From Marinibacterium profundimaris (GTDB lineage: Bacteria; Pseudomonadota; Alphaproteobacteria; Rhodobacterales; Rhodobacteraceae): DNA of 64,000 nucleotides. The position numbers and the translations under genes are program-made. Shown here in pieces: positions 1-64,000 of this stretch. Within the stretch, counting starts at the first letter, position 1. The number at the start of each line of letters is the position of its first letter. The stretch covers positions 620,001-684,000 of the forward strand of contig NZ_AQQR01000002.1 in assembly GCF_002210095.1 (NCBI RefSeq). The letters are read 5' to 3'. The notes beneath the pieces are model-generated. The model was not told the origin of the DNA. It worked only from the letters and a program-made list of their open reading frames with translations, and searched no databases.

Positions 1-1083
1 GGCGAAGGGATCGCAGCGCAGCCAGTCGTCGCCGGGCCGCGCGGTGACCAGCCCGCCGCTGCGCGCGGCGACGGCATCCATCAGGTCGCTCGCGGCCAGC
101 TCCACCATTGGCCAGGCGCGGGTGGTGACGGCCTCGTAACGCGCCTCGATGTCGCGCAGGCAGGCGGTCAGCCGGTCCAGCTCCTCGATTTCGGCGGCGG
201 TAAAGCTGGCGCGCGTCTCGGCGTCCAGGTCGGGTGCGCTGCGCAAGACCTCCAGCGTGGCGCCGATCGCCGAGGCGGGGCGGCGTACGCCTTCCATCAG
301 CGCGTTGATCAGGTCGTCGCGGTCGGCATGGGCCTTCAGGTCCGTTGTCGCGTCGCGCAGGATGATGACATGGCCCTCGGGCATCTCGGCCCCGTGGATC
401 GGAGAGATCTGGCCCAGCAGGAACCCCTCTCCGGATGCGGTGGCGGCCAGGAAGGTTTCGGGTCCCGCCTCGCCGCGGGCGCGGCGCAGGGCCAGCCGGT
501 CCAGCGCCTGCATCAGCGGTTCCGGCCGGATCAGCGAGGACAGGCGGCGGTCCAGCCCCAGCCCGTCCAGCAGCCCCTGCGCGGCGCGGTTGAAGAGCAT
601 GACGCGCCCGTCCCGGGTGGTGACGACGACCCCCTCGGCCAGGTCGCGGACCAGCGCCTCGAACAGGCGCTTCTCGCGTTGCAGCTGCTCGGTCTCGGCG
701 GCGACGGCGCGGGCCTGGGCGGTGCGTGCCTCGGCCAGGGCCTCGTTGATCGCGTTGGCGGCGGGGGCCAGCGCGCCGAGGTAGCGCGCCGGGGCCTCGT
801 CGATCTGCTTGCTGCCGATGTCGGCGGCGGCGCGGGTGTGCAGGTCGCCGGCCAGCGCAAGGATCGGGCGGGCGACGTTCTCGTCGAACAGCAGTCCGAT
901 CCAGGCGGCCAGCCCTGCAATTCCCAGGCCGCCGACGATGCCGGCGATCACGTAGCCGTCCAGCGACGCGCCATAGCGGCTGGCCCCGAACCACAGCCCG
1001 AGGATCAGCGCCGCGATCCCCCCCAGCGCCAGCCCGGCGAAGAAAAGCGCGATGCGCAGGCGCAGGCCAAGCCGGTCATGCAT
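1..1083 (-). CDS. Membrane sensor protein with PAS-like domain and degenerate H-box (C-terminus outside window)
   Basis: This reading frame runs without a stop for 361 codons from an ATG at 1083 to the window edge, so the protein is partial. Residues about 8-35 and 44-66 form two membrane segments. A HAMP-like or coiled linker and a PAS-like domain follow at about 140-250 (motif DLAEGVVVTTRDGRVMLFNRAA). The next helix reads DDLINALMEGVRRPASAIGA, the place of a histidine-kinase H-box, but it contains no histidine. In related proteobacteria the gene after the DUF4212-SSS-DUF294 set encodes a 3'-5' exonuclease (DnaQ-like), so a C-terminal exonuclease is likely but cannot be seen here. It overlaps the upstream receiver gene by 8 nt and should be co-translated with it. 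Confidence 0.7.
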   Translation of the reverse strand, partial: MHDRLGLRLRIALFFAGLALGGIAALILGLWFGASRYGASLDGYVIAGIVGGLGIAGLAAWIGLLFDENVARPILALAGDLHTRAAADIGSKQIDEAPARYLGALAPAANAINEALAEARTAQARAVAAETEQLQREKRLFEALVRDLAEGVVVTTRDGRVMLFNRAAQGLLDGLGLDRRLSSLIRPEPLMQALDRLALRRARGEAGPETFLAATASGEGFLLGQISPIHGAEMPEGHVIILRDATTDLKAHADRDDLINALMEGVRRPASAIGATLEVLRSAPDLDAETRASFTAAEIEELDRLTACLRDIEARYEAVTTRAWPMVELAASDLMDAVAARSGGLVTARPGDDWLRCDPFA

Positions 1084-1459
1084 GGGCGCCCTGTCCCAGA
1101 AGGCTGTTGATCCGCGCCGTCAGCTCGGTATTCGCGAAGGGCTTGATCAGGAAATCGTCCGCCCCCAGCGCCAGCCCCTTGCGGCGTTCGACCTCCCCGC
1201 CCCGGGCCGTCATCATCAGGATCTTCACATGCGCGAGCTCGTCGCGCGACCGGATGATCTGGCAGACCTCGTAGCCCGACTTCTCGGGCAGCATCACGTC
1301 AAGCACCACGGCATCCACCGGCTCGGTCTCCAGCGCGTCGAGCGCGGCGTCTCCGTCGGCGACGCGCGTGGTGCGGTGGCCCATGCGCCCGATGAGGAAT
1401 TCCAGCGCGAAGGCGATGTTGTCCTCGTCCTCCACCAGAAGGATGTGTTTCTGCTCCAT
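1076..1459 (-). CDS. Single-domain response regulator (receiver only)
   Basis: This 127-residue CheY-like receiver has no output domain. The acidic pocket (VEDED, residues 9-13), the phosphoacceptor Asp54 in VVLDVMLPEKSG and the Lys in DDFLIKPF are all present, so it should be phosphorylatable. The ATG at 1459 is chosen because GGAGGAGG lies just upstream; a TTG 18 nt earlier would fall inside that ribosome site. It precedes and overlaps a sensor-like gene whose H-box lacks histidine, so its phosphodonor is not obvious from the neighbours. The locus suggests a role in controlling uptake or use of acetate-like carboxylates. Confidence 0.85.
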   Translation of the reverse strand: MEQKHILLVEDEDNIAFALEFLIGRMGHRTTRVADGDAALDALETEPVDAVVLDVMLPEKSGYEVCQIIRSRDELAHVKILMMTARGGEVERRKGLALGADDFLIKPFANTELTARINSLLGQGAHA

Positions 1460-1498
1460 GGGGGCCTCCTCCTCCAAAGGCGCTCTCGGATTACCGCG

Positions 1499-2002
1499 TC
1501 ATGACGTGCACAACACGTCGATCAGCGGGTCGGCCTGGCCCAGCTCGTGCCAGGTGGCGCCGGAGGGATCCTCCAGCGCGACATCGGTGACATCGGCGCG
1601 CGCCGCCGTATCGCAATCGATCAGCTGCGGGATCGTCGCCGTGGCCCGCCAGCGGGCGAAGAGGTAGAGATCGACCAGCAGGACATCCGGGCTTTCGGGC
1701 TTGGACTGGACGTTGGTGGTGTCGACGGCCAGCACGCGGGTCACCTGCGGAAAGGCATAGGTCCAGGGCTTCCACGGGTAGGTGTCGGCGCGGGTCTCGA
1801 CCACTTCGACGCCCTCGGGCAGGCCCTCGGCGGTGCGGTCGCCCCAGGAATATTCCGACCAGATGGTGAACCCGATCATCGCCAGCCCGCCCATCGCCGG
1901 GATCAGCCAGCGCGGCATCGGCTTCCAGATCAGCCCCAGCACCATCATCAGCCCGGCGGCGCCGAGCCCGGCGCAGAAGGTCGCCATCAATTCCAAAACC
2001 AT
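1499..2002 (-). CDS. Conserved hypothetical membrane protein of the symporter locus
   Basis: This 167-residue protein has two hydrophobic segments at about 4-25 and 30-48, followed by a soluble domain without a motif I recognise. The start ATG shares its A with the stop codon of the upstream DUF294 gene (TGATG), which indicates translational coupling. Position alone links it to the symporter and signalling operon. I cannot assign a function. It could be an accessory subunit or a periplasmic sensor module, but nothing in the sequence decides this. Confidence 0.75.
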   Translation of the reverse strand: MVLELMATFCAGLGAAGLMMVLGLIWKPMPRWLIPAMGGLAMIGFTIWSEYSWGDRTAEGLPEGVEVVETRADTYPWKPWTYAFPQVTRVLAVDTTNVQSKPESPDVLLVDLYLFARWRATATIPQLIDCDTAARADVTDVALEDPSGATWHELGQADPLIDVLCTS

Positions 2003-3825
2003 CAGCCGAGCATCCCCGTATTGTGACCCGCGGCGGATTGCATCGTCTTGACCACCATGAAGGCGTCCCGCAGGTGATTGCGTTCCAGGTCGGACAGCTG
2101 GCCGGGCGCCATGAAGTTGTCGGGCTTCTCGCCCTTGCGGATCTGCGCGGCCTGGTGCCTCAGGCGGGTGTCGGCGATCAGGTCATAGGCGTCAAGAAGT
2201 TCCGCCAGCCCCGAGGGCGACAGCACCCCGGCCGCCCCGGCCGCGACGATCCGGTCGCGGGTGTTGACCTCTTCCAGCGCGCCTTTCAGCGCATAGATCC
2301 GGCCCAGGTCGACGACGGGGACGACGCCGGAATGCTTCAGGTCGACCTGGTTCTTGTGCTCGCCCGACCGGATCAGGGCAAAGCCCCGGAACAGCGAGAT
2401 CGGCGGCGTGTGCTTCAGCGAATTGGAGATCATGTGCGCGACGAAGATCGAGTTCTTCCGCGCGGCGGCCAGCGTCTCGCGCTGGAGATCGTCGAACAGG
2501 CTGCGCGTGCCGCCGATGGGGCGCAGGTCGAACATGACCGAGGCCAGCATCTGCGCCTCGGGGTCGGGCTTGTCGATCCAGCCCTTGAAATAGCTCCGCC
2601 AGACCCGGCGCGGCTGCCGCCAGCGCGGGTTCGTCGCCATCATGTCGCCGGGGCAGTAGATGTAGCCGCAGATCGCCAGCCCGTCCGAGACGAAGCGGGC
2701 CAGCTCCTTGAAATAGGCGTCGTGCTCGGGGGTGAAGGCATCATCCAGGATCAGGCAATTGTCCTGGTCCGAAACGCCGGTCTGCTCGCGCCGCCCCTGG
2801 CTGCCGCAGGCGGCCCAGAGATACGGGACAGGCGCCGGCCCAAGCTTCTGCTCGGCCAGGATCAGCAGGCGGCGCGTCACCGCGTCCGTCACGTCGGATA
2901 TCCGCCGGCAGATCGCCTGCGGGGTCACCCCGGCCGACACCAGCTGCCCCAGCAGTTCGGGCGTGCGGGCCACGATCCGGGCCATGGCCTCGGCGTCGCA
3001 GGCCTCCACGATTTCCGAGATCATGTGCGAGGCGGTGGCGGCCTGGTGCCGGAACAGGTCGGTCTTGCCGATCATGCCGATGATCGTGCCGCCCTCGGCC
3101 ACGGGCAGGTGGCTGATGCCATGATCGGCCAGCATCACCAGCGCATCCAGCCCCAGGGCGGATGGCGGGATGGTCACCGGGTTCGGTGTCATGATGTCGG
3201 AGACGGGGATATCCCCGGTGAGCCCCTCGGCCAGCACCTTGCCGGTCAGGTCCCGCGCGGTGACGATCCCGGCCAGCCCGGCGCCGTCGTTCACCAGCAC
3301 CGAGTTGATCCGCAGGTCGCGCATCATCCGTGCGGCCTCGGTCACGGTGGCGCCGGGCGGGCAGGTCACGGGGGTCGAGGACATCAGGTCCGCCACCTGC
3401 AGCGCCGTCAGCCCCACCGCATAGGCGCCATCGCCCGAGGTGGTGCCGCGCTCGAACCAGGCGCCGAAGGTCGGGTGATGCCGGACGAGGTTGCGAAAGA
3501 CCTCGGGCGGGATGATGAAGACGACCGTCTCTTCGACCGCCCGCGTCGTCACCCGGGCCCGGCCATCCGACAGGGTGCTCTTCTGCCCCAGCATGTCGCC
3601 CGGCCCCCGGCGCGACACCACCGCGCCATCGGCCCCTTCGGACTGGGTCGCGCCGCTTTCGATGACGTAGACCCCGGCGATCGGCTGCCCCTTCTCGAAG
3701 AGCAAGTTGCCCGGGGCGATCGTGCTGCGGGTCACGCGCGCGTCCAGCTCGGGCGCCAGTTCCGGCGGGAGCATGTCGAAGGGCGGATGGCGCAGCAGCG
3801 ACTGGATGTCCGGTTGGGCCTGCAC
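2002..3825 (-). CDS. cNMP-binding/CBS/DUF294 nucleotidyltransferase-like signalling protein
   Basis: This 607-residue cytoplasmic protein has four recognisable parts. A cyclic-nucleotide-binding-like domain lies at about 15-135, two CBS repeats at about 150-270, a DUF294 nucleotidyltransferase-like domain at about 290-430 (motif GSQGRREQTGVSDQDN, with Gly-Ser and Asp residues typical of the fold), and the DUF294 C-terminal helical region beyond 460. Such proteins are thought to sense nucleotides and may modify a partner; no substrate is known to me. The GTG start at 3825 has GGAG 10 nt upstream. It follows the symporter gene across 131 bp containing a strong hairpin. Confidence 0.9.
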   Translation of the reverse strand: MQAQPDIQSLLRHPPFDMLPPELAPELDARVTRSTIAPGNLLFEKGQPIAGVYVIESGATQSEGADGAVVSRRGPGDMLGQKSTLSDGRARVTTRAVEETVVFIIPPEVFRNLVRHHPTFGAWFERGTTSGDGAYAVGLTALQVADLMSSTPVTCPPGATVTEAARMMRDLRINSVLVNDGAGLAGIVTARDLTGKVLAEGLTGDIPVSDIMTPNPVTIPPSALGLDALVMLADHGISHLPVAEGGTIIGMIGKTDLFRHQAATASHMISEIVEACDAEAMARIVARTPELLGQLVSAGVTPQAICRRISDVTDAVTRRLLILAEQKLGPAPVPYLWAACGSQGRREQTGVSDQDNCLILDDAFTPEHDAYFKELARFVSDGLAICGYIYCPGDMMATNPRWRQPRRVWRSYFKGWIDKPDPEAQMLASVMFDLRPIGGTRSLFDDLQRETLAAARKNSIFVAHMISNSLKHTPPISLFRGFALIRSGEHKNQVDLKHSGVVPVVDLGRIYALKGALEEVNTRDRIVAAGAAGVLSPSGLAELLDAYDLIADTRLRHQAAQIRKGEKPDNFMAPGQLSDLERNHLRDAFMVVKTMQSAAGHNTGMLG

Positions 3826-3922
3826 GGGTCACGGGCTCCGATGGAAGAATGGGAAAAGGTCCAAAAAGGCCCCCTTGCTCTGCGCCGGCGTCAATGTCCG
3901 GCAGGGGGTAGTATGGGAGGAC

Positions 3923-3948
3923 GGGAGAGGGCCCGAAGGCCCCCTCCC
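3923..3948 (-). terminator. Strong UUCG-loop hairpin between symporter and DUF294 genes
   Basis: On the minus strand an 11-bp stem (one G-U pair) closes a TTCG tetraloop, 10 nt after the symporter stop codon. No T-run follows, so it may act as an mRNA 3'-end stabiliser or partial terminator that lowers expression of the downstream signalling genes relative to the transporter. Confidence 0.5.
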
Positions 3949-3957
3949 CTGGTGAAA

Positions 3958-5742
3958 TCAGTGGGCCTGGGCCGATCCGGCACCGCGCGGCACGCGGACG
4001 CTTTCGACCAGCTCGACGATCTCCGGCGGGGTCTCCTTCGTCATGCCGGCGACACCGTAGGCCACCGCGAAGTTGATCGCCGCACCGATCGCTCCGAAGG
4101 ATGTCGACTGGACCGTGAGGAACAGCGGATCGGCATCCGTGAAGCTGTTGGTGTCCGGGATGAAGAACCAGCCCTTGTGCAGGAAGATGTAGACCAGCGT
4201 GGTGATCAGGCCGGCCAGCATCCCCGCCACGGCGCCCACGTTGTTGATGCGGGTCGAGAAGATCCCCATCATCAGCGCCGGGAAGATCGAGGCGGCGGCC
4301 AGGCCGAAGGCAAGCGCCACGGTCTGCGCGGCAAAGCCCGGCGGGTTGAGCCCGAGGTAGGTTGCCACCGCGATGGCCACGGCCATGGCGATCCGTGCCG
4401 AAAGCAGTTCGCCCTTCTCCGAGATGTTCGGATTGATGGCGCCCTTGATCAGGTCGTGGCTGACAGCGGACGAGATCGCCAGCAGCAGACCGGCCGCGGT
4501 GGACAGCGCGGCGGCAAGACCGCCGGCCGCGACCAGGCCGATCACCCAGCCGGGCAGGTTGGCGATTTCCGGGTTGGCGAGAACCAGGATGTCGCGGTTG
4601 AAGTTGGTCAGCTCGTTCCCGACCCAGCCGTTCTCGGCCGCCTTGGCCTGCATCTCGGGCGAGGCATCGTTGTAGTACTGGATCATGCCGTCGCCGTTCT
4701 TGTCTTCCCAGCCAAGAAGACCGGTCTTCTGCCAGGTCAGCATCCAGTTGTACTCGGGATCGGTCTCGATCGTCTGGACCGCCACGGCATCACCATCGGT
4801 GCCATTGGGCCAGAACATTTCGGTGATGTTAAGGCGGGCCATGGCGCCCACGGCCGGGGCCGTCAGGTACAGCAGCGCGATGAAGACCAGCGCCCAGCCG
4901 GCGGACCAGCGTGCGTCCGACACCTTGGGCACGGTGAAGAACCGCATGATCACGTGCGGCAGGCCGGCGGTGCCGATCATCAGTGACAGGGTGAAAAGCA
5001 CCATGTTGAACGTGTCGCCGTGATGCGCCGTGTACTCGTTGAAGCCCAGCTCGGTCACGATCTGGTCCAGCTTGGCCAGCAGCGGCTCGCCCGAGGAGAC
5101 ACTGTCGCCGAAGAGGCCAAGTGCCGGGATCGGGTTGCCGGTCAGCTGCAGCGAAATGAAGATCGCCGGGATCGTGTAGGCGAGGATCAGCACGACATAT
5201 TGCGCCACCTGCGTATAGGTCACGCCCTTCATGCCGCCGAACACCGCGTAGGCGAAAACGACACAGGCGCCGATCAGCAGGCCGGCGGTGTTGGACACCT
5301 CGAGGAAGCGGCCAAAGGCCACGCCCACGCCGGTCATCTGGCCGATCACGTAGGTGGTCGAGGCCACGATCAGGCAGATCACCGCAACCAGCCGCGCGGT
5401 CGGGCTGTAGAACCGATCGCCGATGAACTCGGACACCGTGAACTTGCCGAATTTGCGCAGGTAGGGCGCCAGCAGCAGGGCCAGCAGCACATAGCCGCCC
5501 GTCCAGCCCATCAGGTAGGTGGAATTGTCATAGCCGACAAAGGCGATCAGCCCGGCCATCGAGATGAAGGAGGCGGCCGACATCCAGTCGGCGGCGGTGG
5601 CCATGCCGTTGGTGACGGGGTGAACGCCCCGGCCCGCGGCATAGAATTCCGATGTGGACCCGGCGCGGGCCCAGATCGCGATGCCGATGTAAAGCGCGAA
5701 GGACGCGCCCACGAACAGCAGGTTGATGACGAATTGGCTCAT
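3958..5742 (-). CDS. Sodium:solute symporter, acetate permease-like (SSS family, VC_2705 subfamily)
   Basis: This 594-residue polytopic membrane protein has at least 12 hydrophobic segments and the SSS signature region (YFxGGRG-like AAGRGVHPVTNGMATAADWMSAASFISMAGL near residue 35). The long hydrophilic insertion around 300-390 and the paired small DUF4212 subunit upstream identify the large-subunit VC_2705 type. It probably imports acetate or another short carboxylate with Na+. The gene starts 14 nt after the DUF4212 stop, with an AAGGACC ribosome site. The conserved neighbours DUF4212 and DUF294 support the call; the substrate is inferred from family resemblance. Confidence 0.92.
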   Translation of the reverse strand: MSQFVINLLFVGASFALYIGIAIWARAGSTSEFYAAGRGVHPVTNGMATAADWMSAASFISMAGLIAFVGYDNSTYLMGWTGGYVLLALLLAPYLRKFGKFTVSEFIGDRFYSPTARLVAVICLIVASTTYVIGQMTGVGVAFGRFLEVSNTAGLLIGACVVFAYAVFGGMKGVTYTQVAQYVVLILAYTIPAIFISLQLTGNPIPALGLFGDSVSSGEPLLAKLDQIVTELGFNEYTAHHGDTFNMVLFTLSLMIGTAGLPHVIMRFFTVPKVSDARWSAGWALVFIALLYLTAPAVGAMARLNITEMFWPNGTDGDAVAVQTIETDPEYNWMLTWQKTGLLGWEDKNGDGMIQYYNDASPEMQAKAAENGWVGNELTNFNRDILVLANPEIANLPGWVIGLVAAGGLAAALSTAAGLLLAISSAVSHDLIKGAINPNISEKGELLSARIAMAVAIAVATYLGLNPPGFAAQTVALAFGLAAASIFPALMMGIFSTRINNVGAVAGMLAGLITTLVYIFLHKGWFFIPDTNSFTDADPLFLTVQSTSFGAIGAAINFAVAYGVAGMTKETPPEIVELVESVRVPRGAGSAQAH

Positions 5743-5756
5743 TGGTCCTTAGCTCC

Positions 5757-6011
5757 TCACTGCTCGTCGACGCCGAAGTCGCGGTCGAGCTTGTTCATGC
5801 GGAAGGCGTAGAAGAAGATCAGCGCAAGGAAGACCAGGATCGCGCCCTGCTGGGCGACCCAGAAGCCCAGGTCCGCCCCCCCGACCGAGATCCCCTTGAG
5901 AAACGGGCGCAGGAGAATCCCGAACCCGAAGGGGACCACGGCCCAGATGACCAGGCTCCATTTGATGAGGCGGATGTTCGCCTGCCAGTAGGCATTGCTT
6001 TCGTCGGACAT
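5757..6011 (-). CDS. DUF4212 small subunit of sodium:solute symporter
   Basis: This 84-residue protein has two transmembrane helices (about 20-40 and 50-70) and the family pattern YWQANIRLIKWSLVIW near the N-terminus. DUF4212 proteins are encoded directly ahead of the large SSS permease and are treated as its small subunit. The ATG at 6011 follows GGAGG at a good distance. It is the first gene of the minus-strand unit that continues to the window edge. Confidence 0.92.
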   Translation of the reverse strand: MSDESNAYWQANIRLIKWSLVIWAVVPFGFGILLRPFLKGISVGGADLGFWVAQQGAILVFLALIFFYAFRMNKLDRDFGVDEQ

Positions 6012-6632
6012 GTATCGCTCCCTCCGTCCGTTCCAGATACGGCCGGGCATGGCGCCCGGGCCGACATCTTGTGTCGTGTCGTGTCAGCCGCGCGCGGGGC
6101 GGGGCATGACGGGACCAGCAGCGGAGGGGCCAGTGCCGTGTCCCGGCACGGGCGAGGCCACGGCCCGGCATCGGCCGGGGCGTGCGGGGCTGATCGGCTG
6201 TGCGCCGGACAGACCTCTCCTGTGCATGGCGCGCCACTCCTGCGCGCCCTGTGCGGGACGGGTAAACATGTGCTCCTCCGTGCGGGCGGGTCGTTTCCAG
6301 GCGACCCGTTGCACCATGGTCAGAATACACTGACACGGGACAGAAACGCGCAACTAAATGAAAAGGCGTGGAAGTTTTGTTAATCTCGTTTCAGATCCGG
6401 GCGCGGGATCTGTAAAGGCGTTTTCACCGGCGGCATAGGCCGATAATTATTAACCACTTTTGCCAGCCGCCCCCGGGCCTGCCCGATCCGTGCCTTGACG
6501 CGACGTCCCTTCGCCGGATGCCCTCTGTCCGGACCGACGCTGCGATGTGAGCGCCAACAGCCCGTCCACAGGGCCCCGGCACCCGCGTCGCCCCTGCGAC
6601 TCACGCGATTCGCCTGTCCGAATCCCCCGATG
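6012..6632. other. Long intergenic region upstream of the symporter operon
   Basis: I find no supported gene in these 620 bp; the open frames here have no homology-like motif or ribosome site. It must hold the promoter of the minus-strand symporter unit. A short hairpin (6043-6059) lies in the probable leader, and a locally AT-rich stretch at about 6310-6470 contains two TTAA motifs and a 7-bp inverted repeat around CAGATCC. Confidence 0.5.
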
Positions 6633-6664
6633 AAAAAAGGGCGACGCCACTGCCGGCGCCGCCC
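6633..6664 (-). terminator. Intrinsic terminator after the amidohydrolase gene
   Basis: On the minus strand, 24 nt past the amidohydrolase stop, a 10-bp GC-rich stem with one G-U pair and a 6-nt loop is followed directly by six Ts. This is a textbook Rho-independent terminator for the TetR-amidohydrolase operon. Confidence 0.85.
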
Positions 6665-6688
6665 GTTCGCTCCGTCCTCCAAAGGGCG

Positions 6689-8350
6689 TCACGCCTCCCA
6701 GGTCACCTCGCCATCGCAGAGCGTCAGCATGGCCCGCGCCTGGTCGATGCTCTCGACCGGCTCGGCCTCCAGGTCGCGGTCCATCACCACGATGTCGGCC
6801 AGCATCCCCGGCGCCAGCCGGCCGAAGCGGTGTTCGTCATGGCCGGCATGGGCGCCGCCGGCGGTGTAGCCGTGCAGCGCCTCCATCAGCGAGCAGCGGT
6901 TGTCCGGGTCCATCGGCCCCCAAGGCTCGCGCGTCATCGCCGCCTTCACCCCGCGCATCGGGTTCAGGTCCGCCACCGGCCAGTCCGAGGCAAAGCAGAT
7001 CGGCACGCCCTCGGCCCTCAGCGCGGCCAGCGGAAAGCCCCAGGGCCAGCGCGCCTCGCCCACCCGGCTGACCCAGGGCTCCTTCGGGAAATCCATCGCG
7101 CCCGGCGGGTGCGGCGGCTGCATCGAGGCCACGACGCCCAGCTCGGCGAACCGTTTCAGATCGTCGGGATGCAGCAGTTCGACATGTTCGATCCGGTGCC
7201 GGCTGTCGCGCGGCCCGTTGGCCTTTTGCGCCGCCTCATAGCCGTCCAGCACCCGCCGGACCGCCCCGTCGCCGATGGCGTGAACCGAGATCTGCAGCCC
7301 CCTCCGGTCGATCTCCACCGCCGCCGCGTTGAACCGTTCGGCGGAATGCAGCGGCTCCCCGCGCCAGCCGGGCTGATCGGCGTAATCCTCGACCATCACC
7401 GCCGTGGCGCCGTCGATCACCCCGTCCATGAACATCTTCACGCGCTTCGACTTCAGCTTGTCGGTGTCGAATTCCTCGGCGAAGCGGCTCGCCTCCTCGA
7501 TGGTCGACAGGTCCTTCTCGGGCGTCAGGTGGAACGGCACCTCGACCCGGCAGATCAACCCGCCCTTCGCCTCAATCTCGGCCAGCAGCTCCAGCTGGTA
7601 GCGGTTGCCGTCCATGTTGTGCAGCGCGGTGAACCCGTAGGAGGCACACAGCTTCAACCCCTCCTCCAGCACCGCGATATCCGCCGCGCGCTGCTCGGGC
7701 GTGACGCTGCCGGGCTCCAGCCCCGCCAGCCCGAGGCTCTCTCGCCCGCCCGACGAGCGCAGGGCCATCACCGGATCGAAGGCCGCATGTTCGCGCAACT
7801 CGCCCAGGGCGGTGCCGTCACCGGCCATGACCACCTCGTTGCCCGGCGGCATCTCGCGGCCCTGCATCAGCCCGGCGCGCTCGATGGCGATGGAATTGGC
7901 CCAGGCGGTGTGGTGATCGTGGGCGATGCAGATCACCGGGCGGTCGGCCAGCGCCTCGTCCAGCATCTGGCGCGTGGTCTGCACGCCCTCGCCGAACAGG
8001 TTGTAATCGGTCGCCTTGCAGATCAGCAGCGCCTCGTCCGGGTTGGCCTGCGCATAGGCCTGCAGCTTGTCGCGCACCGCCGGCAGCCCCTGCACCCCGT
8101 CCAGCTGAAGCAGCCGCAACCCGAAGGCCCCGGCGAAAAGATGCAGATGCGCTTCGACCATGCCGGGCATCACGGTGCCGCCCTGCGCGTCGATGCGCCG
8201 GGTGTCCGGTCCGGCCAGGATCGACACCGCCTCGCGCGTGCCCACCGCCAGGATCCGGGACCCGGCGATGGCCAGCGCCTCGGCATGCGGGGTCTTTGGA
8301 TCCATGGTCAGGACGCGGGCGTTCTCGATCAGGATGTCAGCTGTTTTCAT
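6689..8350 (-). CDS. Amidohydrolase family 3 protein (YtcJ-like metal-dependent hydrolase)
   Basis: This 553-residue protein has the composite N-terminal region [25 protein letters not shown] and the metal-site motif [13 protein letters not shown] (HxH near residue 65). Further motifs are [17 protein letters not shown], and FASDWPV followed by a C-terminal ADIVVMDRD strand. It is a TIM-barrel hydrolase acting on amide, urea or ring C-N bonds; the substrate is unknown. Its ATG overlaps the stop of the upstream TetR gene by ATGA, so the two are co-translated. With the divergent ABC transporter and amidase it probably forms one catabolic regulon for a nitrogen compound. Confidence 0.9.
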
Positions 8351-9045
8351 GTCTGTTCCGTTGGGTGTCTGAGGGTCGGGGCGCGCAGAAACGCGGGGTC
8401 GAAGAGCATCTCGGCCAGCGGGCGGAACCGCAGCGCGGTGTCGGTGCGGTGCTGCTCCAGCGTGCGGTCGTCCTCGCAGATCAGCGTGTAGAAACACGGG
8501 TTCCAGACGTCATTGAAGATCCGGGTGATGACTTCGGGATCCCCCGGTGCCCCGGACACCAGCCGCAGCGCGTAGCGCGCGAAACGGTCGGTCAGCGCCA
8601 GGCGCAGGTTCTCCTCGACCGCGCGGTACTGCCGGGCCAGCTCGGTTGTCGGATGGCGGATCGTCGCCGCCTCGGCATAGCGCCAGACCCGCTTGCCCGC
8701 GATCTGCAGCGTGCGGTCGGAGATATCGGTGTAGAGATCCACCAGGATCGTCGCGAAATCCGCATCCACCCGTGCCGGCGCCTGGCCGTGCAGCATCTGC
8801 GCCTCGCGCGTGCCCTCGGTGATCAGCGCGACCAGCAGGCCGTCCTTGCTGCCGAAATAGTTAAAGACGGTCGGCGGCGATACGTCGACCCGCGCGGCGA
8901 TGTCGGCCATCGTCGTCCCGTCAAAGCCCTTCCCGGCGAACAGCTCCCGCGCGGCGCCCAGAATATCCTCGCGCCGGCGCAGCTTCTTGCGGTCGCGCAA
9001 TCCCGGAGCAGCGCCCGTGCCGATTTTTCCGCCTGTGTCGTCCAC
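8347..9045 (-). CDS. TetR/AcrR family transcriptional regulator
   Basis: This 232-residue protein has an N-terminal TetR helix-turn-helix at about 22-68 ([43 protein letters not shown]) and a divergent C-terminal ligand domain. The start is a GTG with GGGAAG upstream. It is translationally coupled to the amidohydrolase gene, and a perfect AT-rich palindrome overlaps its probable promoter, so autorepression is likely. The same palindrome lies ahead of the divergent ABC operon, which it probably also controls. The inducer is unknown, presumably the transported nitrogen compound. Confidence 0.9.
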
Positions 9046-9075
9046 CGTGCTTCCCGGTCCCTAGGTCAGGAAAAA

Positions 9076-9103
9076 TTTTTATTGACTAAAAATTTTTAGT
9101 CAA
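9076..9103 (-). promoter_or_regulatory. Candidate sigma-70 promoter of the TetR operon
   Basis: On the minus strand, TTGACT (9103-9098) and TAAAAA (9081-9076) are separated by 16 bp, about 30 nt ahead of the TetR start codon. Both -35 arms of the flanking palindrome carry TTGACT, so a divergent plus-strand promoter may share the site. Confidence 0.55.
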
Positions 9104-9104
9104 T
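9081..9104. promoter_or_regulatory. Perfect 24-bp palindromic operator, probable TetR site
   Basis: Each 12-nt half reads ATTGACTAAAAA and the second half is its exact complement. It is the most AT-rich segment in the neighbourhood and lies in the 200-bp region between the divergent TetR and ABC-transporter genes. Size and symmetry suit a TetR dimer, and binding would cover the -35 boxes in both directions. An adjacent AAAAATTTTT at 9071-9080 extends the AT-rich tract. Confidence 0.7.
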
Positions 9105-9246
9105 TGTCCTTGGAGCCAGCAAAGGGTGGCTGCACGAGGTTCGGGCGGGTGCCGGAGAAAAAAGCATCGGGGACGCCGCGCCGCTTGCCGTGAAAGCGAG
9201 CCGGGTCCTACAAAAAGGGGATGGTATCGTTGCGGGGACATCAGCC

Positions 9247-10356
9247 ATGGACATGAGCACTCCGGTCTCGGAGGCCGCCGAAGCCCAGGTCGCGATCGAC
9301 GTCGACAGGGTTTCCAAGATCTTCCCGGGCGAGGACGCGGTGCGCGCGCTCGACGACGTGTCGGTCGGCATCCGGCGCAATGAATTCTTCACGCTTCTGG
9401 GTCCCTCGGGCTGCGGCAAGACCACGCTTCTGCGCATCATCGCCGGGTTCGAGCCGCCCACCATGGGCGCGCTGCGGCTGGATGGCACCGACATTTCGCG
9501 GCTGGCGCCGGATCAGCGGCCGATCAACACGGTGTTCCAGAATTACGCCCTGTTTCCGCATATGTCGGTGGCGCGCAACATCGGCTTCGGCCTTGAAATG
9601 CTGGGCAAACCGAAGCGCGAAGTGAACGAGACGGTCGACCGGATGCTCAAGCTGGTGCAGATGGAGGCGCTGAAATCGCGCAAGACCTCGGCGCTGTCGG
9701 GCGGCCAGCAGCAGCGGGTCGCCCTGGCCCGCGCGCTGGCGCCGCATCCCCGCGTGCTGTTGCTGGACGAACCGCTCTCGGCGCTGGACCTCAAGCTGCG
9801 CAAGGAGATGCAGATAGAGCTGAAGCGCCTGCAGAGCGAGACCGGCATCACCTTCATCTTCGTCACCCATGACCAGGAAGAGGCGCTGACCATGTCGGAC
9901 CGCATCGCCGTGATGCGCGACGGCAGGATCCTGCAGATCGGCAGCCCGCGCGACATCTACCAGCGCCCGGCCGAACGCTTCGTGGCGAACTTCATCGGCG
10001 AATCCAACTTCCTCGACGCGACGCTGTCGGCGGGCCATGTCACGCTGAAGGCCGGCGGCGGCGCCTTCGCCGTCACCGCACCCCCGGGCGTGGCCGACGG
10101 GCCGGTCAGCGTTCTGGTCCGCCCCGAACATGCGGCCGTGCGCGCCGGTTCCCCCGCCGGGGACGAGCTGCCCGCCACGATCCGCAACGTGGTCTATTCC
10201 GGCGACGCCACCACGATCCACCTGGAGCTTGGCTCGGGCGAGCTGTTCAAGGCGAAGATGTCCAACAGCACCGGCGGCGGCGCCACCCTGCCGTCCCAGG
10301 GCGAGCCTGCCGTGGTCACCATCGCCCCCGGCGCTGTCACGGTGCTGAAGGACTGA
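9247..10356 (+). CDS. ABC transporter ATP-binding protein, spermidine/putrescine (PotA) type
   Basis: This 369-residue ATPase has Walker [10 protein letters not shown] (52-60), Q-loop Gln98, signature LSGGQQQR (150-157), Walker B LLLDEP (171-176), switch His208 and a C-terminal TOBE-like region. It would power uptake of a polyamine-like cation or related amine through the two permeases encoded next. The ATG at 9247 is preferred because a GGGGA site lies upstream; an in-frame GTG at 9190 would add 19 residues. It is the first gene of a five-gene unit ending in an amidase. Confidence 0.93.
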
Positions 10357-10360
10357 GCCG

Positions 10361-11299
10361 ATGAGTGACGCCACAGCATCCCCCACCGCCCCCGGAGAGC
10401 TGGAGGCCGAGGCGCTCCGGCAGGACCACCGCACCCGCTGGCTGATGTCGCTTCCGGCCATCGCGATCATCCTCTGTGCCGCCGCCGGCCCGCTCATGGT
10501 GATGGTGGTCTATTCCTTCCTGGCGCCGGGCGATTACGGCAACGTCAAATGGGAATTCTCGACCGAAGGCTGGGTCTCGGTCCTGCTGCAGCGCGACATC
10601 TTCGACGGGACGCTGGCCTGGGCCGACGCGCATCTGTCGATCTTCTGGCGCTCGCTGTCGCTGTCGCTGATCACCACGGTGGTCACCCTGCTGATCGGCG
10701 TGCCGACCGCCTGGTTCATCGCCACGCGGCCCGACGGCAAACGCGAATTCTGGCTGTTCCTGATCACCGTGCCGTTCTGGACCAACCTGCTGGTGCGCAC
10801 CATCGCCATCCAGGAGCTGATCCGCGCCGAGGGGGTCATCAACCTGATCCTGCTGAAGATCGGCCTGATCCAGGAGCCGATCCAGATGATGTTCACCAAT
10901 TTCGCCATCGGTTTCGGGATGAGCTACGTCTATCTGCCGCTGATGGTCCTGCCGGTCTATGCCGCTGTCGAGAAACTGGATTTTCGCCTGGTCGAGGCCG
11001 CGCACGACCTTTACGCCAGCCGCTGGAAGGCGTTTCGCCTGATCATCCTGCCGCTGATCAAGCCCGGGGTGATCGCCGGATCCATCCTGGTCTTCATCCC
11101 CTCGCTGGGCGCCTATGTCACGCCGCGCGTGCTGGGCGGTGGCAAGAACCTGATGTTCGGCAACCTGATCGAACTTCAGTTCGGACAGGGCCGCAACTGG
11201 CCCCTTGGCGCGGCGCTGTCGCTGACGCTGATGGTGGCGGTGATGATCGCGCTGATCTTCTATGTCCGGGCCACCTCGCGGGAGACGCACAATGGCTGA
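10361..11299 (+). CDS. ABC transporter permease, PotB type
   Basis: This 312-residue inner-membrane protein has about six transmembrane helices and a long periplasmic loop after helix 1. The cytoplasmic EAA-type loop (LVEAAHDLYASRWKAFRLIILPLIKPGVIAG) contacts the ATPase. It starts 4 nt after the ATPase gene and overlaps the next permease gene by 8 nt. Substrate specificity cannot be read from the permease; the family transports polyamines and related amines. Confidence 0.93.
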   Translation: MSDATASPTAPGELEAEALRQDHRTRWLMSLPAIAIILCAAAGPLMVMVVYSFLAPGDYGNVKWEFSTEGWVSVLLQRDIFDGTLAWADAHLSIFWRSLSLSLITTVVTLLIGVPTAWFIATRPDGKREFWLFLITVPFWTNLLVRTIAIQELIRAEGVINLILLKIGLIQEPIQMMFTNFAIGFGMSYVYLPLMVLPVYAAVEKLDFRLVEAAHDLYASRWKAFRLIILPLIKPGVIAGSILVFIPSLGAYVTPRVLGGGKNLMFGNLIELQFGQGRNWPLGAALSLTLMVAVMIALIFYVRATSRETHNG

Positions 11300-12146
11300 G
11301 ACCTCGCTTCCCGCCACGCCCGAAAGCGCCGCCGCGGCCGCGCCGCGCGGACGCGCCTACAACGCCCGCACCCTGCCGGGATTTGCCACCGTGGCGATCT
11401 GTGCCTTCGTCATCATCTACGCGCCGATCATCATCCTCGTGGTCTTCTCCTTCAATGCCGGCACCACGCTGGCGATCTGGGAAGGCTTCTCGCTGCGCTG
11501 GTACGCCCAGGCGGCGGCGAACGAACAGGTGCAGGGCGCCGCGATCCGCTCGCTTTACCTGGCCGGCTCGGCCGCGACGATCGCCACCGTGGCCGCGACC
11601 ATGGCGGCGCTCGCCACCACCCGCACCCGGCGCTTCCCGGGCCGCACGATGATCTACGCGCTGATCAACCAGCCGCTGATGGTGCCGGAAATCGTCACCG
11701 CCGTCGCGCTGCTGATCGTCTTCGCCTGGGTGAAGGTGGCCACCGGGCACAATTCGATGATCTATCTCATCGCCGCCCATACCGCCTTTTGCATCCCCTT
11801 CGCCTACCTGCCGATCCGCGCGCGGCTGGAAACCATGGACATGACGCTCGAGGTCGCCGCCTCGGACCTCTATGCCTCGAAGAAACAGGTGTTCACCAAG
11901 ATCACGCTGCCCCTGCTGATGCCCGGCATCATCGCGGGCTACATGCTGGCCTTCGTCATCTCTCTCGATGACGTGGTGATCACCGAATTCGTCAAATCCG
12001 CCGGGCAGGACACGCTGCCGACCTACATGCTGGGTCAGCTGCGCCGCGTCGTCACGCCCGAGGTCAACGCCATCTCGACCGTCATCCTGCTGGCCGGGGC
12101 GATCCTTGTGTCGCTCTTCTTCTGGTTCAGCCGGGGGCGCGAGTGA
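11292..12146 (+). CDS. ABC transporter permease, PotC type
   Basis: This 284-residue partner permease has six predicted helices and its own EAA loop (LEVAASDLYASKKQVFTKITLPLLMPGIIAGYMLAF). The FVISLDDVVITEF segment is typical of PotC-like proteins. The ATG at 11292 lies inside the end of the preceding permease gene, so the two subunits are probably made in step. The start is chosen to fit the usual family length. Confidence 0.92.
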   Translation: MAETSLPATPESAAAAAPRGRAYNARTLPGFATVAICAFVIIYAPIIILVVFSFNAGTTLAIWEGFSLRWYAQAAANEQVQGAAIRSLYLAGSAATIATVAATMAALATTRTRRFPGRTMIYALINQPLMVPEIVTAVALLIVFAWVKVATGHNSMIYLIAAHTAFCIPFAYLPIRARLETMDMTLEVAASDLYASKKQVFTKITLPLLMPGIIAGYMLAFVISLDDVVITEFVKSAGQDTLPTYMLGQLRRVVTPEVNAISTVILLAGAILVSLFFWFSRGRE

Positions 12147-12205
12147 TCCCGTTCCAGCCGGGCACAGAAACCGGCGGGGCGACCAAGTTCAACAAGGAGA
12201 CCAAG

Positions 12206-13228
12206 ATGAAGACCATCCTCGCAGCGACCTCCGCCCTGGCCCTGGTGGCCGGCGGCGCCGTCGCGGAAGAGCTGAACATCTACAACTGGGGGAATTACAC
12301 CAACCCCAAGCTGATCGAGAAGTTCGAGGCCGAGACCGGCATCGACGTGACGATCACCGATTACGACAGCAACGACACCGCGCTGGCCAAGGTGAAGGCC
12401 GGCGGCCACGGCTTCGACATCGTGGTGCCGTCGAACTCCTACGTCCCGATCTGGATCAGCGAAGGCCTGCTGCTGGAAAGCCGCCCCGACCAGATGGAGA
12501 ATTTCGAGAATGTCGATCCGCAATGGGTCGATGTCGAATGGGATCCGGGCCGGCACTACACCGTGCCGTGGCAATGGGGCAGCACCGGCGTCGTGGTGAA
12601 CACCAAGTATTACGACGGCGATATCGACACCTCCGCCATCTTCATGGATCCGCCCGACGAGCTGGTCGGCAAGATCAACGTCGTGCCGGAAATGGGCGAC
12701 GTGATGGGCCTTGCCATCATGTATTACGGCGGCGAACGCTGCACCGACGACATGGAGCTGCTGAAGAAGGTCCGCGACGGGCTGGTCGAGGCCAAGAAGA
12801 AATGGCTCGGCATGGATTACGGCAACATCGAGAAATTCGCCAAGGAAGACCTCTGGGCCGGCGTGAACTGGAACGGCTCGACCTTCCGGATGCGGCTGGC
12901 GAACGAGGACATCGCCTATGGCTATCCCAAGGAAGGCTACCCGCTCTGGATGGATTCGGTCGCCGTTCTGAAGGACGCGCAGAACCCCGAGGCGGCGAAG
13001 GCCTTCCAGAACTTCATCATGGAGCCGGAGAACGCCGCGCTGATTTCCGAATTCGCGCGCTATGCCAACGGCATCAAGGGGTCCGAGGAATTCATGCCCG
13101 AGGACATGATGTCCGCGCGCGAGATCGTCATCCCCGAGGATCTGAAGGCGGCCGGCAAGTTCATGAAGACCTGCTCGCCCGAGACGCAGCAGATCTACAC
13201 CCGGATCTGGACCGACCTGCAGAAGTAA
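12206..13228 (+). CDS. Periplasmic substrate-binding protein, PotD/PotF type
   Basis: This 340-residue protein begins with a Sec signal peptide (about 1-21, ending AVAEE) and the family opening ELNIYNWGNYTNP. A later segment DFDIVVPSN-like (GFDIVVPSNSYVPIWI) and WQWGSTGVVVN match polyamine-binding proteins. It would capture the substrate in the periplasm for the two permeases. The ATG at 12206 follows AAGGAGA. Hairpins in the 126 bp before the amidase gene could raise its mRNA stability over the next gene, as is common for binding proteins. Confidence 0.92.
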   Translation: MKTILAATSALALVAGGAVAEELNIYNWGNYTNPKLIEKFEAETGIDVTITDYDSNDTALAKVKAGGHGFDIVVPSNSYVPIWISEGLLLESRPDQMENFENVDPQWVDVEWDPGRHYTVPWQWGSTGVVVNTKYYDGDIDTSAIFMDPPDELVGKINVVPEMGDVMGLAIMYYGGERCTDDMELLKKVRDGLVEAKKKWLGMDYGNIEKFAKEDLWAGVNWNGSTFRMRLANEDIAYGYPKEGYPLWMDSVAVLKDAQNPEAAKAFQNFIMEPENAALISEFARYANGIKGSEEFMPEDMMSAREIVIPEDLKAAGKFMKTCSPETQQIYTRIWTDLQK

Positions 13229-13354
13229 GCGCCGCGCCCCCGCCTGCCGGGGGCCGCGCATCGCTTGTCCCGGCGCGCCGCCGAGTCGCGCCGGGACCAC
13301 CCGGGCCCGCGCCGGCCTCTCCCCCCACATCCCCCACCTCACCGGAGCCAGCCC

Positions 13355-14788
13355 ATGACGCAGGACGAACTCTGCTATCTCACGGCGGATGACGCCATCG
13401 CCGCCTTCACCGCCAGGACCCTGTCCCCGGTGGAGCTGATGGAGGCCGTGATCGCCCGGTGCGAGGCGGTGCAGCCCGCGCTGCGGCCCTTCACCTACTC
13501 CTTCTACGACGAGGCGATGCAGGAGGCCGGCGCCGCCGAGGCGCGCTATGCCGCCGGCGCCCCGATCGGCAGCCTCGACGGCCTGCCGGTGGGCATCAAG
13601 GACGAGGCCTGGATAAAGGGGCGGCCGGTCTCCAACGGCTCGCTGATCCTGAAGGATTTCGTGGCCGACGCGACCTCGACCGGCAATGCCCGGATCCTGG
13701 CCGAGGGCGCCATCGCCCATGTGTCCACCGCCACGCCGGAGTTCTCCGCCGCCGTGGTCACGTGGTCCGAGCTGTGGGGCGTCACCCGCAACCCGTGGAA
13801 CCCCCAGATGACGCCCGGCGGCTCCAGCGGAGGCTCTGCCGCCGCGCTGGCCGCGGGCTGCGCGCCGCTCTGCACCGGGTCGGACATCGGCGGCTCGATC
13901 CGCGTGCCGTCGTCGACCTGCGGCCTCGTCGGGTTCAAACCACCCTACGGCCGCAATCCCGAAGCCGTGCCCTTCAACCTGGATTTCTACTGCCACACCG
14001 GGCCCATGGCCCGTTCGGTCCGCGACGTGATCCGCCTGCAGAACGTCATGGCCGGCCCGTCCCCCACCGACATCGCCAGCCTGAAGCCCAAGCTTGTCCT
14101 GCCGACCGATTACGCGCCCATCAAGGGGTGGAAGATCGCCTATTCTCCCGACCTCGGTCTGTTTCAGGTCGACCCGGAGGTGCGCCGCAACACCGAGGCC
14201 GCGCTGGACGTGTTCCGCGATCTTGGCGCGACCGTGGAAGAGGTCGATCTGGGCTGGCCGCCCGACGCGCTGCAGGCCGGGTCGGCCTATCTCAACCACC
14301 TCTTCGGCGGCCATATCGCCCAGCTTTTTGCCGAGCATGGCGCGAAGATGACCAGTTACGTGCGGAAAATCTGCGAGGCCTCGCAGGCCTCCACCGCGCA
14401 GGATTTCGTGGGTTCGCTGGATGTCGCGGGCGCGATGTACGCCACCCTCGGCCCGCTGCTGGAACGCTACGACCTGCTGGTCTGTCCGACCACGGCGCTG
14501 CCTGCCGTCCCGGCCGATTTCGATCCGGCCTCCGACAGCGTCAGCGTGAACGGGGTCGAGGTCGACCCGATGCTGGGCTGGGTCATGACCACGCCCTTCA
14601 ACATGCTCAGCCGCTGCCCGGTTCTGTCGGTCCCTTCGGGCCATGCGTCGAACGGGGTGCCCACGGGCATCCAGTTGGTCGGGCGGACCTATTGCGACGG
14701 TGACGTGATGCAGGCCGGGCTGGCCTATGAAACCGCGCTGGGCGGCTGGTTCGCCACGCCGGACGCGCGGCCCGCCCTGCCGGCCTGA
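13355..14788 (+). CDS. Amidase (amidase-signature family)
   Basis: This 477-residue enzyme has the Ser-cisSer-Lys triad of the amidase-signature family: Lys82 in GLPVGIKDE, Ser158 in TPGGSSGGS and nucleophile Ser181 in GSDIGGSIR. It hydrolyses an amide to carboxylate and ammonia in the cytoplasm. No GatB or GatC partner is nearby and the gene ends the transporter operon, so a catabolic role on the imported compound is more likely than tRNA amidotransferase function. The ATG at 13355 follows CCGGAG. It is convergent with the transglycosylase gene, 7 bp apart. Confidence 0.92.
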   Translation: MTQDELCYLTADDAIAAFTARTLSPVELMEAVIARCEAVQPALRPFTYSFYDEAMQEAGAAEARYAAGAPIGSLDGLPVGIKDEAWIKGRPVSNGSLILKDFVADATSTGNARILAEGAIAHVSTATPEFSAAVVTWSELWGVTRNPWNPQMTPGGSSGGSAAALAAGCAPLCTGSDIGGSIRVPSSTCGLVGFKPPYGRNPEAVPFNLDFYCHTGPMARSVRDVIRLQNVMAGPSPTDIASLKPKLVLPTDYAPIKGWKIAYSPDLGLFQVDPEVRRNTEAALDVFRDLGATVEEVDLGWPPDALQAGSAYLNHLFGGHIAQLFAEHGAKMTSYVRKICEASQASTAQDFVGSLDVAGAMYATLGPLLERYDLLVCPTTALPAVPADFDPASDSVSVNGVEVDPMLGWVMTTPFNMLSRCPVLSVPSGHASNGVPTGIQLVGRTYCDGDVMQAGLAYETALGGWFATPDARPALPA

Positions 14789-14795
14789 CCCGCGC

Positions 14796-16070
14796 TCAGG
14801 GCGCCAGCTCCGCCTTCATCCCGATCTCGGGGAAACAGGTGGCGGTCCGGCCCGTGGCCTCCTGCCAGCGCCCGATGGACCGGCGCGTCTTGAACCCCGG
14901 CAGCCCGTCGGCCCCGCCCACGTCATGGCCAAGCGCCTCCAGCCCGCGCTGCATCTCGGCGATGTCCGAGCGGTACATCGCGCCCACATCGCCCCAGGCC
15001 GCCTGGAAATCGCCCATCCCGTAGCGGATCCGGTCGCCCACATGCCCCACGAAGAGCGCGTAGAGATCGCTCATGTTGTAATCCTTCAGCACGTAGAAAT
15101 TCGGCGTCACGATAAAGGCCGGCCCGTGCCGCCCGGCGGGCATCAGCAGGTATCCCTCGCCCTGCCGCTCATGCTCGGGAAAGGCCCGGCCCGTGATCCG
15201 CCGGATCCCCATCGCCTCCCATTCGGCAATCGGCCGCCCCTGGTCCGGTCCTTCCAGCGTGCAGGACACATCCTCGGGCACCGCCACCTCGAACCCCCAG
15301 TCGCGCCCCGCGACCCAGCCGTGGTGATCCAGGTAGGCGGCGATCGAGGCGATCGTGTCCGCCTCGGATCCCCAGATATCGGCGCGCCCGTCGCCATCGC
15401 CGTCGGCAGCATGCTCCAGCACGTTCGAGGGCATGAACTGCGGCTGCCCCAGCGCCCCGGCCCAGCTGCTTTTCATGCTGCGCGCGGGGACGAATCCGGC
15501 CTCGGCCACCTCCAGCGCGGCGATGAGCTCGTCGGTGAAATAGGGCGCGCGGGTGCTCATGAAGCCCTTGGTGCCCAGCACCTCGAAGGCATCATGGGTG
15601 ATCGCCACCCGGCCATAGCCGCTTTCGCGCCCCCAGATGCCCAGAATGATCCGCCCCGGCACGCCGGTCTCGGCCTCGGCGCGCTCCAGCGCGGCGGCAT
15701 GGCGGCGCGCCATCTGCCGGCCCACGGATGTCGCCCCGTCCAGCGATCCGCGGCTGAAGTACTTCGCCGGCGCGCCGAACTCGGCCTGCCGCTGGCGCTT
15801 CGGTGTCTCGGCGGCGGTGCCGGGCATGACCAGATCGGGCAGGTTCCAGTTCAGGCGCACCCCGTCGAAGGCCGCCTCGAAGGTTTCGCGCGATACGCCG
15901 CGTGCCTGGGCCCGGGGCCAGATCGTATCGTCCAGCCAGACCCGGAACCGCGCCTCGACAGCCGCCTTGTCCTGCGCCATGGCGCCCGGAGCGGCCAACA
16001 GGGCGGCCAGCAGCGCCGCCGCCGCGATGCGCCAGCTCCGTGTCCTCCAACGAGGGCAGGGGGGCCGCAT
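14796..16070 (-). CDS. Lytic murein transglycosylase (MltB type) with peptidoglycan-binding domain
   Basis: This 424-residue exported protein has a signal peptide at about 1-32. The SLT_2 catalytic domain follows, with Glu149 in ILGIWGRESGYG and the GALGQPQFMPSNVL stretch. A C-terminal peptidoglycan-binding helix set carries MQRGLEALGHDVGGADGLPGFKTRRSI. It cleaves glycan strands in the periplasm with 1,6-anhydro ends. There is no lipobox, so it is probably soluble. Several in-frame ATGs lie upstream; 16070 gives the cleanest signal peptide and avoids overlap with the glycosyltransferase gene. Confidence 0.9.
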   Translation of the reverse strand: MRPPCPRWRTRSWRIAAAALLAALLAAPGAMAQDKAAVEARFRVWLDDTIWPRAQARGVSRETFEAAFDGVRLNWNLPDLVMPGTAAETPKRQRQAEFGAPAKYFSRGSLDGATSVGRQMARRHAAALERAEAETGVPGRIILGIWGRESGYGRVAITHDAFEVLGTKGFMSTRAPYFTDELIAALEVAEAGFVPARSMKSSWAGALGQPQFMPSNVLEHAADGDGDGRADIWGSEADTIASIAAYLDHHGWVAGRDWGFEVAVPEDVSCTLEGPDQGRPIAEWEAMGIRRITGRAFPEHERQGEGYLLMPAGRHGPAFIVTPNFYVLKDYNMSDLYALFVGHVGDRIRYGMGDFQAAWGDVGAMYRSDIAEMQRGLEALGHDVGGADGLPGFKTRRSIGRWQEATGRTATCFPEIGMKAELAP

Positions 16071-16104
16071 GCTCCCGCGCCCCGACATGCCCGGACATCC
16101 GGCC

Positions 16105-17184
16105 TCAGCCGTCGTGCTGTCCCTCGTCATCGCCGTTCTCCCCGCCGTCATCCAGCAGACTGCGATATAGCGCGGTCAGCGCCGTCGCCTCGGTCTCGAG
16201 CGCGAAATTGTCCAGCACATGCGCGCGCGCGGCCCGGGCCATGGCGGCCCGCCGCTCCGGCGCCGCGATCAGCTCTTCGATGGCCGCCTCGAGCCCTTCG
16301 TCATCCTCGGTGTCCACGATCAGCCCGGTCTGGCCGTCTTCGATCATCTCCTCGAAGGCGCCGGCCCGCGTCGCCACCACCGGCACGCCCGAGGCCATCG
16401 CCTCCAGCGGGGTCAGGCCAAAGCCCTCGGCCCGCTGCGGCGCCACGAAGATGTCCATGGCGCGGAAGAATTCGGGCACGCGCCCGTCGGGCTGTTCGCC
16501 AAGGAACTGGATCCGGCCGGCCATCCCGGCCCGGGTCACCCGGCCGCTGAGATCGTCCTCGAAGCCGCGGTTGTCCACGGTGGTGCCGCCGGTGATCACG
16601 GCGGTCACGTCGGAATGGCGCTTGACCTGGCGCATCATGATCTCGACGAAGCGGTCGGTGCCCTTCTGGTGCCGGATCCGCCCGAAACAGCCGATCAGGC
16701 AGTGATCGGCGGGCAGGCCCAGGGCCTCCTTCACGTCGCGCTTGTGGGCGGCGGGGCGGAAGCGATCGCAATCGACCCCATGCATGATCACCCGGTGCGG
16801 CACCTGCAGGAAGGCGCCGGCCTTGGCCGAGGTTGCCACCACCGCATCCATCCGCCGGATCAGCCAGCGGGTATAGCGGCTGTGCGCGCGCTGCGCGGCC
16901 GAGGTGAAGACCAGCTTCAGGTTCTTGCGCAGGATCCATTTCAGGGCAAGCCCGGCCAGCATTTCGGTGTTGCGCCGGGCGTGCCAGATCCGCGGCTTGC
17001 GCGCGCGCATGAAGATCAGCCCGATCAGCGTGATCTTCGGCAGCTCGGGCGGCAGGTTCGGCCCGGTGCAGGCGATGCCGATCTGGGATTTCTGGACCGG
17101 CACGAGCCGGAATACGGTCGAGGTCACGCCGGACCAGCGTTTCTTCAAGTTGGGGGCAATGACCGAGATTTCGTCCGAGCGCAT
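16105..17184 (-). CDS. lpcC: Glycosyltransferase family 4, LPS core mannosyltransferase (LpcC-like)
   Basis: This 359-residue GT-B enzyme resembles rhizobial LpcC, which adds mannose to the Kdo of the LPS core. Matching blocks are IAPNLKKRWSGVTSTVFRLVPVQ at the N-terminus, WHARRNTEML near residue 68, TSAAQRAHSRYTRWLIRRMDAVVATS, and IMHGVDCDRF. The C-terminal nucleotide-sugar site has the EGFGLTPLEAMASGVPVVAT motif with the EX7E glutamates. It acts at the cytoplasmic face of the inner membrane. No strong ribosome site is seen at 17184, so the start is the least certain part. Confidence 0.8.
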   Translation of the reverse strand: MRSDEISVIAPNLKKRWSGVTSTVFRLVPVQKSQIGIACTGPNLPPELPKITLIGLIFMRARKPRIWHARRNTEMLAGLALKWILRKNLKLVFTSAAQRAHSRYTRWLIRRMDAVVATSAKAGAFLQVPHRVIMHGVDCDRFRPAAHKRDVKEALGLPADHCLIGCFGRIRHQKGTDRFVEIMMRQVKRHSDVTAVITGGTTVDNRGFEDDLSGRVTRAGMAGRIQFLGEQPDGRVPEFFRAMDIFVAPQRAEGFGLTPLEAMASGVPVVATRAGAFEEMIEDGQTGLIVDTEDDEGLEAAIEELIAAPERRAAMARAARAHVLDNFALETEATALTALYRSLLDDGGENGDDEGQHDG

Positions 17185-17787
17185 GAGCGCACATTGGGGG
17201 ATGGGTCAAGCTTCTTCAATCGGTACCGGTTTATCCACAGGCGGATTGACGGTGGAGTGTAGCAGCCGTGCCGTCACCCTCGGGTTGAACCGGCCCGGAC
17301 CGCCCCGGAATGGCTGTATTGCTCCGCTGATCGTCGTATTCCGCCGGGTCATTGCAGTGCACCGGCCGCGCGCCGGGCTTTACCGCGTCAGTCGGTGCCG
17401 CCGGATCCGCCGTGCGACTCGGCTGCGGCCCGGTCAGGGCCGACCCGGTGGAGCCCGACCGGGGAGCGCTCTCCCCGGCCGGTCCGTGCACCGCGCCCTC
17501 TGGTGGCAGCCGTCTGTCCCCGGTCGCCGAAAGGCACCTGACCCCCGGTCCCGTCCCGATCGGCGCGCGGCCATGCCCCGGTTCTATGCCGCATGGCCCG
17601 GGGATGGAATGTGCGTCTGTGCGCAATCTGGAAAAACACCGGACATGGGAAATGTCGGTTGCACAGGGACCGCGTCCGCCCGCGCCGTATCCCCCGGTTG
17701 GAGGCCCGCGCGCTTTGCTCGCCCCAGCTCACGCCGCCCCGGACCAGGCTGCCGCGCCGCTCAAGGCGCCGCAGCCCGCCCGTCGGA
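17185..17787. other. 603-bp intergenic region without a supported gene
   Basis: Open frames exist on both strands but have no recognisable protein pattern or ribosome site, and no tRNA, RNase P or tmRNA core is visible. It should hold the lpcC-like promoter. I note a single TTATCCACA at 17231-17239 and a stable 8-bp hairpin with a 4-nt loop at 17459-17478 without a T-run. Confidence 0.45.
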
Positions 17788-18474
17788 TCACTCGGCCGGG
17801 ACGTAGCTGAGCGGCAGGCCGTCCGGGCCGGAATTCACCATGTAGTACTGGGATTCTCCGGTGTCGTAGACAAGGAACGCCTCCTGTCCGGCGGGCTTGG
17901 TCTGCGTGCCCCAGGGCGCCTGGATCGTGACCTCCTGCGCGATGTCATAGCCGGCATCCGACATGGCGATCATCTCCACCGGAACGGATTTCAGCGCGCC
18001 CACCAGGCTAGGGTCGCGGGCGTCGAACATGGCGGCGAGCTCCGGCACCATCTCAAGCCGCTCCACCAGGCGGCCGTTCTTTTCGGCGACCTCGTCCAGC
18101 GGCACGGCGACATAGCTGTCGCGGAAGGTCGGCAGGCCGATGATGTAGAAATCCGGCCCGCTGCCGGTCATCTGCAGGGCCACGATGCTGCCCTTGTTCT
18201 CGGCCAGATAGGCGGCGTCATAGCCGGTCCCGTCCACCCCGCCCAGGTTCTCGCGGATGACGTCGGGCAGGGCGGCCATGTCGTCGCCGGTCAGGGTCCA
18301 GCCCAGGATCGGCTGATCCTTGATGAAGCTCTGCTTCGCCGGCTCCGCCGCGCTGACATGCGCCGCGATGTCGTCCTGCGTCTGGACCTGTGCAAGCGCC
18401 GCGCCGGGCAGGGTGGTCATCAGCGCCACCGCCGCCGCACCCAGCATATCGCGGACCGTCTTTGTCATGCTCAT
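17788..18474 (-). CDS. Secreted protein of unknown function
   Basis: This 228-residue protein has a clear Sec signal peptide (about 1-28, ending GAALAQ). The mature part has no motif I can place with confidence. It is rich in short hydrophobic strands (SIVALQMTGSGPDFYIIGLPTF, DSYVAVPLDEVAE), with a faint resemblance to Tic22-like periplasmic folds that I would not rely on. The ATG at 18474 has AAAGG about 12 nt upstream. It lies beyond the pnp terminator, so it is probably transcribed from its own promoter in the AT-rich segment at 18475-18540. Confidence 0.7.
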   Translation of the reverse strand: MSMTKTVRDMLGAAAVALMTTLPGAALAQVQTQDDIAAHVSAAEPAKQSFIKDQPILGWTLTGDDMAALPDVIRENLGGVDGTGYDAAYLAENKGSIVALQMTGSGPDFYIIGLPTFRDSYVAVPLDEVAEKNGRLVERLEMVPELAAMFDARDPSLVGALKSVPVEMIAMSDAGYDIAQEVTIQAPWGTQTKPAGQEAFLVYDTGESQYYMVNSGPDGLPLSYVPAE

Positions 18475-18576
18475 GTTACAGAACCTTTGGTTCAAGAAGT
18501 TGAGGATAAAGAATTTTTTTACGATTCTTTCCCCTTGGGCAAGCGCCAATCTCCGCTCTGCCCCGTCCCCGAACGC

Positions 18577-18604
18577 AAAAGGCCCCGGCGTTTCCACCGG
18601 GGCC
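18577..18604 (-). terminator. Intrinsic terminator of pnp
   Basis: On the minus strand, 24 nt after the pnp stop, an 8-bp perfect stem of GGCCCCGG with an 8-nt loop is followed by TTTT. This separates pnp from the downstream secreted-protein gene. Confidence 0.85.
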
Positions 18605-18627
18605 CCTTATCGGTCAGACGATGCGGA

Positions 18628-20775
18628 TCACTCCGCCGCGTCTTCCTTCTGTTTCTTCTCGGGCGCGATTTCCTCGCCCGTCTCCTGGTCCACGACCTTC
18701 ATCGACAGGCGCACCTTGCCGCGATCGTCGAAGCCCAGCAGCTTGACCTTCACTTCCTGGCCTTCCTTCAGCACATCCGACGGATGGTTCAGGCGGCGGT
18801 TCTCGATCTGGCTGACATGCACCAGGCCGTCGCGCTTGCCGAAGAAGTTCACGAAGGCGCCGAAATCGACGATCTTCACGACCTTGCCGGTGTAGACCTT
18901 GCCTTCTTCCGGCTCGGCCACGATCGAATAGATCATGTCGTAGGCCCGCTGGATCGCGTCACCATCGGCCGAGGCGATCTTGATCACGCCGTCGTCGTTG
19001 ATGTCGACCTTGGCGCCGGAGGTTTCCACGATCTCGCGGATCACCTTGCCGCCCGAGCCGATCACTTCACGGATCTTGTCGGTGGGGATGGTCATGGTCT
19101 CGATGCGCGGCGCATGCGCCGAGAAGCCCTTGGCTTCCGACAGCGCCTTGCTCATCTCGCCCAGGATATGCATCCGGCCGTCCTTGGCCTGTGCCAGCGC
19201 CTTTTCCATGATCTCGGGCGTGATGCCGGCCACCTTGATGTCCATCTGGAGCGAGGTGATGCCGTTTTCCGTGCCCGCGACCTTGAAGTCCATGTCGCCG
19301 AGGTGGTCTTCGTCGCCCAGGATGTCGGTCAGGATCGCGTAGGTGCCGTCGTCTTCCAAGATCAGGCCCATGGCCACGCCCGCAACCGCCGATTTCAGCG
19401 GAACGCCCGCGTCCATCATCGACAGCGAACCGCCGCAGACCGATGCCATCGACGAAGAGCCGTTGGATTCGGTGATCTCCGAGACCAGGCGGATCGTGTA
19501 GGGGAAATCGGTCGGTGCCGGCAGAACCGCCTGCAGGGCGCGCCATGCAAGCTTGCCGTGGCCGATTTCGCGGCGACCGGGGGAGCCCACGCGGCCCACT
19601 TCACCAACCGAATACGGCGGGAAGTTGTAGTGCAGCAGGAAGTTGGATTTGAAGTTGCCGTGCAGCGCGTCGATGAACTGCTCGTCGTCGCCGGTGCCCA
19701 GCGTGGTCACGACGAGGCCCTGGGTTTCACCCCGGGTGAACAGCGCCGACCCGTGGGTCCGCGGCAGCAGGCCGGTTTCGCAGACGATCGGACGCACGTC
19801 GGTGGTCGACCGGCCGTCGATCCGGGTGCCGCCCTTGACCACGTCGCCGCGCAGGATGCCGGCTTCCAGCTTCTTCATCGCCGAGCCGAGGTTGCCGTCG
19901 GCAAGCTGCTCTTCGGTGAGAGCGGCCTTGATCGTCTCGCGGGCGGCGGACACGGCGGCCACGCGCTCCTGCTTGTCGGTGATCGCGAATGCGGCGCGCA
20001 TCTGCTCTTCACCGGCGGCCTTCACGGCAGCATAGAGGTCGGAATAATCCGGCGGGGTGAAGTCGAACGGCTCTTTCGCGGCTTCTTCGGCCAGCGAAAC
20101 GATCAGGTCGATGACCGGCTGGATCTGCTCGTGCGCGAAGGTCACGGCGCCCAGCATCTCGGCCTCGGTCAGCTCGTAGGCTTCCGATTCGACCATCATC
20201 ACGGCGTCCTTGGTGCCGGCGACAACCAGGTCCAGGCGCTGCTCGGGGTTCAGCCGCAGATCCTGCATGTCGTCGACCGTCGGGTTCAGGATGTAGTCGC
20301 CATCCTCATAGCCCACGCGGCAGCCGGCGATCGGGCCCATGAACGGCGCGCCCGAGATGGTCAGCGCGGCCGAGGCGGCGATCATCGCGACGATGTCGGG
20401 GTCGTTGACCAGGTCGTGCGACAGCACGGTGCACATCACCAGCACTTCGTTCTTGAAGCCGGGGACGAACAGCGGGCGGATCGGGCGGTCGATCAGGCGC
20501 GCGGTCAGCGTTTCCTTTTCGGTCGGCCGCGCTTCGCGCTTGAAGAAGCCGCCGGGCACCTTGCCGGCCGCATAGTATTTTTCCTGGTAGTGAACGGTGA
20601 GCGGGAAGAAATCCTGCCCGGGCTTCTGTTCACGCGCATAGGTCACGTTGGCCATGACGGATGTCTCGCCCAGCGTGGCGATGACCGAACCGTCGGCCTG
20701 ACGGGCGACCTTGCCCGTTTCCAGTGTAAGCGTCTCTTCGCCCCACTGCATGGATTTCGTCGTTACATTGAACAT
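18628..20775 (-). CDS. pnp: Polyribonucleotide nucleotidyltransferase (PNPase)
   Basis: This 715-residue enzyme is the phosphorolytic 3'-5' exoribonuclease of the degradosome. The two RNase PH domains (about 10-240 and 315-540), the KH domain ([20 protein letters not shown], about 555-615) and the S1 domain ([21 protein letters not shown], about 625-695) are intact, followed by a charged tail. The ATG at 20775 is set by the [22 protein letters not shown] opening and a GAGG site. A hairpin in the leader may serve autoregulation. It has its own 3' terminator. Confidence 0.97.
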
Positions 20776-20790
20776 GTGTCGTATCCTCAA

Positions 20791-20821
20791 GGGAGCACTC
20801 CCGGGCGTTCCCGGGTCTCCC
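20791..20821 (-). promoter_or_regulatory. Stem-loop in the pnp 5' leader
   Basis: On the minus strand, just ahead of the GAGG ribosome site of pnp, an inner 6-bp CCCGGG/CCCGGG stem with an AACG loop sits inside an outer GGGAG/CTCCC stem. In E. coli the pnp leader hairpin is cut by RNase III and used for autocontrol by PNPase; a similar role here is inference. Confidence 0.45.
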
Positions 20822-21063
20822 GTTTGATATGGCGGCCCCATTGCCGCCGACCCCTTCCATCCTTCTCTCACGACGCCGGGGTCGTGGCGTCACGTCTCAG
20901 ATGGCCGGGCCTTATCTCAATTTCAGTCACTTTGAAAGCCTTTGCGCGCATGGATCGGGCACGCGCCCTGCACCGCCCGCGCGTCCCGGTGCGGGGCGTG
21001 CGGCGGAATTGACCCCGCTGTGGGCGGCGCCGGCCGGGACCGGTGCGGCGCAAAGGGGCGGCG

Positions 21064-21414
21064 TCAGAACCGCAGCGCGAAACCCACGTAGGGCACGCGG
21101 CTGCCAAAGTCCTCGATGAATTCCTCGTCGCGCAGGTCGTCCACGCCCAGCTCGCGCCAACCGAATGTCAGCGCTGTGTTTTCCGAAAGGTCGAAGCCCA
21201 GCGACAGGTCGATTTGCGGCTCGGCCGCGCCGGGATGCGCGCCCTTGAACTCCGTCTGGCCCGAGGCCCAGACATCGCGGCCAAGGGACAGCGACCAGTC
21301 ATCGGCCCGCGCGGCCGTGCCAAGCCCTCCGGTCAGCGCGATGCAGACAGCCGTGACGGACCACAGAGGGGCCGCTGGGCGGCCGGTGTCCGGGGTCTTC
21401 CAGAATGTCTTCAT
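21064..21414 (-). CDS. Small exported protein, probable outer-membrane strand protein
   Basis: This 116-residue protein has a signal peptide (about 1-38, ending TAARA). The mature part of alternating polar and aromatic residues (DDWSLSLGRDVWAS, INLSLGF-like DLSLGFDLSENTALTFGWRELGV) ends in VPYVGFALRF. A terminal Phe and repeated amphipathic strands suggest a tiny beta-barrel or barrel-like fold. The ATG at 21414 follows AAGGAGG at 7 nt. It sits between rpsO and pnp, which are usually adjacent. I do not recognise a named family. Confidence 0.7.
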   Translation of the reverse strand: MKTFWKTPDTGRPAAPLWSVTAVCIALTGGLGTAARADDWSLSLGRDVWASGQTEFKGAHPGAAEPQIDLSLGFDLSENTALTFGWRELGVDDLRDEEFIEDFGSRVPYVGFALRF

Positions 21415-21677
21415 CTGCGGCCTCCTTGCCAAGCGGACATCGTCCGCTCACCGGTCAGACTTTGGCGAATCGGACTCACCATAACCTTGCGGGGGATCAA
21501 GCGCCGCGTGTTATGCGCAAAAAAACGTGATGTTGCTTCGCGACATGGCCCGAAAGACACGGCTTGTTGCCGTTGGACACGGCCAACTCGCCCGCTTTGG
21601 CGGGTCTGTGCCACCCGTCGCCGGTGGGCGGGCCGGGGCAGGGGAGAGGACACGGATCGGCCCCCCGAACAGCAGAA

Positions 21678-21697
21678 CGCCCGCCGAAAGGCGGGCG
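21678..21697 (-). terminator. Probable rpsO terminator
   Basis: A perfect 8-bp stem (CGCCCGCC) with a 4-nt loop lies about 52 nt after the rpsO stop on the minus strand and is followed by TTCT. The T-run is weak, but stem and position fit. Confidence 0.6.
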
Positions 21698-21742
21698 TAC
21701 AAAACGGACAAAAGGCCGTTCAGGCTTTGTACAAAACGGACA
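21697..21742. repeat. 14-nt direct repeat in the rpsO 3' region
   Basis: GTACAAAACGGACA occurs at 21697-21710 and again at 21729-21742, 32 nt apart start to start, between the rpsO stop codon and the terminator hairpin. The spacer holds no other obvious structure. Confidence 0.8.
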
Positions 21743-21749
21743 GAACTGC

Positions 21750-22019
21750 TTAGCGGCGCAGGCCCAGACGCTTGATCAGCGTGGCGTAGCGCTCTTCGTC
21801 CTTGGCCTTGAGATAGTCCAGCAGCTTGCGGCGCTGGGCGACCATCTTCAGCAGGCCACGGCGGCCGTGGTTGTCTTTCTTGTGGGTCTTGAAGTGCTCG
21901 GTCAGGGTAGAGATGCGCGAGCTGAGGATGGCAACCTGGACTTCCGGCGAACCAGTGTCGCCTTCCTTGGTCGCGTAGTCCTTCATCAGCTGAGCTTTGA
22001 CGTCCGGCGTGATCGACAT
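21750..22019 (-). CDS. rpsO: 30S ribosomal protein S15
   Basis: This 89-residue protein has the full S15 pattern: [69 protein letters not shown], and a basic IKRLGLRR end. It binds the central domain of 16S rRNA. The ATG at 22019 follows AAGGAGA. It has its own candidate promoter, and an extra gene separates it from pnp. Confidence 0.98.
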
Positions 22020-22131
22020 CGGGGTCTCCTTTCGAAAACAAGGGGTTATGGCGCAGGCCGGGATGTCGTCCAGCACAGGCCCATGGAGGTATCCAGTCCA
22101 GAACCATCGCTGATTCCGGGCCGGATGCGGG

Positions 22132-22160
22132 CTGATACAGGGAAAGGGGCGGGCTTGCAA
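22132..22160 (-). promoter_or_regulatory. Candidate rpsO promoter
   Basis: On the minus strand TTGCAA (22160-22155) and TATCAG (22137-22132) are spaced by 17 bp, leaving a leader of about 105 nt ahead of the S15 start, long enough for autoregulatory structure. Confidence 0.4.
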
Positions 22161-22288
22161 AGGAAAACCACCGCCCCCGCGCCCCGCTCTCCGGCCCTGA
22201 CAGGCCGGCTCGCTACCGGTCGTCAGGCTGCAGCGGAAGCGGCTGCCCGCCGGGCTGACCCCGTGAAAATCGCTTGAAAAATAATTAG

Positions 22289-22819
22289 TTACCCGGTTTC
22301 CAGATGCCAGACTTCCGGCACTTGCGCATAGGCGATGTAAAGCGGATGCCGCGGATGTCCGGCGTTGGTCAGGCCCAGGTGATGGATCTCTCGCCCGCTT
22401 GCCCGCAGCAGCTCCCGCACCTCGACCCCCCGGCCCAGATGCTCGCCATGCGCGCCCCAGCCCGCGATCACCGTATCGGCCCAGCCCAGCCCGTCCTGCA
22501 GCGCCGCGTCATTGGCGGGCCCCACCGGCGCCGCGGCGGCGCGCAGGCTTTTAGGATCGGTCTCGCGCCAGGCGAAGATGTTGGTCACCCGAAATGCCCC
22601 GAACCCCAGCGCCCGCGCCCGGCGTTCACAGCGCTCGACGGTCGGATCGTTCTGCAGTTCGGTCGCCCTGGACGGGTTAAGCAGGATGTAAAGCAGCCGC
22701 CTCGCCCCCGGATCCCAGGTGCGGGTAAGGCTGTAACGATATGATTCACAAGGGGAATACACCGCCTCGGACGGCGCGTCGCCTTTCACGTGGGCGCGGG
22801 TGACCAGCCCCGCCGTCAC
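22289..22819 (-). CDS. DUF1643 domain-containing protein
   Basis: This 176-residue protein matches DUF1643 in its core: [63 protein letters not shown]. The C-terminal region AGWGAHG and [17 protein letters not shown] also fits. The family function is not established. No signal peptide is seen, so it is cytosolic. The GTG at 22819 is the best in-frame start after the truB stop; a second GTG at 22789 is possible. It sits 37 nt after truB and probably belongs to the rbfA-truB transcript. Confidence 0.8.
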
Positions 22820-22856
22820 GCGCCCGCCCGGGCCGGCCCTGCCGCAGGCTCCGGGA

Positions 22857-23768
22857 TCACGCCGGCTCGCTCTGGTTGAACACGCGGCTCGGATGCAGCT
22901 GCCCGGCCTTGTAGGTGCCCACCGCCACGGCCCTGCCATCCAGGCTCGCCCAGGCCTCGTCGCCGTATTCGACGTCGGAGGCAAAGACCATCCCCGGGTT
23001 CCCGTTGCGCAGCCGCACCGCACCCTCGGGCGTGCATTTCAGCTCCGGCAGATCGGCGAGCCCTTCCTCGAGCGGGCGCAGGTAGGCGTCAAGCTCGGGC
23101 GTCCGCGCCAGCTCCTCGATGGTCTCCATGGAGATCCCGTCGCCGGCCTCGAACGGCCCGGACCAGATCCGCCGCAGGCGGGTGACATGGCCGTGGCAGC
23201 CCAGCGCATGGCCCAGGTCGCGGGCGATGGCGCGGACGTAACCCCCTTTGCCGCAAGTCATTTCCAGCACCACGTGATCCTCATCGGGGCGGTCAACCAG
23301 CAACAGCTCCTCGACCCAGAGCGGGCGGGCGGCGATTTCGACATCCTCACCGTCGCGGGCGAGTTTATAGGCGCGTTCACCGTCGATCTTCACGGCCGAG
23401 AACTTCGGCGGGACCTGCATGATTTCCCCGATGAAATCGCCCAGCCCGCCCTTGATCTCGTCATCCGTGGGGCGCGTGTCGCTGGTGGCGATGACCTCGC
23501 CCTCGGCATCGTCGGTGTTGGTGGCCTGGCCCAGGCGGACGGTGAAGGTATAGGCCTTCAGCGCATCGGTGATGTAGGGCACCGTCTTGGTCGCCTCGCC
23601 CAGCGCCACGGCCAGAACGCCGGTCGCCTCGGGGTCCAGCGTCCCGGCATGGCCGGCCTTCTTGGCGCCGAGCGCCCAGCGGACCTTGTTCACCACGGCC
23701 GTGGAGGTCGGCCCGGCGGGCTTGTCCACCACGAGCCAGCCGGAAATGTCGCGTCCCTTGCGTGCCAT
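22857..23768 (-). CDS. truB: tRNA pseudouridine(55) synthase
   Basis: This 303-residue enzyme isomerises U55 in the T-loop of tRNAs. The N-terminal [43 protein letters not shown] contains catalytic Asp45, and the [22 protein letters not shown] stretch [22 protein letters not shown] follows. A C-terminal PUA-like segment ends the protein. The ATG at 23768 has GGGG upstream. The position after rbfA is the conserved infB-rbfA-truB order, with one extra gene inserted. Confidence 0.97.
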
Positions 23769-23857
23769 GTCTTGCCCCGAAATGCCCGATGTCAGAAGAA
23801 AGGCCGCGCTATAGCGCCAAGCCCCGGGGGCGGTCAAGCCATGCGCCCAGGCCTGCC

Positions 23858-24598
23858 TCAGGAGCCCGAGGGGGCCACCACGCCGACGATCGGACCCATG
23901 TTGAAGCCGGGGTCGTTGCGGCCGATCCCGGGCGCGTAAAGGCGCGAGATATTGCCGTCGAAATAAAGCGCCTGCGGCAGGCCGAGCTCGTCGCGGAACA
24001 GGCGGCCGAATTCGTGGAAGGTCACCGCATTGCGCGAGATGGCAAAGACCGCGCGGCGGCCGTCCGCCGTGGTGCCGACCCCGTTGCGCACATAGCGCGA
24101 GGTGCTGTCTTCGAGGAAGCGCGGATGAAGCGCGCCGTCGATCACCAGCATCGGGCCGGATTGGGTGGCATAGCGGCAGGCGGGCGCCTCGTCGACGAAG
24201 CGCAGGGTCTCGATCACGTCGGCGCGGCCCTCGCGGATGCAGAATACACCGTTGGGCAGCAGGCCGAAATTCCCAGGCCCCGCGTTGGGGATGACCCGCA
24301 TCAGCTCCTCGCCGTTCTCGACGTAATGGCCCACCGGCGAGCGGTCGTCATGGTACATGCCGGCGTTCATCGCGAAGGTCAGGGTTTCCTCCGGACGCAG
24401 ATCCGCCTCGACCGAGCTGAACTGGCCATAAAGCGACCCGTCGGGCCGGTTCAGGAACAGCCGCAGCTCTTCCCGCGCGAGATCGACCTCGCACACGGTG
24501 TAGCGGTTGCCGTCATGAACGAGATCGCGGCAGGAGGTGGCCGCCGCCGGAACCGCCCAGAGCCCCAGCGCCATCAGCGCGGCTGCGAGGCGCTTCAA
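23858..24598 (-). CDS. Phosphodiester glycosidase family protein (NAGPA/DUF2233-like), exported
   Basis: This 246-residue protein has a short signal peptide (about 1-21, ending PAAAT). The phosphodiester glycosidase pattern includes [73 protein letters not shown] and [15 protein letters not shown]. Relatives hydrolyse N-acetylglucosamine phosphodiester or similar cell-envelope substrates; the substrate here is unknown. The start is a TTG that overlaps the rbfA stop as TTGA, an unusual coupled start. It interrupts the usual rbfA-truB adjacency. Confidence 0.85.
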
Positions 24599-24990
24599 CT
24601 GTCGAGATCGCGGCGCACCGCGTCCTGGTCGAACATGCGCCGGGTCTCGTCCAGCCGGTCGTAGGTCTCGTCGAGCTGGAAGCGCAGGTCGGGGGCGTAT
24701 TTCAGCCCGCATTTCTTGCCGACCATGCGGCGCAGCTCGCTCTTGTTGCGGGCGAGCAGGCCGACGACGTCCTCCTGCCCCTGTCCGCCCAGCGGCAGGA
24801 CATAGGCGGTGGCGATCTTCAGATCGGGCGAGGTGCGGACCTCGCCGACGGTGATCGAGAGGCGGTTGAGATCTGGGTCGTGGATATCGCCGCGGGCCAG
24901 CACCTCGGACAAGGTGCGGCGGATCAGCTCGCCGACGCGAAGCTGGCGCTGGGAGGGCCCGGGCCCGTCATGGAATTTGTTTTTGGCCAT
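24595..24990 (-). CDS. rbfA: 30S ribosome-binding factor A
   Basis: This 131-residue KH-fold protein matures the 5' end region of 16S rRNA and helps cold adaptation. Typical blocks are [51 protein letters not shown] and [17 protein letters not shown]. It is the first gene of this minus-strand cluster and is divergent from dapB across 88 bp. Its last codons overlap the next gene by 4 nt. Confidence 0.97.
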
Positions 24991-25078
24991 GCGGCAGATT
25001 TAGGTGGTCGGGGAGGCTTTGCCAAGCGGGAGAGGAGCCGCTAGGGAAAGGGGATGCCGCGTCAGGAGGGTGAATGAC

Positions 25079-25891
25079 ATGACGGAACTGCCTGGGATCG
25101 TGATCACCGGGGCCTCGGGCCGGATGGGCCGGATGCTGGTGAAGACCGTGGCCGAAAGCGACAAGGCGCGCCTGGTGGGCGCGGTGGAGCGCGCCGGGCA
25201 CGACTGGATCGGCCAGGATATCGGCACGGCGATGGGCGGCGCGGCCCTGGGCGTGGCGGTGACGGATGACCCGCTGGAGGCGTTTTCCAAGGCCCAGGCG
25301 GTGATCGACTTTACCGCGCCGGCGGCGACGGTGGACTTCGCGGCTCTGGCGGCGCAGGCGCGGGCGGTGCACGTGATCGGGACCACCGGCATGACGGACG
25401 AACAGATCGCCCTGCTGGAGCCCGCCGCGCGGCACGCGGTGATCGTGCGGGCCGGGAACATGAGCCTCGGCGTGAACCTGCTGACGCTGCTGACCCGCAA
25501 GGTGGCGGCGGCGCTGGACGCGGATTTCGACATCGAGGTGATCGAGGCGCATCACAACCGCAAGGTCGACGCGCCCTCGGGCACGGCGCTGATGCTGGGC
25601 GAGGCGGCGGCCGAAGGGCGCGGCGTCAAGCTGGACGAGGTGTCGGACCGGGGCCGCGACGGCATGACCGGGGCGCGGCAGCGCGGCGACATCGGCTTTG
25701 CCGTGGTCCGTGGCGGCGACATCGTGGGCGAACATGACGTGGTCTTCGCCGGCGAGGGCGAACGGCTGATCCTGCGCCACGTGGCGACCGACCGGGCGAT
25801 CTTTGCCCGTGGCGCGCTGAAGGCGGCGCTTTGGGGCCAGGACAAGAGGCCGGGGCTTTACGACATGATCGACGTGCTGGGCCTGAGCTGA
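25079..25891 (+). CDS. dapB: 4-hydroxy-tetrahydrodipicolinate reductase
   Basis: This 270-residue NAD(P)H-dependent enzyme acts in the diaminopimelate route to lysine and peptidoglycan. The cofactor loop is [15 protein letters not shown], and TTGMTDEQI marks the cofactor/substrate cleft. The catalytic region is [23 protein letters not shown], with conserved His and Lys, and the protein ends in [14 protein letters not shown]. The ATG at 25079 lies 9 nt after AGGAGG. A strong inverted repeat follows the stop codon. Confidence 0.97.
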
Positions 25892-25913
25892 ACGGCGCGG
25901 GTTCCGGAGGCGG

Positions 25914-25944
25914 GGCCGAGAAAATTCGTCGAATTTTCTGGGCC
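25914..25944. repeat. Near-perfect inverted repeat downstream of dapB
   Basis: The inner arms AGAAAATTCG and CGAATTTTCT (25919-25939) flank one central base and are perfectly complementary. After one mismatch, GGCC arms extend the symmetry on both sides. With a one-base centre it is a better protein-binding palindrome than a hairpin, though it could act as a bidirectional terminator. Confidence 0.75.
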
Positions 25945-26088
25945 GGGCGACTGCCGGTGCTGTGAAGGAAAAGCTCAGAAGGGCGGCGGGGCATTCCCGG
26001 CGCCTTTTTTCGTCCGCATAGTGATCCGGATCCCTCCGTCCGTCGTAACCACCCCTGACGCATCACCAAGCATCATGGGGAGAGAGCC

Positions 26089-26439
26089 ATGCTGACTCGA
26101 CTGGCCATCGTTCTGGGATGTCTTGCGGCAGCCCCCGCCGCCGCCGAATTCCAGAAGATCGATTCGGAAGACCGCTTCAAGCAGATCGTCACCGGCAAGA
26201 CGCTGACGCGTCCGCTGGTGCGCCTTCAGGTGTCGCCGCAGGGCGCGATTTCGGGGCGCGGCATGACCTGGGACGTGCAGGGACAATGGTCCTGGCAGAA
26301 CGGCTATTTCTGCCGCGATCTCGCCTGGGGCGGCGATGACCTGGGCTACAATTGCCAGGAAGTGACCGTGAACGGCAGCAAGATCCGCTTCACCTCGGAT
26401 CGGGGCGCCGGGCAGTTCGCGGATTTCACGCTGAACTGA
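26089..26439 (+). CDS. Small secreted protein, conserved hypothetical
   Basis: This 116-residue protein has a signal peptide (about 1-19, ending AAAEF). The compact mature domain reads TGKTLTRPLVRLQVSPQGAISGRGMTWDVQGQWSWQNGYFCRDLAWGGDDLGYNCQEV. Two cysteines (about 85 and 99) could form a disulfide, and the aromatic-rich strands suggest a lipocalin-like or beta-sandwich fold. The ATG at 26089 follows GGGGAGAG. It is a single gene downstream of dapB. I do not know a function. Confidence 0.8.
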   Translation: MLTRLAIVLGCLAAAPAAAEFQKIDSEDRFKQIVTGKTLTRPLVRLQVSPQGAISGRGMTWDVQGQWSWQNGYFCRDLAWGGDDLGYNCQEVTVNGSKIRFTSDRGAGQFADFTLN

Positions 26440-26471
26440 GATCGGCAGAACATGTCCTGGGCCGGCCGCGA

Positions 26472-26657
26472 TCAGAAGTCGATCGCGAGTCCCTTCTTCT
26501 CCCAGTCGCCATAGCGCACGGGCTCGGGTCCGTCGCGGCCGCCCAGTTCCCTGGGCAGGGGTTTCTCCTGCGCGGCGGCCTTGCGGCGCGCCTCGGCCTC
26601 GGCCAGGGCGCGTTGGGCGGCGGGCGGCAGGTCGGGTCTGTCGGTCGGGTCGCTCAT
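26472..26657 (-). CDS. DUF1674 protein, succinate dehydrogenase assembly factor 4-like
   Basis: This 61-residue protein ends in GPEPVRYGDWEKKGLAIDF, the hallmark of DUF1674. Its mitochondrial relative SDHAF4 binds flavinylated SdhA and helps succinate dehydrogenase assembly; the bacterial role is inferred from that. The N-terminal half is a charged helix. The ATG at 26657 has GAGG upstream, next to an in-frame GTG. It stands alone between two plus-strand genes. Confidence 0.88.
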   Translation of the reverse strand: MSDPTDRPDLPPAAQRALAEAEARRKAAAQEKPLPRELGGRDGPEPVRYGDWEKKGLAIDF

Positions 26658-26782
26658 CACGGGTTCCTCTCGGTCCTACCTCCTGATATACGCGCGTTCC
26701 TGATCTGGACAAGGCGGGAACGGCCCATGAACCGGCAAACGCACAGGCGGGGCACCCGCGATGACCGGCCGGTGACGGCCAC

Positions 26783-28039
26783 ATGAGCGACGCGCGGCGC
26801 GGCGCCGTGGCGCTGCTGGGCGCCGTTCTCACCGACCGGCGGATGCTGTCCGAGAGCCTCGGTATCCTGGATCGCTACGAGCCGTCCGACCGGGCCCGCG
26901 CCCAGCGGCTTGCGACAGAGACGCTGCGCGCGCTCGACCGGGCCGACCGGCTTCTGAACCGCTACCTCGACCGTCGCCCGCCGCCCTTCGTGCAGAACGT
27001 GCTGCGGCTTGGCACGGTGGAGCTGTGCACCGGCGGCGCGGCCCATGGCGTGGTGAGCGACCTTGTCTCTCTCACGCGGTCCCATCGCAAGAACGGCAGT
27101 TTCAAGGGGCTGGTCAACGCCGTGCTCCGCAAGGTCGCGTCCGAAGGGCCGGAGGCCTGGCCCACCCTGCGCGCGCCGCGCCTGCCGAAGGCGCTGCGGT
27201 CGCGGTTCGTCGCGGCCTGGGGCGCCGATGCCGTCGCGGCGATGGAACAGGTTCAGGCCGAGCGCCCGCCGCTGGACCTGACCCCGCGCGCCGACGGCGG
27301 CGCCGCGCTGGCCGAGGCGGTCGGCGGCACGCTGCTGCCCACCGGATCGGTGCGGCTGGCGGATGCCGGTCAGGTCTCGGCCCTGCCGGGGTTCGCAGAG
27401 GGCGAATGGTGGGTGCAGGATGCCGCCGCCGCCATCCCGGCGCGGCTCCTCGATGCGAAGCCCGGCGAAAAGGTTCTGGACATGTGCGCCGCGCCCGGCG
27501 GCAAGACGCTGCAATTGGCGGCCGCCGGCGCCGATGTCACCGCGCTGGATCTCTCCGAAACGCGGATGAAGACCGTGACCGAGAACCTCGCGCGCACGGG
27601 GCTGAGCGCGACGCTGGTGATCGGCGATGCCCGTGCGCACAAGGGTCTCTACGATGCGATCCTGCTGGATGCGCCCTGTTCGGCGACCGGTACGATCCGC
27701 CGCCATCCCGATCTGCCGCATATCAAGCCGGTGCGCGAGCTTGATGCCCTCGTGCCGCTTCAGGCCGAGATGCTGGACCACGCCTGGACCCTGCTGGGCG
27801 CTGGCGGGCGGCTGGTCTTCTGCACCTGTTCGCTGCTGCCCGAAGAGGGCGAGACGCAGATCCTCCGCGCGCTGGAGCGGCTGGAGGGCGCGGCGGTCGA
27901 CCGGGACGCGCTGGCGCGGCCGGGGATCGAGCCCGCGTGGCACACGCCCGAGGGCGGGCTGCGGCTGCGCCCGGATGTCCTGGCCGGGAGCGGCGGGGTG
28001 GACGGCTTCTACATGGCCTGCCTGCGCAAGGCCGGATGA
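26783..28039 (+). CDS. rsmB: RsmB/NOP family 16S rRNA (cytosine-5) methyltransferase
   Basis: This 418-residue enzyme has an N-terminal NusB-like RNA-binding domain (about 1-125) and a C-terminal SAM-dependent methyltransferase. SAM binding is at VLDMCAAPGGKTLQLA (231-246). The catalytic pair is in DAPCSATGTIRRHPD (Cys299) and FCTCSLLPEEGE (Cys349), the two-cysteine mechanism of m5C RNA methyltransferases. It should methylate C967-type positions of 16S rRNA. The ribosome site at 26783 is weak. A GAAA-loop hairpin follows the stop. Confidence 0.9.
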   Translation: MSDARRGAVALLGAVLTDRRMLSESLGILDRYEPSDRARAQRLATETLRALDRADRLLNRYLDRRPPPFVQNVLRLGTVELCTGGAAHGVVSDLVSLTRSHRKNGSFKGLVNAVLRKVASEGPEAWPTLRAPRLPKALRSRFVAAWGADAVAAMEQVQAERPPLDLTPRADGGAALAEAVGGTLLPTGSVRLADAGQVSALPGFAEGEWWVQDAAAAIPARLLDAKPGEKVLDMCAAPGGKTLQLAAAGADVTALDLSETRMKTVTENLARTGLSATLVIGDARAHKGLYDAILLDAPCSATGTIRRHPDLPHIKPVRELDALVPLQAEMLDHAWTLLGAGGRLVFCTCSLLPEEGETQILRALERLEGAAVDRDALARPGIEPAWHTPEGGLRLRPDVLAGSGGVDGFYMACLRKAG

Positions 28040-28053
28040 CGCGGAGGCAGGCA

Positions 28054-28074
28054 GGCGGTGCGAAAGCACCCGCC
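28054..28074 (+). terminator. GAAA-loop hairpin after rsmB
   Basis: An 8-bp stem with one bulged C closes a GAAA tetraloop 15 nt after the stop codon. No T-run follows, so it may be a weak terminator or a 3'-end stabiliser. Confidence 0.4.
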
Positions 28075-28180
28075 AAACAGGCTTTGCGGGCGCGCGAAGG
28101 CGCAATAAGCGGTGACTTGCCGATCTTCTGAGGGTATCGTCTTGGAAGAACGCTGACAAAAGCGTCAGAAGGCAGAGCAG

Positions 28181-29923
28181 ATGGCCAAACGGGATCCCCT
28201 TGATCGATGGCGCACGCGGGTGCTCAATCGCCACGCGGCGCGTCGTTCGGCGCGTCAGCGCGCGGCCACGGGGTTCGTCTCGCAGCCCGAACCCAAGACC
28301 ATCGGTTCCTTTGCGCGGGGCCGGCAACTGCTGGCCGGCAACATCATCCTCGCCGGGCATTTCGTCGAAGCCCCGGGCGAGGACCTGTGGGCGATCGAGG
28401 CGCCCGACCCGGCCTTTGACGCCGCGCGGCATGGCTTTGGCTGGCTGGATGACCTGGCCGCGGTTGGCGATGTCACGGCGCGGGCCCGTGCGCAGGACTG
28501 GCTTTGGGGCTGGATCGAGCGTTACGGCCAGGGGCAGGGGCCCGGCTGGACGCCGGACCTGACGGGGCGGCGCCTGATCCGCTGGATCTGCCACGCGCTC
28601 TTCCTGCTGCGCGGCCGCGATGCCGCCCAAAGCGCCGCCTTCTACCGCGGCCTCTCGGCCCAGACCTGGTTCCTGTCGCGCCGCTGGATGGCCGCCGCGC
28701 CGGGCCTGCCCCGGTTCGAGGCGCTGACCGGGCTGGTCTACGCGGGTTTCTCGCTGGAGGGGAAGGAGGCCATGGCCGATCCGGCCATCGTGGCGCTGGC
28801 CCGCGAATGCAACCTGCAGATCGACGACGAGGGCGGGCTGCCGACCCGCAACCCCGAAGAGCTGCTCGAGGTCTTCACCCTCCTGACATGGGCGGCCGGC
28901 GCCCTGGCCGAGGCCGGGCGCAACACGCCCCGCGCCCATCTGGACGCCATCGACCGCATCGCGCCCACCTTGCGCACCCTGCGCCATTCCGACGGCGCGC
29001 TGGCGCGGTTCCACGGCGGCGGCCGGGGGCTGGAGGGGCGGCTGGATCATGCGCTGTGCACCAGTGCCGTGCGCAAGCGCCATGCCGACGGGCTGGCGAT
29101 GGGCTATGCGCGGCTGTCCTCGCGGCGCACCTCGATCCTCATCGATGCCGCGCCGCCGCCCTCTGGCGCGGCCTCCTACAATGCCCATGCCTCGACCATG
29201 GCGTTCGAGCTGACCTCGGGCCGCCGCCCGGTGATCGTGAACTGCGGGGCCGGCACCGCCTTCGGCGCGGACTGGCGCCGGGCCGGGAGGGCGACGCCGT
29301 CGCATTCGGTGCTGTGCCTTGACGGCTATTCCAGTGCCCGGCTCAGCCCGCCGGCGCGCGGCACCGGGCGCGAGGCGCTGATCGAGGGGCCGACCGCAGT
29401 TCCGGTCGAAATCAGCGACATGGCCGACGGACTGCGCTTCGAGGGCGGGCATGACGGCTATGTCGCCTCGCACGGGTTGACACATGCGCGCATCCTGGAC
29501 CTGACGATCGACGGGCGCGGCCTTGCCGGCGAGGACATGCTTCTGTCGATGAGCGAGGTCGAGAAACGGCAGTTCGACAAGGCGCTGGACGCGACGCGGC
29601 TGGCCGGGATCGCCTATGACGTGCGGTTTCACCTGCACCCGGATGTCGATGCCGAAATCGACCTGGGCGGCGCCGCCGTCTCGCTGGCGCTGAAAAGCGG
29701 CGAGATCTGGATTTTCCGGCACGACGGCAAGAACGAGCTGAAGCTGGAACCGTCGGTCTACCTGGAAACCGGGCGGCTGAAGCCGCGTGCGACGAAACAG
29801 ATTGTACTCTCGGGCAAAGCCATGGGATATGCCACGCGAATCCGCTGGTCGCTGGCCAAGGCCCAGGACACCGCCGTCGCGGTGCGGGATCTGGCCATGG
29901 ACGACCTGTTCGCTGCCGACTGA
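28181..29923 (+). CDS. Heparinase II/III family protein
   Basis: This 580-residue protein has the all-alpha N-terminal toroid and the C-terminal beta-sandwich of the heparinase II/III-like family. Examples are [24 protein letters not shown]-like text at about 270-290 and [30 protein letters not shown], which carries the conserved His and Gly region, followed by [13 protein letters not shown]. No signal peptide is visible, so it may act in the cytoplasm or be misread at the N-terminus. Carbohydrate lyase activity is the family property; the polymer is unknown. AAGGCAGAG precedes the ATG. It is followed by purH after 22 nt. Confidence 0.85.
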
Positions 29924-29945
29924 TCCCCGAAGGGAGTTATCCTCA

Positions 29946-31532
29946 ATGAACGATCTCGCCCCCGTGCGCCGCGCGCTGCTTTCCGTATCCGACAAGACCG
30001 GGCTTGTGGACCTCGGCAAGGCCCTGGCCGACAAGGGCGTGGAGCTGCTGTCGACCGGCGGCACCGCGAAAACCCTGCGCGAGGCGGGGCTGAGCGTGAA
30101 GGACGTGGCCGAGGTCACCGGGTTCCCCGAGATGATGGACGGCCGGGTCAAGACGCTGCACCCGGCGGTGCATGGCGGGCTGCTGGCGCTGCGCGACAAT
30201 GATGCGCATGTGAAGGCGATGGAAGACCATGACATCGCGCCGATCGACCTGCTGGTGGTGAACCTCTACCCGTTCGAGGCCACCGTCGCCGCGTCGGCTG
30301 ATTACGAGACCTGCGTCGAGAATATCGACATCGGCGGCCCGGCGATGATCCGCGCGGCGGCCAAGAACCACGCCTTCGTCAACGTTGTCGTGGATCCCGA
30401 GGATTACGCCGCGCTGCTGGCCGAGATGGACGCGATGGACGGCCAGACCACCTATGCCTTCCGCCAGCGGCTGGCCCAGACCGCCTATGCCCGCACCGGC
30501 GCCTATGACGCCGCCGTGTCCTCGTGGATGGCCGAGGCGCTGGATCAGCCCGCGCCCCGCCGCAAGGTCGTCGCCGGCACGCTGGCCCAGACCCTGCGCT
30601 ATGGCGAGAACCCGCACCAGTCGGCGGCGTTCTACAAGGACGGCTCCTCCCGGCCCGGCGTCGCGACGGCGGTGCAGCACCAGGGCAAGGAGCTGTCCTA
30701 CAACAACATCAACGACACCGATGCCGCGTTTGAACTGGTGTCGGAATTCGGCACCGGCGGCCCGGCCTGCGCGATCATCAAGCACGCCAATCCCTGCGGC
30801 GTGGCAACGGGCGCGACGCTGAAGGACGCCTATGTGCGGGCCTTCGATTGCGACCGGACGTCGGCCTTCGGCGGGATCATCGCGCTGAACGGCGTGCTGG
30901 ACGGCGCCACGGCCGAGGAGATCGCCGGCATCTTCACCGAAGTGGTGATCGCGCCGGACGCCGATGACGACGCCCGCGCTGTCTTTGCCAAGAAGCCCAA
31001 CCTGCGGCTGCTGACGACCGGTGGCCTTGCCGATCCCAAGGCGCCGGGGCGGATGGTAAAGCAGGTGGCGGGCGGCTTCCTGCTGCAGGACCGCGACAGT
31101 GGCCTGATCACGGCGGACAACCTGCAGGTGATGACGAAACGCCAGCCGTCCGAGCAGGAGATCGCCGACATGCTTTTCGCCTGGAAGGTCGGCAAGCACG
31201 TGAAATCCAACGCTATCGTCTACGTCAAGGACGGCGCCACCGTCGGCATCGGCGCCGGCCAGATGAGCCGCGTCGACAGCGCCCGCATCGCCGCCCGCAA
31301 GAGCCAGGACATGGCCGAGGCGCTGGGTCTTGACGCGCCGCTGACGCAAGGCTCGGTCGTGGCGTCGGACGCCTTTTTCCCCTTCCCCGATGGCCTGCTG
31401 ACCGCGGCCGAAGCCGGGGCGACCGCGGTGATCCAGCCGGGCGGGTCGATGCGCGACCAGGATGTCATCGCGGCGGCGGACGAGGCCGGGCTGGCGATGG
31501 TCTTCACCGGCATCCGCCACTTCCGCCACTGA
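29946..31532 (+). CDS. purH: Bifunctional AICAR formyltransferase/IMP cyclohydrolase
   Basis: This 528-residue enzyme carries out the last two steps of IMP synthesis. The N-terminal cyclohydrolase domain (about 1-200) contains [19 protein letters not shown] and [19 protein letters not shown]. The AICAR transformylase domain follows, with [31 protein letters not shown] and KHANPCGVA. The C-terminal block is [42 protein letters not shown] precedes the ATG. It probably shares a transcript with the heparinase-like gene and lspA. Confidence 0.97.
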
Positions 31533-31545
31533 AGGGGGCTGCGGC

Positions 31546-32070
31546 GTGGCTCGACGGATCGGATGGCTGACACCGCACCGGGCGCTGCTGTTTGCGGCGG
31601 CGCTTGCCTTTGTGATCGACCAGCTGACCAAGTGGATCGTCATCTGGCGTATGCGCCTGGACATCCAGGGGCAGATCGAGGTCGCGCCACCCTTCCTGGT
31701 GTTCCGCTACGGCGAGAACCGGGGCATCAACTTCGGCCTCTTCAACGGTCATTCCGAATGGATGCCCTACGTGCTGATCGGGGTCTCGGTCGTGATCTCG
31801 GCGGCGGTCTGGATCTGGATCGCGCGGCGGCACCCCGGGGCCTGGGGCATGCATGTTTCGGCCGGGCTGCTGGTCGGCGGGGCGATGGCCAATGCGCTGG
31901 ACCGGGTGCTTTACGGCTACGTTCTGGATTTTCTCAACATGTCTTGCTGCGGGATCAACAACCCTTACGTCTTCAACGTGGCGGATGTGTTCATCTTCGC
32001 GGGGGCCATCGGTCTGGCGGTGTTCGACCACGGATCGGGCGGCGGCAAGCCGCGCAAGACCGGGCGCTGA
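31546..32070 (+). CDS. lspA: Lipoprotein signal peptidase (signal peptidase II)
   Basis: This 174-residue inner-membrane aspartyl protease removes signal peptides from diacylglyceryl-prolipoproteins. Four hydrophobic segments are seen. The N-terminal DQLTKWIV motif and the catalytic Asp residues in [15 protein letters not shown] and [13 protein letters not shown] are present. The GTG at 31546 follows GAAGGGGG and lies 13 nt after purH. A typical lipoprotein gene, a likely client, comes next. Confidence 0.95.
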
Positions 32071-32183
32071 GCCGGATCCAAGGTCGTGACGGGCCTGGAG
32101 CGGGCCGCCCGCCACGGGACGAAAAAGGGCGCGTGACGTCCTCAATTCGATGGGCTAGACAGGCCCAAGCACGGGAGAACGCA

Positions 32184-32738
32184 ATGCATCCGCAGCGCAG
32201 ACATCACGGGATCGGACGAGGTCCCTTCTTGGGGCTGGCCTTGGGCCTCTCCCTGACGCTTGCGGCCTGCTCGGGCAGCGATGGCCTGCGGCAGCTGAAC
32301 AGACCGCCCACGGGGCCCGACGAATTCAAGGTCGTGCCGGCGAAACCCTTGTCGGAGCCCGAAAGCTATACGTTCCTGCCGGTGCCCACGCCCGGCGCCA
32401 CGAACCGCACCGATCCGACCCCGACCGCCGACGCGGTTGTCGAACTGGGCGGAAGCGCGGCCGCGCTGCAGCCGGCCGCCAGCATCCCGGCCCGGGACGG
32501 CGCGATCGTCAATTATTCCAGCCGCTATGGCGTGACGCCCAACATCCGCCAGGTGCTGGCCGAGTCCGATGCCGAGTTCCGCAATCGCAAGGCGCGCTTC
32601 ACCAATATCCGCATCGTGCCGGTCGACCGCTACAACCAGGCGTATCAGCAATTCGCCCTGAACCCCTTTGCCGAGGCAGACCGCTTCCGCCGCGCCGGGA
32701 TCCGCACGCCATCGGCCCCGCCGCCGACGAACCAGTAA
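32184..32738 (+). CDS. DUF3035 lipoprotein, BamF-like
   Basis: This 184-residue protein has a lipoprotein signal with lipobox LTLAACSG, lipidated at about Cys29. The mature start DGLRQLNRPPTGPDEFKVVPAKPLSEPESYTFLPVPTPG matches DUF3035, the family that contains BamF, an alphaproteobacterial subunit of the beta-barrel assembly machine. The C-terminal part DAEFRNRKARFTNIRIVPVDRYNQAYQQFALNPFAEADRFRRAGI also fits. It would sit on the periplasmic face of the outer membrane. GGGAG precedes the ATG. The BamF name rests on family membership only. Confidence 0.85.
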   Translation: MHPQRRHHGIGRGPFLGLALGLSLTLAACSGSDGLRQLNRPPTGPDEFKVVPAKPLSEPESYTFLPVPTPGATNRTDPTPTADAVVELGGSAAALQPAASIPARDGAIVNYSSRYGVTPNIRQVLAESDAEFRNRKARFTNIRIVPVDRYNQAYQQFALNPFAEADRFRRAGIRTPSAPPPTNQ

Positions 32739-33043
32739 CGCACCGGCCGCGCCGGGCGGCAGATCCGTCCCCCGTCCCCGGGGCCGGCTGCACCCGCAAA
32801 GGCGCCCGCCCTGTGCGACACCGGACCTGACTGCCAGAAGACCCAAGGACCGACCCCGGGCCGCACCCCTTCGCGCCTGCGCCACCCAGGCGCGAAAGGA
32901 CCGGAATGGGTGAGGCGCGGCGCGGTGCATGACCCCTGCCGGGATCACCGCGACATGATACCGGGGTCACATTCTCGACAGGGTTCTTGTGGCGGCCCGG
33001 CAAAACCGTACCTTTGCGGATGTTCCGCAGAACAGGAGCCCGC
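32739..33043. other. 305-bp intergenic region upstream of the M16 peptidase pair
   Basis: I see no gene or clear hairpin here. It should contain the promoter of the two peptidase genes; TTCTTGTGG near 32980 is the only AT-leaning candidate and is unconvincing. Confidence 0.4.
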
Positions 33044-34429
33044 ATGAAACCCATTCCCGCCTTCTTCTCCGCGCTGGCCGTGTGGCTGGCCGCCCTTCCG
33101 GCGGCCCTGGCCGCGCAGGACGTGTCAGACCAGGTCACCACCTTCACGCTCGACAACGGGATGGAGGTCGTCGTGGTCGAGGACCACCGCGCCCCGGTCG
33201 TGCAGCAGATGGTCTGGTACCGCGCCGGTGCCGCCGACGAGGCGCCCGGTGTCTCGGGCGTCGCGCATTTCCTCGAACACCTGCTGTTCAAGGCGACCGA
33301 CACGCTTGAAGCCGGGGAGCTTTCGGCGACCGTGGCGGCCAATGGCGGCAGCGACAACGCCTTCACCAGCTACGATTACACCGCCTATTACCAGCAGGTC
33401 GCCGCCGACCGCCTGGGCCTGATGATGGAGATGGAAGCCGACCGGATGAAGAACATCCGGCTGACCGAGACCGACATCGCCACCGAGCGCGACGTGATCC
33501 TGGAAGAGCGCAACATGCGGATCGAGAACAGCACCGGCGCGCTCTTCTCCGAGCAGCTGAGCGCGGCGCAGTACCTCAACCATCCCTACGGCATCCCCGT
33601 GATCGGCTGGCGCCACGAGATGGCCGAGCTGGACATGGACGCGGTGATGGATTTCTACGAGCTCTACTACTCGCCCAACAACGCGATTCTCGTGGTCACC
33701 GGCGACGTGACCGCCGACGAGGTCCGCACCCTGGCCGAAGAAACCTATGGCAAGATCCCGGCGAACCCCGAGCTGACCGAACGGTCCCGCCCGCAGGAGC
33801 CGCCGCAGACCGCCCCCCGGCGGCTGGTGTTCGAGGATCCGCGCGTGGCCCAGCCGACGTTGCGCCGGTCTTACCTGGCGCCCGAACGCGACCCGGGCGA
33901 CCAGCGCACCGCCGCCGCGCTGGACCTGCTGTCCGAGGTGCTGGGCGGGGGGCAGACCTCGTACCTGAACGAACGCCTCCAGTTCGAGGAAAAGAGCGTG
34001 GTCTATGCCGGCAGCTTCTATTCCGGCACCTCGCTGGATGACACGACATTCAACCTGGTTGTCGTGCCGGTCCCGGATGTGACGCTGGAGGAGGCAGAGG
34101 CCTCTCTGGATGCGGCAATCGCGCAGTTCATGGAAGACGGCGTCGATCCCGAGCACTTGGAGCGGATCAAGGCGCAGAAACGCGCGGCACAGATCTATGA
34201 ACGCGATTCCGTGGACAGCGTCGGCAACCGCTACGGCCGCGCGCTGGCCTCGGGACTGACGGTCGAGGACATCCAGGCCTGGCCGGGCCTGGTGCAGGAG
34301 ATCACCGCCGACGAGGTGATGGAGGCCGCGCGCATGGTGTTTCGTCCCGAAACCTCGGTGACGGGCTACCTGACCCGTCCGCAAACCCCGGGTGAGACCG
34401 AACAGACCGAACAGGAGGTGACCCAATGA
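33044..34429 (+). CDS. M16 family zinc metallopeptidase, exported
   Basis: This 461-residue protein has a signal peptide (about 1-24, ending ALAAQ) and the inverted zinc motif HFLEH (His75, Glu78, His79), with the distal glutamate region ERDVILEERNMR. The substrate loop DNAFTSYDYTAYYQ is also typical. It acts in the periplasm, degrading or processing peptides. CAGGAG precedes the ATG. The following gene encodes a second M16 chain and overlaps by ATGA, so the two probably assemble as a heterodimer. Confidence 0.93.
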   Translation: MKPIPAFFSALAVWLAALPAALAAQDVSDQVTTFTLDNGMEVVVVEDHRAPVVQQMVWYRAGAADEAPGVSGVAHFLEHLLFKATDTLEAGELSATVAANGGSDNAFTSYDYTAYYQQVAADRLGLMMEMEADRMKNIRLTETDIATERDVILEERNMRIENSTGALFSEQLSAAQYLNHPYGIPVIGWRHEMAELDMDAVMDFYELYYSPNNAILVVTGDVTADEVRTLAEETYGKIPANPELTERSRPQEPPQTAPRRLVFEDPRVAQPTLRRSYLAPERDPGDQRTAAALDLLSEVLGGGQTSYLNERLQFEEKSVVYAGSFYSGTSLDDTTFNLVVVPVPDVTLEEAEASLDAAIAQFMEDGVDPEHLERIKAQKRAAQIYERDSVDSVGNRYGRALASGLTVEDIQAWPGLVQEITADEVMEAARMVFRPETSVTGYLTRPQTPGETEQTEQEVTQ

Positions 34430-35751
34430 TCCGTTTCGCGCTGACCCTCGCCGCGGGCCTTGCCGCGGGCTCCGTCGCCGCCGTCTCGGCCCGCGCCGAC
34501 GTGGACATCCAGGAGGTCACCAGCCCCTCGGGCATCACCGCCTGGCTGGTCGAGGATCACTCGATCCCTTTCACCGCGCTGGAAATCCGGTTCCGCGGCG
34601 GCACCTCGCTGGATGCGCCGGACAGCCGCGGGGCGGTCTACCTGATGACCGGCCTGCTGGAAGAAGGCGCCGCCGACCGCGACGCGCGCGACTTCGCCCG
34701 CGCCCGCGAAGAGCTGGCGGCCTCGTTCCAGTACGATTCTTCCGATGACGACGTGTCGGTCTCGGCCCGGTTCCTGACCGAGAACCGCGACGAGGCGATC
34801 GACCTGCTGCGCACCAGCATCGTCGAGCCGCGCTTTGACCAGGATGCCGTGGACCGGGTTCGGGGGCAGGTGCTCTCGGGCCTCCAATCGGATGCCAAGG
34901 ACCCTGACGACATCGCCTCGAACGCCTTTTCCGAATTCGTCTTCGGCGATCATCCCTACGGCAGCTCGGGCAAGGGCACGCTGGACAGCGTCGCCGCCCT
35001 GACCCGCGACGACGTGGTCGCGGCGCACAAGGCGGTCTTTGCGCGCGACCGGGTCTATGTCGGCGCGGTGGGCGACATCACGCCCGAGGAACTGGGCGAG
35101 ATCGTCGACGAGCTGCTTGCCGACCTGCCCGAGACCGGCGCGCCCCTGCCCGGCCCGGCGGAGCTGCATGTCGAAGGCGGCACCACCGTGATCCCCTTCG
35201 AGACGCCGCAATCGGTGGCGCTGTTCGGGCAGCCGGGGCTGGAGCGCGATGATCCGGATTTCTTCGCCGCGATGATCGCGACGCATATCCTGGGCGGAAC
35301 CGGCGAAAGCCGCCTGATGGAAGAGGTCCGCGTGAAGCGCGGCCTGACCTACGGCGTCTATGCCTATCTCGGGCCCAAGGACCAGGCGGCGATCCTTGTC
35401 GGCCGGGTCGGATCGGCCAACGACCGGATCGCCGAGGCCATCGAGGTGATCCGCGACGAATGGGCGAAACTGGCCGAGGACGGCGTGACCGAGGAGGAGC
35501 TGGAGGCCGCGAAGACCTACCTGACGGGCGCCTACCCGCTGCGGTTCAAGGGCAACGGGCGGATTGCCGGTATCCTCGTGGGGATGCAGATGGAGGACCT
35601 GCCCATCGACTATATCGCCACTCGGAACGACAAGGTGAATGCCGTGACGCTTGAGGATGTGAACCGGGTCGCGGCAGAGCTGTACCGTCCGGAGGACCTT
35701 CGGTTCGTCGTGGTCGGCACCCCCGAGGGGCTGGACCCTGATACCAACTGA
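34426..35751 (+). CDS. M16 family peptidase-like protein without zinc motif, exported
   Basis: This 441-residue partner has a signal peptide (about 1-25, ending SARAD). At the place of HxxEH it reads GAVYLMTGLLEEGA, so it cannot bind zinc there. It keeps the C-terminal M16 pattern LGGTGESRLMEEVRVKRGLTYGVYAYLGP, which supplies substrate-binding residues in heterodimeric M16 enzymes. The ATGA overlap with the active chain supports equal production. A terminator follows. Confidence 0.92.
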   Translation: MIRFALTLAAGLAAGSVAAVSARADVDIQEVTSPSGITAWLVEDHSIPFTALEIRFRGGTSLDAPDSRGAVYLMTGLLEEGAADRDARDFARAREELAASFQYDSSDDDVSVSARFLTENRDEAIDLLRTSIVEPRFDQDAVDRVRGQVLSGLQSDAKDPDDIASNAFSEFVFGDHPYGSSGKGTLDSVAALTRDDVVAAHKAVFARDRVYVGAVGDITPEELGEIVDELLADLPETGAPLPGPAELHVEGGTTVIPFETPQSVALFGQPGLERDDPDFFAAMIATHILGGTGESRLMEEVRVKRGLTYGVYAYLGPKDQAAILVGRVGSANDRIAEAIEVIRDEWAKLAEDGVTEEELEAAKTYLTGAYPLRFKGNGRIAGILVGMQMEDLPIDYIATRNDKVNAVTLEDVNRVAAELYRPEDLRFVVVGTPEGLDPDTN

Positions 35752-35794
35752 CGCCTCTTGCCGCTGATGTCTGGACGCGCCCGGTGGGCGCGTG

Positions 35795-35836
35795 CCTCCG
35801 GCGGGCGGTATTTGGGCCAAGAAGAAGACAGGGGCG
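35795..35836 (+). repeat. Dispersed intergenic repeat, copy a
   Basis: This copy carries the shared core GTATTTGGGCCAAGAAGAAG, preceded by CTCCGGCGGG and followed by ACAGGGGCG. It lies in the 3' flank of the M16 pair and runs into the terminator stem. Related copies lie at 39386, 39461, 39581 (inverted) and 47911. Confidence 0.85.
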
Positions 35837-35853
35837 TGGTGCCTCTGTCTTTT
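35827..35853 (+). terminator. Intrinsic terminator after the M16 peptidase pair
   Basis: A 9-bp stem GACAGGGGC/GCCTCTGTC with one G-U pair and loop GTGGT is followed by TTTTGCGTTT. The 5' arm is part of dispersed repeat copy a. Confidence 0.75.
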
Positions 35854-35876
35854 GCGTTTCAGGGGTGTCGGGCGGG

Positions 35877-38207
35877 TTATTCGCCCCAGGGGATCCAGGT
35901 GGTCCGGGTTTCCGTTGCTTCCGCCAGGAAGGTGCGGGACTGGGGTTTGCTCCAGTCGTGGCCCTTGCCGTGATTGACCCAGGTGCGCTTGAGATTGCCG
36001 GCGGCGGCGCGTTCGATGACCTCGGAGACCGGGGCGGCGGAGAAGCTCCAGACCGCGTCGAGCGCCATGTGGCTGGCAAGCGTCGGGGCAAGCTCGGCAT
36101 GGGAGCCGGTGAGGATGTTCACCACCCCGCCGGGCACGTCGGAGGTGTCGAGCACCTGGAAGAGATCCGTGGCGATCAGCGGCGCGGTTTCCGATGCCAC
36201 CAGCACGATCCGGTTGCCCATGGCGATGGCCGGCGCCATGACCGAGACGAGGCCCAGCAGCGGTGCCTCGTCCGGGCACAGCGCGCCGATCAACCCGACG
36301 GGGCGGCGGGTGGCCAGCGCCGTGCCGCGGATCGGAACGGAGCGGACGGCGCCGTCGTACTTGTCGGCCCAGGCGGCATAGGTGAACAGCCGGGCGATGG
36401 CGGCCTCGACCTCGGATGCGCCATCCTTGGTGCCGGACATGGCATCCAGCCGCGCGGCGAATTCATCGGCCCGGGCCGAGAGGTTCTCGGCAATGAAATA
36501 GATCACCTGCGCGCGCAGATGCGCCGTAACCCCGGCCCAGGCGGAGGCCGCCTGCGCCGCCTCGACCGCGTTGCGCACATCCTTGCGGCTGGCCAGCGAC
36601 ATGTGCCCGATCAGCCCGCCATCGGCGCCGTGGACAGGCCGGGAATAACCGCCGTCGGGCCGCGCCTGCTTGCCGCCGATGTATAGCTTCGCGGTGCGAT
36701 CGATGGGCATCTCCGGACCGCCGGGCTCGGCCTCAGGGTGCCGGGGCGGCAGCGCAGGGGCCTCGCCGCCGGGGCGGGCATAGGCCATCAGCCCCTCGGG
36801 TCCGCCTTCGCGGCCGAAACCGCTTTCGCGCAGACCGCCGAAGGGCGCCGCCGCGTCGAACAGATTCGTCGCGTTCACCCAGACCACGCCGGCGGCCAGT
36901 TTCGGCGCCACGTCGAGCGCGAGGTTCACGTTCTCGGTCCACACCGAGGCCGCGAGCCCGTAGCGGGTGTTGTTGGCCAGCGCCACCGCCTCGTCCGGCG
37001 TGCGGAAGGTGGTGGAGACGAGAACCGGACCAAAGATCTCCTCCTGCATCAGCCGGTCGGAGGGGGCGAGGCCGGAGATCAGCGTGGGCCGCATATAGGC
37101 GCCGTGCCCGGGCAGATCGCCGGCGGTGAAGACATCGCCCTCCGCGCCCTCCAGCATCCCGGTGACGCGGGCCACCTGCGCTGGATCGACCATGGCGCCC
37201 ACGTCGATGCATTTGTCCAGCGGATTGCCGATGCGCAGCTTTTCCATCCGCGCCTTGAGCCGCGCGGTGACGTCCTCGGCGATGCCCTCCTGCAGCAGAA
37301 GGCGCGACCCGGCGCAGCAGACCTGGCCCTGGTTGAACCAGATCGCATCGACGAGGCCCTCGATCGCGCTGTCGATATCGGCGTCGTCGAAGACGATGTA
37401 GGGGGATTTGCCGCCCAGCTCCAGCGTCAGCGCCTTGCCGGTCCCGGCGGTGGCCTCGCGGATGCGGCGGCCCACGGCGGTAGAGCCGGTGAAGGCGATC
37501 TTGTCGACGTCCGAGCCCACGATCATCTCGCCCACGTCGCCGTCCCCGGTGACGATGTTGACGACGCCTTTCGGCACCCCCGCCTGCCGGCAGATATCGG
37601 CAAAGAGCAGCGCGGTCAGCGAGGTCCATTCCGCCGGCTTGAGCACCACGGTGTTGCCCATCGCCAGCGCCGGCGCAATTTTCCATGACAGCATCAGCAG
37701 CGGGAAGTTCCACGGCACAATCTGTCCGCAGACGCCCAAGGCTACGTAGCCCGGCAGCGTTTCCTCCATCAGCTCGGCCTGGCCGGCGTGGTAGTAGAAA
37801 TGCCGCTGGGCCAGCGGGATGTCGATGTCGCGGCTTTCGCGGATCGGCTTGCCGTTGTCGAGCGTCTCGAGCACGGCGAAGAGGCGCGCGTGTTTCTGCA
37901 GAAGCCGCGCGATGGCATAGAGGGTGCGGGCCCGGCCATGGCCTCCCAGCGCCTCCCATCCCGGCTGGGCGGCGCGGGCGGCGGCGACGGCGGCGTCGAT
38001 GTCCGATTGCGTAGCCTGGGTGATTTCGGCCAGCACCTCGCCGGTGGCGGGGTTGCGGGTTTCAAAGGTCGTGCCCGGATCGGTGAAGGCGCCGTCGATG
38101 AAGCACCCCAACCGGCTGCCCTGGTCCACGATCCAGGCCAGCGCATCCGCGGCGCTTTCGGGGGCGGGTCCGTATTCCATGCTCTCGAAAATCTCTCTGA
38201 CGCTCAT
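35877..38207 (-). CDS. Tandem aldehyde dehydrogenase, ALDH16-like
   Basis: This 776-residue protein is two aldehyde dehydrogenase units in one chain. The first (about 30-500) is complete: Lys190 in VVLKPAEWT, FTGSTAVGRRI, general base Glu263 in LELGGKSP and catalytic Cys297 in GQVCCAGSR. The second (about 520-770) is shorter, lacks the Cys motif and ends in a degenerate segment, as in ALDH16, where it is structural. Bacterial ALDH16 is known from Loktanella. It follows deoC by 74 nt, so oxidation of the acetaldehyde from deoxyribose-phosphate is a plausible role. Confidence 0.9.
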   Translation of the reverse strand: MSVREIFESMEYGPAPESAADALAWIVDQGSRLGCFIDGAFTDPGTTFETRNPATGEVLAEITQATQSDIDAAVAAARAAQPGWEALGGHGRARTLYAIARLLQKHARLFAVLETLDNGKPIRESRDIDIPLAQRHFYYHAGQAELMEETLPGYVALGVCGQIVPWNFPLLMLSWKIAPALAMGNTVVLKPAEWTSLTALLFADICRQAGVPKGVVNIVTGDGDVGEMIVGSDVDKIAFTGSTAVGRRIREATAGTGKALTLELGGKSPYIVFDDADIDSAIEGLVDAIWFNQGQVCCAGSRLLLQEGIAEDVTARLKARMEKLRIGNPLDKCIDVGAMVDPAQVARVTGMLEGAEGDVFTAGDLPGHGAYMRPTLISGLAPSDRLMQEEIFGPVLVSTTFRTPDEAVALANNTRYGLAASVWTENVNLALDVAPKLAAGVVWVNATNLFDAAAPFGGLRESGFGREGGPEGLMAYARPGGEAPALPPRHPEAEPGGPEMPIDRTAKLYIGGKQARPDGGYSRPVHGADGGLIGHMSLASRKDVRNAVEAAQAASAWAGVTAHLRAQVIYFIAENLSARADEFAARLDAMSGTKDGASEVEAAIARLFTYAAWADKYDGAVRSVPIRGTALATRRPVGLIGALCPDEAPLLGLVSVMAPAIAMGNRIVLVASETAPLIATDLFQVLDTSDVPGGVVNILTGSHAELAPTLASHMALDAVWSFSAAPVSEVIERAAAGNLKRTWVNHGKGHDWSKPQSRTFLAEATETRTTWIPWGE

Positions 38208-38281
38208 GTCTCGTGTCCTCCCCGGGGCTGCCGGACCGCTGTGATGCCGGGCTTCCGCTGTGTTCGTCCTGCCGGCGGGGC

Positions 38282-39283
38282 TCAGCCTGCCGCGTGGCGC
38301 CAGCCGACCGAATAGGCGCCGGTCACGTGATGCTCAAGCTGGCGCTCGATGTCGCCCAGAAGCGACGAGGCGCCGAAGCGGAAGAGATCGCTGCGCAGCC
38401 AGCGGTCGCCCAGTTCCTCCTTCATCAGCGAGAGGTAGACCAGCGCATCCTTGGCCTTGGATATCCCGCCCGCGGGTTTGTACCCCACCCGGTAGCCGGT
38501 GCGCGCATGGTAGGCCCGGATCGCCCGCAGCATCACCAGCGACACGGGCAGCGTGGCGTTCACGCTTTCCTTGCCGGTCGAGGTCTTGATGAAATCGGCG
38601 CCGGCCATCATGCAGACCAGCGAGGCGCGGGCGACATTGCGCAGCGTGCCGAGCTCTCCTGTGGCGAGGATCGCCTTCACATGGGCCGCGCCGCAGGCCT
38701 CGCGGAAGATCCGCATCTCGTCGTAGAGCGCCTGCCAGTCGCCGGTCAGCACGTGGCGGCGCGAGATCACGATGTCGATCTCGGCGGCGCCCGCCGCGAC
38801 GCTCTCGGTGATCTCCTCGACCCGCAGGCGGAAGGGCGAGAGCCCGGCCGGAAAGCCGGTGCTGACGGCGGCGACGGGGATGCCGGAGCCGTCCAGCGCC
38901 TCGACCGCGGGGGCGATCATGTCGTGGTAGACGCAGACGGCGCCGACGGTGATCGGATCCATGCCCATCGCGTCCAGCAGATCCGCCCGCACCGGCTGGC
39001 GCGCCTTGGCGCAAAGCCGCCGGACCCGGCCCGGCGTGTCGTCGCCCGACAGCGTGGTCAGGTCGATGCAGGTGATCGCGCGCAGCAGCCAGGCCGCCTG
39101 AAAGTCCTTTTTCACCGACCTCCGGCCCGGCAATGTCGCGGCCCGGCGCTCGATGGCCGAGGTATTGGCCTGCGCGGCCCGCACCCAGTCGAGGTCCAGC
39201 TCCATCCCCGGGTTGCCGGGCTCCTGCGCGGGGTGTGTCACCTGCGGCAGCTGTGCCTTTGCATGAGAGGGCTGGGCGGTCAT
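38282..39283 (-). CDS. deoC: Deoxyribose-phosphate aldolase
   Basis: This 333-residue class I aldolase splits 2-deoxyribose-5-phosphate into glyceraldehyde-3-phosphate and acetaldehyde. The DeoC motifs are CIDLTTLSGDDTPGRVRRLC, AVSTGFPAG, EIDIVISR, HVKAILATGELG (Lys of the relay) and YRVGYKPAGGISK with the Schiff-base Lys nearby; IKTSTGK is also present. It is longer than the short bacterial form by an N-terminal extension, as in eukaryote-like DeoC. The ATG at 39283 follows GGAG. The ALDH16-like gene is downstream in the same direction. Confidence 0.95.
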   Translation of the reverse strand: MTAQPSHAKAQLPQVTHPAQEPGNPGMELDLDWVRAAQANTSAIERRAATLPGRRSVKKDFQAAWLLRAITCIDLTTLSGDDTPGRVRRLCAKARQPVRADLLDAMGMDPITVGAVCVYHDMIAPAVEALDGSGIPVAAVSTGFPAGLSPFRLRVEEITESVAAGAAEIDIVISRRHVLTGDWQALYDEMRIFREACGAAHVKAILATGELGTLRNVARASLVCMMAGADFIKTSTGKESVNATLPVSLVMLRAIRAYHARTGYRVGYKPAGGISKAKDALVYLSLMKEELGDRWLRSDLFRFGASSLLGDIERQLEHHVTGAYSVGWRHAAG

Positions 39284-39385
39284 GGCGTCTCCGTCGGGCG
39301 ATTGCAGGGGAACGGTGGCACGGGGGAGGGGCCGTGGCAAGGGCGCGAAGGGGGCGTGGCGGGCGCCTCTGGCGATCGCTGCTTT

Positions 39386-39418
39386 GGAGTATTTGGCCCA
39401 AGAAGAAGACAGGGCCGC
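39386..39418 (+). repeat. Dispersed intergenic repeat, copy b
   Basis: GGAGTATTTGGCCCAAGAAG continues with AAGACAGGGCC and is nearly identical to copy a over about 28 nt. Confidence 0.85.
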
Positions 39419-39460
39419 GGCGCCCTTTCCGGAGGGCGGTCCGTGTGGCGGGCGGTGTGC

Positions 39461-39493
39461 CGGAGTATTTCTCAAAGGTGAAACATGGGGGCA
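39461..39493 (+). repeat. Dispersed intergenic repeat, copy c
   Basis: CGGAGTATTTCTCAAAGGTG continues with AAACATGGGGGC. It is a more diverged copy facing inverted copy d. Confidence 0.75.
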
Positions 39494-39515
39494 GTGCAGG
39501 GGGCGGGACGTTCGG

Positions 39516-39554
39516 CTTGTTTGCCGATGTCGGATCCTCAGGGTGGCAAACAAG
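39516..39554. repeat. 10-bp inverted repeat inside the repeat pair
   Basis: CTTGTTTGCC (39516-39525) and GGCAAACAAG (39545-39554) are exact complements around a 19-nt loop, centred between the oppositely oriented repeat copies c and d. Confidence 0.8.
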
Positions 39555-39580
39555 TCGCCTTGCCCGGGTCGGTGCACTCA

Positions 39581-39620
39581 CGCCCCTGTCTTCACCTTGG
39601 TGTCAAATACTCCGGCGCAG
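39581..39620 (-). repeat. Dispersed intergenic repeat, copy d (inverted)
   Basis: Read on the minus strand it gives CCGGAGTATTTGACACCAAG then GTGAAGACAGGGGCG, matching copies a, c and e. Confidence 0.8.
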
Positions 39621-39646
39621 CATCTGCCGCCGGCGAACCGGTCAGG

Positions 39647-42600
39647 TCAGGGCGCGCCCCATCCACCGCCCCCGGGCGTGAGCATGCCGAAGACACCGCC
39701 TTCGGGCAGGTCGATCTCGTCATTGCCGTTCAGGTCGCGGCGGGAGCCGTCGGGGAACTCGGCCCAGTTTTCGCCCACGTGCCCCGGCTCGCCGCCGTCG
39801 CCGCCGAACGGGGGCACGATGCGGTGAGAGCAGAGCGTGGTGACCGTGACCGGTTCCAGGAAACGCAGGCGGCGGAGCGCGCCGTTGCCGCCGGGGTACC
39901 GCCCTGCGCCACCGGTGCCGGTCGCGATGCGGAACTCCTCCAGCCGCACCGGGAAGCGGCGTTCGAGGATTTCGGGATCGGTCATGCGCGTGTTGGTCAT
40001 GTGGCTTTGCACCGCGTCGCAGCCCGGGAAGCCGGGACCGGCGCCGGTGCCTCCGGCGATCGTTTCGTAGTTCTGGAAGCGGTCGTTGCCCCAGATGAAA
40101 TTGTTCATCGTCGCCTGGGAACAGGCGATCACGCCAAGCGCGCCGTAAAGCGCGTTGCAGGCGGCCTGCGAGACCTCGGTATTGCCGGCGATCACCGCCG
40201 CCGGGTAGGCGGGGTTCAGGAAGCAGCCTTCGGGCGCGATGATCTTCAGCGGCTTCAGGCAGCCTTCGTTCAGCGGGATGGGCTGGCCCACCAGCGTCTG
40301 GAAGACATAGAGCACCACCGCCCGGCAGACCGCGAAGGGCGCGTTGTAATTCCCCGAATGCTGCGGCGAGGTGCCGGTGAAGTCGATCACCGCCTCGCGC
40401 GCCTTCGCATCGACGGAGACCGAGACCTCGATCTTCTGGCCGATGTCCATCTCGTAGGTGAAGCGGCCCGAGGGCAGGTCCTTCAGCACCCGGCGCACGC
40501 TTTCCTCGGCATTGTCCTGCACGTGGCCCATGTAGGCGCGCACCGTGTCCAGACCGTATTGATCGACCACGCCCAGAAGCGCCTGGCGCCCGGTCTCGTT
40601 GGCCGCCACCTGCGCCTGCAGATCGGCAAGGTTGTGGTTCGGGTTGCGCGCCGGGTAACGGCCGGAGCGGAGCGTTTCCAGCGCCTGACCGGTCAGGAAA
40701 TCACCCTTCGAGACAAGGCGCACATTGTCGATCAGCACGCCTTCGTCGTCGATATGCGTGCTGTCCGGCGGGCCGGAGCCCGGGGTGCGGCCGCCGATAT
40801 CGGCATGGTGTCCGCGCGAGCCCAGCCAGAACACCGGCTTGCCCCCGGCAAAGACCGGCGTGACCACGGTGACATCGGGCAGATGCGTGCCGCCGTTGAA
40901 GGGCGAGTTCAGCATGAAGGCATCGCCTTCGTGGATGTCGCCGGCATTCTCGCGCATCACCGTCTTGATGCTGTCGGACATGGAGCCCAGGTGCACCGGA
41001 ACATGCGGCGCATTGGCCACCAGATCGCCGTGTTCGTCGAAGATCGCGCAGGAGAAATCCAGCCGTTCCTTGATGTTGACCGACCAGGACGTGTTGGCCA
41101 GCGTCGCGCCCATCTGGTCGGCCACCGACATGAAGAGGTTGCCCATCACTTCAAGCAGCACCGGATCGGCCTGCGTGCCGGCGGCGAGGTCGCGGGATTT
41201 CTCTTCGGTCCGGTCGAGGATCAGGTTGCCCATCTCGTCCAGATGCGCGGTCCAGCCCGGCTCGACGATGTTGGTCCCGGTCGGTTCGGTGATGATCGCC
41301 GGGCCGGGGATGCGGGCGTCAGCGGTCAGCGTGGTACGGTCGTAAAGCGGCGCCTCGGTCCAGCCGTCGGGCGTGTGCATGGGCACCTGCGCGATCGCGG
41401 CATCAGAGGTGCCGAAGGGCGTGGCGGAGGGGGCCTCGCCCGTGTCGCCGATGGCCTCGGCGCTCAGCATCTCGAAGAGGATCGCGCGGTTTTCCGAAAT
41501 GAAACCGAAGCGCTGGCGGTGGGCGGATTCGAAATCGGCCTGCATCTGCTCCGGCGCGTCGAAGGGCACATCGAGCGGCTGATGAGATCCGTCATAGCGC
41601 AGATGCGCGCGGGTCAGCGCGCGGAGCCGGGTGGCGCCCTGGGCCTCGACCTCGGCCATGGCGTCGGCGCGGATTTTTTCCATGGCGGTCTCGGCTGCGG
41701 CGATGTCGGACAGCGGTGCGTCCATCTGCACCTCGCGCAGGGCGCGGATGTCGGCGAGGCCCATGCCATAGGCCGAGAGCACGCCGGCATGGGGATGGAT
41801 GAAGACACGCGTCATGCCAAGCGCATCGGCCACGAGGCAGGCATGCTGCCCGCCGGCGCCGCCGAAACATTGCAGCGTGTAGCCGGTCACGTCATGGCCC
41901 CGCTGGACAGAGATCTTCTTGATCGCGTTGGCCATGTTGTCGACGGCGATGCGCAGGAAGCCCTCGGCCATGTCCTCGGGCGTGCGCGGCGCCTCGCCCG
42001 TCTCGGCCGAGACGGTCTCGGCAAGGCTGGCAAACCCTGCGCGCACGGCGTCGATGTCGAGCGGCTCATCGCCGTTCGGGCCGAAGACCGCCGGGAAGTG
42101 ATCGGGGTTCAGCTTGCCCAGCATCACGTTGCAATCGGTGACCGTCAGCGGCCCGCCGCGGCGGTAGCAGGCCGGGCCGGGATCGGCGCCCGCGCTTTCG
42201 GGGCCGACCTGAAAACGCCCTTCGGCAAAGCGGCAGATGGATCCGCCGCCCGCCGCCACGGTGTGGATATCCATCATCGGGGCGCGCATCCGCACGCCCG
42301 CGACCTCGGTCTCGAACGACCGTTCGTATTGCCCGGCGTAGTGGCTGACATCCGTGGATGTGCCACCCATGTCGAAGCCGATCAGCCGGTCGTGGCCCGT
42401 GGCCTCGGCCGTGCGCACCATGCCGACGATGCCGCCCGCCGGCCCCGACAGGATCGCATCGCGTCCCTGGAACAGCCGCGCATCGGTCAGCCCGCCCGAG
42501 GATTGCATGAACAGCAGCCGGTCGCAGGCGGTGCCCAGATCCAGCGCATCGGCGACCTGATCGACGTAGCGGCGCAGGATCGGTGACAGATAGGCATCGA

Positions 42601-43225
42601 CCACCGTGGTGTCGCCGCGCCCGACCAGCTTGGCCAGTTTCGAGACCTCGTGGCTGGCAGACACCTGGGTGAAGCCGATCTCGCGCGCGATCGCGGCGAC
42701 ACGGGCCTCGTGATCGGGGGTCAGGTAGGCATGCAGCCCGGCGATGGCCACGGCGCGGATCCCGTCGTCAAAGGCCGATTGCAGCGCGGCGCGGGCGGCA
42801 TCCTCGTCCAGCGGGATCAGCACGTTGCCCTCGGCGTCCAGCCGTTCGTCCATCTCGGCCATGCGGTCGTAGAGCAGATCGGGCCGCCGGATATGCAGCG
42901 CGAAAAGGTCGGGCCGCGTCTGGTAGCCGATGCGCAGCAGATCCGCGAAGCCCTTCGTGATCAGCAGCAGAACCCGCGCGCCCTTGCGCTCCAGCAGCGC
43001 GTTGGTGGCGACCGTGGTGCCCATCTTGACCGCGGCGATGGCGCCTTCCGGAAACGCGCCCTCGATCCCCATGACCTCACGGATGCCCTGCACGGCGGCG
43101 TCGCGGTAGCGTTCGGGGTTCTCCGACAGCAGCTTGTGCGTCTGCAGCCCGCCATCGGGCCGGCGCGCCACGATATCGGTGAAGGTCCCGCCCCGGTCGA
43201 TCCAGAATTCCCAACGTCCGCTCAT
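39647..43225 (-). CDS. Fused HyuA/HyuB hydantoinase/5-oxoprolinase family protein
   Basis: This 1192-residue cytosolic enzyme joins the ATP-binding HyuA half (about 1-680) to the HyuB half (about 690-1190). The HyuA half has [49 protein letters not shown] and [17 protein letters not shown]. The HyuB half has [26 protein letters not shown] and [15 protein letters not shown]. The layout is that of 5-oxoprolinase, which opens 5-oxoproline to glutamate with ATP; hydantoin substrates are the alternative. GAGGGG precedes the ATG at 43225. It is a single gene, divergent from mutL. Confidence 0.9.
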
Positions 43226-43340
43226 GGTCCGGCCCCTCGTTTCGCCCGCTTCAAGGACAGACCAAGGGGGCGCGGGGATGTCAATCGAACCGCCGGATCC
43301 GGCTTTCAGAATCGGCGATAGCCATGCTAGGGATAGTGGG

Positions 43341-45254
43341 ATGACACAACATGACCGCAACATGGGCGATATGCGCCCCATTATTCGGCAGCTCGACGAT
43401 GCCGCGATCAACCGGATCGCCGCCGGTGAGGTCGTGGAGCGGCCCGCCTCGGCGGTCAAGGAGCTGGTCGAGAACGCGATCGACGCCGGCGCCACCCGCG
43501 TGATGGTCGAGATCGCCGACGGGGGCAAGACCCTGGTGCGGGTCACCGACGACGGCTGCGGCATCGCGCCCGAGGATCTGCCGCTGGCGCTGTCGCGGCA
43601 TGCGACCTCGAAGATCGACGGCTCCGATCTGCTGAACATCCACACCTTCGGCTTCCGGGGCGAGGCGCTGCCTTCGCTCGGCGCGGTGGGGCGGCTGACG
43701 ATCACCTCGCGCGGGGGCGGCGAGGCGGCAGAGATCAAGGTCTCCGGCGGCAAGCTCGGCCCGGTGAAACCCGCAGCGCTTCGGGCCGGCACGGTGGTGG
43801 AACTGCGCGACCTGTTCTACGCCACGCCCGCGCGGCTGAAGTTCCTGCGCACGGACCGGTCGGAGACCCAGGCGGTGTCCGACGTAGTGAAGCGGCTGGC
43901 GATGGCCGAACCGGCGGTGGGCTTCACCCTGCGCGACGTGTCGGGCGACGGGCAGGGGCGGACGGCCTTCCGCGCCGATCCGGAAACCGGCGACCTGTTC
44001 GACGCGCTGCACGGACGGCTCAGCCAGGTGCTGGGGCGCGAGTTTGCCGAGAACGCCCTGCGCGTGGAAGCCGAGCGCGAGGGGCTGCGGTTGTTCGGTT
44101 ATGCGGCGCTGCCGACCTATTCGCGCGGGGCCGCTGTGGCCCAGTACCTCTTCGTCAACGGCCGCCCGGTGCGCGACAAGCTGCTGTCGGGCGCGCTGCG
44201 CGGGGCCTACCAGGATTTCCTCAGCCGCGACCGCCATCCGGCGGCGGCGCTGTTTATCGACTGCGATCCGCATCTGGTGGACGTCAACGTGCATCCGGCG
44301 AAATCCGAGGTGCGGTTCCGCGATGCCGGTATCGCGCGCGGGCTGATCGTCTCGGCCCTGCGCCACGCGCTGGCCGAGGCCGGGCACCGGGCCTCGACCA
44401 CCGTCGCCGGCGCCACGCTGGGTGCCATGCGGCCCGAGCCGCCGACCGCATCCGGCGCGCCGCGCGTCTACCAGATGGACCGCCCCTCGCACGGCGCCCT
44501 GCGCAGCGCCTATGCCGCCCAGGCGCCCGACGTGCCCGCGCCGGCCCATCCCGCCGCGCCCGAAGCGATGGACGAGCCGATGTTCCGGGAAACCGCCGCC
44601 AGCTGGAGCGCGCGGGTTGTCGACACCCCCGAGCCCGTGCATCGCGAGCCGGACCCGCAGGGGGCGGCCGAGCCCCGCCCGCTGGGCGCCGCACGCGGAC
44701 AGGTGCATGAAAACTACATCATCGCCCAGACCGCCGACGGCATGGTCATCGTCGACCAGCATGCCGCGCATGAACGGCTGGTCTATGAAAAGCTCAAACG
44801 CCAGACCGCCGAAAAGGGTGTCGCCGCGCAGGCCCTGCTGATCCCCGAGATCGTCGAACTGTCGGAAGGCGACTGCGCCGTCCTGCTCGACCATGCCGAG
44901 GCGCTGCATGACCTGGGCCTTGCCGTCGAGCCCTTCGGCGGCGCTGCCGTGGCGATCCGCGAAACCCCGGCGATCCTGGGCACGGTCAATGCCGAACGCC
45001 TGATCCGCGACGTGCTGGACGAACTCACCGACCTGGGCGAAAGCCACAGCCTGAAGGACCGGATCGACGCCATCCTCAGCCGCATGGCCTGCCATGGCTC
45101 GGTCCGGTCGGGCCGCCGCATGCAGGCCGAAGAGATGAACGCGCTGCTGCGCGAGATGGAGGCCACGCCCCATTCCGGCCAGTGCAACCACGGACGCCCC
45201 ACCTATGTGGAGCTGAAACTGGCCGATATCGAACGGCTCTTCGGACGCACATGA
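43341..45254 (+). CDS. mutL: DNA mismatch repair protein MutL
   Basis: This 637-residue GHKL ATPase couples MutS mismatch recognition to strand removal. ATP-binding blocks are [32 protein letters not shown] and HATSKI...[11 protein letters not shown]. The C-terminal dimerisation domain contains [12 protein letters not shown], the metal-binding endonuclease signature, and the related [11 protein letters not shown] and [11 protein letters not shown] motifs. It should therefore nick DNA itself without MutH. The ATG at 43341 has AGGGA 7 nt upstream. It overlaps rmuC by ATGA. Confidence 0.97.
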
Positions 45255-46480
45255 TCGACCTGCCGGTGCAGCCGGACGATCCGCGCCTCTGGATCGCCCT
45301 GGCGGTCGCGGGGCTGGTGCTGCTGCTGGTCCTGCTTCTTGTCCTGTCGATCCGCGCCTCGGGCCGTGCCGCGCGGGCGGCAGAGCCCGTGGCCGGCCAG
45401 ATGGCCTGGCTCAGCCAGTCGGTGCAGCAGATGGCGCAGGGGCAGGAGCAGCTGCGCGGCGGGCTGCAGCAGGTGTCCGACACCCAGGCCAACGCGCAGC
45501 TTCAGGTGATCCAGGTGATGGAGGCGCGGCTGGCCACGGTTCAGCAGCAGATGGCCGACCGGCTGGCCGAGAACACGCTGAAATCCCAGGTCGCGCTGGC
45601 CGAGATGCAGGAGCGCATGACCGACACGCTGCACGGCCAGTCCAAGGCCACGGCAACCTCGCTGACCCAGCTGCAGGAGCGGCTGAAGGTGATCGACAAG
45701 GCGCAGGACAACATCACCCGGCTGTCGGGCGACGTGCTGTCGCTGCAGGATATCCTGTCGAACAAGCAGACGCGCGGCGCCTTCGGAGAGATCCAGCTGA
45801 ACGATATCCTCGCCAAGGCCCTGCCGCGCGACAGCTACGAGCTTCAGGCGACGCTGTCGAACAACCGGCGGGCCGATTGCCTCGTGCGGCTGCCCAACCC
45901 GCCGGGGCCGATCGTGATCGACAGCAAGTTCCCCCTGGAAGCCTACGAGGCCCTGCGCGCCGAGCAATCCGATGCCCGCCAGGCCCGCGCGGCTTCGGGC
46001 TTCCGGCAGGCGGTGCGGACCCATATCCGGGCCATCGCCGAGCGCTACATCCTCGACGGCGAAACCGCCGACGGCGCGCTGATGTTCTTGCCGTCGGAGG
46101 CCGTCTATGCCGAGTTGCACGGGAATTTTCCCGAGGTCGTGCGCGAAGGCTTCGAGGCGCGGGTCTGGATCGTCTCGCCCACCACCTGCATGGCCACGCT
46201 GAACACGATGCGCGCGATCCTGAAGGACGCCCGCATGCGCGAGCAGGCCGGCGCGATCCGGGCCGAGCTGGGGCTGCTGCATCGCGATGTCGCGCGGCTG
46301 GGCGAGCGGGTCGGCAACCTCGACCGGCATTTCAGCCAGGCCGCGAAGGACGTGGCCGAGATCCGCGTCAGTGCCGAGAAGGCCGGGCGGCGGGCCGAGC
46401 GGCTGGATCGGTTCGATTTCGACGGCGGCGGCGAGGAGACCCCGCCGCTGGAAGAGACCGTGCCGCAGACCGAAGGCTGA
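45251..46480 (+). CDS. rmuC: DNA recombination protein RmuC
   Basis: This 409-residue protein has an N-terminal membrane anchor (about 13-35), a long coiled coil (about 40-165) and the RmuC nuclease-like domain. That domain contains NKQTRGAFGEIQLNDILAKALP, DCLVRLPNP, IVIDSKFPLEAYEAL, LMFLPSEAVYAEL and VWIVSPTTCMATLNTMRAIL. It is thought to limit inversions and to act on branched or foreign DNA. Its ATG overlaps the mutL stop, so the two repair proteins are coupled. Confidence 0.95.
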   Translation: MIDLPVQPDDPRLWIALAVAGLVLLLVLLLVLSIRASGRAARAAEPVAGQMAWLSQSVQQMAQGQEQLRGGLQQVSDTQANAQLQVIQVMEARLATVQQQMADRLAENTLKSQVALAEMQERMTDTLHGQSKATATSLTQLQERLKVIDKAQDNITRLSGDVLSLQDILSNKQTRGAFGEIQLNDILAKALPRDSYELQATLSNNRRADCLVRLPNPPGPIVIDSKFPLEAYEALRAEQSDARQARAASGFRQAVRTHIRAIAERYILDGETADGALMFLPSEAVYAELHGNFPEVVREGFEARVWIVSPTTCMATLNTMRAILKDARMREQAGAIRAELGLLHRDVARLGERVGNLDRHFSQAAKDVAEIRVSAEKAGRRAERLDRFDFDGGGEETPPLEETVPQTEG

Positions 46481-46540
46481 GCCTTTGCTTCCCCGAAGTC
46501 GGCGCCTGCCCTATGGATGGGACAACCGGGACGGGATCAG

Positions 46541-47866
46541 ATGACGACCAGCGACCCCCACGCCAAGACGCGGCGACTTCTGACCGAGGCGGAGATCGCC
46601 TCGGAACAGCTGGTGTCGGTCCTGCGGATGCTGGTGGCCTCGGGCCTGCTGCTGTTTTTCGCCGTGACGGTCGGGCCGCTGTCGGGCTTTGCCGACTCGA
46701 TGCAGAAGCGGCAATGGCTCTTTGCCGCGGTGACAATGGGGGCTTATTGCCTTGTCGGCCTCGGCGCCTGGACGCTGGGCCGGGCGGGGCTGATGCGGCG
46801 CTGGATGATCTGGGTCACGGTGACGACGGATTGCGTCTTCCTGCTGGTCAACATCTGGCTGAGCCTGTCGAATACCGGGCTGTCGGGGCAGGTGGTCTTT
46901 GCTTTGCCGCCGGTCTGGCTGATCCCGATGGCGCTGGCCTTCGGGATGCTGCGGGTGAACCCGGCGGTGCAGATCTATATCACCGTGGTGCTGGTGCTGG
47001 GGATCGGCGCGATGCTCGACATCGGGGCCGGGACCGAAAGCGGGTTCGGGCCGGCGCTGGGCGGCAGGGCCGACCAGGTCGGGTTCTTCCTGGCCACGCC
47101 GCCCAACCTGATGCGGCTGAGCATGATCGCGCTGACGGGCGCGGTGCTGGCGGTGGCGGCGGCGCGGACGCGGCGCCTGCTGCTGCAATCCATCGTCGAG
47201 ACGCAGGCGCGGGCAAACCTGACGCGCTACCTGCCGGCGCAGATTTCCGACCAGCTGGCCGAGGGCCGGCTGGACGAGCTGCGGCGGGGGCGGCGCGAGG
47301 AGATGGCGATCCTGTTCGTGGACATGCGGGATTTCACGACGATCTCGGAGGGGATGACGCCCGAGGAGGTGTCGGGCTTCGTGTCGGAGTTCCGCGCGCG
47401 GCTGACCCGGGCGGTGCAGGGCTGCGGCGGAATGATCGACAAGTTCATGGGCGACGCGGCGATGATCGTCTTTCCGGCCGGCGGGGATCCGGCGGCGGCG
47501 GCCTGCTGCGCGCTGCGCTGCGCCGACCGGATCCGGGCCGCGATGGAGGCGTGGTCCGAGGAGCGGCCCGAGCGGATCCGGGTGGGGATCGGCGGGCATT
47601 GGGGCGAGGTGTTCAGCGGCGTGGTGGGCGATGACACGCGGCTGGAATATTCGGTCTTCGGCGATCCGGTGAATGTGGCGGCGCGGCTGGAGGGGATGAC
47701 CAAGGAGCTGGGCGCGCCGATCGTGGTGTCGCGCGACCTGCTGGAGCGGGCAGGGCAGGGGGCACCGGGGGAGTGGCGGCTGCTGGGGCGGACCGGGATC
47801 CGGGGGCGCGACGAGGGGCTGGATGTGCTGGCCTGTGCGCCGGAGGGGGAGGGACGCGCGGGCTGA
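46541..47866 (+). CDS. Membrane-bound class III adenylate/guanylate cyclase
   Basis: This 441-residue protein has about six transmembrane segments (about 30-205) and a C-terminal class III cyclase domain (about 250-415). Metal-binding aspartates are in ILFVDMRDFTTISEG and FMGDAAMIVF, and the substrate Lys is in MIDKFMGDA. FGDPVNVAARLEG supplies the transition-state Asn and Arg, so the domain looks active. It would make cAMP, possibly feeding the cNMP-binding DUF294 protein at 2.0-3.8 kb, though that link is speculation. GGGA precedes the ATG at 46541; an in-frame ATG at 46517 is possible. Confidence 0.9.
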   Translation: MTTSDPHAKTRRLLTEAEIASEQLVSVLRMLVASGLLLFFAVTVGPLSGFADSMQKRQWLFAAVTMGAYCLVGLGAWTLGRAGLMRRWMIWVTVTTDCVFLLVNIWLSLSNTGLSGQVVFALPPVWLIPMALAFGMLRVNPAVQIYITVVLVLGIGAMLDIGAGTESGFGPALGGRADQVGFFLATPPNLMRLSMIALTGAVLAVAAARTRRLLLQSIVETQARANLTRYLPAQISDQLAEGRLDELRRGRREEMAILFVDMRDFTTISEGMTPEEVSGFVSEFRARLTRAVQGCGGMIDKFMGDAAMIVFPAGGDPAAAACCALRCADRIRAAMEAWSEERPERIRVGIGGHWGEVFSGVVGDDTRLEYSVFGDPVNVAARLEGMTKELGAPIVVSRDLLERAGQGAPGEWRLLGRTGIRGRDEGLDVLACAPEGEGRAG

Positions 47867-47897
47867 GGACGGGGTTGGGGGCGCTGCCCCCGTCCTC
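47865..47897 (+). terminator. Hairpin overlapping the cyclase stop codon
   Basis: GAGGACGGGG and CCCCGTCCTC can pair over 10 bp, with an alternative inner GGGGGC/GCCCCC stem, directly at the end of the cyclase gene. CTTT follows, so termination is plausible but weak. The unit continues into dispersed repeat copy e. Confidence 0.5.
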
Positions 47898-47910
47898 CTT
47901 TGGAGGACTC

Positions 47911-47950
47911 CCCCGGAGGTATTTGGGCCAAGGTGAAGCAGGGGCGTGGA
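47911..47950 (+). repeat. Dispersed intergenic repeat, copy e
   Basis: CCGGAGGTATTTGGGCCAAG then GTGAAGCAGGGGCG lies just after the cyclase hairpin. It is the copy with the fullest flank. Confidence 0.85.
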
Positions 47951-47951
47951 G

Positions 47952-48017
47952 CGATGTCCCACGCGTGGGACATCGGGGCGGTCGTTTGGACTCAAGGGGG
48001 TGCGGGGGCGGATTAAC
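47952..48017 (+). repeat. Palindrome-plus-GATTAAC module, copy 1
   Basis: A perfect 24-bp palindrome (47952-47975; core GTCCCACGCGTGGGAC) is followed 38 nt after its shared 18-bp core by GATTAAC at 48011-48017, preceded by TGCGGGGGCG. The same core, spacing and end block recur at 58495-58557. This copy lies between convergent genes. Confidence 0.9.
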
Positions 48018-48053
48018 CGTTTGTTCAGGGTTGGGGCCGCGCCCGGACCCGGG

Positions 48054-48725
48054 TCAGATCCGCAGGAAGGGCTGCGCCAGGCGCGGCAGCAGCGAGGTGA
48101 AGCGCAGCGAGGCGTCGGTCACGGCGAGGCAGATGCAATCCTCGGAGATGTCGGCGACGGGGGTGTGCTGCATCTCTTCGTCGGCGATTTCCACGTCGCC
48201 GCGTGCGAAGTGATCGTCCTCGTCCGAGAAGGCGCCCTGCAGCACCATGGTCATTTCCGTGCCGTGGTGGCCGTGGTCCGGCATCGCGGTGCCTGCGGGG
48301 ATGAAGAGAAGCCGGGCGGTGGCGCCGGGGCCGGTCTTCAGGATCGCCTGTTTCACGCCCATGCCGACCGGGCGCCAGCGGATCGCCTCGAGATCGCCGC
48401 CGACGTAATCGCGCAGGGGCGCGGGCAGGACCGAACCGCGGGGCGCCGGTGCGGGGCGCATCGCGGCCGTCTCGCCGGCGTCGCTGGCGGCGATGCGCGC
48501 CAGGGTCGCGGCAAGGCTGTCCTCGGCCACGGGCGCCTGGGCGTCGGCATCGATCCCGTCCAGCAGGGCGCCGCCGAGCGCATCGTAGCTTTCCAGCCGG
48601 GCGCGGCATTCGTCGCAGAGCGACACATGGGTCGCGACCATCAGGCTGAACGCCTCGTTGAGGCTGCCAGCGGCATAGGCCATCAGGATCGCGTCCGTCA
48701 GATGATGTCTGATCTCGTTGGTCAT
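48054..48725 (-). CDS. chrR: Anti-sigma factor ChrR
   Basis: This 223-residue protein is the zinc anti-sigma factor that holds sigma-E until singlet oxygen appears. The N-terminal ZAS zinc site has His33, Cys37 and Cys40 in THVSLCDEC with a His at 7-8. The C-terminal cupin has His151, His153, Glu157 and His187, spaced exactly as His141, His143, Glu147 and His177 of R. sphaeroides ChrR. Its ATG overlaps the rpoE stop codon as ATGA, keeping sigma and anti-sigma in balance. Confidence 0.95.
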   Translation of the reverse strand: MTNEIRHHLTDAILMAYAAGSLNEAFSLMVATHVSLCDECRARLESYDALGGALLDGIDADAQAPVAEDSLAATLARIAASDAGETAAMRPAPAPRGSVLPAPLRDYVGGDLEAIRWRPVGMGVKQAILKTGPGATARLLFIPAGTAMPDHGHHGTEMTMVLQGAFSDEDDHFARGDVEIADEEMQHTPVADISEDCICLAVTDASLRFTSLLPRLAQPFLRI

Positions 48726-49279
48726 TGGCTACCGTTCATTGCGTGGCGCAGTCTCTCCAGCGCCAGTCTTATCCTCGATTTGATCGTGCCCAGGGGCAGA
48801 CCGGTTGCATCCGCGATCTCGCGGTGGCTCATCTCGCCGAAATAGGCGCGTTCGACCAGGTCGCGCTGGGCCTCCGGCAGGTCGGCCAGGGCCTGGCGCA
48901 GCAGGTCGCTTTCCTGTTGCAGGACGATGACGTCCTCCTGGTCCGGCTCGGCCTCGGGGCCCCAGGGCAGATCCTCGGGCTCGGGCCGGCGTTGCCGGCG
49001 CAGCGTGTCGATCCGGCGATTTCGCGCCACCGTGAAGATCCAGGTCGCCACCGAAGCGCGGGACGGATCGAACAGGTGCGCCTTCTGCCAGATCGTGGCC
49101 ATCACCTCCTGCATGCATTCCTCGGCCTGGGCGCTGTCGGCGCCCGATTTCATCAAGAAGCCTTTAACCCGCGGTGCGAAATACGCGAAGAGTTCCGCGA
49201 AGGCCTGCTGGTCCTTGTCCTCGCGGATCCGGTCGATATGGCCGATCCAGAGGGCTCGGGCGGGAGACGGTTCGGTCAT
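48722..49279 (-). CDS. rpoE: ECF RNA polymerase sigma factor RpoE (singlet-oxygen stress)
   Basis: This 185-residue ECF sigma factor has region 2 at about 25-100 (FAELFAYFAPRVKGFLMKSGADSAQAEECMQEVMATIWQKAHLFD, ATWIFTVARNRRID). Region 4 lies at about 125-180 (EAQRDLVERAYFGEMSHREIADATGLPLGTIKSRIRLALERL). Pairing with ChrR makes it the sigma-E of the R. sphaeroides group. A promoter matching its own consensus lies about 100 nt upstream, indicating autoregulation. The ATG at 49279 has no strong ribosome site, but upstream starts would add sequence outside the family. Confidence 0.95.
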   Translation of the reverse strand: MTEPSPARALWIGHIDRIREDKDQQAFAELFAYFAPRVKGFLMKSGADSAQAEECMQEVMATIWQKAHLFDPSRASVATWIFTVARNRRIDTLRRQRRPEPEDLPWGPEAEPDQEDVIVLQQESDLLRQALADLPEAQRDLVERAYFGEMSHREIADATGLPLGTIKSRIRLALERLRHAMNGSQ

Positions 49280-49377
49280 GTCCGGGTCAGGTTCCGTTTG
49301 GCGAAATCCGTTGTGCGCGATCACCCCAAGGCTTACGCGGTCACGGCCGGAAGGTTCAACCTGCATCTCCATGTCCC

Positions 49378-49407
49378 TGTTTACGCGGCCTGGACGGGGC
49401 CGGATCA
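49378..49407 (-). promoter_or_regulatory. Sigma-E type promoter of rpoE-chrR
   Basis: On the minus strand TGATCC (49407-49402) and TAAACA (49383-49378) are spaced by exactly 18 bp. This matches the R. sphaeroides sigma-E consensus as I recall it (TGATCC, 18 bp, TAA-type -10). Confidence 0.8.
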
Positions 49408-49565
49408 CCGGGGCGCCAAAAAAGTTTTCGCGCGAAATCGTTTTGGTCCGGCGGCCGGGCGTGGCAGGAAGGGGCGCGCGGAGCCCCCGCGCAAGGGCAG
49501 GAGGGCGGCGATGGGCGCCGCAGGCCGCCTTTCCCCCGATGTTTTTCGCTTTTTTTCAAGACATG

Positions 49566-49595
49566 TCATCCGAACGGGCCGCCCAAGCGTAAACC
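49566..49595 (+). promoter_or_regulatory. Sigma-E type promoter of the FAD oxidase operon
   Basis: TCATCC (49566-49571) and TAAACC (49590-49595) are spaced by exactly 18 bp, 26 nt ahead of the operon's first ATG. It differs from the rpoE promoter by one base in each box. Confidence 0.75.
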
Positions 49596-49621
49596 CTTGG
49601 ACGACAATACCGGAGACCTGG

Positions 49622-50920
49622 ATGCCATTCGAACAACGCAATGCCTTGCCGCGCAGGATCGCGGTCATCGGGGCGGGAATATCGGGGCTCTCGGCAGCCC
49701 ACATGCTGGCCGAGAACCACCTCGTGACGCTTTTCGAGGCAGAGCCGCGGTTGGGCGGACATGCGCGCACCGTGATGGCCGGGCGTCGTGGCGATCAGCC
49801 GGTGGACATGGGGTTCATCGTGTTCAACAAGGTCAATTACCCCCGGCTGACCCGGCTTTTCGATCACCTTGGCGTGCCGGTGGCCAAGAGCCAGATGAGC
49901 TTTGGCGTCTCGATCGACGGCGGTGCGCTGGAATATGCGCTGACCAGCGCGGACAGCCTGTTCGCGCAGCGCCGTCACGCGGTGCGCCCGGCCTTCCTGC
50001 GGATGGTGCGCGATATCTTCCGGTTCAACGCGCAGGCCGAGGCGGCGGTGACGGGCCCCGAGATGACGGTGGGCGAGCTGCTGGATGCTCTGGGCATGGG
50101 GGCGTGGTTCCGGGATTATTACCTGCTGCCCTTCTCGGGCGCGATCTGGTCCACGCCAAAGCGCAGGATCCTCGAATTTCCGGCCTATGCGATGATCCGG
50201 TTCTTCAGGAACCACAACCTGCTCAGCTACAGCGGGCAGCACCAGTGGTACACCGTGCAGGGCGGATCGGTGCAATATGTCCAGCGCCTTGAGGCGGCAC
50301 TGCGGCGGCGCGGGGTGGAGATCCGCGAGGGCTGCCCGATCCGGGCGGTGCATCGCGACGGCCCGGGCGTGCGCATCGCGCCCCAGGGCGGGGTGGACGA
50401 GCATTTCGACGAGGTCGTCTTTGCCACCCATTCCGATGTCACGCTGCGCCTGCTGGCCGATGCCGATGCGCGCGAACGCGGCGCGCTGGAGCGTATCCGG
50501 TATCAGCCGAACCAGGTCGTGCTGCATTCGGATGCCGCCATGATGCCGAAGCGGCGCAAGGTCTGGTCCAGCTGGGTCTATACCGAGGACCGCAACGCGC
50601 CCTCGGACGTGATCGATCTGACCTATTGGATGAATTCGCTGCAGCCGATCCCGATGGACGATCCGCTGTTCGTCACGCTGAATTCGCGCCGTCCGATCCG
50701 CGAAGAGCTGATCCACGACCAGGTGACCATGCATCACCCGGTCTACGACGCCGCCGCCCTGGCCGCGCAGGAGGAGATCCGGGGTTTCAACGGCGCCAAC
50801 GCCACCTGGTTCTGCGGGGCCTGGATGCGCAACGGGTTCCACGAGGACGGGATCGCCAGCGCGGCCGACGTGGTCGAGGCCATCGCCGCGCGGCCCGGTC
50901 TTGGGATTGCCGCGGAATGA
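49622..50920 (+). CDS. FAD-dependent amine oxidase/desaturase-like protein of the sigma-E regulon
   Basis: This 432-residue flavoprotein has the dinucleotide fold at RRIAVIGAGISGLSAAHMLAENHLVTLFEAEPRLGGHA (GxGxxG at 17-22) and a C-terminal flavin segment (AAQEEIRGFNGANATWFCGAWMRNGFHEDGIASA). It corresponds in position to RSP1091 of R. sphaeroides, first gene of a sigma-E operon. The furan fatty acid desaturase UfaD has been linked to that regulon, from memory. Desaturation of a methylated membrane acyl chain is a plausible activity. GGAGA precedes the ATG at 49622. Confidence 0.88.
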   Translation: MPFEQRNALPRRIAVIGAGISGLSAAHMLAENHLVTLFEAEPRLGGHARTVMAGRRGDQPVDMGFIVFNKVNYPRLTRLFDHLGVPVAKSQMSFGVSIDGGALEYALTSADSLFAQRRHAVRPAFLRMVRDIFRFNAQAEAAVTGPEMTVGELLDALGMGAWFRDYYLLPFSGAIWSTPKRRILEFPAYAMIRFFRNHNLLSYSGQHQWYTVQGGSVQYVQRLEAALRRRGVEIREGCPIRAVHRDGPGVRIAPQGGVDEHFDEVVFATHSDVTLRLLADADARERGALERIRYQPNQVVLHSDAAMMPKRRKVWSSWVYTEDRNAPSDVIDLTYWMNSLQPIPMDDPLFVTLNSRRPIREELIHDQVTMHHPVYDAAALAAQEEIRGFNGANATWFCGAWMRNGFHEDGIASAADVVEAIAARPGLGIAAE

Positions 50921-51675
50921 GGACGGTCGATCATATCGCCGGACAGACCTTTCATGGCCGCAAGGGATCGGTGAAGAACGCCTTCCGCTACGGGGTGGAT
51001 TACCTGCTGCTGGATGCCGAGGCCGAGGTGGCCGCGCCGCGCGGCTTTTCGCGCAACCGGGGCTGGGTCCTGGCCGTGCACGACAGCGACCATGGCGGGG
51101 CGCCGGGCGAGGGGCGCGGGGCCGCCTGGGTGCGCGAGGTGATGGAAAGCCACCAGCTGCCGCAGCCGGCCCGGATCGAGCTGCTGACCCAGCCGCGCGT
51201 GCTGGGCCACGTGTTCAACCCGGTCAGCTTCTGGCTGTGCCGGGATGGGGACGACGCGCTGGTGGCGGTGATCGCCGAGGTCACGAACACCTTCGGCGAG
51301 AGGCATTCCTATCTTTGTCACAAGCCGGATCTGTTGCCGATCGGCCCGTCGGACCGGCTGCGGGCGACGAAGATCTTCTATGTCAGCCCGTTCCAGCCGA
51401 TCGAGGGCGGGTATGAATTCCGGTTCGACATCCGGCCCGAGCGGATCGGCATCTGGATCGACTACAGCCAGGGCGAAGGCGGGCTGATCGCCACGCTGAC
51501 CGGGCATCGCCGGGCGCTGACCCATGGCGCGATCCTGCGCATGGCGCTGCGGCGGCCCTTCGGGTCGCGGCGGGTGCTGGGGCTGATCTTCTGGCAGGCG
51601 CTGAAGCTGCGGCTGAAATCGGTGCGCTACCGGGTGCGCCCGGCCCCGCCCGAGGCCGAGGTGACGCGCGGATGA
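50917..51675 (+). CDS. DUF1365 domain-containing protein
   Basis: This 252-residue protein matches DUF1365 (COG3496): HGRKGSVKNAFRYGVDYLLLD near the start, PARIELLTQPRVLGHVFNPVSFWLC, VTNTFGERHSYLC, and FYVSPFQPIEGGYEFRFDI. The family is found with cyclopropane-fatty-acid synthases and the preceding FAD protein, so a lipid-modifying role is inferred. The ATGA overlap with the FAD gene and again with the MFS gene shows tight co-translation. It corresponds to RSP1090 by order. Confidence 0.92.
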   Translation: MRTVDHIAGQTFHGRKGSVKNAFRYGVDYLLLDAEAEVAAPRGFSRNRGWVLAVHDSDHGGAPGEGRGAAWVREVMESHQLPQPARIELLTQPRVLGHVFNPVSFWLCRDGDDALVAVIAEVTNTFGERHSYLCHKPDLLPIGPSDRLRATKIFYVSPFQPIEGGYEFRFDIRPERIGIWIDYSQGEGGLIATLTGHRRALTHGAILRMALRRPFGSRRVLGLIFWQALKLRLKSVRYRVRPAPPEAEVTRG

Positions 51676-52925
51676 TTGCCATGGCGCGCAGGATGACGGG
51701 AGAGGGTCTGGCGCCCTACGCGCTCTTTGCGGGCGTTCTGGCCATGGCCGGGCTGCCGCTGTACATCCATGCGCCCAAGGTCTTTGCCGAGGCCAACGGG
51801 GTCAGCCTGGCCGCGATGGGCGGGGTGCTGTTCGCGCTGCGGCTGCTGGACGTGGTGCAGGATCCGCTGCTGGGGCGGCTGGCCGAGGTGTCGGGCCGCT
51901 GGCGCGCGGTTGCGGTGGGGATCGCCGGGGGGGTGATGGCCTGCGGGATGGCCGGGCTTTTTGCCGTGACGCCGCCGGTGGCGCCGCTGATCTGGTTCGC
52001 GGCCATGCTGACGCTGGTCTTCAGCAGCTATTCCTTCCTGACCATCTGTTTCTATGCCCGCGGCGTGGCCCGCGCCGAGGATATGGGCGAGGACGGGCAC
52101 CTGCGTCTTGCCCGCTGGCGCGAGACCGGCGCGCTGCTGGGCGTGTGCATCGCCTCGGTCGCGCCGGTGGCTCTGGCCGTGCTGACCGATGCGCCATATG
52201 CGGCCTTTGCCCTGGGCTTTGCGGTGATGGTCCTGCTGGCGGTGATGGCGATGCAGTCGGAATGGACCGGCGCCGCCCCGGCCGAAGGCTCGCAGCTGAA
52301 GCCGGTGCTGCGCGATCCCGTGGCGCGGCGCCTGCTGCTGGTGGGGCTGCTGAACGCAAGCCCGGTGGCGGTGACCGCGACGCTGTTTCTCTATTTCGTC
52401 GAGAGCCGGCTGCAGGCACCTGGGGCCGAGGGGCCGCTGCTGCTGCTGTTCTTCCTGTCCGCCGCCGCCGCCGCGCCGCTTTGGGGGCGGCTGGCCGAGG
52501 CATTCGGGGCGAAACGGGTGCTGTTGGGCGCGATGGCGCTGTCGATTGCCGCCTTCGCGCTGGTGCCGCTTCTGGGCCCGGGGGACGTGGCCGCCTTTGC
52601 CGCGATCTGCCTTGTCTCGGGCGCCGCGCTGGCGGCCGACCTGACCCTGCTGCCCGCTCTCTTCGCCAAGCGCATGGCCCGGGTCTCGCCCTCGGCGGCG
52701 GCGGGCTTCGGCCTGTGGTCCTTTGTTTCGAAATTCGCCCTGTCCCTTGCGGCGCTGGTACTTCTGCCGGCGCTTGAGGTGGCGGGCTTCACCCCGGGCG
52801 GCCCCAACGAAGAGAGCGCGCTGCGAACCCTCGCGCTGCTCTACGCCGGCCTGCCCTGCCTTCTGAAAGCGGCGGCGATCATCCTGCTCGCCGCCGCCCG
52901 ACTGGAGGCCTCACCGGAGGATTGA
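51672..52925 (+). CDS. MFS transporter (MFS_2, melibiose-symporter-like)
   Basis: This 417-residue membrane protein has about 12 helices and the pattern GLPLYIHAPKVFAEANGVSLAAMGGVLFALRLLDVVQDPLLGRLAE of the glycoside-pentoside-hexuronide type. In this operon it is more likely to move a lipid or metabolite tied to the oxidative response than a sugar. It overlaps the DUF1365 gene by ATGA. It corresponds to RSP1089 by order. The substrate is unknown. Confidence 0.88.
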   Translation: MIAMARRMTGEGLAPYALFAGVLAMAGLPLYIHAPKVFAEANGVSLAAMGGVLFALRLLDVVQDPLLGRLAEVSGRWRAVAVGIAGGVMACGMAGLFAVTPPVAPLIWFAAMLTLVFSSYSFLTICFYARGVARAEDMGEDGHLRLARWRETGALLGVCIASVAPVALAVLTDAPYAAFALGFAVMVLLAVMAMQSEWTGAAPAEGSQLKPVLRDPVARRLLLVGLLNASPVAVTATLFLYFVESRLQAPGAEGPLLLLFFLSAAAAAPLWGRLAEAFGAKRVLLGAMALSIAAFALVPLLGPGDVAAFAAICLVSGAALAADLTLLPALFAKRMARVSPSAAAGFGLWSFVSKFALSLAALVLLPALEVAGFTPGGPNEESALRTLALLYAGLPCLLKAAAIILLAAARLEASPED

Positions 52926-52927
52926 CC

Positions 52928-53533
52928 ATGCAAGAGATCCTGCTTGTCGCCCTGGGCGCGGCCCTGATGGCGCTGCTGTTCTGGTTCCGTCACCGCTATG
53001 CGTCCTTTGCCGCCCAGGCGCCGGGGGATTATTGCGCCGGCGGGCCGGAGTTCGACCCGCGCCGCCACCTGAACGGCGCGATGACCTGCGATGGCGTCAC
53101 CTACGGGCCCACGGGCCGCGTGGTGTCGCGGTTCACCGCCGATTTCGATATCGCCTGGACCGGCGACACCGGGATCATGCGCGAGCATTTCCGCTATGAC
53201 GACGGCTCCAGCCGGGACCGCGAGTGGCACCTGACCCTGATGCCCGACGGCCGGATCGAGGCCCGCGCGGATGACGTGCCCGGTCTTGGCCGGGGCATGG
53301 TCAGCGGTCCGACGCTGGGCCTGCGCTATCGGCTGCGCCTGCCCGAAAGCTCGGGCGGGCATGTGCTGGACGCGGTCGACTGGATGTACCTGACGCCGGA
53401 TGGAACGATCATGAACCGCAGCCAGTTCCGCAAGTTCGGGATCACCGTGGCCGAACTGGTGGCCACGATGCGTCCGGTGGGCCGGGCCGAGGCCCGGGGA
53501 GCGGATCCGATATTGGAAACGGCGGCGGAATGA
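52928..53533 (+). CDS. DUF3833 domain-containing protein
   Basis: This 201-residue protein has one N-terminal membrane anchor (about 4-22) and a lipocalin-like beta-rich body. The DUF3833 run is HLNGAMTCDGVTYGPTGRVVSRFTADFDIAW, followed by FRYDDGSSRDREWHL, MVSGPTLGLRYRLRLPESSGG and DWMYLTPDGTIMNRSQFRKFGI. It probably binds a lipid at the membrane surface; that is inference from fold and operon. GGAGG precedes the ATG, 2 nt after the MFS stop. It corresponds to RSP1088 by order. Confidence 0.88.
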   Translation: MQEILLVALGAALMALLFWFRHRYASFAAQAPGDYCAGGPEFDPRRHLNGAMTCDGVTYGPTGRVVSRFTADFDIAWTGDTGIMREHFRYDDGSSRDREWHLTLMPDGRIEARADDVPGLGRGMVSGPTLGLRYRLRLPESSGGHVLDAVDWMYLTPDGTIMNRSQFRKFGITVAELVATMRPVGRAEARGADPILETAAE

Positions 53534-53543
53534 GACAGCTTAA

Positions 53544-54281
53544 ATGAGACAGCTCAGAGGCAAGAGATACTGGCTGGTCGGCGCAAGCGAAGGGCTTGGC
53601 GCGGCGCTGGCGCAGCAGATGAGCGCCGAGGGCGCACGGCTGGTGCTGTCGTCGCGCTCGGGCCAGAAGCTGCAGGCGCTGGCCGACAGCCTGCCGACCC
53701 AGGCCGAGGTGGTGCAGATCGACGTCACCGACGATGCCAGCGTCCGCGACGCGGCCCAGTCGGTGGGCGAGATCGACGGGCTGGTCTACCTCGCCGGGGT
53801 CTACTGGCCCATGGCCGCGCAGGACTGGACCGCCGAGGAAGCGACGGCGATGGCCGATGTGAACTTCACCGGGCTGATGCGGGTGCTGGGCCAGGTCGTG
53901 CCGGGGATGGTGTCGCGGGACGCGGGCCACATCGTGATCACCGGCTCGCTTTCGGGCTATCGGGGCTTGCCGGGGACGATCGGCTATGTCGCCTCGAAGG
54001 CCGGGGTGATGGCGCTGGCCGAATGCCTGCATGCGGATCTGCACAAGACCGGGGTCGATGTGCAGCTGGCCAACCCGGGCTTCATCCGCACCCGGCTGAC
54101 GGACAAGAACGATTTCACCATGCCATTGCTGATGGAACCCGACGAGGCCGCCGCCAAGATGCTGGCGCATATGAAGGGGCGGGGGTTCTCGCGCAGCTTC
54201 CCGCGCGCGTTTTCCTGGGTGTTCCGCCTGTCGCGGTTCCTGCCCGAGCCTGTGTACCTGAAGATCTTCGCGCGGGGCTGA
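53544..54281 (+). CDS. Short-chain dehydrogenase/reductase of the sigma-E operon
   Basis: This 245-residue enzyme has the SDR cofactor loop GASEGLG (13-19) and the catalytic triad Ser135, Tyr148 and Lys152 (YVASK). The PGFIRTRLTDKNDF stretch follows. The C-terminal basic hydrophobic helix (FSRSFPRAFSWVFRLSRFLPEPVYLKIF) suggests membrane contact. It corresponds to RSP1087 by order and closes the sigma-E operon. The direct repeat TGAGACAGCT spans the short gap before its ATG. Confidence 0.9.
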   Translation: MRQLRGKRYWLVGASEGLGAALAQQMSAEGARLVLSSRSGQKLQALADSLPTQAEVVQIDVTDDASVRDAAQSVGEIDGLVYLAGVYWPMAAQDWTAEEATAMADVNFTGLMRVLGQVVPGMVSRDAGHIVITGSLSGYRGLPGTIGYVASKAGVMALAECLHADLHKTGVDVQLANPGFIRTRLTDKNDFTMPLLMEPDEAAAKMLAHMKGRGFSRSFPRAFSWVFRLSRFLPEPVYLKIFARG

Positions 54282-54383
54282 GCCTGCCGGAGGGTGCGTT
54301 TCTTCACGACCGCACTTGCGCCATGTCAATGTCGGCCCCCGCGCCTTGATGCCATGTGACCCGGTCTTTACCGGAGAACCAAG

Positions 54384-54701
54384 ATGCAGGAGCTATCCCC
54401 CCGCAAGGTCGCACAGGTCATCGTCATGAGCCGCGAGCTTGGCCGGGCCGAAGGTGAATTTCGCGATTTCGTCGAGGCCATGACCGAGGACGAGCAGGCC
54501 GAGCTGGTCGCCGTCATGTGGATCGGCCGTGGCAGTTTCGAGGTCGAGGATTTCGCAGAGGCGGTCAACACCGCGCGGGCCGAGGCCACGACCCCCTGCG
54601 CCGACTACCTGATCGGCACGCCGCACCTGGCCGAGAACCTGGAAACCGGGCTCGAGGCGATGGGCTATTCCGTCTCCGACGAGGAAGACGGGGTCCTCTA
54701 G
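54384..54701 (+). CDS. DUF3775 domain-containing protein
   Basis: This 105-residue acidic protein matches DUF3775: LSPRKVAQVIVMSRELGR, ELVAVMWIGRGSFEVEDFAEAVNTA and TPCADYLIGTPHLAENLETGLEAMG. No function is known. It lies 102 bp after the SDR gene, so it may have its own promoter or be the distal end of the sigma-E transcript. No sigma-E-type promoter is visible in the gap. Confidence 0.88.
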   Translation: MQELSPRKVAQVIVMSRELGRAEGEFRDFVEAMTEDEQAELVAVMWIGRGSFEVEDFAEAVNTARAEATTPCADYLIGTPHLAENLETGLEAMGYSVSDEEDGVL

Positions 54702-54728
54702 GGCGCTGCGCGCGGGCAGGGGCGGCAA

Positions 54729-54749
54729 CCGGGCACCTCTGGTGCCCGG
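54729..54749. terminator. Strong hairpin between convergent genes
   Basis: CCGGGCACC and GGTGCCCGG form a perfect 9-bp stem with loop TCT between the ends of the DUF3775 gene and the saccharopine reductase-like gene. There is no T-run on either side; a bidirectional stop or RNA stabiliser is likely. Confidence 0.45.
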
Positions 54750-54794
54750 AGCATGGATTGCGCCGTCAGGCGCGACGCCTTGCAATGGCCGGGA

Positions 54795-55937
54795 TCAGGC
54801 GAGCCGGTCGATCAGCGCCAGGTGCTGGGCCAGCGTGTCGATTTCGCCCAGCCAGGTGTCCAGCAGTTTGGGATCCGAAGGCGCCGCATGCACGCCGGCG
54901 GGCACCGCGCGGTCAAGCACCGCCTCGACCGCCAGGGCCACCGGGATCGACACCAGCCGCGCCATCGCCGTGCCGCGTTCGTCGCCCCAGGCGTCCATAA
55001 CGTAGGTCTGGTGGAACACCGCCTTGCCGTCCTTCTCCGCCGTCAGGTCGACACAGAGGACCACGCGGTCGGGCTCGCCCTCGTCATAGGCGTTTTCTTC
55101 CCAGAACTGGTCCGACATCTCCTTCAGGCGGGCGTCGCCCTCGGGGCCCTGCAGCGTCTCGACCTCGGCGAAGACGTCCTTCCAGGCCTCGGTCCAGCCG
55201 TTCAGCCGCAGCGTGCCGCGGACGAAATCCTTCACCGGCCAGGCCGGGTCGAAGTCGTATTGCGCCATGAAGGGGATGGAATCGCGGTTCGGGTAGACCT
55301 CGAACTCTTCGGGCGTGGGCAGCGGGGCGACATAGGTGCCGATCGCGTCCCAGGGTCGGTCCACGCGCAGCTCGGAATAGGCCTTCATCGACCGCGAGGG
55401 CGAGCGCAGGGCCTTCAGCACGCCGAGCGGCGACCAGCTGAACTTGTAGCGGAACGGGTTCGGGTTCTTCGGGATGCCGCCGCAATAGCTAAGGAAGCTC
55501 AGGTGGTTTTCCGGGTCGAAGGCATCCGAGGCGCGGTACTTGGCGACCAGCGCATGGGCCATCAGGTGGTCGATGCCCGGGTCCAGCCCGACCTCGTTCA
55601 TCAGGATCACGCCGGCGGCGCGGGCTTCGTCGTCCAGCGCGCGCATCTCGGGCGCGATGTAGGAGGACGAGACGAAATGGGCCTTCGCCGCGATGGCGGC
55701 CTTCGCCAGCGGCACGTGCCAGTCGCCCGGCAGCATCGAGACTACCACGTCGCCGGGCTGCAGCGCTGCGGCCACGGTGTCCAGATCGAAGGCGCGGATG
55801 TCGTCGGTCAGGTCGCCGACCGCCTCCTGCGCCTTGTCCACCGTCCGGTTCCAGACGGTGACGGGTTTGCCGGCCGCCAGAAGGCGGCGCAGGCCGGGGA
55901 TGGCCGACAGGCCGGTGCCGCACCAGTGAATTGTCAT
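54795..55937 (-). CDS. Saccharopine dehydrogenase family protein (LYS9/LKR-like reductase)
   Basis: This 380-residue protein has an N-terminal Rossmann start (IHWCGTGLSAIPGLRRLLAAGKPVTVWNRT), then VVSMLPGDWHVPLAKAAIAAKAHFVSSSYIAPEM and AGVILMNEVGLDPGIDHLMAHAL. These are typical of the NADP-dependent glutamate-forming saccharopine enzyme. Paired with the next-listed NAD-dependent enzyme, it can convert lysine through saccharopine or act in an equivalent route. Its ATG overlaps the stop of that gene as ATGA. I infer lysine catabolism, known from roseobacters, rather than synthesis, because dapB is present. Confidence 0.88.
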   Translation of the reverse strand: MTIHWCGTGLSAIPGLRRLLAAGKPVTVWNRTVDKAQEAVGDLTDDIRAFDLDTVAAALQPGDVVVSMLPGDWHVPLAKAAIAAKAHFVSSSYIAPEMRALDDEARAAGVILMNEVGLDPGIDHLMAHALVAKYRASDAFDPENHLSFLSYCGGIPKNPNPFRYKFSWSPLGVLKALRSPSRSMKAYSELRVDRPWDAIGTYVAPLPTPEEFEVYPNRDSIPFMAQYDFDPAWPVKDFVRGTLRLNGWTEAWKDVFAEVETLQGPEGDARLKEMSDQFWEENAYDEGEPDRVVLCVDLTAEKDGKAVFHQTYVMDAWGDERGTAMARLVSIPVALAVEAVLDRAVPAGVHAAPSDPKLLDTWLGEIDTLAQHLALIDRLA

Positions 55938-57085
55938 GGAGTGGACCTCTTCGTCGTTTCTGTCCTGGCGTCTTTGCCGGGGACGGTGTCGCGCGCTGCG
56001 CCCGTCCTCGGCGCGGTGAAGTCTTGGTACCTGGCCACGTGGGCGTCGAAGATCTCCTTCGCGCGGCCCCAGACGCCGCTGTCGAGGTCGTCCAGCGTCT
56101 TGAGCGAGGGCAGCAGCTGGCCGGCGAAATCCTCGGAGCTTTCGCGCGGCAGCATCGAGGGCAGGTTGTCGATCGCGGTCACATCCAGCGCCGGGGTGTA
56201 GTGGACGCGCAGCGCCGGCGCGGACCAGGTGGTGGTGCGGTCGTAGACCTTGATCGGGGAGAAATCGCTGTCCGGGTCGCAGGCGATGTCGCCGATCACC
56301 CGGAGCGCGCGCGGGTCGGACCCGGCCGAGGAGGGCACGAAGACGGGGGTGTCGGGCCCGGCGAGGATGCAGTTGAGGAAGATCTCGTGCATCAGAACCT
56401 CGGGGAAGGGGCCGCCGCTGGCGGTCTCTTCCATGTCCCAGGCGGTCACCGGCACGCGCATCGCCTTGCAAAGGTCCGCCGCCCCGCGTCCGACGCGCCC
56501 CAGCGCGCCGATGACCAGGGCATCGGGCCGCTCGGATCCGGTGGCCAGAAGCTGTATGTTCAGGTCGGCGCGCAGGGCCTCGGCATCGGCATAGGGATGG
56601 ACCGGGCCGCAGATGTCGTGGCGCTTCTGCGCCGCCCAGCACATCAGCGCCACCGCCGCGCCCGCATAGCCCGCCCAGTAGCCGAAGGCCGCCACGCGGC
56701 GCCCGTCCTCGTCCAGCAGGTATTCGAGATCGTAGAGCGTTCCGCCGCCCGCGGCGAAGCGTTCCAGCAGCACCTGGCCGGCCGGCTGGCCCTTGTAGGC
56801 GTGGCCGAACATGATGTGGCGGTGCACCAGGGGCGTGCCGTCCTCGGGCAGTTCCTTGAGGCCGAAGATGATCGCGTCCTCCGGCGCCTCGGGCCAGGAC
56901 CCTTCGGGCGCCACGGCACAGCCGGCCTCGACATAGCCGTCAAGCGGGAGGATGCGGCTTTCGCTCTCCTCGATGGTCAGATCGAACCCCTGCCCGATCA
57001 GCGCCTTCGCGCCGTCGGGGGTGATGCCGACGCGGTCCTCGTTGGCACGCTGCTCGGCCCGGATCCAGAGATGCGGCATGCTCAT
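55934..57085 (-). CDS. Saccharopine dehydrogenase, NAD+ L-lysine-forming type (LYS1-like)
   Basis: This 383-residue enzyme belongs to the alanine dehydrogenase/PNT-like fold. The N-terminal LWIRAEQRANEDRVGITPDGAKALIGQGF and IFGLKELPEDGTPLVHRHIMFGHAYKGQ carry the substrate residues. The Rossmann part is DALVIGALGRVGRGAADLCKAMRVPVTAWD, and TTWSAPALRVHYTPALDVTAIDNLPSMLPRESS closes the site. The ATG at 57085 overlaps the GST stop and the 3' end overlaps the next gene, so three proteins are translated together. Confidence 0.9.
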   Translation of the reverse strand: MSMPHLWIRAEQRANEDRVGITPDGAKALIGQGFDLTIEESESRILPLDGYVEAGCAVAPEGSWPEAPEDAIIFGLKELPEDGTPLVHRHIMFGHAYKGQPAGQVLLERFAAGGGTLYDLEYLLDEDGRRVAAFGYWAGYAGAAVALMCWAAQKRHDICGPVHPYADAEALRADLNIQLLATGSERPDALVIGALGRVGRGAADLCKAMRVPVTAWDMEETASGGPFPEVLMHEIFLNCILAGPDTPVFVPSSAGSDPRALRVIGDIACDPDSDFSPIKVYDRTTTWSAPALRVHYTPALDVTAIDNLPSMLPRESSEDFAGQLLPSLKTLDDLDSGVWGRAKEIFDAHVARYQDFTAPRTGAARDTVPGKDARTETTKRSTP

Positions 57086-57705
57086 TGCGGGATCATCCCC
57101 TTGGCGACGACCGCCTGCACCGAGGGCCGCGCGGCCATCGTCTCGCGGAAGGCCTGCAGTTTCGGGAATGCCGTGATGTCGACGCTGTCGCCTTCCAGCC
57201 AGGTGGAGATCGTGTAGAGATAGCAATCCGCCACGCTCGGACGGTCGCCCAGGATGAAGGGGCCCGTCAGCATGTGGTTTTCGACGTAGTCGCAGCAGGC
57301 GGTCATCGTTTCGGGCACCTTGGCGGCCATGGCCGCCTGGGCCGCGGGGTCGTCGGCCCAGCGGGCGCCGCGCCGCCCGTGGGCGTGGTTGGGATGCATG
57401 GTCGAGGCGAAGTAGTACATCGCCGCGCGCATCTGCGCCTGGGCGACCGGATCGGCGGGGGCCAGCCCGGCCTCGGGCGCGCGGGCGGCGATGTATTCGA
57501 GGATCGCGCCGGTCTCGGTAAAGGTGCCGTCGGTCGTGATCAGGACGGGCACCCGGCCCTTGGGGTTCAGCGACAGGTAAGGTTCCTCGCGCTGCTCGCC
57601 GGCGGCGAAATCGACGCGGACGGGCTCATAGGGCAGGCCGGCCTCTTCTAGGGCAATGGCCGAGGCGCTGGCGATGGTGCCGGGGGAAAAGTAAAGCTTG
57701 ATCAT
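57082..57705 (-). CDS. Glutathione S-transferase family protein
   Basis: This 207-residue protein has the thioredoxin-like N-terminal domain (KLYFSPGTIASASAIALEEAGLPYEPVRVDF, LNPKGRVPVLITTDG with cis-Pro, and TETGAILEYIA) and the helical C-terminal domain. Its catalytic Ser/Cys position reads PGTIASA. It probably detoxifies or isomerises a metabolite with glutathione; coupling to two saccharopine enzymes hints at reactive semialdehyde handling. The 3' end overlaps the LYS1-like gene by ATGA. Confidence 0.92.
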   Translation of the reverse strand: MIKLYFSPGTIASASAIALEEAGLPYEPVRVDFAAGEQREEPYLSLNPKGRVPVLITTDGTFTETGAILEYIAARAPEAGLAPADPVAQAQMRAAMYYFASTMHPNHAHGRRGARWADDPAAQAAMAAKVPETMTACCDYVENHMLTGPFILGDRPSVADCYLYTISTWLEGDSVDITAFPKLQAFRETMAARPSVQAVVAKGMIPQ

Positions 57706-57714
57706 CCGTCCTCC

Positions 57715-58365
57715 TTACAGATGGGTCTGGGCATGGTGGCGGTCTGGCGCCTCCAGGTGCGGGACGGCATTGAACAGCACCGGCGTCATCGTTTCACCGA
57801 TCGGGAATATGCGATGCATGGAAGTGTTCATGATCGCAAGCGCCATCCGCGCGGTGGCCGGCATGTCGAGCCCGAGCGTGCCGCGCATCACCATCGAGAT
57901 CAGCCCGCCCGAGGTGACCACCAGCGCGGGACCGGAGCCGCCGCCGATCTCGGCCAGGGCGGTGGTCACGCCGTCGATGTAATCGTCGAAGGAGATCGGG
58001 ACCTCCTCGATCTCGCCCATGGCCCAGGCCATGAAGACCTGCGGCAGGTGCAGGACAAAGCCCTCGCGGTCGGTGGGGATCTGCAGGCCGCGCTGGTCCT
58101 GCAGGAGGGTGGCGAGGGTGAAATAGGGGATCTCGTTCAGGCGGGGGTCGCGGGTGACGTCGTCGAACCCGGCGCTGGCGGCGGTTTCGACATGGCGGAC
58201 GAGGGTGCCGCAATAGACCCGGGGATGATGGGCGGCGGCGTCGCGGAGGTAGTCGCCCAGCCAGCGCGCCTGCTGGTGGCCCAGCGGGCTGAGCTTGTCA
58301 TAGCTTTCCTCGTCGCGGGCGGCGGAATTGGCCTGGCCGTGACGGATGAGGGTGATGTGGGACAT
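57715..58365 (-). CDS. Histidine phosphatase family protein
   Basis: This 216-residue protein has the phosphoglycerate-mutase-like motif ITLIRHGQAN with nucleophile His near residue 9, then CGTLVRHVETAASAG and a second basic His in NTSMHRIF. It hydrolyses a phosphate ester; the family does not give a substrate. GGAAGGACGG precedes the ATG at 58365. It is only 9 nt ahead of the GST gene, so it probably heads that operon. Confidence 0.9.
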   Translation of the reverse strand: MSHITLIRHGQANSAARDEESYDKLSPLGHQQARWLGDYLRDAAAHHPRVYCGTLVRHVETAASAGFDDVTRDPRLNEIPYFTLATLLQDQRGLQIPTDREGFVLHLPQVFMAWAMGEIEEVPISFDDYIDGVTTALAEIGGGSGPALVVTSGGLISMVMRGTLGLDMPATARMALAIMNTSMHRIFPIGETMTPVLFNAVPHLEAPDRHHAQTHL

Positions 58366-58796
58366 GCCTGCCGTCCTTCCCGGTCCGTGTCCGACGGTCT
58401 TAGGGGAGCCAGGACCGCGATGCCAGAGCAACCCGGCGCTGAACGGACATTTTCGGGCGGATCGCGGGGGAACCGCGGGCAAGAGCGGCAGGGGTGTCCC
58501 ACGCGTGGGACATGTGCCGGGGTGAGCAAAAACAAGGGTTTGCAGGGGCGGATTAACGATTGCGAAAGGTTTGGAGGGGCGCAGAGGGCGCGGGGCCTGG
58601 GGGCGTCTGGCGGAGCATGTGGCGGGGGACCTCGCCACCCCTTGCGGGGATGTCTCGGCGCGCGGGAGGGTGGGGGTGATGTGATGCGGCCACGGGGCGC
58701 ACCGGCGCCGGCAGGCGCGTTCGACGCTGTTCCTACGCCGCCGGTTTCGGGGTAAACTGCGGCCCGAGGCAGACGATACCAAAACAGGAGAAACCG
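58366..58796. other. 431-bp intergenic region with the palindrome module
   Basis: Located between the divergent phosphatase and SH3-protein genes, it holds module copy 2 and otherwise no supported gene. Promoters for both flanking genes should lie at its edges. Confidence 0.55.
58495..58557 (+). repeat. Palindrome-plus-GATTAAC module, copy 2
   Basis: The same perfect 18-bp palindrome as copy 1 (58495-58512) is followed, after exactly 38 nt, by GATTAAC at 58551-58557. CAAGGG, TGC and GGGGCG blocks occur at the same offsets as in copy 1. This copy is in a divergent intergenic region. Confidence 0.9.
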
Positions 58797-59087
58797 ATGC
58801 GCAGAGCCATCCTGGTCGCGCTGGCGGCCGCCACGCTGGGCACCGGCCCGGCCGGCGCCGCCTCCATGGGGCAATACGAGGTCTTCGGGGTCGATGACGA
58901 CGACATGCTGAAGATGCGCGAAGGCCCGGGGACGGGCTATGTCGTGATTGTCGGCCTGCCCAACGGCACGGTGCTGCAGGTTCACGATTGCCAGCAGAGC
59001 GGGGCGACAAACTGGTGCCGCGTCTCGCTGGACCGGGCGCGGCGGCTGAAGGGCTATGTGTCGCTTGCCTACCTGCGGAAGATGTGA
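58797..59087 (+). CDS. Small secreted SH3-domain protein
   Basis: This 96-residue protein has a signal peptide (about 1-22, ending AGAAS) and one bacterial SH3 domain: MLKMREGPGTGYVVIVGLPNGTVLQV, NWCRVSLDRARRLKGYVSLAYL. Two cysteines (about 66 and 74) may pair. Such domains bind cell-wall peptides. CAGGAG precedes the ATG. It is a single gene. Confidence 0.88.
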   Translation: MRRAILVALAAATLGTGPAGAASMGQYEVFGVDDDDMLKMREGPGTGYVVIVGLPNGTVLQVHDCQQSGATNWCRVSLDRARRLKGYVSLAYLRKM

Positions 59088-59348
59088 CGGGCTGGCACCG
59101 GCTGACACGGGCCGGAGCGACGCACGCCGGGGGCGGGCCGAATGCCTGCCCTGGCGGCGCTGCCCTGTGCCGCGCGGTTGAGATCGGGGCGGATCTGGGT
59201 CAGGCTATGGCCCTGTGCGCCGGGCCGGGCTAAGCCGGTCCCGTGACGTTACGTGACATGACGCGGCCTGAGGCTGCCGGTCGGGACCGGATCCCCGGCC
59301 AGAGCCCGGCCGCCGCCCGAGCCCGCAAGACCCGAAGAGAGGCCCCCG

Positions 59349-60551
59349 ATGACCATTGCCGTCCAACCCGACCGTTTCCTTGCCGACCTCCACAAGCTGC
59401 GCAGTTTCGGCGCGTCGGGCACCGGCAAGGGTGTCGTGCGCCGGGCCTATACGCCCCCCGACCTGGAGGCGCGCGACTGGCTGGCCGGGCAGATCGCGGC
59501 CGCCGGGCTTACGCCGAAGGTCGACGAGATGGGCAACCTCTTCGGGCTGGCCGAGGGGCCGTCGCTGCTGCTGGGGTCGCATTCCGACACTCAGCCCGAG
59601 GGCGGCTGGCTGGACGGGGCGCTGGGTGTCATCGCGGCGCTCGAGATCGCCCGGGCGGCGAAGGAAGCCGGCGGGCCGGCGGTGTCGATGGTGTCCTTCG
59701 AGGATGAAGAGGGCCGGTTCGGCGTGACCACGGGCAGCGCGGTCTGGTCCGGCCACATGAGCCAGGAGGCCGCCGACAGGCTGACCGACACCGACGGCGT
59801 GACGCTGGCCGAGGCGCGCAAGGCGCTGGGCGAGCGGGTGAGCGGGCCGGTGGATCCGTCGCGGTTCACCGGCTTCATGGAGATGCATATCGAGCAGGGC
59901 CCCTGGCTGGACACCGAGGGCGACGGGATCGGCGTGGTCACCGACATCGTCGGCATCCGCAACATGACGATCACCTTCGACGGCCAGCAGAACCACGCGG
60001 GCACCACGCCGATGCATCTGCGCAAGGATGCCTTTCAGGCGGTGGCGAGCTTTGTGGCCAGGATCAACGACCGGTTCCGCAACGTGGTCACGCCGGCCAC
60101 GGTCTGGACCAACGGGCATGTCAGCCTGCACCCCAACGCCTCTTCGGTGGTGCCGGGCAAGGCGGTGTTTTCCATGCAGTGGCGCGATGCCGAGATCGAG
60201 CGGATGGCCCGGATGGAGACGATCATCCGCGACACCGCCGCCGAGGTCGCCGAAGAACGCGGCCTGGGGCTGGAATTCGGCAAGATGCTGGGGCTGGAGC
60301 CCGTGGAGATGGATGCCAGGCTGAAAGGCGCGCTGTGCGACGCGGCCGAGGCGGTGGCGCCGGGCAAATGGCGGCAGATGCCGTCGGGCGCTCTGCACGA
60401 CAGCACCAACGTGGCGCAGCACATGCCGGTGGCGATGCTGTTCGTGCCGTCGATCGGCGGGATCAGCCACGATTTCGCCGAGGACACCGCCGAGGATGAC
60501 CTTGTGACCGGGCTGAAGGTGCTGGCAGATGCGGTGAACCGGCTGGGCTGA
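59349..60551 (+). CDS. M20-family Zn-dependent amidohydrolase (carbamoylase/hydantoinase-like)
   Basis: This 400-residue enzyme resembles N-carbamoyl-L-amino-acid hydrolases and allantoate or ureidoglycolate hydrolases. Metal ligands are seen in [18 protein letters not shown] (His, Asp), [10 protein letters not shown] (Glu pair), MHIEQG (His) and SGALHDS (His). The dimerisation/Arg region [14 protein letters not shown] is also present. It releases a carbamoyl or ureido group in the cytosol. The exact substrate is open. It is convergent with the response regulator gene, 6 bp apart. Confidence 0.9.
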
Positions 60552-60557
60552 GGCGGT

Positions 60558-61259
60558 TCAGCTCCAGTCCACGTCGCCCAGGAAGATGTAGCCGGCGCCG
60601 TAGATCGTCTTTATCAGGCGGGGGTTCTTGGGATCCTCGCGCAGTTTCTGGCGCAGGCGAGAGATGCGGACGTCCATCGCGCGGTCGAAGCTTTCCCCGG
60701 CGGCGCCGCCCAGGCTTTCCTGCATCTGGGTGCGCGAGATCAGGCGCTTGGGGCTGTCGAGGAACAGCCGCAGCACCTCGCCCTCGGCATGCGAGATCGG
60801 GGTTTCGCAGCCGCCGCTGTCTTCGAGGATGTAACGGTCGAAATGGGCGGTCCAGCCGTTGAAGCGCGCGGTCTGGCCGCCGGATTGCGGCGCCCGGCCC
60901 GAGCGCAGGCGGGCGCGGATGCGGGCCACGACCTCGGCCGGTTCGAGGGGTTTGGTGATGTAGTCGTCGGCGCCCAGTTCCAGCCCGGTGACCCGGTCAT
61001 GCACCTGCGCGCGGCCCGAGATGATGATGACCACGGCGCCCTGTTCCAGCGCCAGCCGGTGCACCAGCGCCAGCCCGTCGGTGTCGGGCAGCGACAGGTC
61101 GACAAGGCAGACGGCGGGGGGCGTGCGTTTGAGCGCGGCCTCGAAGGGCGCGGCGCGCGAGAAGCATTGCGTGCGGAACCCGGCCTCTTCCAGCGCGTCG
61201 GCGAGGACCTCGCGGATGGCGGGTTCGTCGTCGAGGATCATGACGAGGGGGGCGGTCAT
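60558..61259 (-). CDS. OmpR/PhoB-type response regulator
   Basis: This 233-residue regulator has a receiver domain (about 5-118, phosphoacceptor Asp54 in CLVDLSLPD, Lys in DDYITKPLEP). The C-terminal winged helix (about 135-230) contains SHAEGEVLRLFLDSPKRLISRTQMQESL and RAMDVRISRLRQKLREDPKNPRLIKTIYGAGYIF. It binds DNA upstream of unknown targets. It follows the hybrid kinase gene by 100 bp on the same strand, its likely partner. Confidence 0.93.
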   Translation of the reverse strand: MTAPLVMILDDEPAIREVLADALEEAGFRTQCFSRAAPFEAALKRTPPAVCLVDLSLPDTDGLALVHRLALEQGAVVIIISGRAQVHDRVTGLELGADDYITKPLEPAEVVARIRARLRSGRAPQSGGQTARFNGWTAHFDRYILEDSGGCETPISHAEGEVLRLFLDSPKRLISRTQMQESLGGAAGESFDRAMDVRISRLRQKLREDPKNPRLIKTIYGAGYIFLGDVDWS

Positions 61260-61359
61260 GGGGCGGTCTTTCGGGGCTGGATCCGGGCGGGTGGGGATGC
61301 GGGCCGGTGATGCCTGTCGCCGCGCGGAGCCGCAACCCGGTGGGTGAGGGGCGCGGGAC

Positions 61360-63267
61360 TCATGCGGCGGCCTCGCCGATCAGGGCGCGGGCCAGGCGGT
61401 TCCGGGTGAAGGGCTTGGCCAGGACAGGCGCCCGCGCGGCGGCGGCGCGGCGCAGCGGATCGTCCTGCGGCAGCGAGGTCATGAAGAGCAGCCGCGCGCC
61501 GGTGGCGGTTGCGGTCTCGGCCAGGTCGAGCCCGGTTTCCTCGCCCGCCAGCCGCAGGTCCGACAGGACGAAGGCGATGCCGGACAGGCTTTCGGCCAGC
61601 GCGCGGGCCTCGGCCACGGCCCCGGCCTCAATCACCGCGAGGCCAAGTTCGGTCAGCATTTCGCGGACCGAGGTGCGCAGATCGGCGTTGTCCTCGACCA
61701 GCAGGACCAGACCTTCGGGCCGGTCGGGCGCGGGGCGGTGGGGCAGGCGCATCGTGACCCGTGCCCCGGTCGGCGTGTTCGACAGGTCGAGCCGGCCGCC
61801 GGTGCTTTTGACCATGTCGTAGACCATGGGCAGGCCCAGCCCCGAGCCTTCGCCGCCCTTGGTGGTGAAGAAGGGATGCAGCGCCCGGGCCAGCGCGTCG
61901 GGCGAAAAGCCCGGGCCGGTATCGGTGACCGAGATCTCGATCCAGGCGTCGCCGGCAAGATGGGCCGACACCGCCACCTGCCCGTTCAGGCCGCAGGCGT
62001 CGCGGGCGTTCAGGACCAGGTTCAGCAGCGAATCCTGCAGCCGCCCCGGATCCAGCATGACCCGCCCGCCGGGCATCATGTCGACCACCGACAGGCCGAC
62101 GCCCTGCGGCAGGGCGGGGTCGGCAAGGATCTTCAGGTCCTGCAGCAGCTGGTGCAGGTCCGTCGGTTCGGGCCGCAGCGCGGCGGGGCCGGTCATGTCG
62201 GCGATCCGGTTCAGCAGGCGCCCGCCGCGCCGCGCCGCGGCCTTGGTGGCCTCGACCATGCCGGCCGCCTCGGGCGTCAGGTCCTGGCGTTCCAGCTTGG
62301 ATTGCATCGCGAGGATGATGGTCAGCAGGTTCGAGAAATCATGCGCAAGGCCCGAGGTCAGCTGTGCCGCCATGGCGCGGCGGCGTTCCTGCTGCAGGGC
62401 GACGCGGGCCTGGGTTTCCTCGGTGATGTCCATCGACAGGATGTAGACGCCGCCGAACTCGTCGGGGGTGAAGGCCACGCGGATGCGGCGCTCGCTGAGT
62501 GCATCGGTGAATTCGAACAGGGATTCGGCCCCGGCGAAGGCCCGGGCCAGGTGCGGCTCGATCGCGGCGAAGGCCGAGGCGCCGAGCGCGTCGGAGATAT
62601 GCATGCCGAGGATGGTCGAGGGCCTCCCCGGCAGGACGCGGGAGAGCCGCTGGTTGGAATAGGTGTAATGGCCGGTGCGGTCCACATGGGCGATATGGGC
62701 CGGCATCATCTCGGTCGTGAGGCGGGTGCGGGCCTCGATCTCGGTCAGTTCGCGCTGCGCCTCTTCCAGCGCGGCATTGGTCGCGGCCAGCTTGCGGTTG
62801 GTCTGCGACAGTTCCTCGGTATGGGCGACGAGGCGTTCTGACAGCTCTTCGGACCGGGCACGGAGCAGCAGTTCGGTCTCTTTCACCGGGGTGATGTCGG
62901 TATAGACGGTGACCCAGCCGCCCTGCGGCAGAGGCGCCCCCTCGACCGAGATGGTGCGGCCGTTGGAGCGGGTGCGTTCCATGTAATGCGGGGCGAATGC
63001 GCGGGCCTGTTCGACGCGGACGGCGACGAAACGCTCGATATCTTCGACGGGGCCGTATTCGCCCGTGGTGGCAAGGTGGCGGATCGTGTCCTCGAACCGG
63101 GCACCGGGGGCGACGAGGGCATCGGGCAGGTCGAACATCACCTGGAACCGCCGGTTGGACAGCGCCAGCCGCAGGTCGGCATCGTAGATCGACAGCGCCT
63201 GCGCGATCAGGTTGAGCCCGGCGGTGGCCAGGGCATTGGTCTTCTGCTCGGTGCGGTCTGGCGACAC
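61360..63267 (-). CDS. Soluble hybrid histidine kinase with PAS domains and C-terminal receiver
   Basis: This protein of about 635 residues has a PAS-like domain (AQALSIYDADLRLALSNRRF), a coiled coil, a second PAS (TTEMMPAHIAHVDRTGHYTYSNQRLS) and a complete kinase core. The H-box is TSGLAHDFSNLLTIILAM, the ATP-binding motifs VTDTGPGFS and GSGLGLPMVYDMVKS. A receiver domain (VLLVEDNADLR, FVLSDLRLAGEE) follows. No membrane segment is seen, so it senses an internal signal. A GTG at 63267 is chosen because GAGGAGGAG lies 9 nt upstream; an ATG at 63303 is possible. Confidence 0.9.
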   Translation of the reverse strand: MSPDRTEQKTNALATAGLNLIAQALSIYDADLRLALSNRRFQVMFDLPDALVAPGARFEDTIRHLATTGEYGPVEDIERFVAVRVEQARAFAPHYMERTRSNGRTISVEGAPLPQGGWVTVYTDITPVKETELLLRARSEELSERLVAHTEELSQTNRKLAATNAALEEAQRELTEIEARTRLTTEMMPAHIAHVDRTGHYTYSNQRLSRVLPGRPSTILGMHISDALGASAFAAIEPHLARAFAGAESLFEFTDALSERRIRVAFTPDEFGGVYILSMDITEETQARVALQQERRRAMAAQLTSGLAHDFSNLLTIILAMQSKLERQDLTPEAAGMVEATKAAARRGGRLLNRIADMTGPAALRPEPTDLHQLLQDLKILADPALPQGVGLSVVDMMPGGRVMLDPGRLQDSLLNLVLNARDACGLNGQVAVSAHLAGDAWIEISVTDTGPGFSPDALARALHPFFTTKGGEGSGLGLPMVYDMVKSTGGRLDLSNTPTGARVTMRLPHRPAPDRPEGLVLLVEDNADLRTSVREMLTELGLAVIEAGAVAEARALAESLSGIAFVLSDLRLAGEETGLDLAETATATGARLLFMTSLPQDDPLRRAAAARAPVLAKPFTRNRLARALIGEAAA

Positions 63268-63584
63268 GGGGCGCGGCTCCTCCTCGTCCTGAGGGCGCAT
63301 CATGGCGCCGGGCGCGGGGCTTGTCACCGGGGCGCCGGGCCGATGTCCGCGTGACGTTCCGGCGCCCCGCCTGCGCGACGCCAGCGAGAGGCCTGCCCGA
63401 AATGGCGCGCAAGGGCCGGTGGCGGCAATACCTGACATCGGTCAGGGGTTGTTACAATTGGTTAGGATTGGGTAAACATCAGGAAAGCTTTGGTTCGGAT
63501 ACATCGGACAGCCGACAGAAAACGAAATGATGTTTCGCGGCGAGGGCCCGGTGACGGGTTCGACAGGGGAGGAGGGGAACGGCC
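63268..63584. other. 317-bp divergent intergenic region
   Basis: It separates the hybrid kinase from the acyl-CoA synthetase gene. An inverted repeat CCTGAC-ATCG-GTCAGG lies at 63431-63446, next to an AT-richer stretch that could carry divergent promoters. No gene is supported. Confidence 0.45.
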
Positions 63585-64000
63585 ATGGCTCAGCCAGGGG
63601 CGCAGACCGGATTGCAATCGTTTCCGGCGCTGCTTGCGCGCAATGCCCAGCAGATGGCGGACAAGCCCGCCTATCGCGAGAAGGAATTCGGCATCTGGCA
63701 ATGCTGGAGCTGGCGCGAGACCGCCGAGGAGGTCGAGGCGCTGGCGCTGGGGTTTCTCAACCTTGGCGTGAACGAGGGCGATTTCATCGCCATCATCGGG
63801 CGCAACCGGCCCCCCTTGTACTGGGCGATGGTCGCGGCGCAGATGGTCGGCGCGGTGCCGGTGCCGCTGTACCAGGACGCGGGCGCCGAGGAGATGGCCT
63901 ATGTGCTGGGCCATTGCGGCGCGCGGTTCATCATCGCCGGCGACCAAGAGCAGGTCGACAAGGTGATCGAGGTTCAGGACCAGCTGCACCAGTTCGAACA
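63585..64000 (+). CDS. AMP-dependent acyl-CoA synthetase (N-terminal part; runs off the window)
   Basis: The first 138 codons are present. The pattern FPALLARNAQQMADKPAYREKEFGIWQCWSWRETAEEVEALALGFLNLGV, FIAIIGRNRPPLYWAMVAAQMVGAVPVPLYQDAGAEEMAYVLGHCGARFIIAGDQEQVDK matches long-chain acyl-CoA synthetases. These are often found beside branched-chain amino acid (Liv-type) ABC transporters. The ATP-binding and catalytic motifs lie outside the window. GGGGAGGAGGGG precedes the ATG. Confidence 0.88.
   Translation, partial: MAQPGAQTGLQSFPALLARNAQQMADKPAYREKEFGIWQCWSWRETAEEVEALALGFLNLGVNEGDFIAIIGRNRPPLYWAMVAAQMVGAVPVPLYQDAGAEEMAYVLGHCGARFIIAGDQEQVDKVIEVQDQLHQFE

Follow-up and report, generated by a model that had tools for sequence, protein, structure and literature searches.

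Dispersed palindromic modules of Rhodobacteraceae as probable parS-like sites of an orphan ParB-fold protein

To our knowledge, Noc, which acts in nucleoid occlusion in Bacillus, is the chief example of a ParB-type protein with dozens of sites dispersed over the chromosome. Noc is described as an orphan ParB without a ParA motif that is accompanied by dozens of dispersed palindromes, the NBS (PMC7383237, PMC12704722), and in the first of these sources it is confined to Firmicutes (PMC7383237). The parS of P1, in the account of PMC5016525, consists of ParB repeats around an IHF site, with bending by IHF promoting the binding of ParB. For CtrA, the full-site consensus TTAA(N7)TTAA is given in PMC6180460, and the IHF consensus WATCAANNNNTTR is taken from PMC10380432.

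Here we describe two copies of a composite module in a 64-kb window, meaning the whole stretch of DNA analysed (Table 1). The module consists of a palindrome, an IHF-like site and a TTAA-N7-TTAA repeat, and is associated with the gene of PB2, a protein of ~280 aa with a ParB fold and without the ParA-binding motif. The system resembles Noc/NBS in this orphan ParB fold, in its many dispersed palindromes and in the best solved-structure matches of PB2 (Noc, E 1.6e-13). It differs in that PB2 is not a near-duplicate of the chromosomal ParB and groups with putative plasmid-type ParBs, that PB2-associated sites reach the terminus (among the matches listed), that the palindrome is unlike the NBS TATTTCCC-GGGAAATA, and that it is accompanied at each site by IHF and TTAA-N7-TTAA parts. 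The likeness to the P1 parS described in the cited account, read from sequence alone, lies in a palindrome and a second repeat flanking an IHF site, whereas the module is dispersed in 37 (G117) to ~130 copies per genome (134 model matches in G036), mostly at gene ends, and its second part is CtrA-site-like and kept in genera with differing palindromes. Chromosomal parS (TGTTTCACGTGAAACA) has similar half-sites (TGTTTCAC versus TGTCCCAC; TTTCAC in G117) and likewise goes with a ParB fold, but the module palindromes contain extra central bases (GC in the own genus and G117), canonical parS is separate from the module sites, which lie genome-wide, and canonical ParB is far from PB2 in the tree. 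PB2 resembles repABC RepB in being nearer to putative plasmid ParBs; however, the palindrome is unlike the parS GTTNNCNGCNGNNAAC, as the consensus appears in PMC9040568, and PB2 lies on a chromosome-sized contig in G002, G201 and G036. The third part of the module matches the CtrA consensus as cited, TTAACC included, but the sites are found mainly at the 3' ends of genes rather than close to -35 regions, and this part stands ~49 bp from the palindrome centre.

Table 1. Coordinates of the two module copies, their parts and the neighbouring genes in the window.
Feature	Position	Strand	Basis
Module copy A, ~80 bp as aligned	47955..48034	+	model R1 match G000:C12:667955-668033 +, 67.2 bits; alignment row L059
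Palindrome A TGTCCCACGCGTGGGACA, 18 bp, proposed PB2 (ParB-fold) recognition site	47955..47972	.	direct reading; invariant in 55/55 aligned copies, which had been retrieved by exact match
IHF-like site A ACTCAAGGGGGTG, weak copy, 2 mismatches vs WATCAANNNNTTR	47990..48002	+	family position; consensus as given in PMC10380432
CtrA-like direct repeat A, TTAA-N7-TTCA	48013..48027	+	sequence read; family logo
Module copy B, ~80 bp	58495..58574	+	model R1 match G000:C12:678495-678573 +, 65.4 bits; alignment row L060
Palindrome B, 18-bp perfect, second copy	58495..58512	.	direct reading
IHF-like site B AAACAAGGGTTTG, 1 mismatch vs WATCAANNNNTTR	58530..58542	+	sequence read; family position
CtrA-like repeat B, TTAA-N7-GAAA, degenerate second half	58553..58567	+	sequence read; family logo
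Adenylate/guanylate cyclase-domain protein; gene end 88 bp before palindrome A	46541..47866	+	PF00211; gene call
ChrR cupin-like protein, convergent neighbour of module A	48054..48725	-	PF12973
Histidine phosphatase family protein; gene start 129 bp before palindrome B	57715..58365	-	PF00300
SH3-domain protein, start downstream of module B	58797..59087	+	PF08239

Palindrome pair and site family

The earlier note had described a perfect 18-bp palindrome with the centre ACGCGT that occurs twice with equal spacing, is followed after 38 nt by GATTAAC with matching CAAGGG, TGC and GGGGCG blocks in the same orientation, and lies between convergent genes in copy A and divergent genes in copy B. Direct reading and gene calls bear out each of these points, with GATTAAC at 48011 and 58551, exactly 38 nt past the palindrome end and in identical orientation, and with the three blocks in between. 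Two palindrome matches (≤3 mismatches) are observed in the window versus 0.03 expected from shuffles. The IHF and CtrA parts are degenerate in the window copies, and both assignments are consensus matches.

The palindrome is not limited to this pair, which the earlier note had left to a genome-wide count: the exact string has 76 occurrences in the own genome, two congeners have 44 and 72, and none is found in the 58 other genomes searched or in viral contigs. The reversed-pattern control gives 0 in the own genome; with ≤3 mismatches, 79 matches stand against 7 in the control, and model R1 recovers 78 full modules and one weak one. In all 55 copies read (of the 76), the module spans ~78-80 bp and comprises the palindrome, 17 bp, the IHF consensus and then TTAA-N7-TTAA. 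Spacing drift, the other doubt raised beforehand, is not found in these copies, the palindrome-to-IHF gap measuring 17 bp in 54 copies and 16 bp in the remaining one (offsets 8-31 allowed). TTAA-N7-TTAA keeps a nearly fixed distance of 49 bp from the palindrome centre; its first half has TT in 55/55 and A as the fourth base in 52/55, and the second TTAA is kept, base by base, in 41, 39, 38 and 43 of 55. The suggested resemblance to CtrA half-sites holds as to the CtrA-like ends, but the conserved element corresponds to the full consensus rather than to half-sites only. Only the palindrome is wholly invariant, in copies that had been retrieved by exact match; the flanks and the other module parts have diverged.

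A gene ends toward the palindrome in 47 of the 55 modules, 28 of these lying ≤20 bp from the stop codon. The settings are convergent in 27, tandem co-oriented in 19, tandem reversed in 6 and divergent in 2, with one module lacking a right-hand gene; the divergent setting of copy B is an exception. This gene-end location, the IHF site and the ~80 copies are points beyond the earlier note. Site positions are inherited within the genus, 20/55 own loci matching one of 36 SP126 loci via a flanking gene and 18 of them keeping the same arrangement. Rfam gives no match in 5 loci. A literature search found neither the palindrome string or its core nor a paper on such dispersed sites for Rhodobacteraceae, Roseobacter or orphan ParB. 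Lone exact palindromes in Streptomyces, Kitasatospora, Sphingobium, Pararhodobacter oceanensis and others (among the matches listed) come without the module and are taken as chance. A promoter reading of TTGCAG/TTAAGG was rejected, half of the sites lying between convergent genes and conservation not extending beyond the module.

Other Rhodobacteraceae genera carry the same module, each with its own palindrome, and the remainder is kept where the palindrome differs. Among best-scoring matches, the palindrome of G073 is TGTCCCA-CGG-TGGGACA (CGG centre in 16/18), that of G265 has the centre CGC in 16/17, and that of G036 is GTCCGAGCTCGGAC in 12/12. Positions are common to genera with a different palindrome at 6/68 loci. 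G117 has 0 R1 matches; there, the palindrome TTTTCACGCGTGAAAA, chosen by visual inspection from several inverted repeats close to PB2, led to 37 copies (≤1 mismatch), with 0 in 8 other genomes and 0 in controls, and TTNA-N7-TTAA starts 49 bp from its centre in 21/26 copies read (offsets 20-61, both orientations allowed). No convincing module was found in G127, G156, G006 and G091, which have more distant PB2-like genes, and G093, G112, G192, G233 and G247 have one module match each and no PB2 at 225 bits.

PB2 and its association with the module

The PB2 gene of the own genome (G000:C12:713543-714385) lies on the same contig, ~29.5 kb beyond the window. The ParB N-terminal domain (PF02195, ParB_N) is present in 7/7 PB2 proteins, the own protein scoring 33.7 bits against a cut-off of 26.3; the cut-off of TIGR00180 (canonical ParB/RepB) is missed (50.1 versus 58.45 bits). 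The nucleotide-pocket boxes read G-x-RR in 16/16 and EN-x-x-[RH] in 16/16, altered from the canonical GERR and ENxQR. The ParA-binding motif [LFI]G[KR]G[LFI] occurs in 0/16 PB2 and in 6/8 canonical ParB rows, the other two of which (G000, G002) begin, at the called start codon, downstream of the open frame's start. The fold begins ≤~12 residues from the N-terminus in 15/16 PB2 rows, and the match to known ParBs covers only the first ~156 residues. A fold search with a single-sequence structure model (pLDDT 57.9) was uninformative.

The tree rules out PB2 as close kin of chromosomal ParB, with a branch of 3.23 changes per column between them, and places it closer to a set of ParBs with ~370-aa frames on short contigs; these are taken for putative plasmid-type ParBs. 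This tree includes truncated rows: L223 and L244 are on very long branches, and the position of L244 (47 residues) inside the PB2 group is an artefact. The PB2 of G117 falls outside the supported PB2 group. Among the listed PB2 neighbour proteins inspected, neither parA nor repA/repC was recognised, and no relatives of PB2 were confirmed in viral contigs.

An orthologous PB2 gene (48-68% identity) lies ≤4 kb from a module in 7/8 module-bearing genomes, and in 12/13 after adding G272, G161 (weak module), G217, G117 and the RHODO2 MAG; the miss is G066, where PB2 is present and no site was found within 20 kb. The chance of such linkage for one given gene is ~9-24% per genome. Genomes have 1 to 15 ParB_N matches, and some ParB-like gene would lie ≤4 kb from a site by chance in 24-89% (five genomes checked), so the linkage argument rests on the same orthologous gene being found each time. 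Since several of the neighbourhoods share clpB, the linkage events are not independent. Across 248 family genomes, 11 have ≥8 module matches, and 10 of them also belong to the 11 genomes whose PB2 scores ≥320 bits (hypergeometric 6e-16), a threshold chosen after inspecting the list; at 225 bits (17 genomes) the value is 1e-12, and without the 7 query-building genomes it is 7e-6 or 2e-4. G094, a 76% complete MAG, has many modules and no PB2 match.

A proposed complex and its alternatives

It seems probable that the two window modules are members of ~79 dispersed parS-like, or centromere-like, sites of the orphan ParB PB2. That PB2 binds the palindrome is predicted with high confidence, lowered slightly because each genome has several ParB-like genes; binding of IHF to the module is likely, and the case for CtrA as third partner is evenly balanced. 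The earlier suggestion of a chromosome-organisation or segregation signal gains support from the co-occurrence and proximity of the palindrome with a ParB-fold protein gene, and we hold such a function to be fairly probable. We postulate that the palindrome would serve as loading site for PB2 as a dimeric, nucleotide-dependent DNA clamp, that IHF, 17 bp away, would bend the DNA, and that TTAA-N7-TTAA, ~49 bp from the palindrome centre, would be occupied by a second protein, for which the cell-cycle regulator CtrA is the likeliest candidate, the three joining in a single nucleoprotein complex. Such complexes, present in dozens and mostly just outside gene 3' ends, would then serve to organise, tether or segregate the bulk of the chromosome in step with the cell cycle.

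More tentatively, and as something possible rather than probable, this may be an independently evolved chromosome-wide ParB system, in which a domesticated plasmid-type ParB clamps dozens of dispersed P1-like centromeres, each with a CtrA gate, CtrA sets when and where the bulk chromosome, beyond the origin, is tethered, condensed or segregated, and the whole site set switched palindrome with the protein between genera. If true, ParB with dispersed sites would have a separate alphaproteobacterial origin, the composite site would join ParB, IHF and probably CtrA, bulk chromosome organisation in Rhodobacteraceae would be tied to the cell cycle, and the switching would preserve, across whole genomes, a natural record of how protein-DNA specificities co-evolve. 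Natural experiments are available in at least seven genera (own, G073, G265, G174, G201, G036, G117), which differ in palindrome and half-site spacing and in which protein-site co-evolution is directly testable genome-wide.

The gene-end bias fits another role for PB2 at the palindromes, a gene-expression device of the KorB/VirB kind, in which a clamp or roadblock would act against read-through, silence or insulate, with the hairpin serving partly as intrinsic terminator. At least three T in the 6 nt after the palindrome, found in G201 (75%, n=12), G174 (56%, n=9), G036 (50%, n=12), G265 (47%, n=17) and SP126 (42%, n=36), and a clear T-run in G272 agree with it, but few copies show such a stretch in the own genome (16%, n=55), G073 (17%, n=18) and G117 (4%, n=26), and in several copies, read by eye, the gene is already separated from the palindrome by a terminator-like hairpin. 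With no promoter to control between the convergent genes that flank half of the sites, only ~79 sites in the genome, and the IHF and TTAA-N7-TTAA parts left unexplained, we consider this role unlikely. Retention of TTAA-N7-TTAA across genera with differing palindromes would also suit a site-specific regulator other than PB2, for example CtrA plus a partner, with PB2 linkage as a by-product of a shared neighbourhood; the recurrent clpB beside the PB2-side module points the same way, as does the presence in each genome of several ParB-like genes, of which some would fall close to a site by chance. This is improbable, however, given that linkage holds in other neighbourhoods (aroC in G036 and G272, other genes in G117 and RHODO2), that PB2 and module co-occur over the 248 genomes, and that the 37-copy palindrome of G117 was found from the position of PB2.

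REP/RIP elements are multi-copy, intergenic, gene-end-biased and hairpin-forming, with an IHF consensus, and the module shares all of these traits. A repetitive or mobile element (REP/BIME- or MITE-like) with incidental hairpin and IHF site is nevertheless highly improbable: the palindrome is invariant and the copies are not alike over their full length, only 3 imperfect copies exist within 3 mismatches, positions are common to congeners and in some cases to genera with another palindrome, and sites off the main contig of G002 number 3/76 versus 13.9 expected (P 2e-4). The traits shared with Noc/NBS could likewise suggest nucleoid occlusion, with PB2-coated DNA holding the division septum off the chromosome. 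This is very doubtful, as no gap is seen at the terminus, taken as the point opposite parS: the 223 sites pooled from three genomes, among those listed (73 in G002, the best 53 of 60 in G201 and the best 97 of 134 in G036), have an origin-terminus distribution not different from uniform (KS p 0.21).

Layout along the chromosome

In G002, G201 and G036, the sites are genome-wide, randomly spaced and not clustered at oriC. In the 4 genomes searched, canonical parS was found as 1 or 2 exact copies in the vicinity of canonical parB. It lies in a large gap between module sites (P 0.015 in G201, 0.054 in G036, among the matches listed in these two, and 0.129 in G002); origin depletion is not claimed, the pooled distribution not differing from uniform (among the matches listed). 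Sites are co-directional with the fork in 46/73 (G002), 25/53 (G201, best 53 of 60) and 64/97 (G036, best 97 of 134). The proposed check for strand or origin/terminus skew led us to reject skew as an organising rule: no bias in the orientation of the sites is seen in G002 and G201, and G036 has a two-arc orientation split (permutation p 0.001), which may reflect gene orientation.

Composition and placement of the module

The earlier note had described an 18-bp palindrome (centre ACGCGT) present twice in the window at identical spacing to a downstream block, and direct reading of the window confirmed both positions and the spacing. The genome-wide count that it proposed gave 76 exact palindromes in the M. 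profundimaris genome (6.15 Mb, 60 contigs; window: contig C12, 620001-684000), far beyond two. Exact-match searches found 44 and 72 copies in two congeners and none in 58 other genomes, of which 34 belong to this family; a reversed-pattern control gave no matches. With up to three mismatches, M. profundimaris holds 79 palindromes versus 7 for the reversed control, so near-misses are rare. Among the matches listed, the exact palindrome with its module also occurs in family MAGs or genomes, namely SP126, Roseicyclus sp. M30B49, Pararhodobacter aggregans and RHODO2. SP126 was taken as congener G001 from a coinciding contig position (PAQV01000005.1:2680; G001:C4:2680).

The module was read from 55 of the 76 exact copies, each of which carries the same ~60 bp after the palindrome, on one side only. 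A second motif, (A/T)(A/T)TCAA-NNNN-TT(A/G), starts 17 bp past the palindrome in 54 copies and 16 bp past it in one (offsets of 8-31 allowed), and matches the IHF consensus WATCAANNNNTTR (PMC10380432) except at the second base (A in 35, T in 19). It is followed by GGCG-N-ATT(A/T)AC, an 11-bp direct repeat TTAA-N7-TTAA and a GGATTTG-like end, past which no conserved sequence was found in these 55 copies. The first TT of the repeat is present in all 55 and the fourth base is A in 52, while each base of the second TTAA is kept in 38-43. Published CtrA motifs include TTAA-N7-TTAA and TTAACCAT (PMC6180460). The sequence-only module model R1, scored on 150 of 1766 first-look candidates, returned at least 78 full modules plus a weaker one from M. 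profundimaris, in agreement with the 79 palindromes.

The distance between palindrome centre and TTAA repeat is nearly fixed. Its mode is 49 bp (48.5 bp for 17-bp palindromes) among 185 copies from eight genomes, with 48-50 bp alone tried. By its sequence, the IHF site may lie either way in the module. By eye, another intergenic repeat, CTTCTTCTTGGCCCAAATACCTCCGGGGGAG with its complement, directly adjoins several modules on the palindrome side, for example in the window and at loci L037, L049, L050 and L051. Four loci of P. aggregans and RHODO2 (L098, L110, L125, L129) appear by eye to carry an extra half-site, TGTCCC or GTCCCA, at the module's distal end, past the TTAA repeat, as though a protein might bind both ends.

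Coordinates of the modules and associated genes
Feature	Coordinates	Remarks
Module copy A	window 47955-48034	between convergent genes
Module copy B (L060)	window 58495-58574	between divergent genes; SP126 counterpart L122
Second intergenic repeat	window 47890-47945	abuts module
PB2 gene	G000:C12:713543-714385	M. profundimaris; 2 kb from the module that follows clpB
RT-TIR gene	G000:C12:711669-713261 (L253:6670-8262)	outside window; 530 aa; between clpB-side module and PB2; PADLOC RT-TIR_XII, 535 bits
Distant PB2-like genes	G127:C1:4230561-4231427 and 207977-208819	

Gene ends were called with our own simple codon-usage gene caller. A gene ends toward the palindrome in 47 of the 55 modules (27 convergent, 19 co-oriented, one without a right-hand gene in the stretch); six of the others are reversed in tandem pairs, and two, including copy B, lie between divergent genes. 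The stop codon is at most 20 bp from the palindrome start in 28 of the 47, and 26-217 bp away in the others. The 36 loci of SP126 are placed similarly (16, 13, 6 and 1 loci). Through a flanking gene of 66-96% identity, 20 of the 55 loci, copy B among them, match an SP126 locus, 18 in the same arrangement, so that these positions are inherited and not recent insertions. Of the 76 sites in G002, 3 fall outside the 5.56-Mb contig versus 13.9 expected (P = 2e-4); the sites thus mark the chromosome.

Palindrome change between genera

Scoring of 248 family genomes with R1 (best 18 matches per genome) detected modules in 17, of which 11 have at least eight matches and six have one. The top-scoring copies in other genera carry a palindrome of their own, with the IHF and CtrA-like parts kept. 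The palindrome thus changes as a set and symmetrically, as a binding site would with a changing protein. Six of 68 other-genus loci lie next to a gene whose ortholog borders a module in the M. profundimaris genus (91 loci read), giving the same place with a different palindrome.

Palindromes and spacing by genome
Genome	Palindrome	Occurrence	Copies at modal distance
M. profundimaris			53/55
SP126			27/36
G073	TGTCCCA-CGG-TGGGACA	16/18; CGA in 2	18/18
G265	TGTCCCA-CGC-TGGGACA	16/17; GCG in 1	17/17
G174	GTCCCA-NNN-TGGGACG	CGA in 5/9	9/9
G201	GTCCCA-NNN-TGGGAC	12/12, centre mixed	8/12
G036	GTCCGAGCTCGGAC	12/12	11/12
G117			25/26

The odd central triplet of the 17-bp G073 and G265 palindromes is set in a fixed direction with respect to the module, which would not be expected of a symmetric dimer site standing by itself. 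The G036 copies (L138, L155, L213-L222) hardly vary in the third part, which reads ACTTGGACTTAA in 11 of 12. The CTTGGAC within it is similar to CTCGGAC, one half of the palindrome; by this resemblance PB2, the ParB-fold protein proposed to bind the palindrome, may touch the third part in this genome.

The PB2 protein and its linkage to the module

A ParB_N search of 14 genomes gave 1-15 matches per genome. Canonical ParB adjoins canonical parS and is separate from the divergent PB2 gene. PB2 comprises 278-283 amino acids in seven genomes (48-68% identity to the M. profundimaris copy), carries ParB_N in Pfam, and in M. profundimaris scores 50.1 against TIGR00180, under the cut-off of 58.45. 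Among solved structures, Noc chains match it best (E 1.6e-13). The ParA-binding motif was found in none of 16 PB2 sequences, while G-x-RR and EN-x-x-[RH] are each kept in all 16. Tree reconstruction places PB2 from 12 module-bearing genomes in one supported group (100/94; one row in it, of 47 residues, is an artefact), which a long branch (3.23) separates from canonical ParB. Placed between the two without resolution are the PB2-like proteins of G117, G156, G127, G006 and G091 and ParBs from short contigs, probably plasmid proteins. In a class sample, 2 of 289 genomes matched PB2 at E 1e-50, M. profundimaris and one at 181 bits.

Seven of eight module-bearing genomes have a divergent ParB-like gene no more than 4 kb from a module (exception G066). 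Given the many ParB genes, the chance of finding some ParB gene near a module is 24-89% (five genomes); that the nearby gene is the same ortholog, PB2, in all seven is not expected by chance. Across the 248 genomes, 11 match PB2 at 320 bits or more, a threshold chosen after seeing the list, and 17 at 225 bits or more. PB2 at the higher threshold is present in 10 of the 11 genomes with at least eight module matches (hypergeometric 6e-16; 1e-12 at 225 bits), and in three of four module-rich genomes once the seven query-supplying genomes are removed (7e-6; 2e-4 at 225 bits). The genome without it, G094, is a MAG of 76% completeness. In G161, PB2 occurs together with a single module match, and G093, G112, G192, G233 and G247 have one match each with no PB2 in this search. 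Modules also lie near PB2 in G272, in G161 (weak) and, by a geometry scan, with a different palindrome in G217; in RHODO2, PB2 is 420 bp from an exact palindrome within an 8-kb locus chosen for that palindrome. The tally of PB2 near a module is 12 of 13 genomes, G117 counted.

G117 has PB2 (303 bits) and no R1 module. A module-like site was expected near its PB2 gene, and this prediction held. The candidate GATTTTCACGCGTGAAAATC was chosen for its centre among inverted repeats near PB2, and its core occurs 37 times in G117 (23 exact, 14 with one mismatch), with none in eight other genomes and none for the reversed control. Of 26 copies read, 19 face a gene end (14 convergent, 3 tandem, 2 without a right-hand gene), 18 of these at most 22 bp from the stop codon. 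The IHF consensus comes next, in reverse orientation, in 15 of 26 (loose pattern), and TTNA-N7-TTAA starts 49 bp from the palindrome centre in 21 of 26 (offsets of 20-61 and both orientations allowed). The G117 half-site TTTCAC equals that of parS, TGTTTCAC-GTGAAACA, and the G117 palindrome has GC inserted at its centre. Relative to G117, the M. profundimaris palindrome has CC in place of TT in each half.

Proposed function and the PB2 neighbourhood

Chromosomal parS is a palindrome alone, whereas P1 plasmid parS has ParB repeats around an IHF site whose bending promotes ParB binding (PMC5016525). The module shares the P1 plan of ParB-type palindrome, IHF site and second repeat. In the proposed mechanism, PB2 would load at the palindrome, IHF would fold the module DNA, and a protein on TTAA-N7-TTAA, CtrA by motif, would complete the complex; retention of this repeat where palindromes differ is as expected for a conserved protein. 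Placement beside gene ends would keep a DNA-bound or sliding clamp off promoters. We infer a function in chromosome organisation or segregation. Noc-type septum control through a site-free terminus is not supported, since the sites reach the terminus. The main rival is a transcription role at gene ends: T-rich stretches are common after the palindrome in some genera and rare in M. profundimaris, G073 and G117.

A literature search found no publication containing the palindrome string and, among the papers listed, none on such dispersed sites. Orphan ParBs are widespread according to a 2025 survey, which does not contain the word Rhodobacter (PMC12704722). We regard the PB2/module system as Noc/NBS-like with a P1-like site, and a member of neither.

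The distant PB2-like genes of G127, G156, G006 and G091 had no detectable module; those of G127 and G156 lie near pyrF and clpB, as in M. profundimaris. The RT-TIR gene of M. profundimaris is a retron-type defence gene, a reverse transcriptase fused to a TIR domain. G002, G073 and G174 hold other open frames in its slot, which may therefore be an insertion hot spot.
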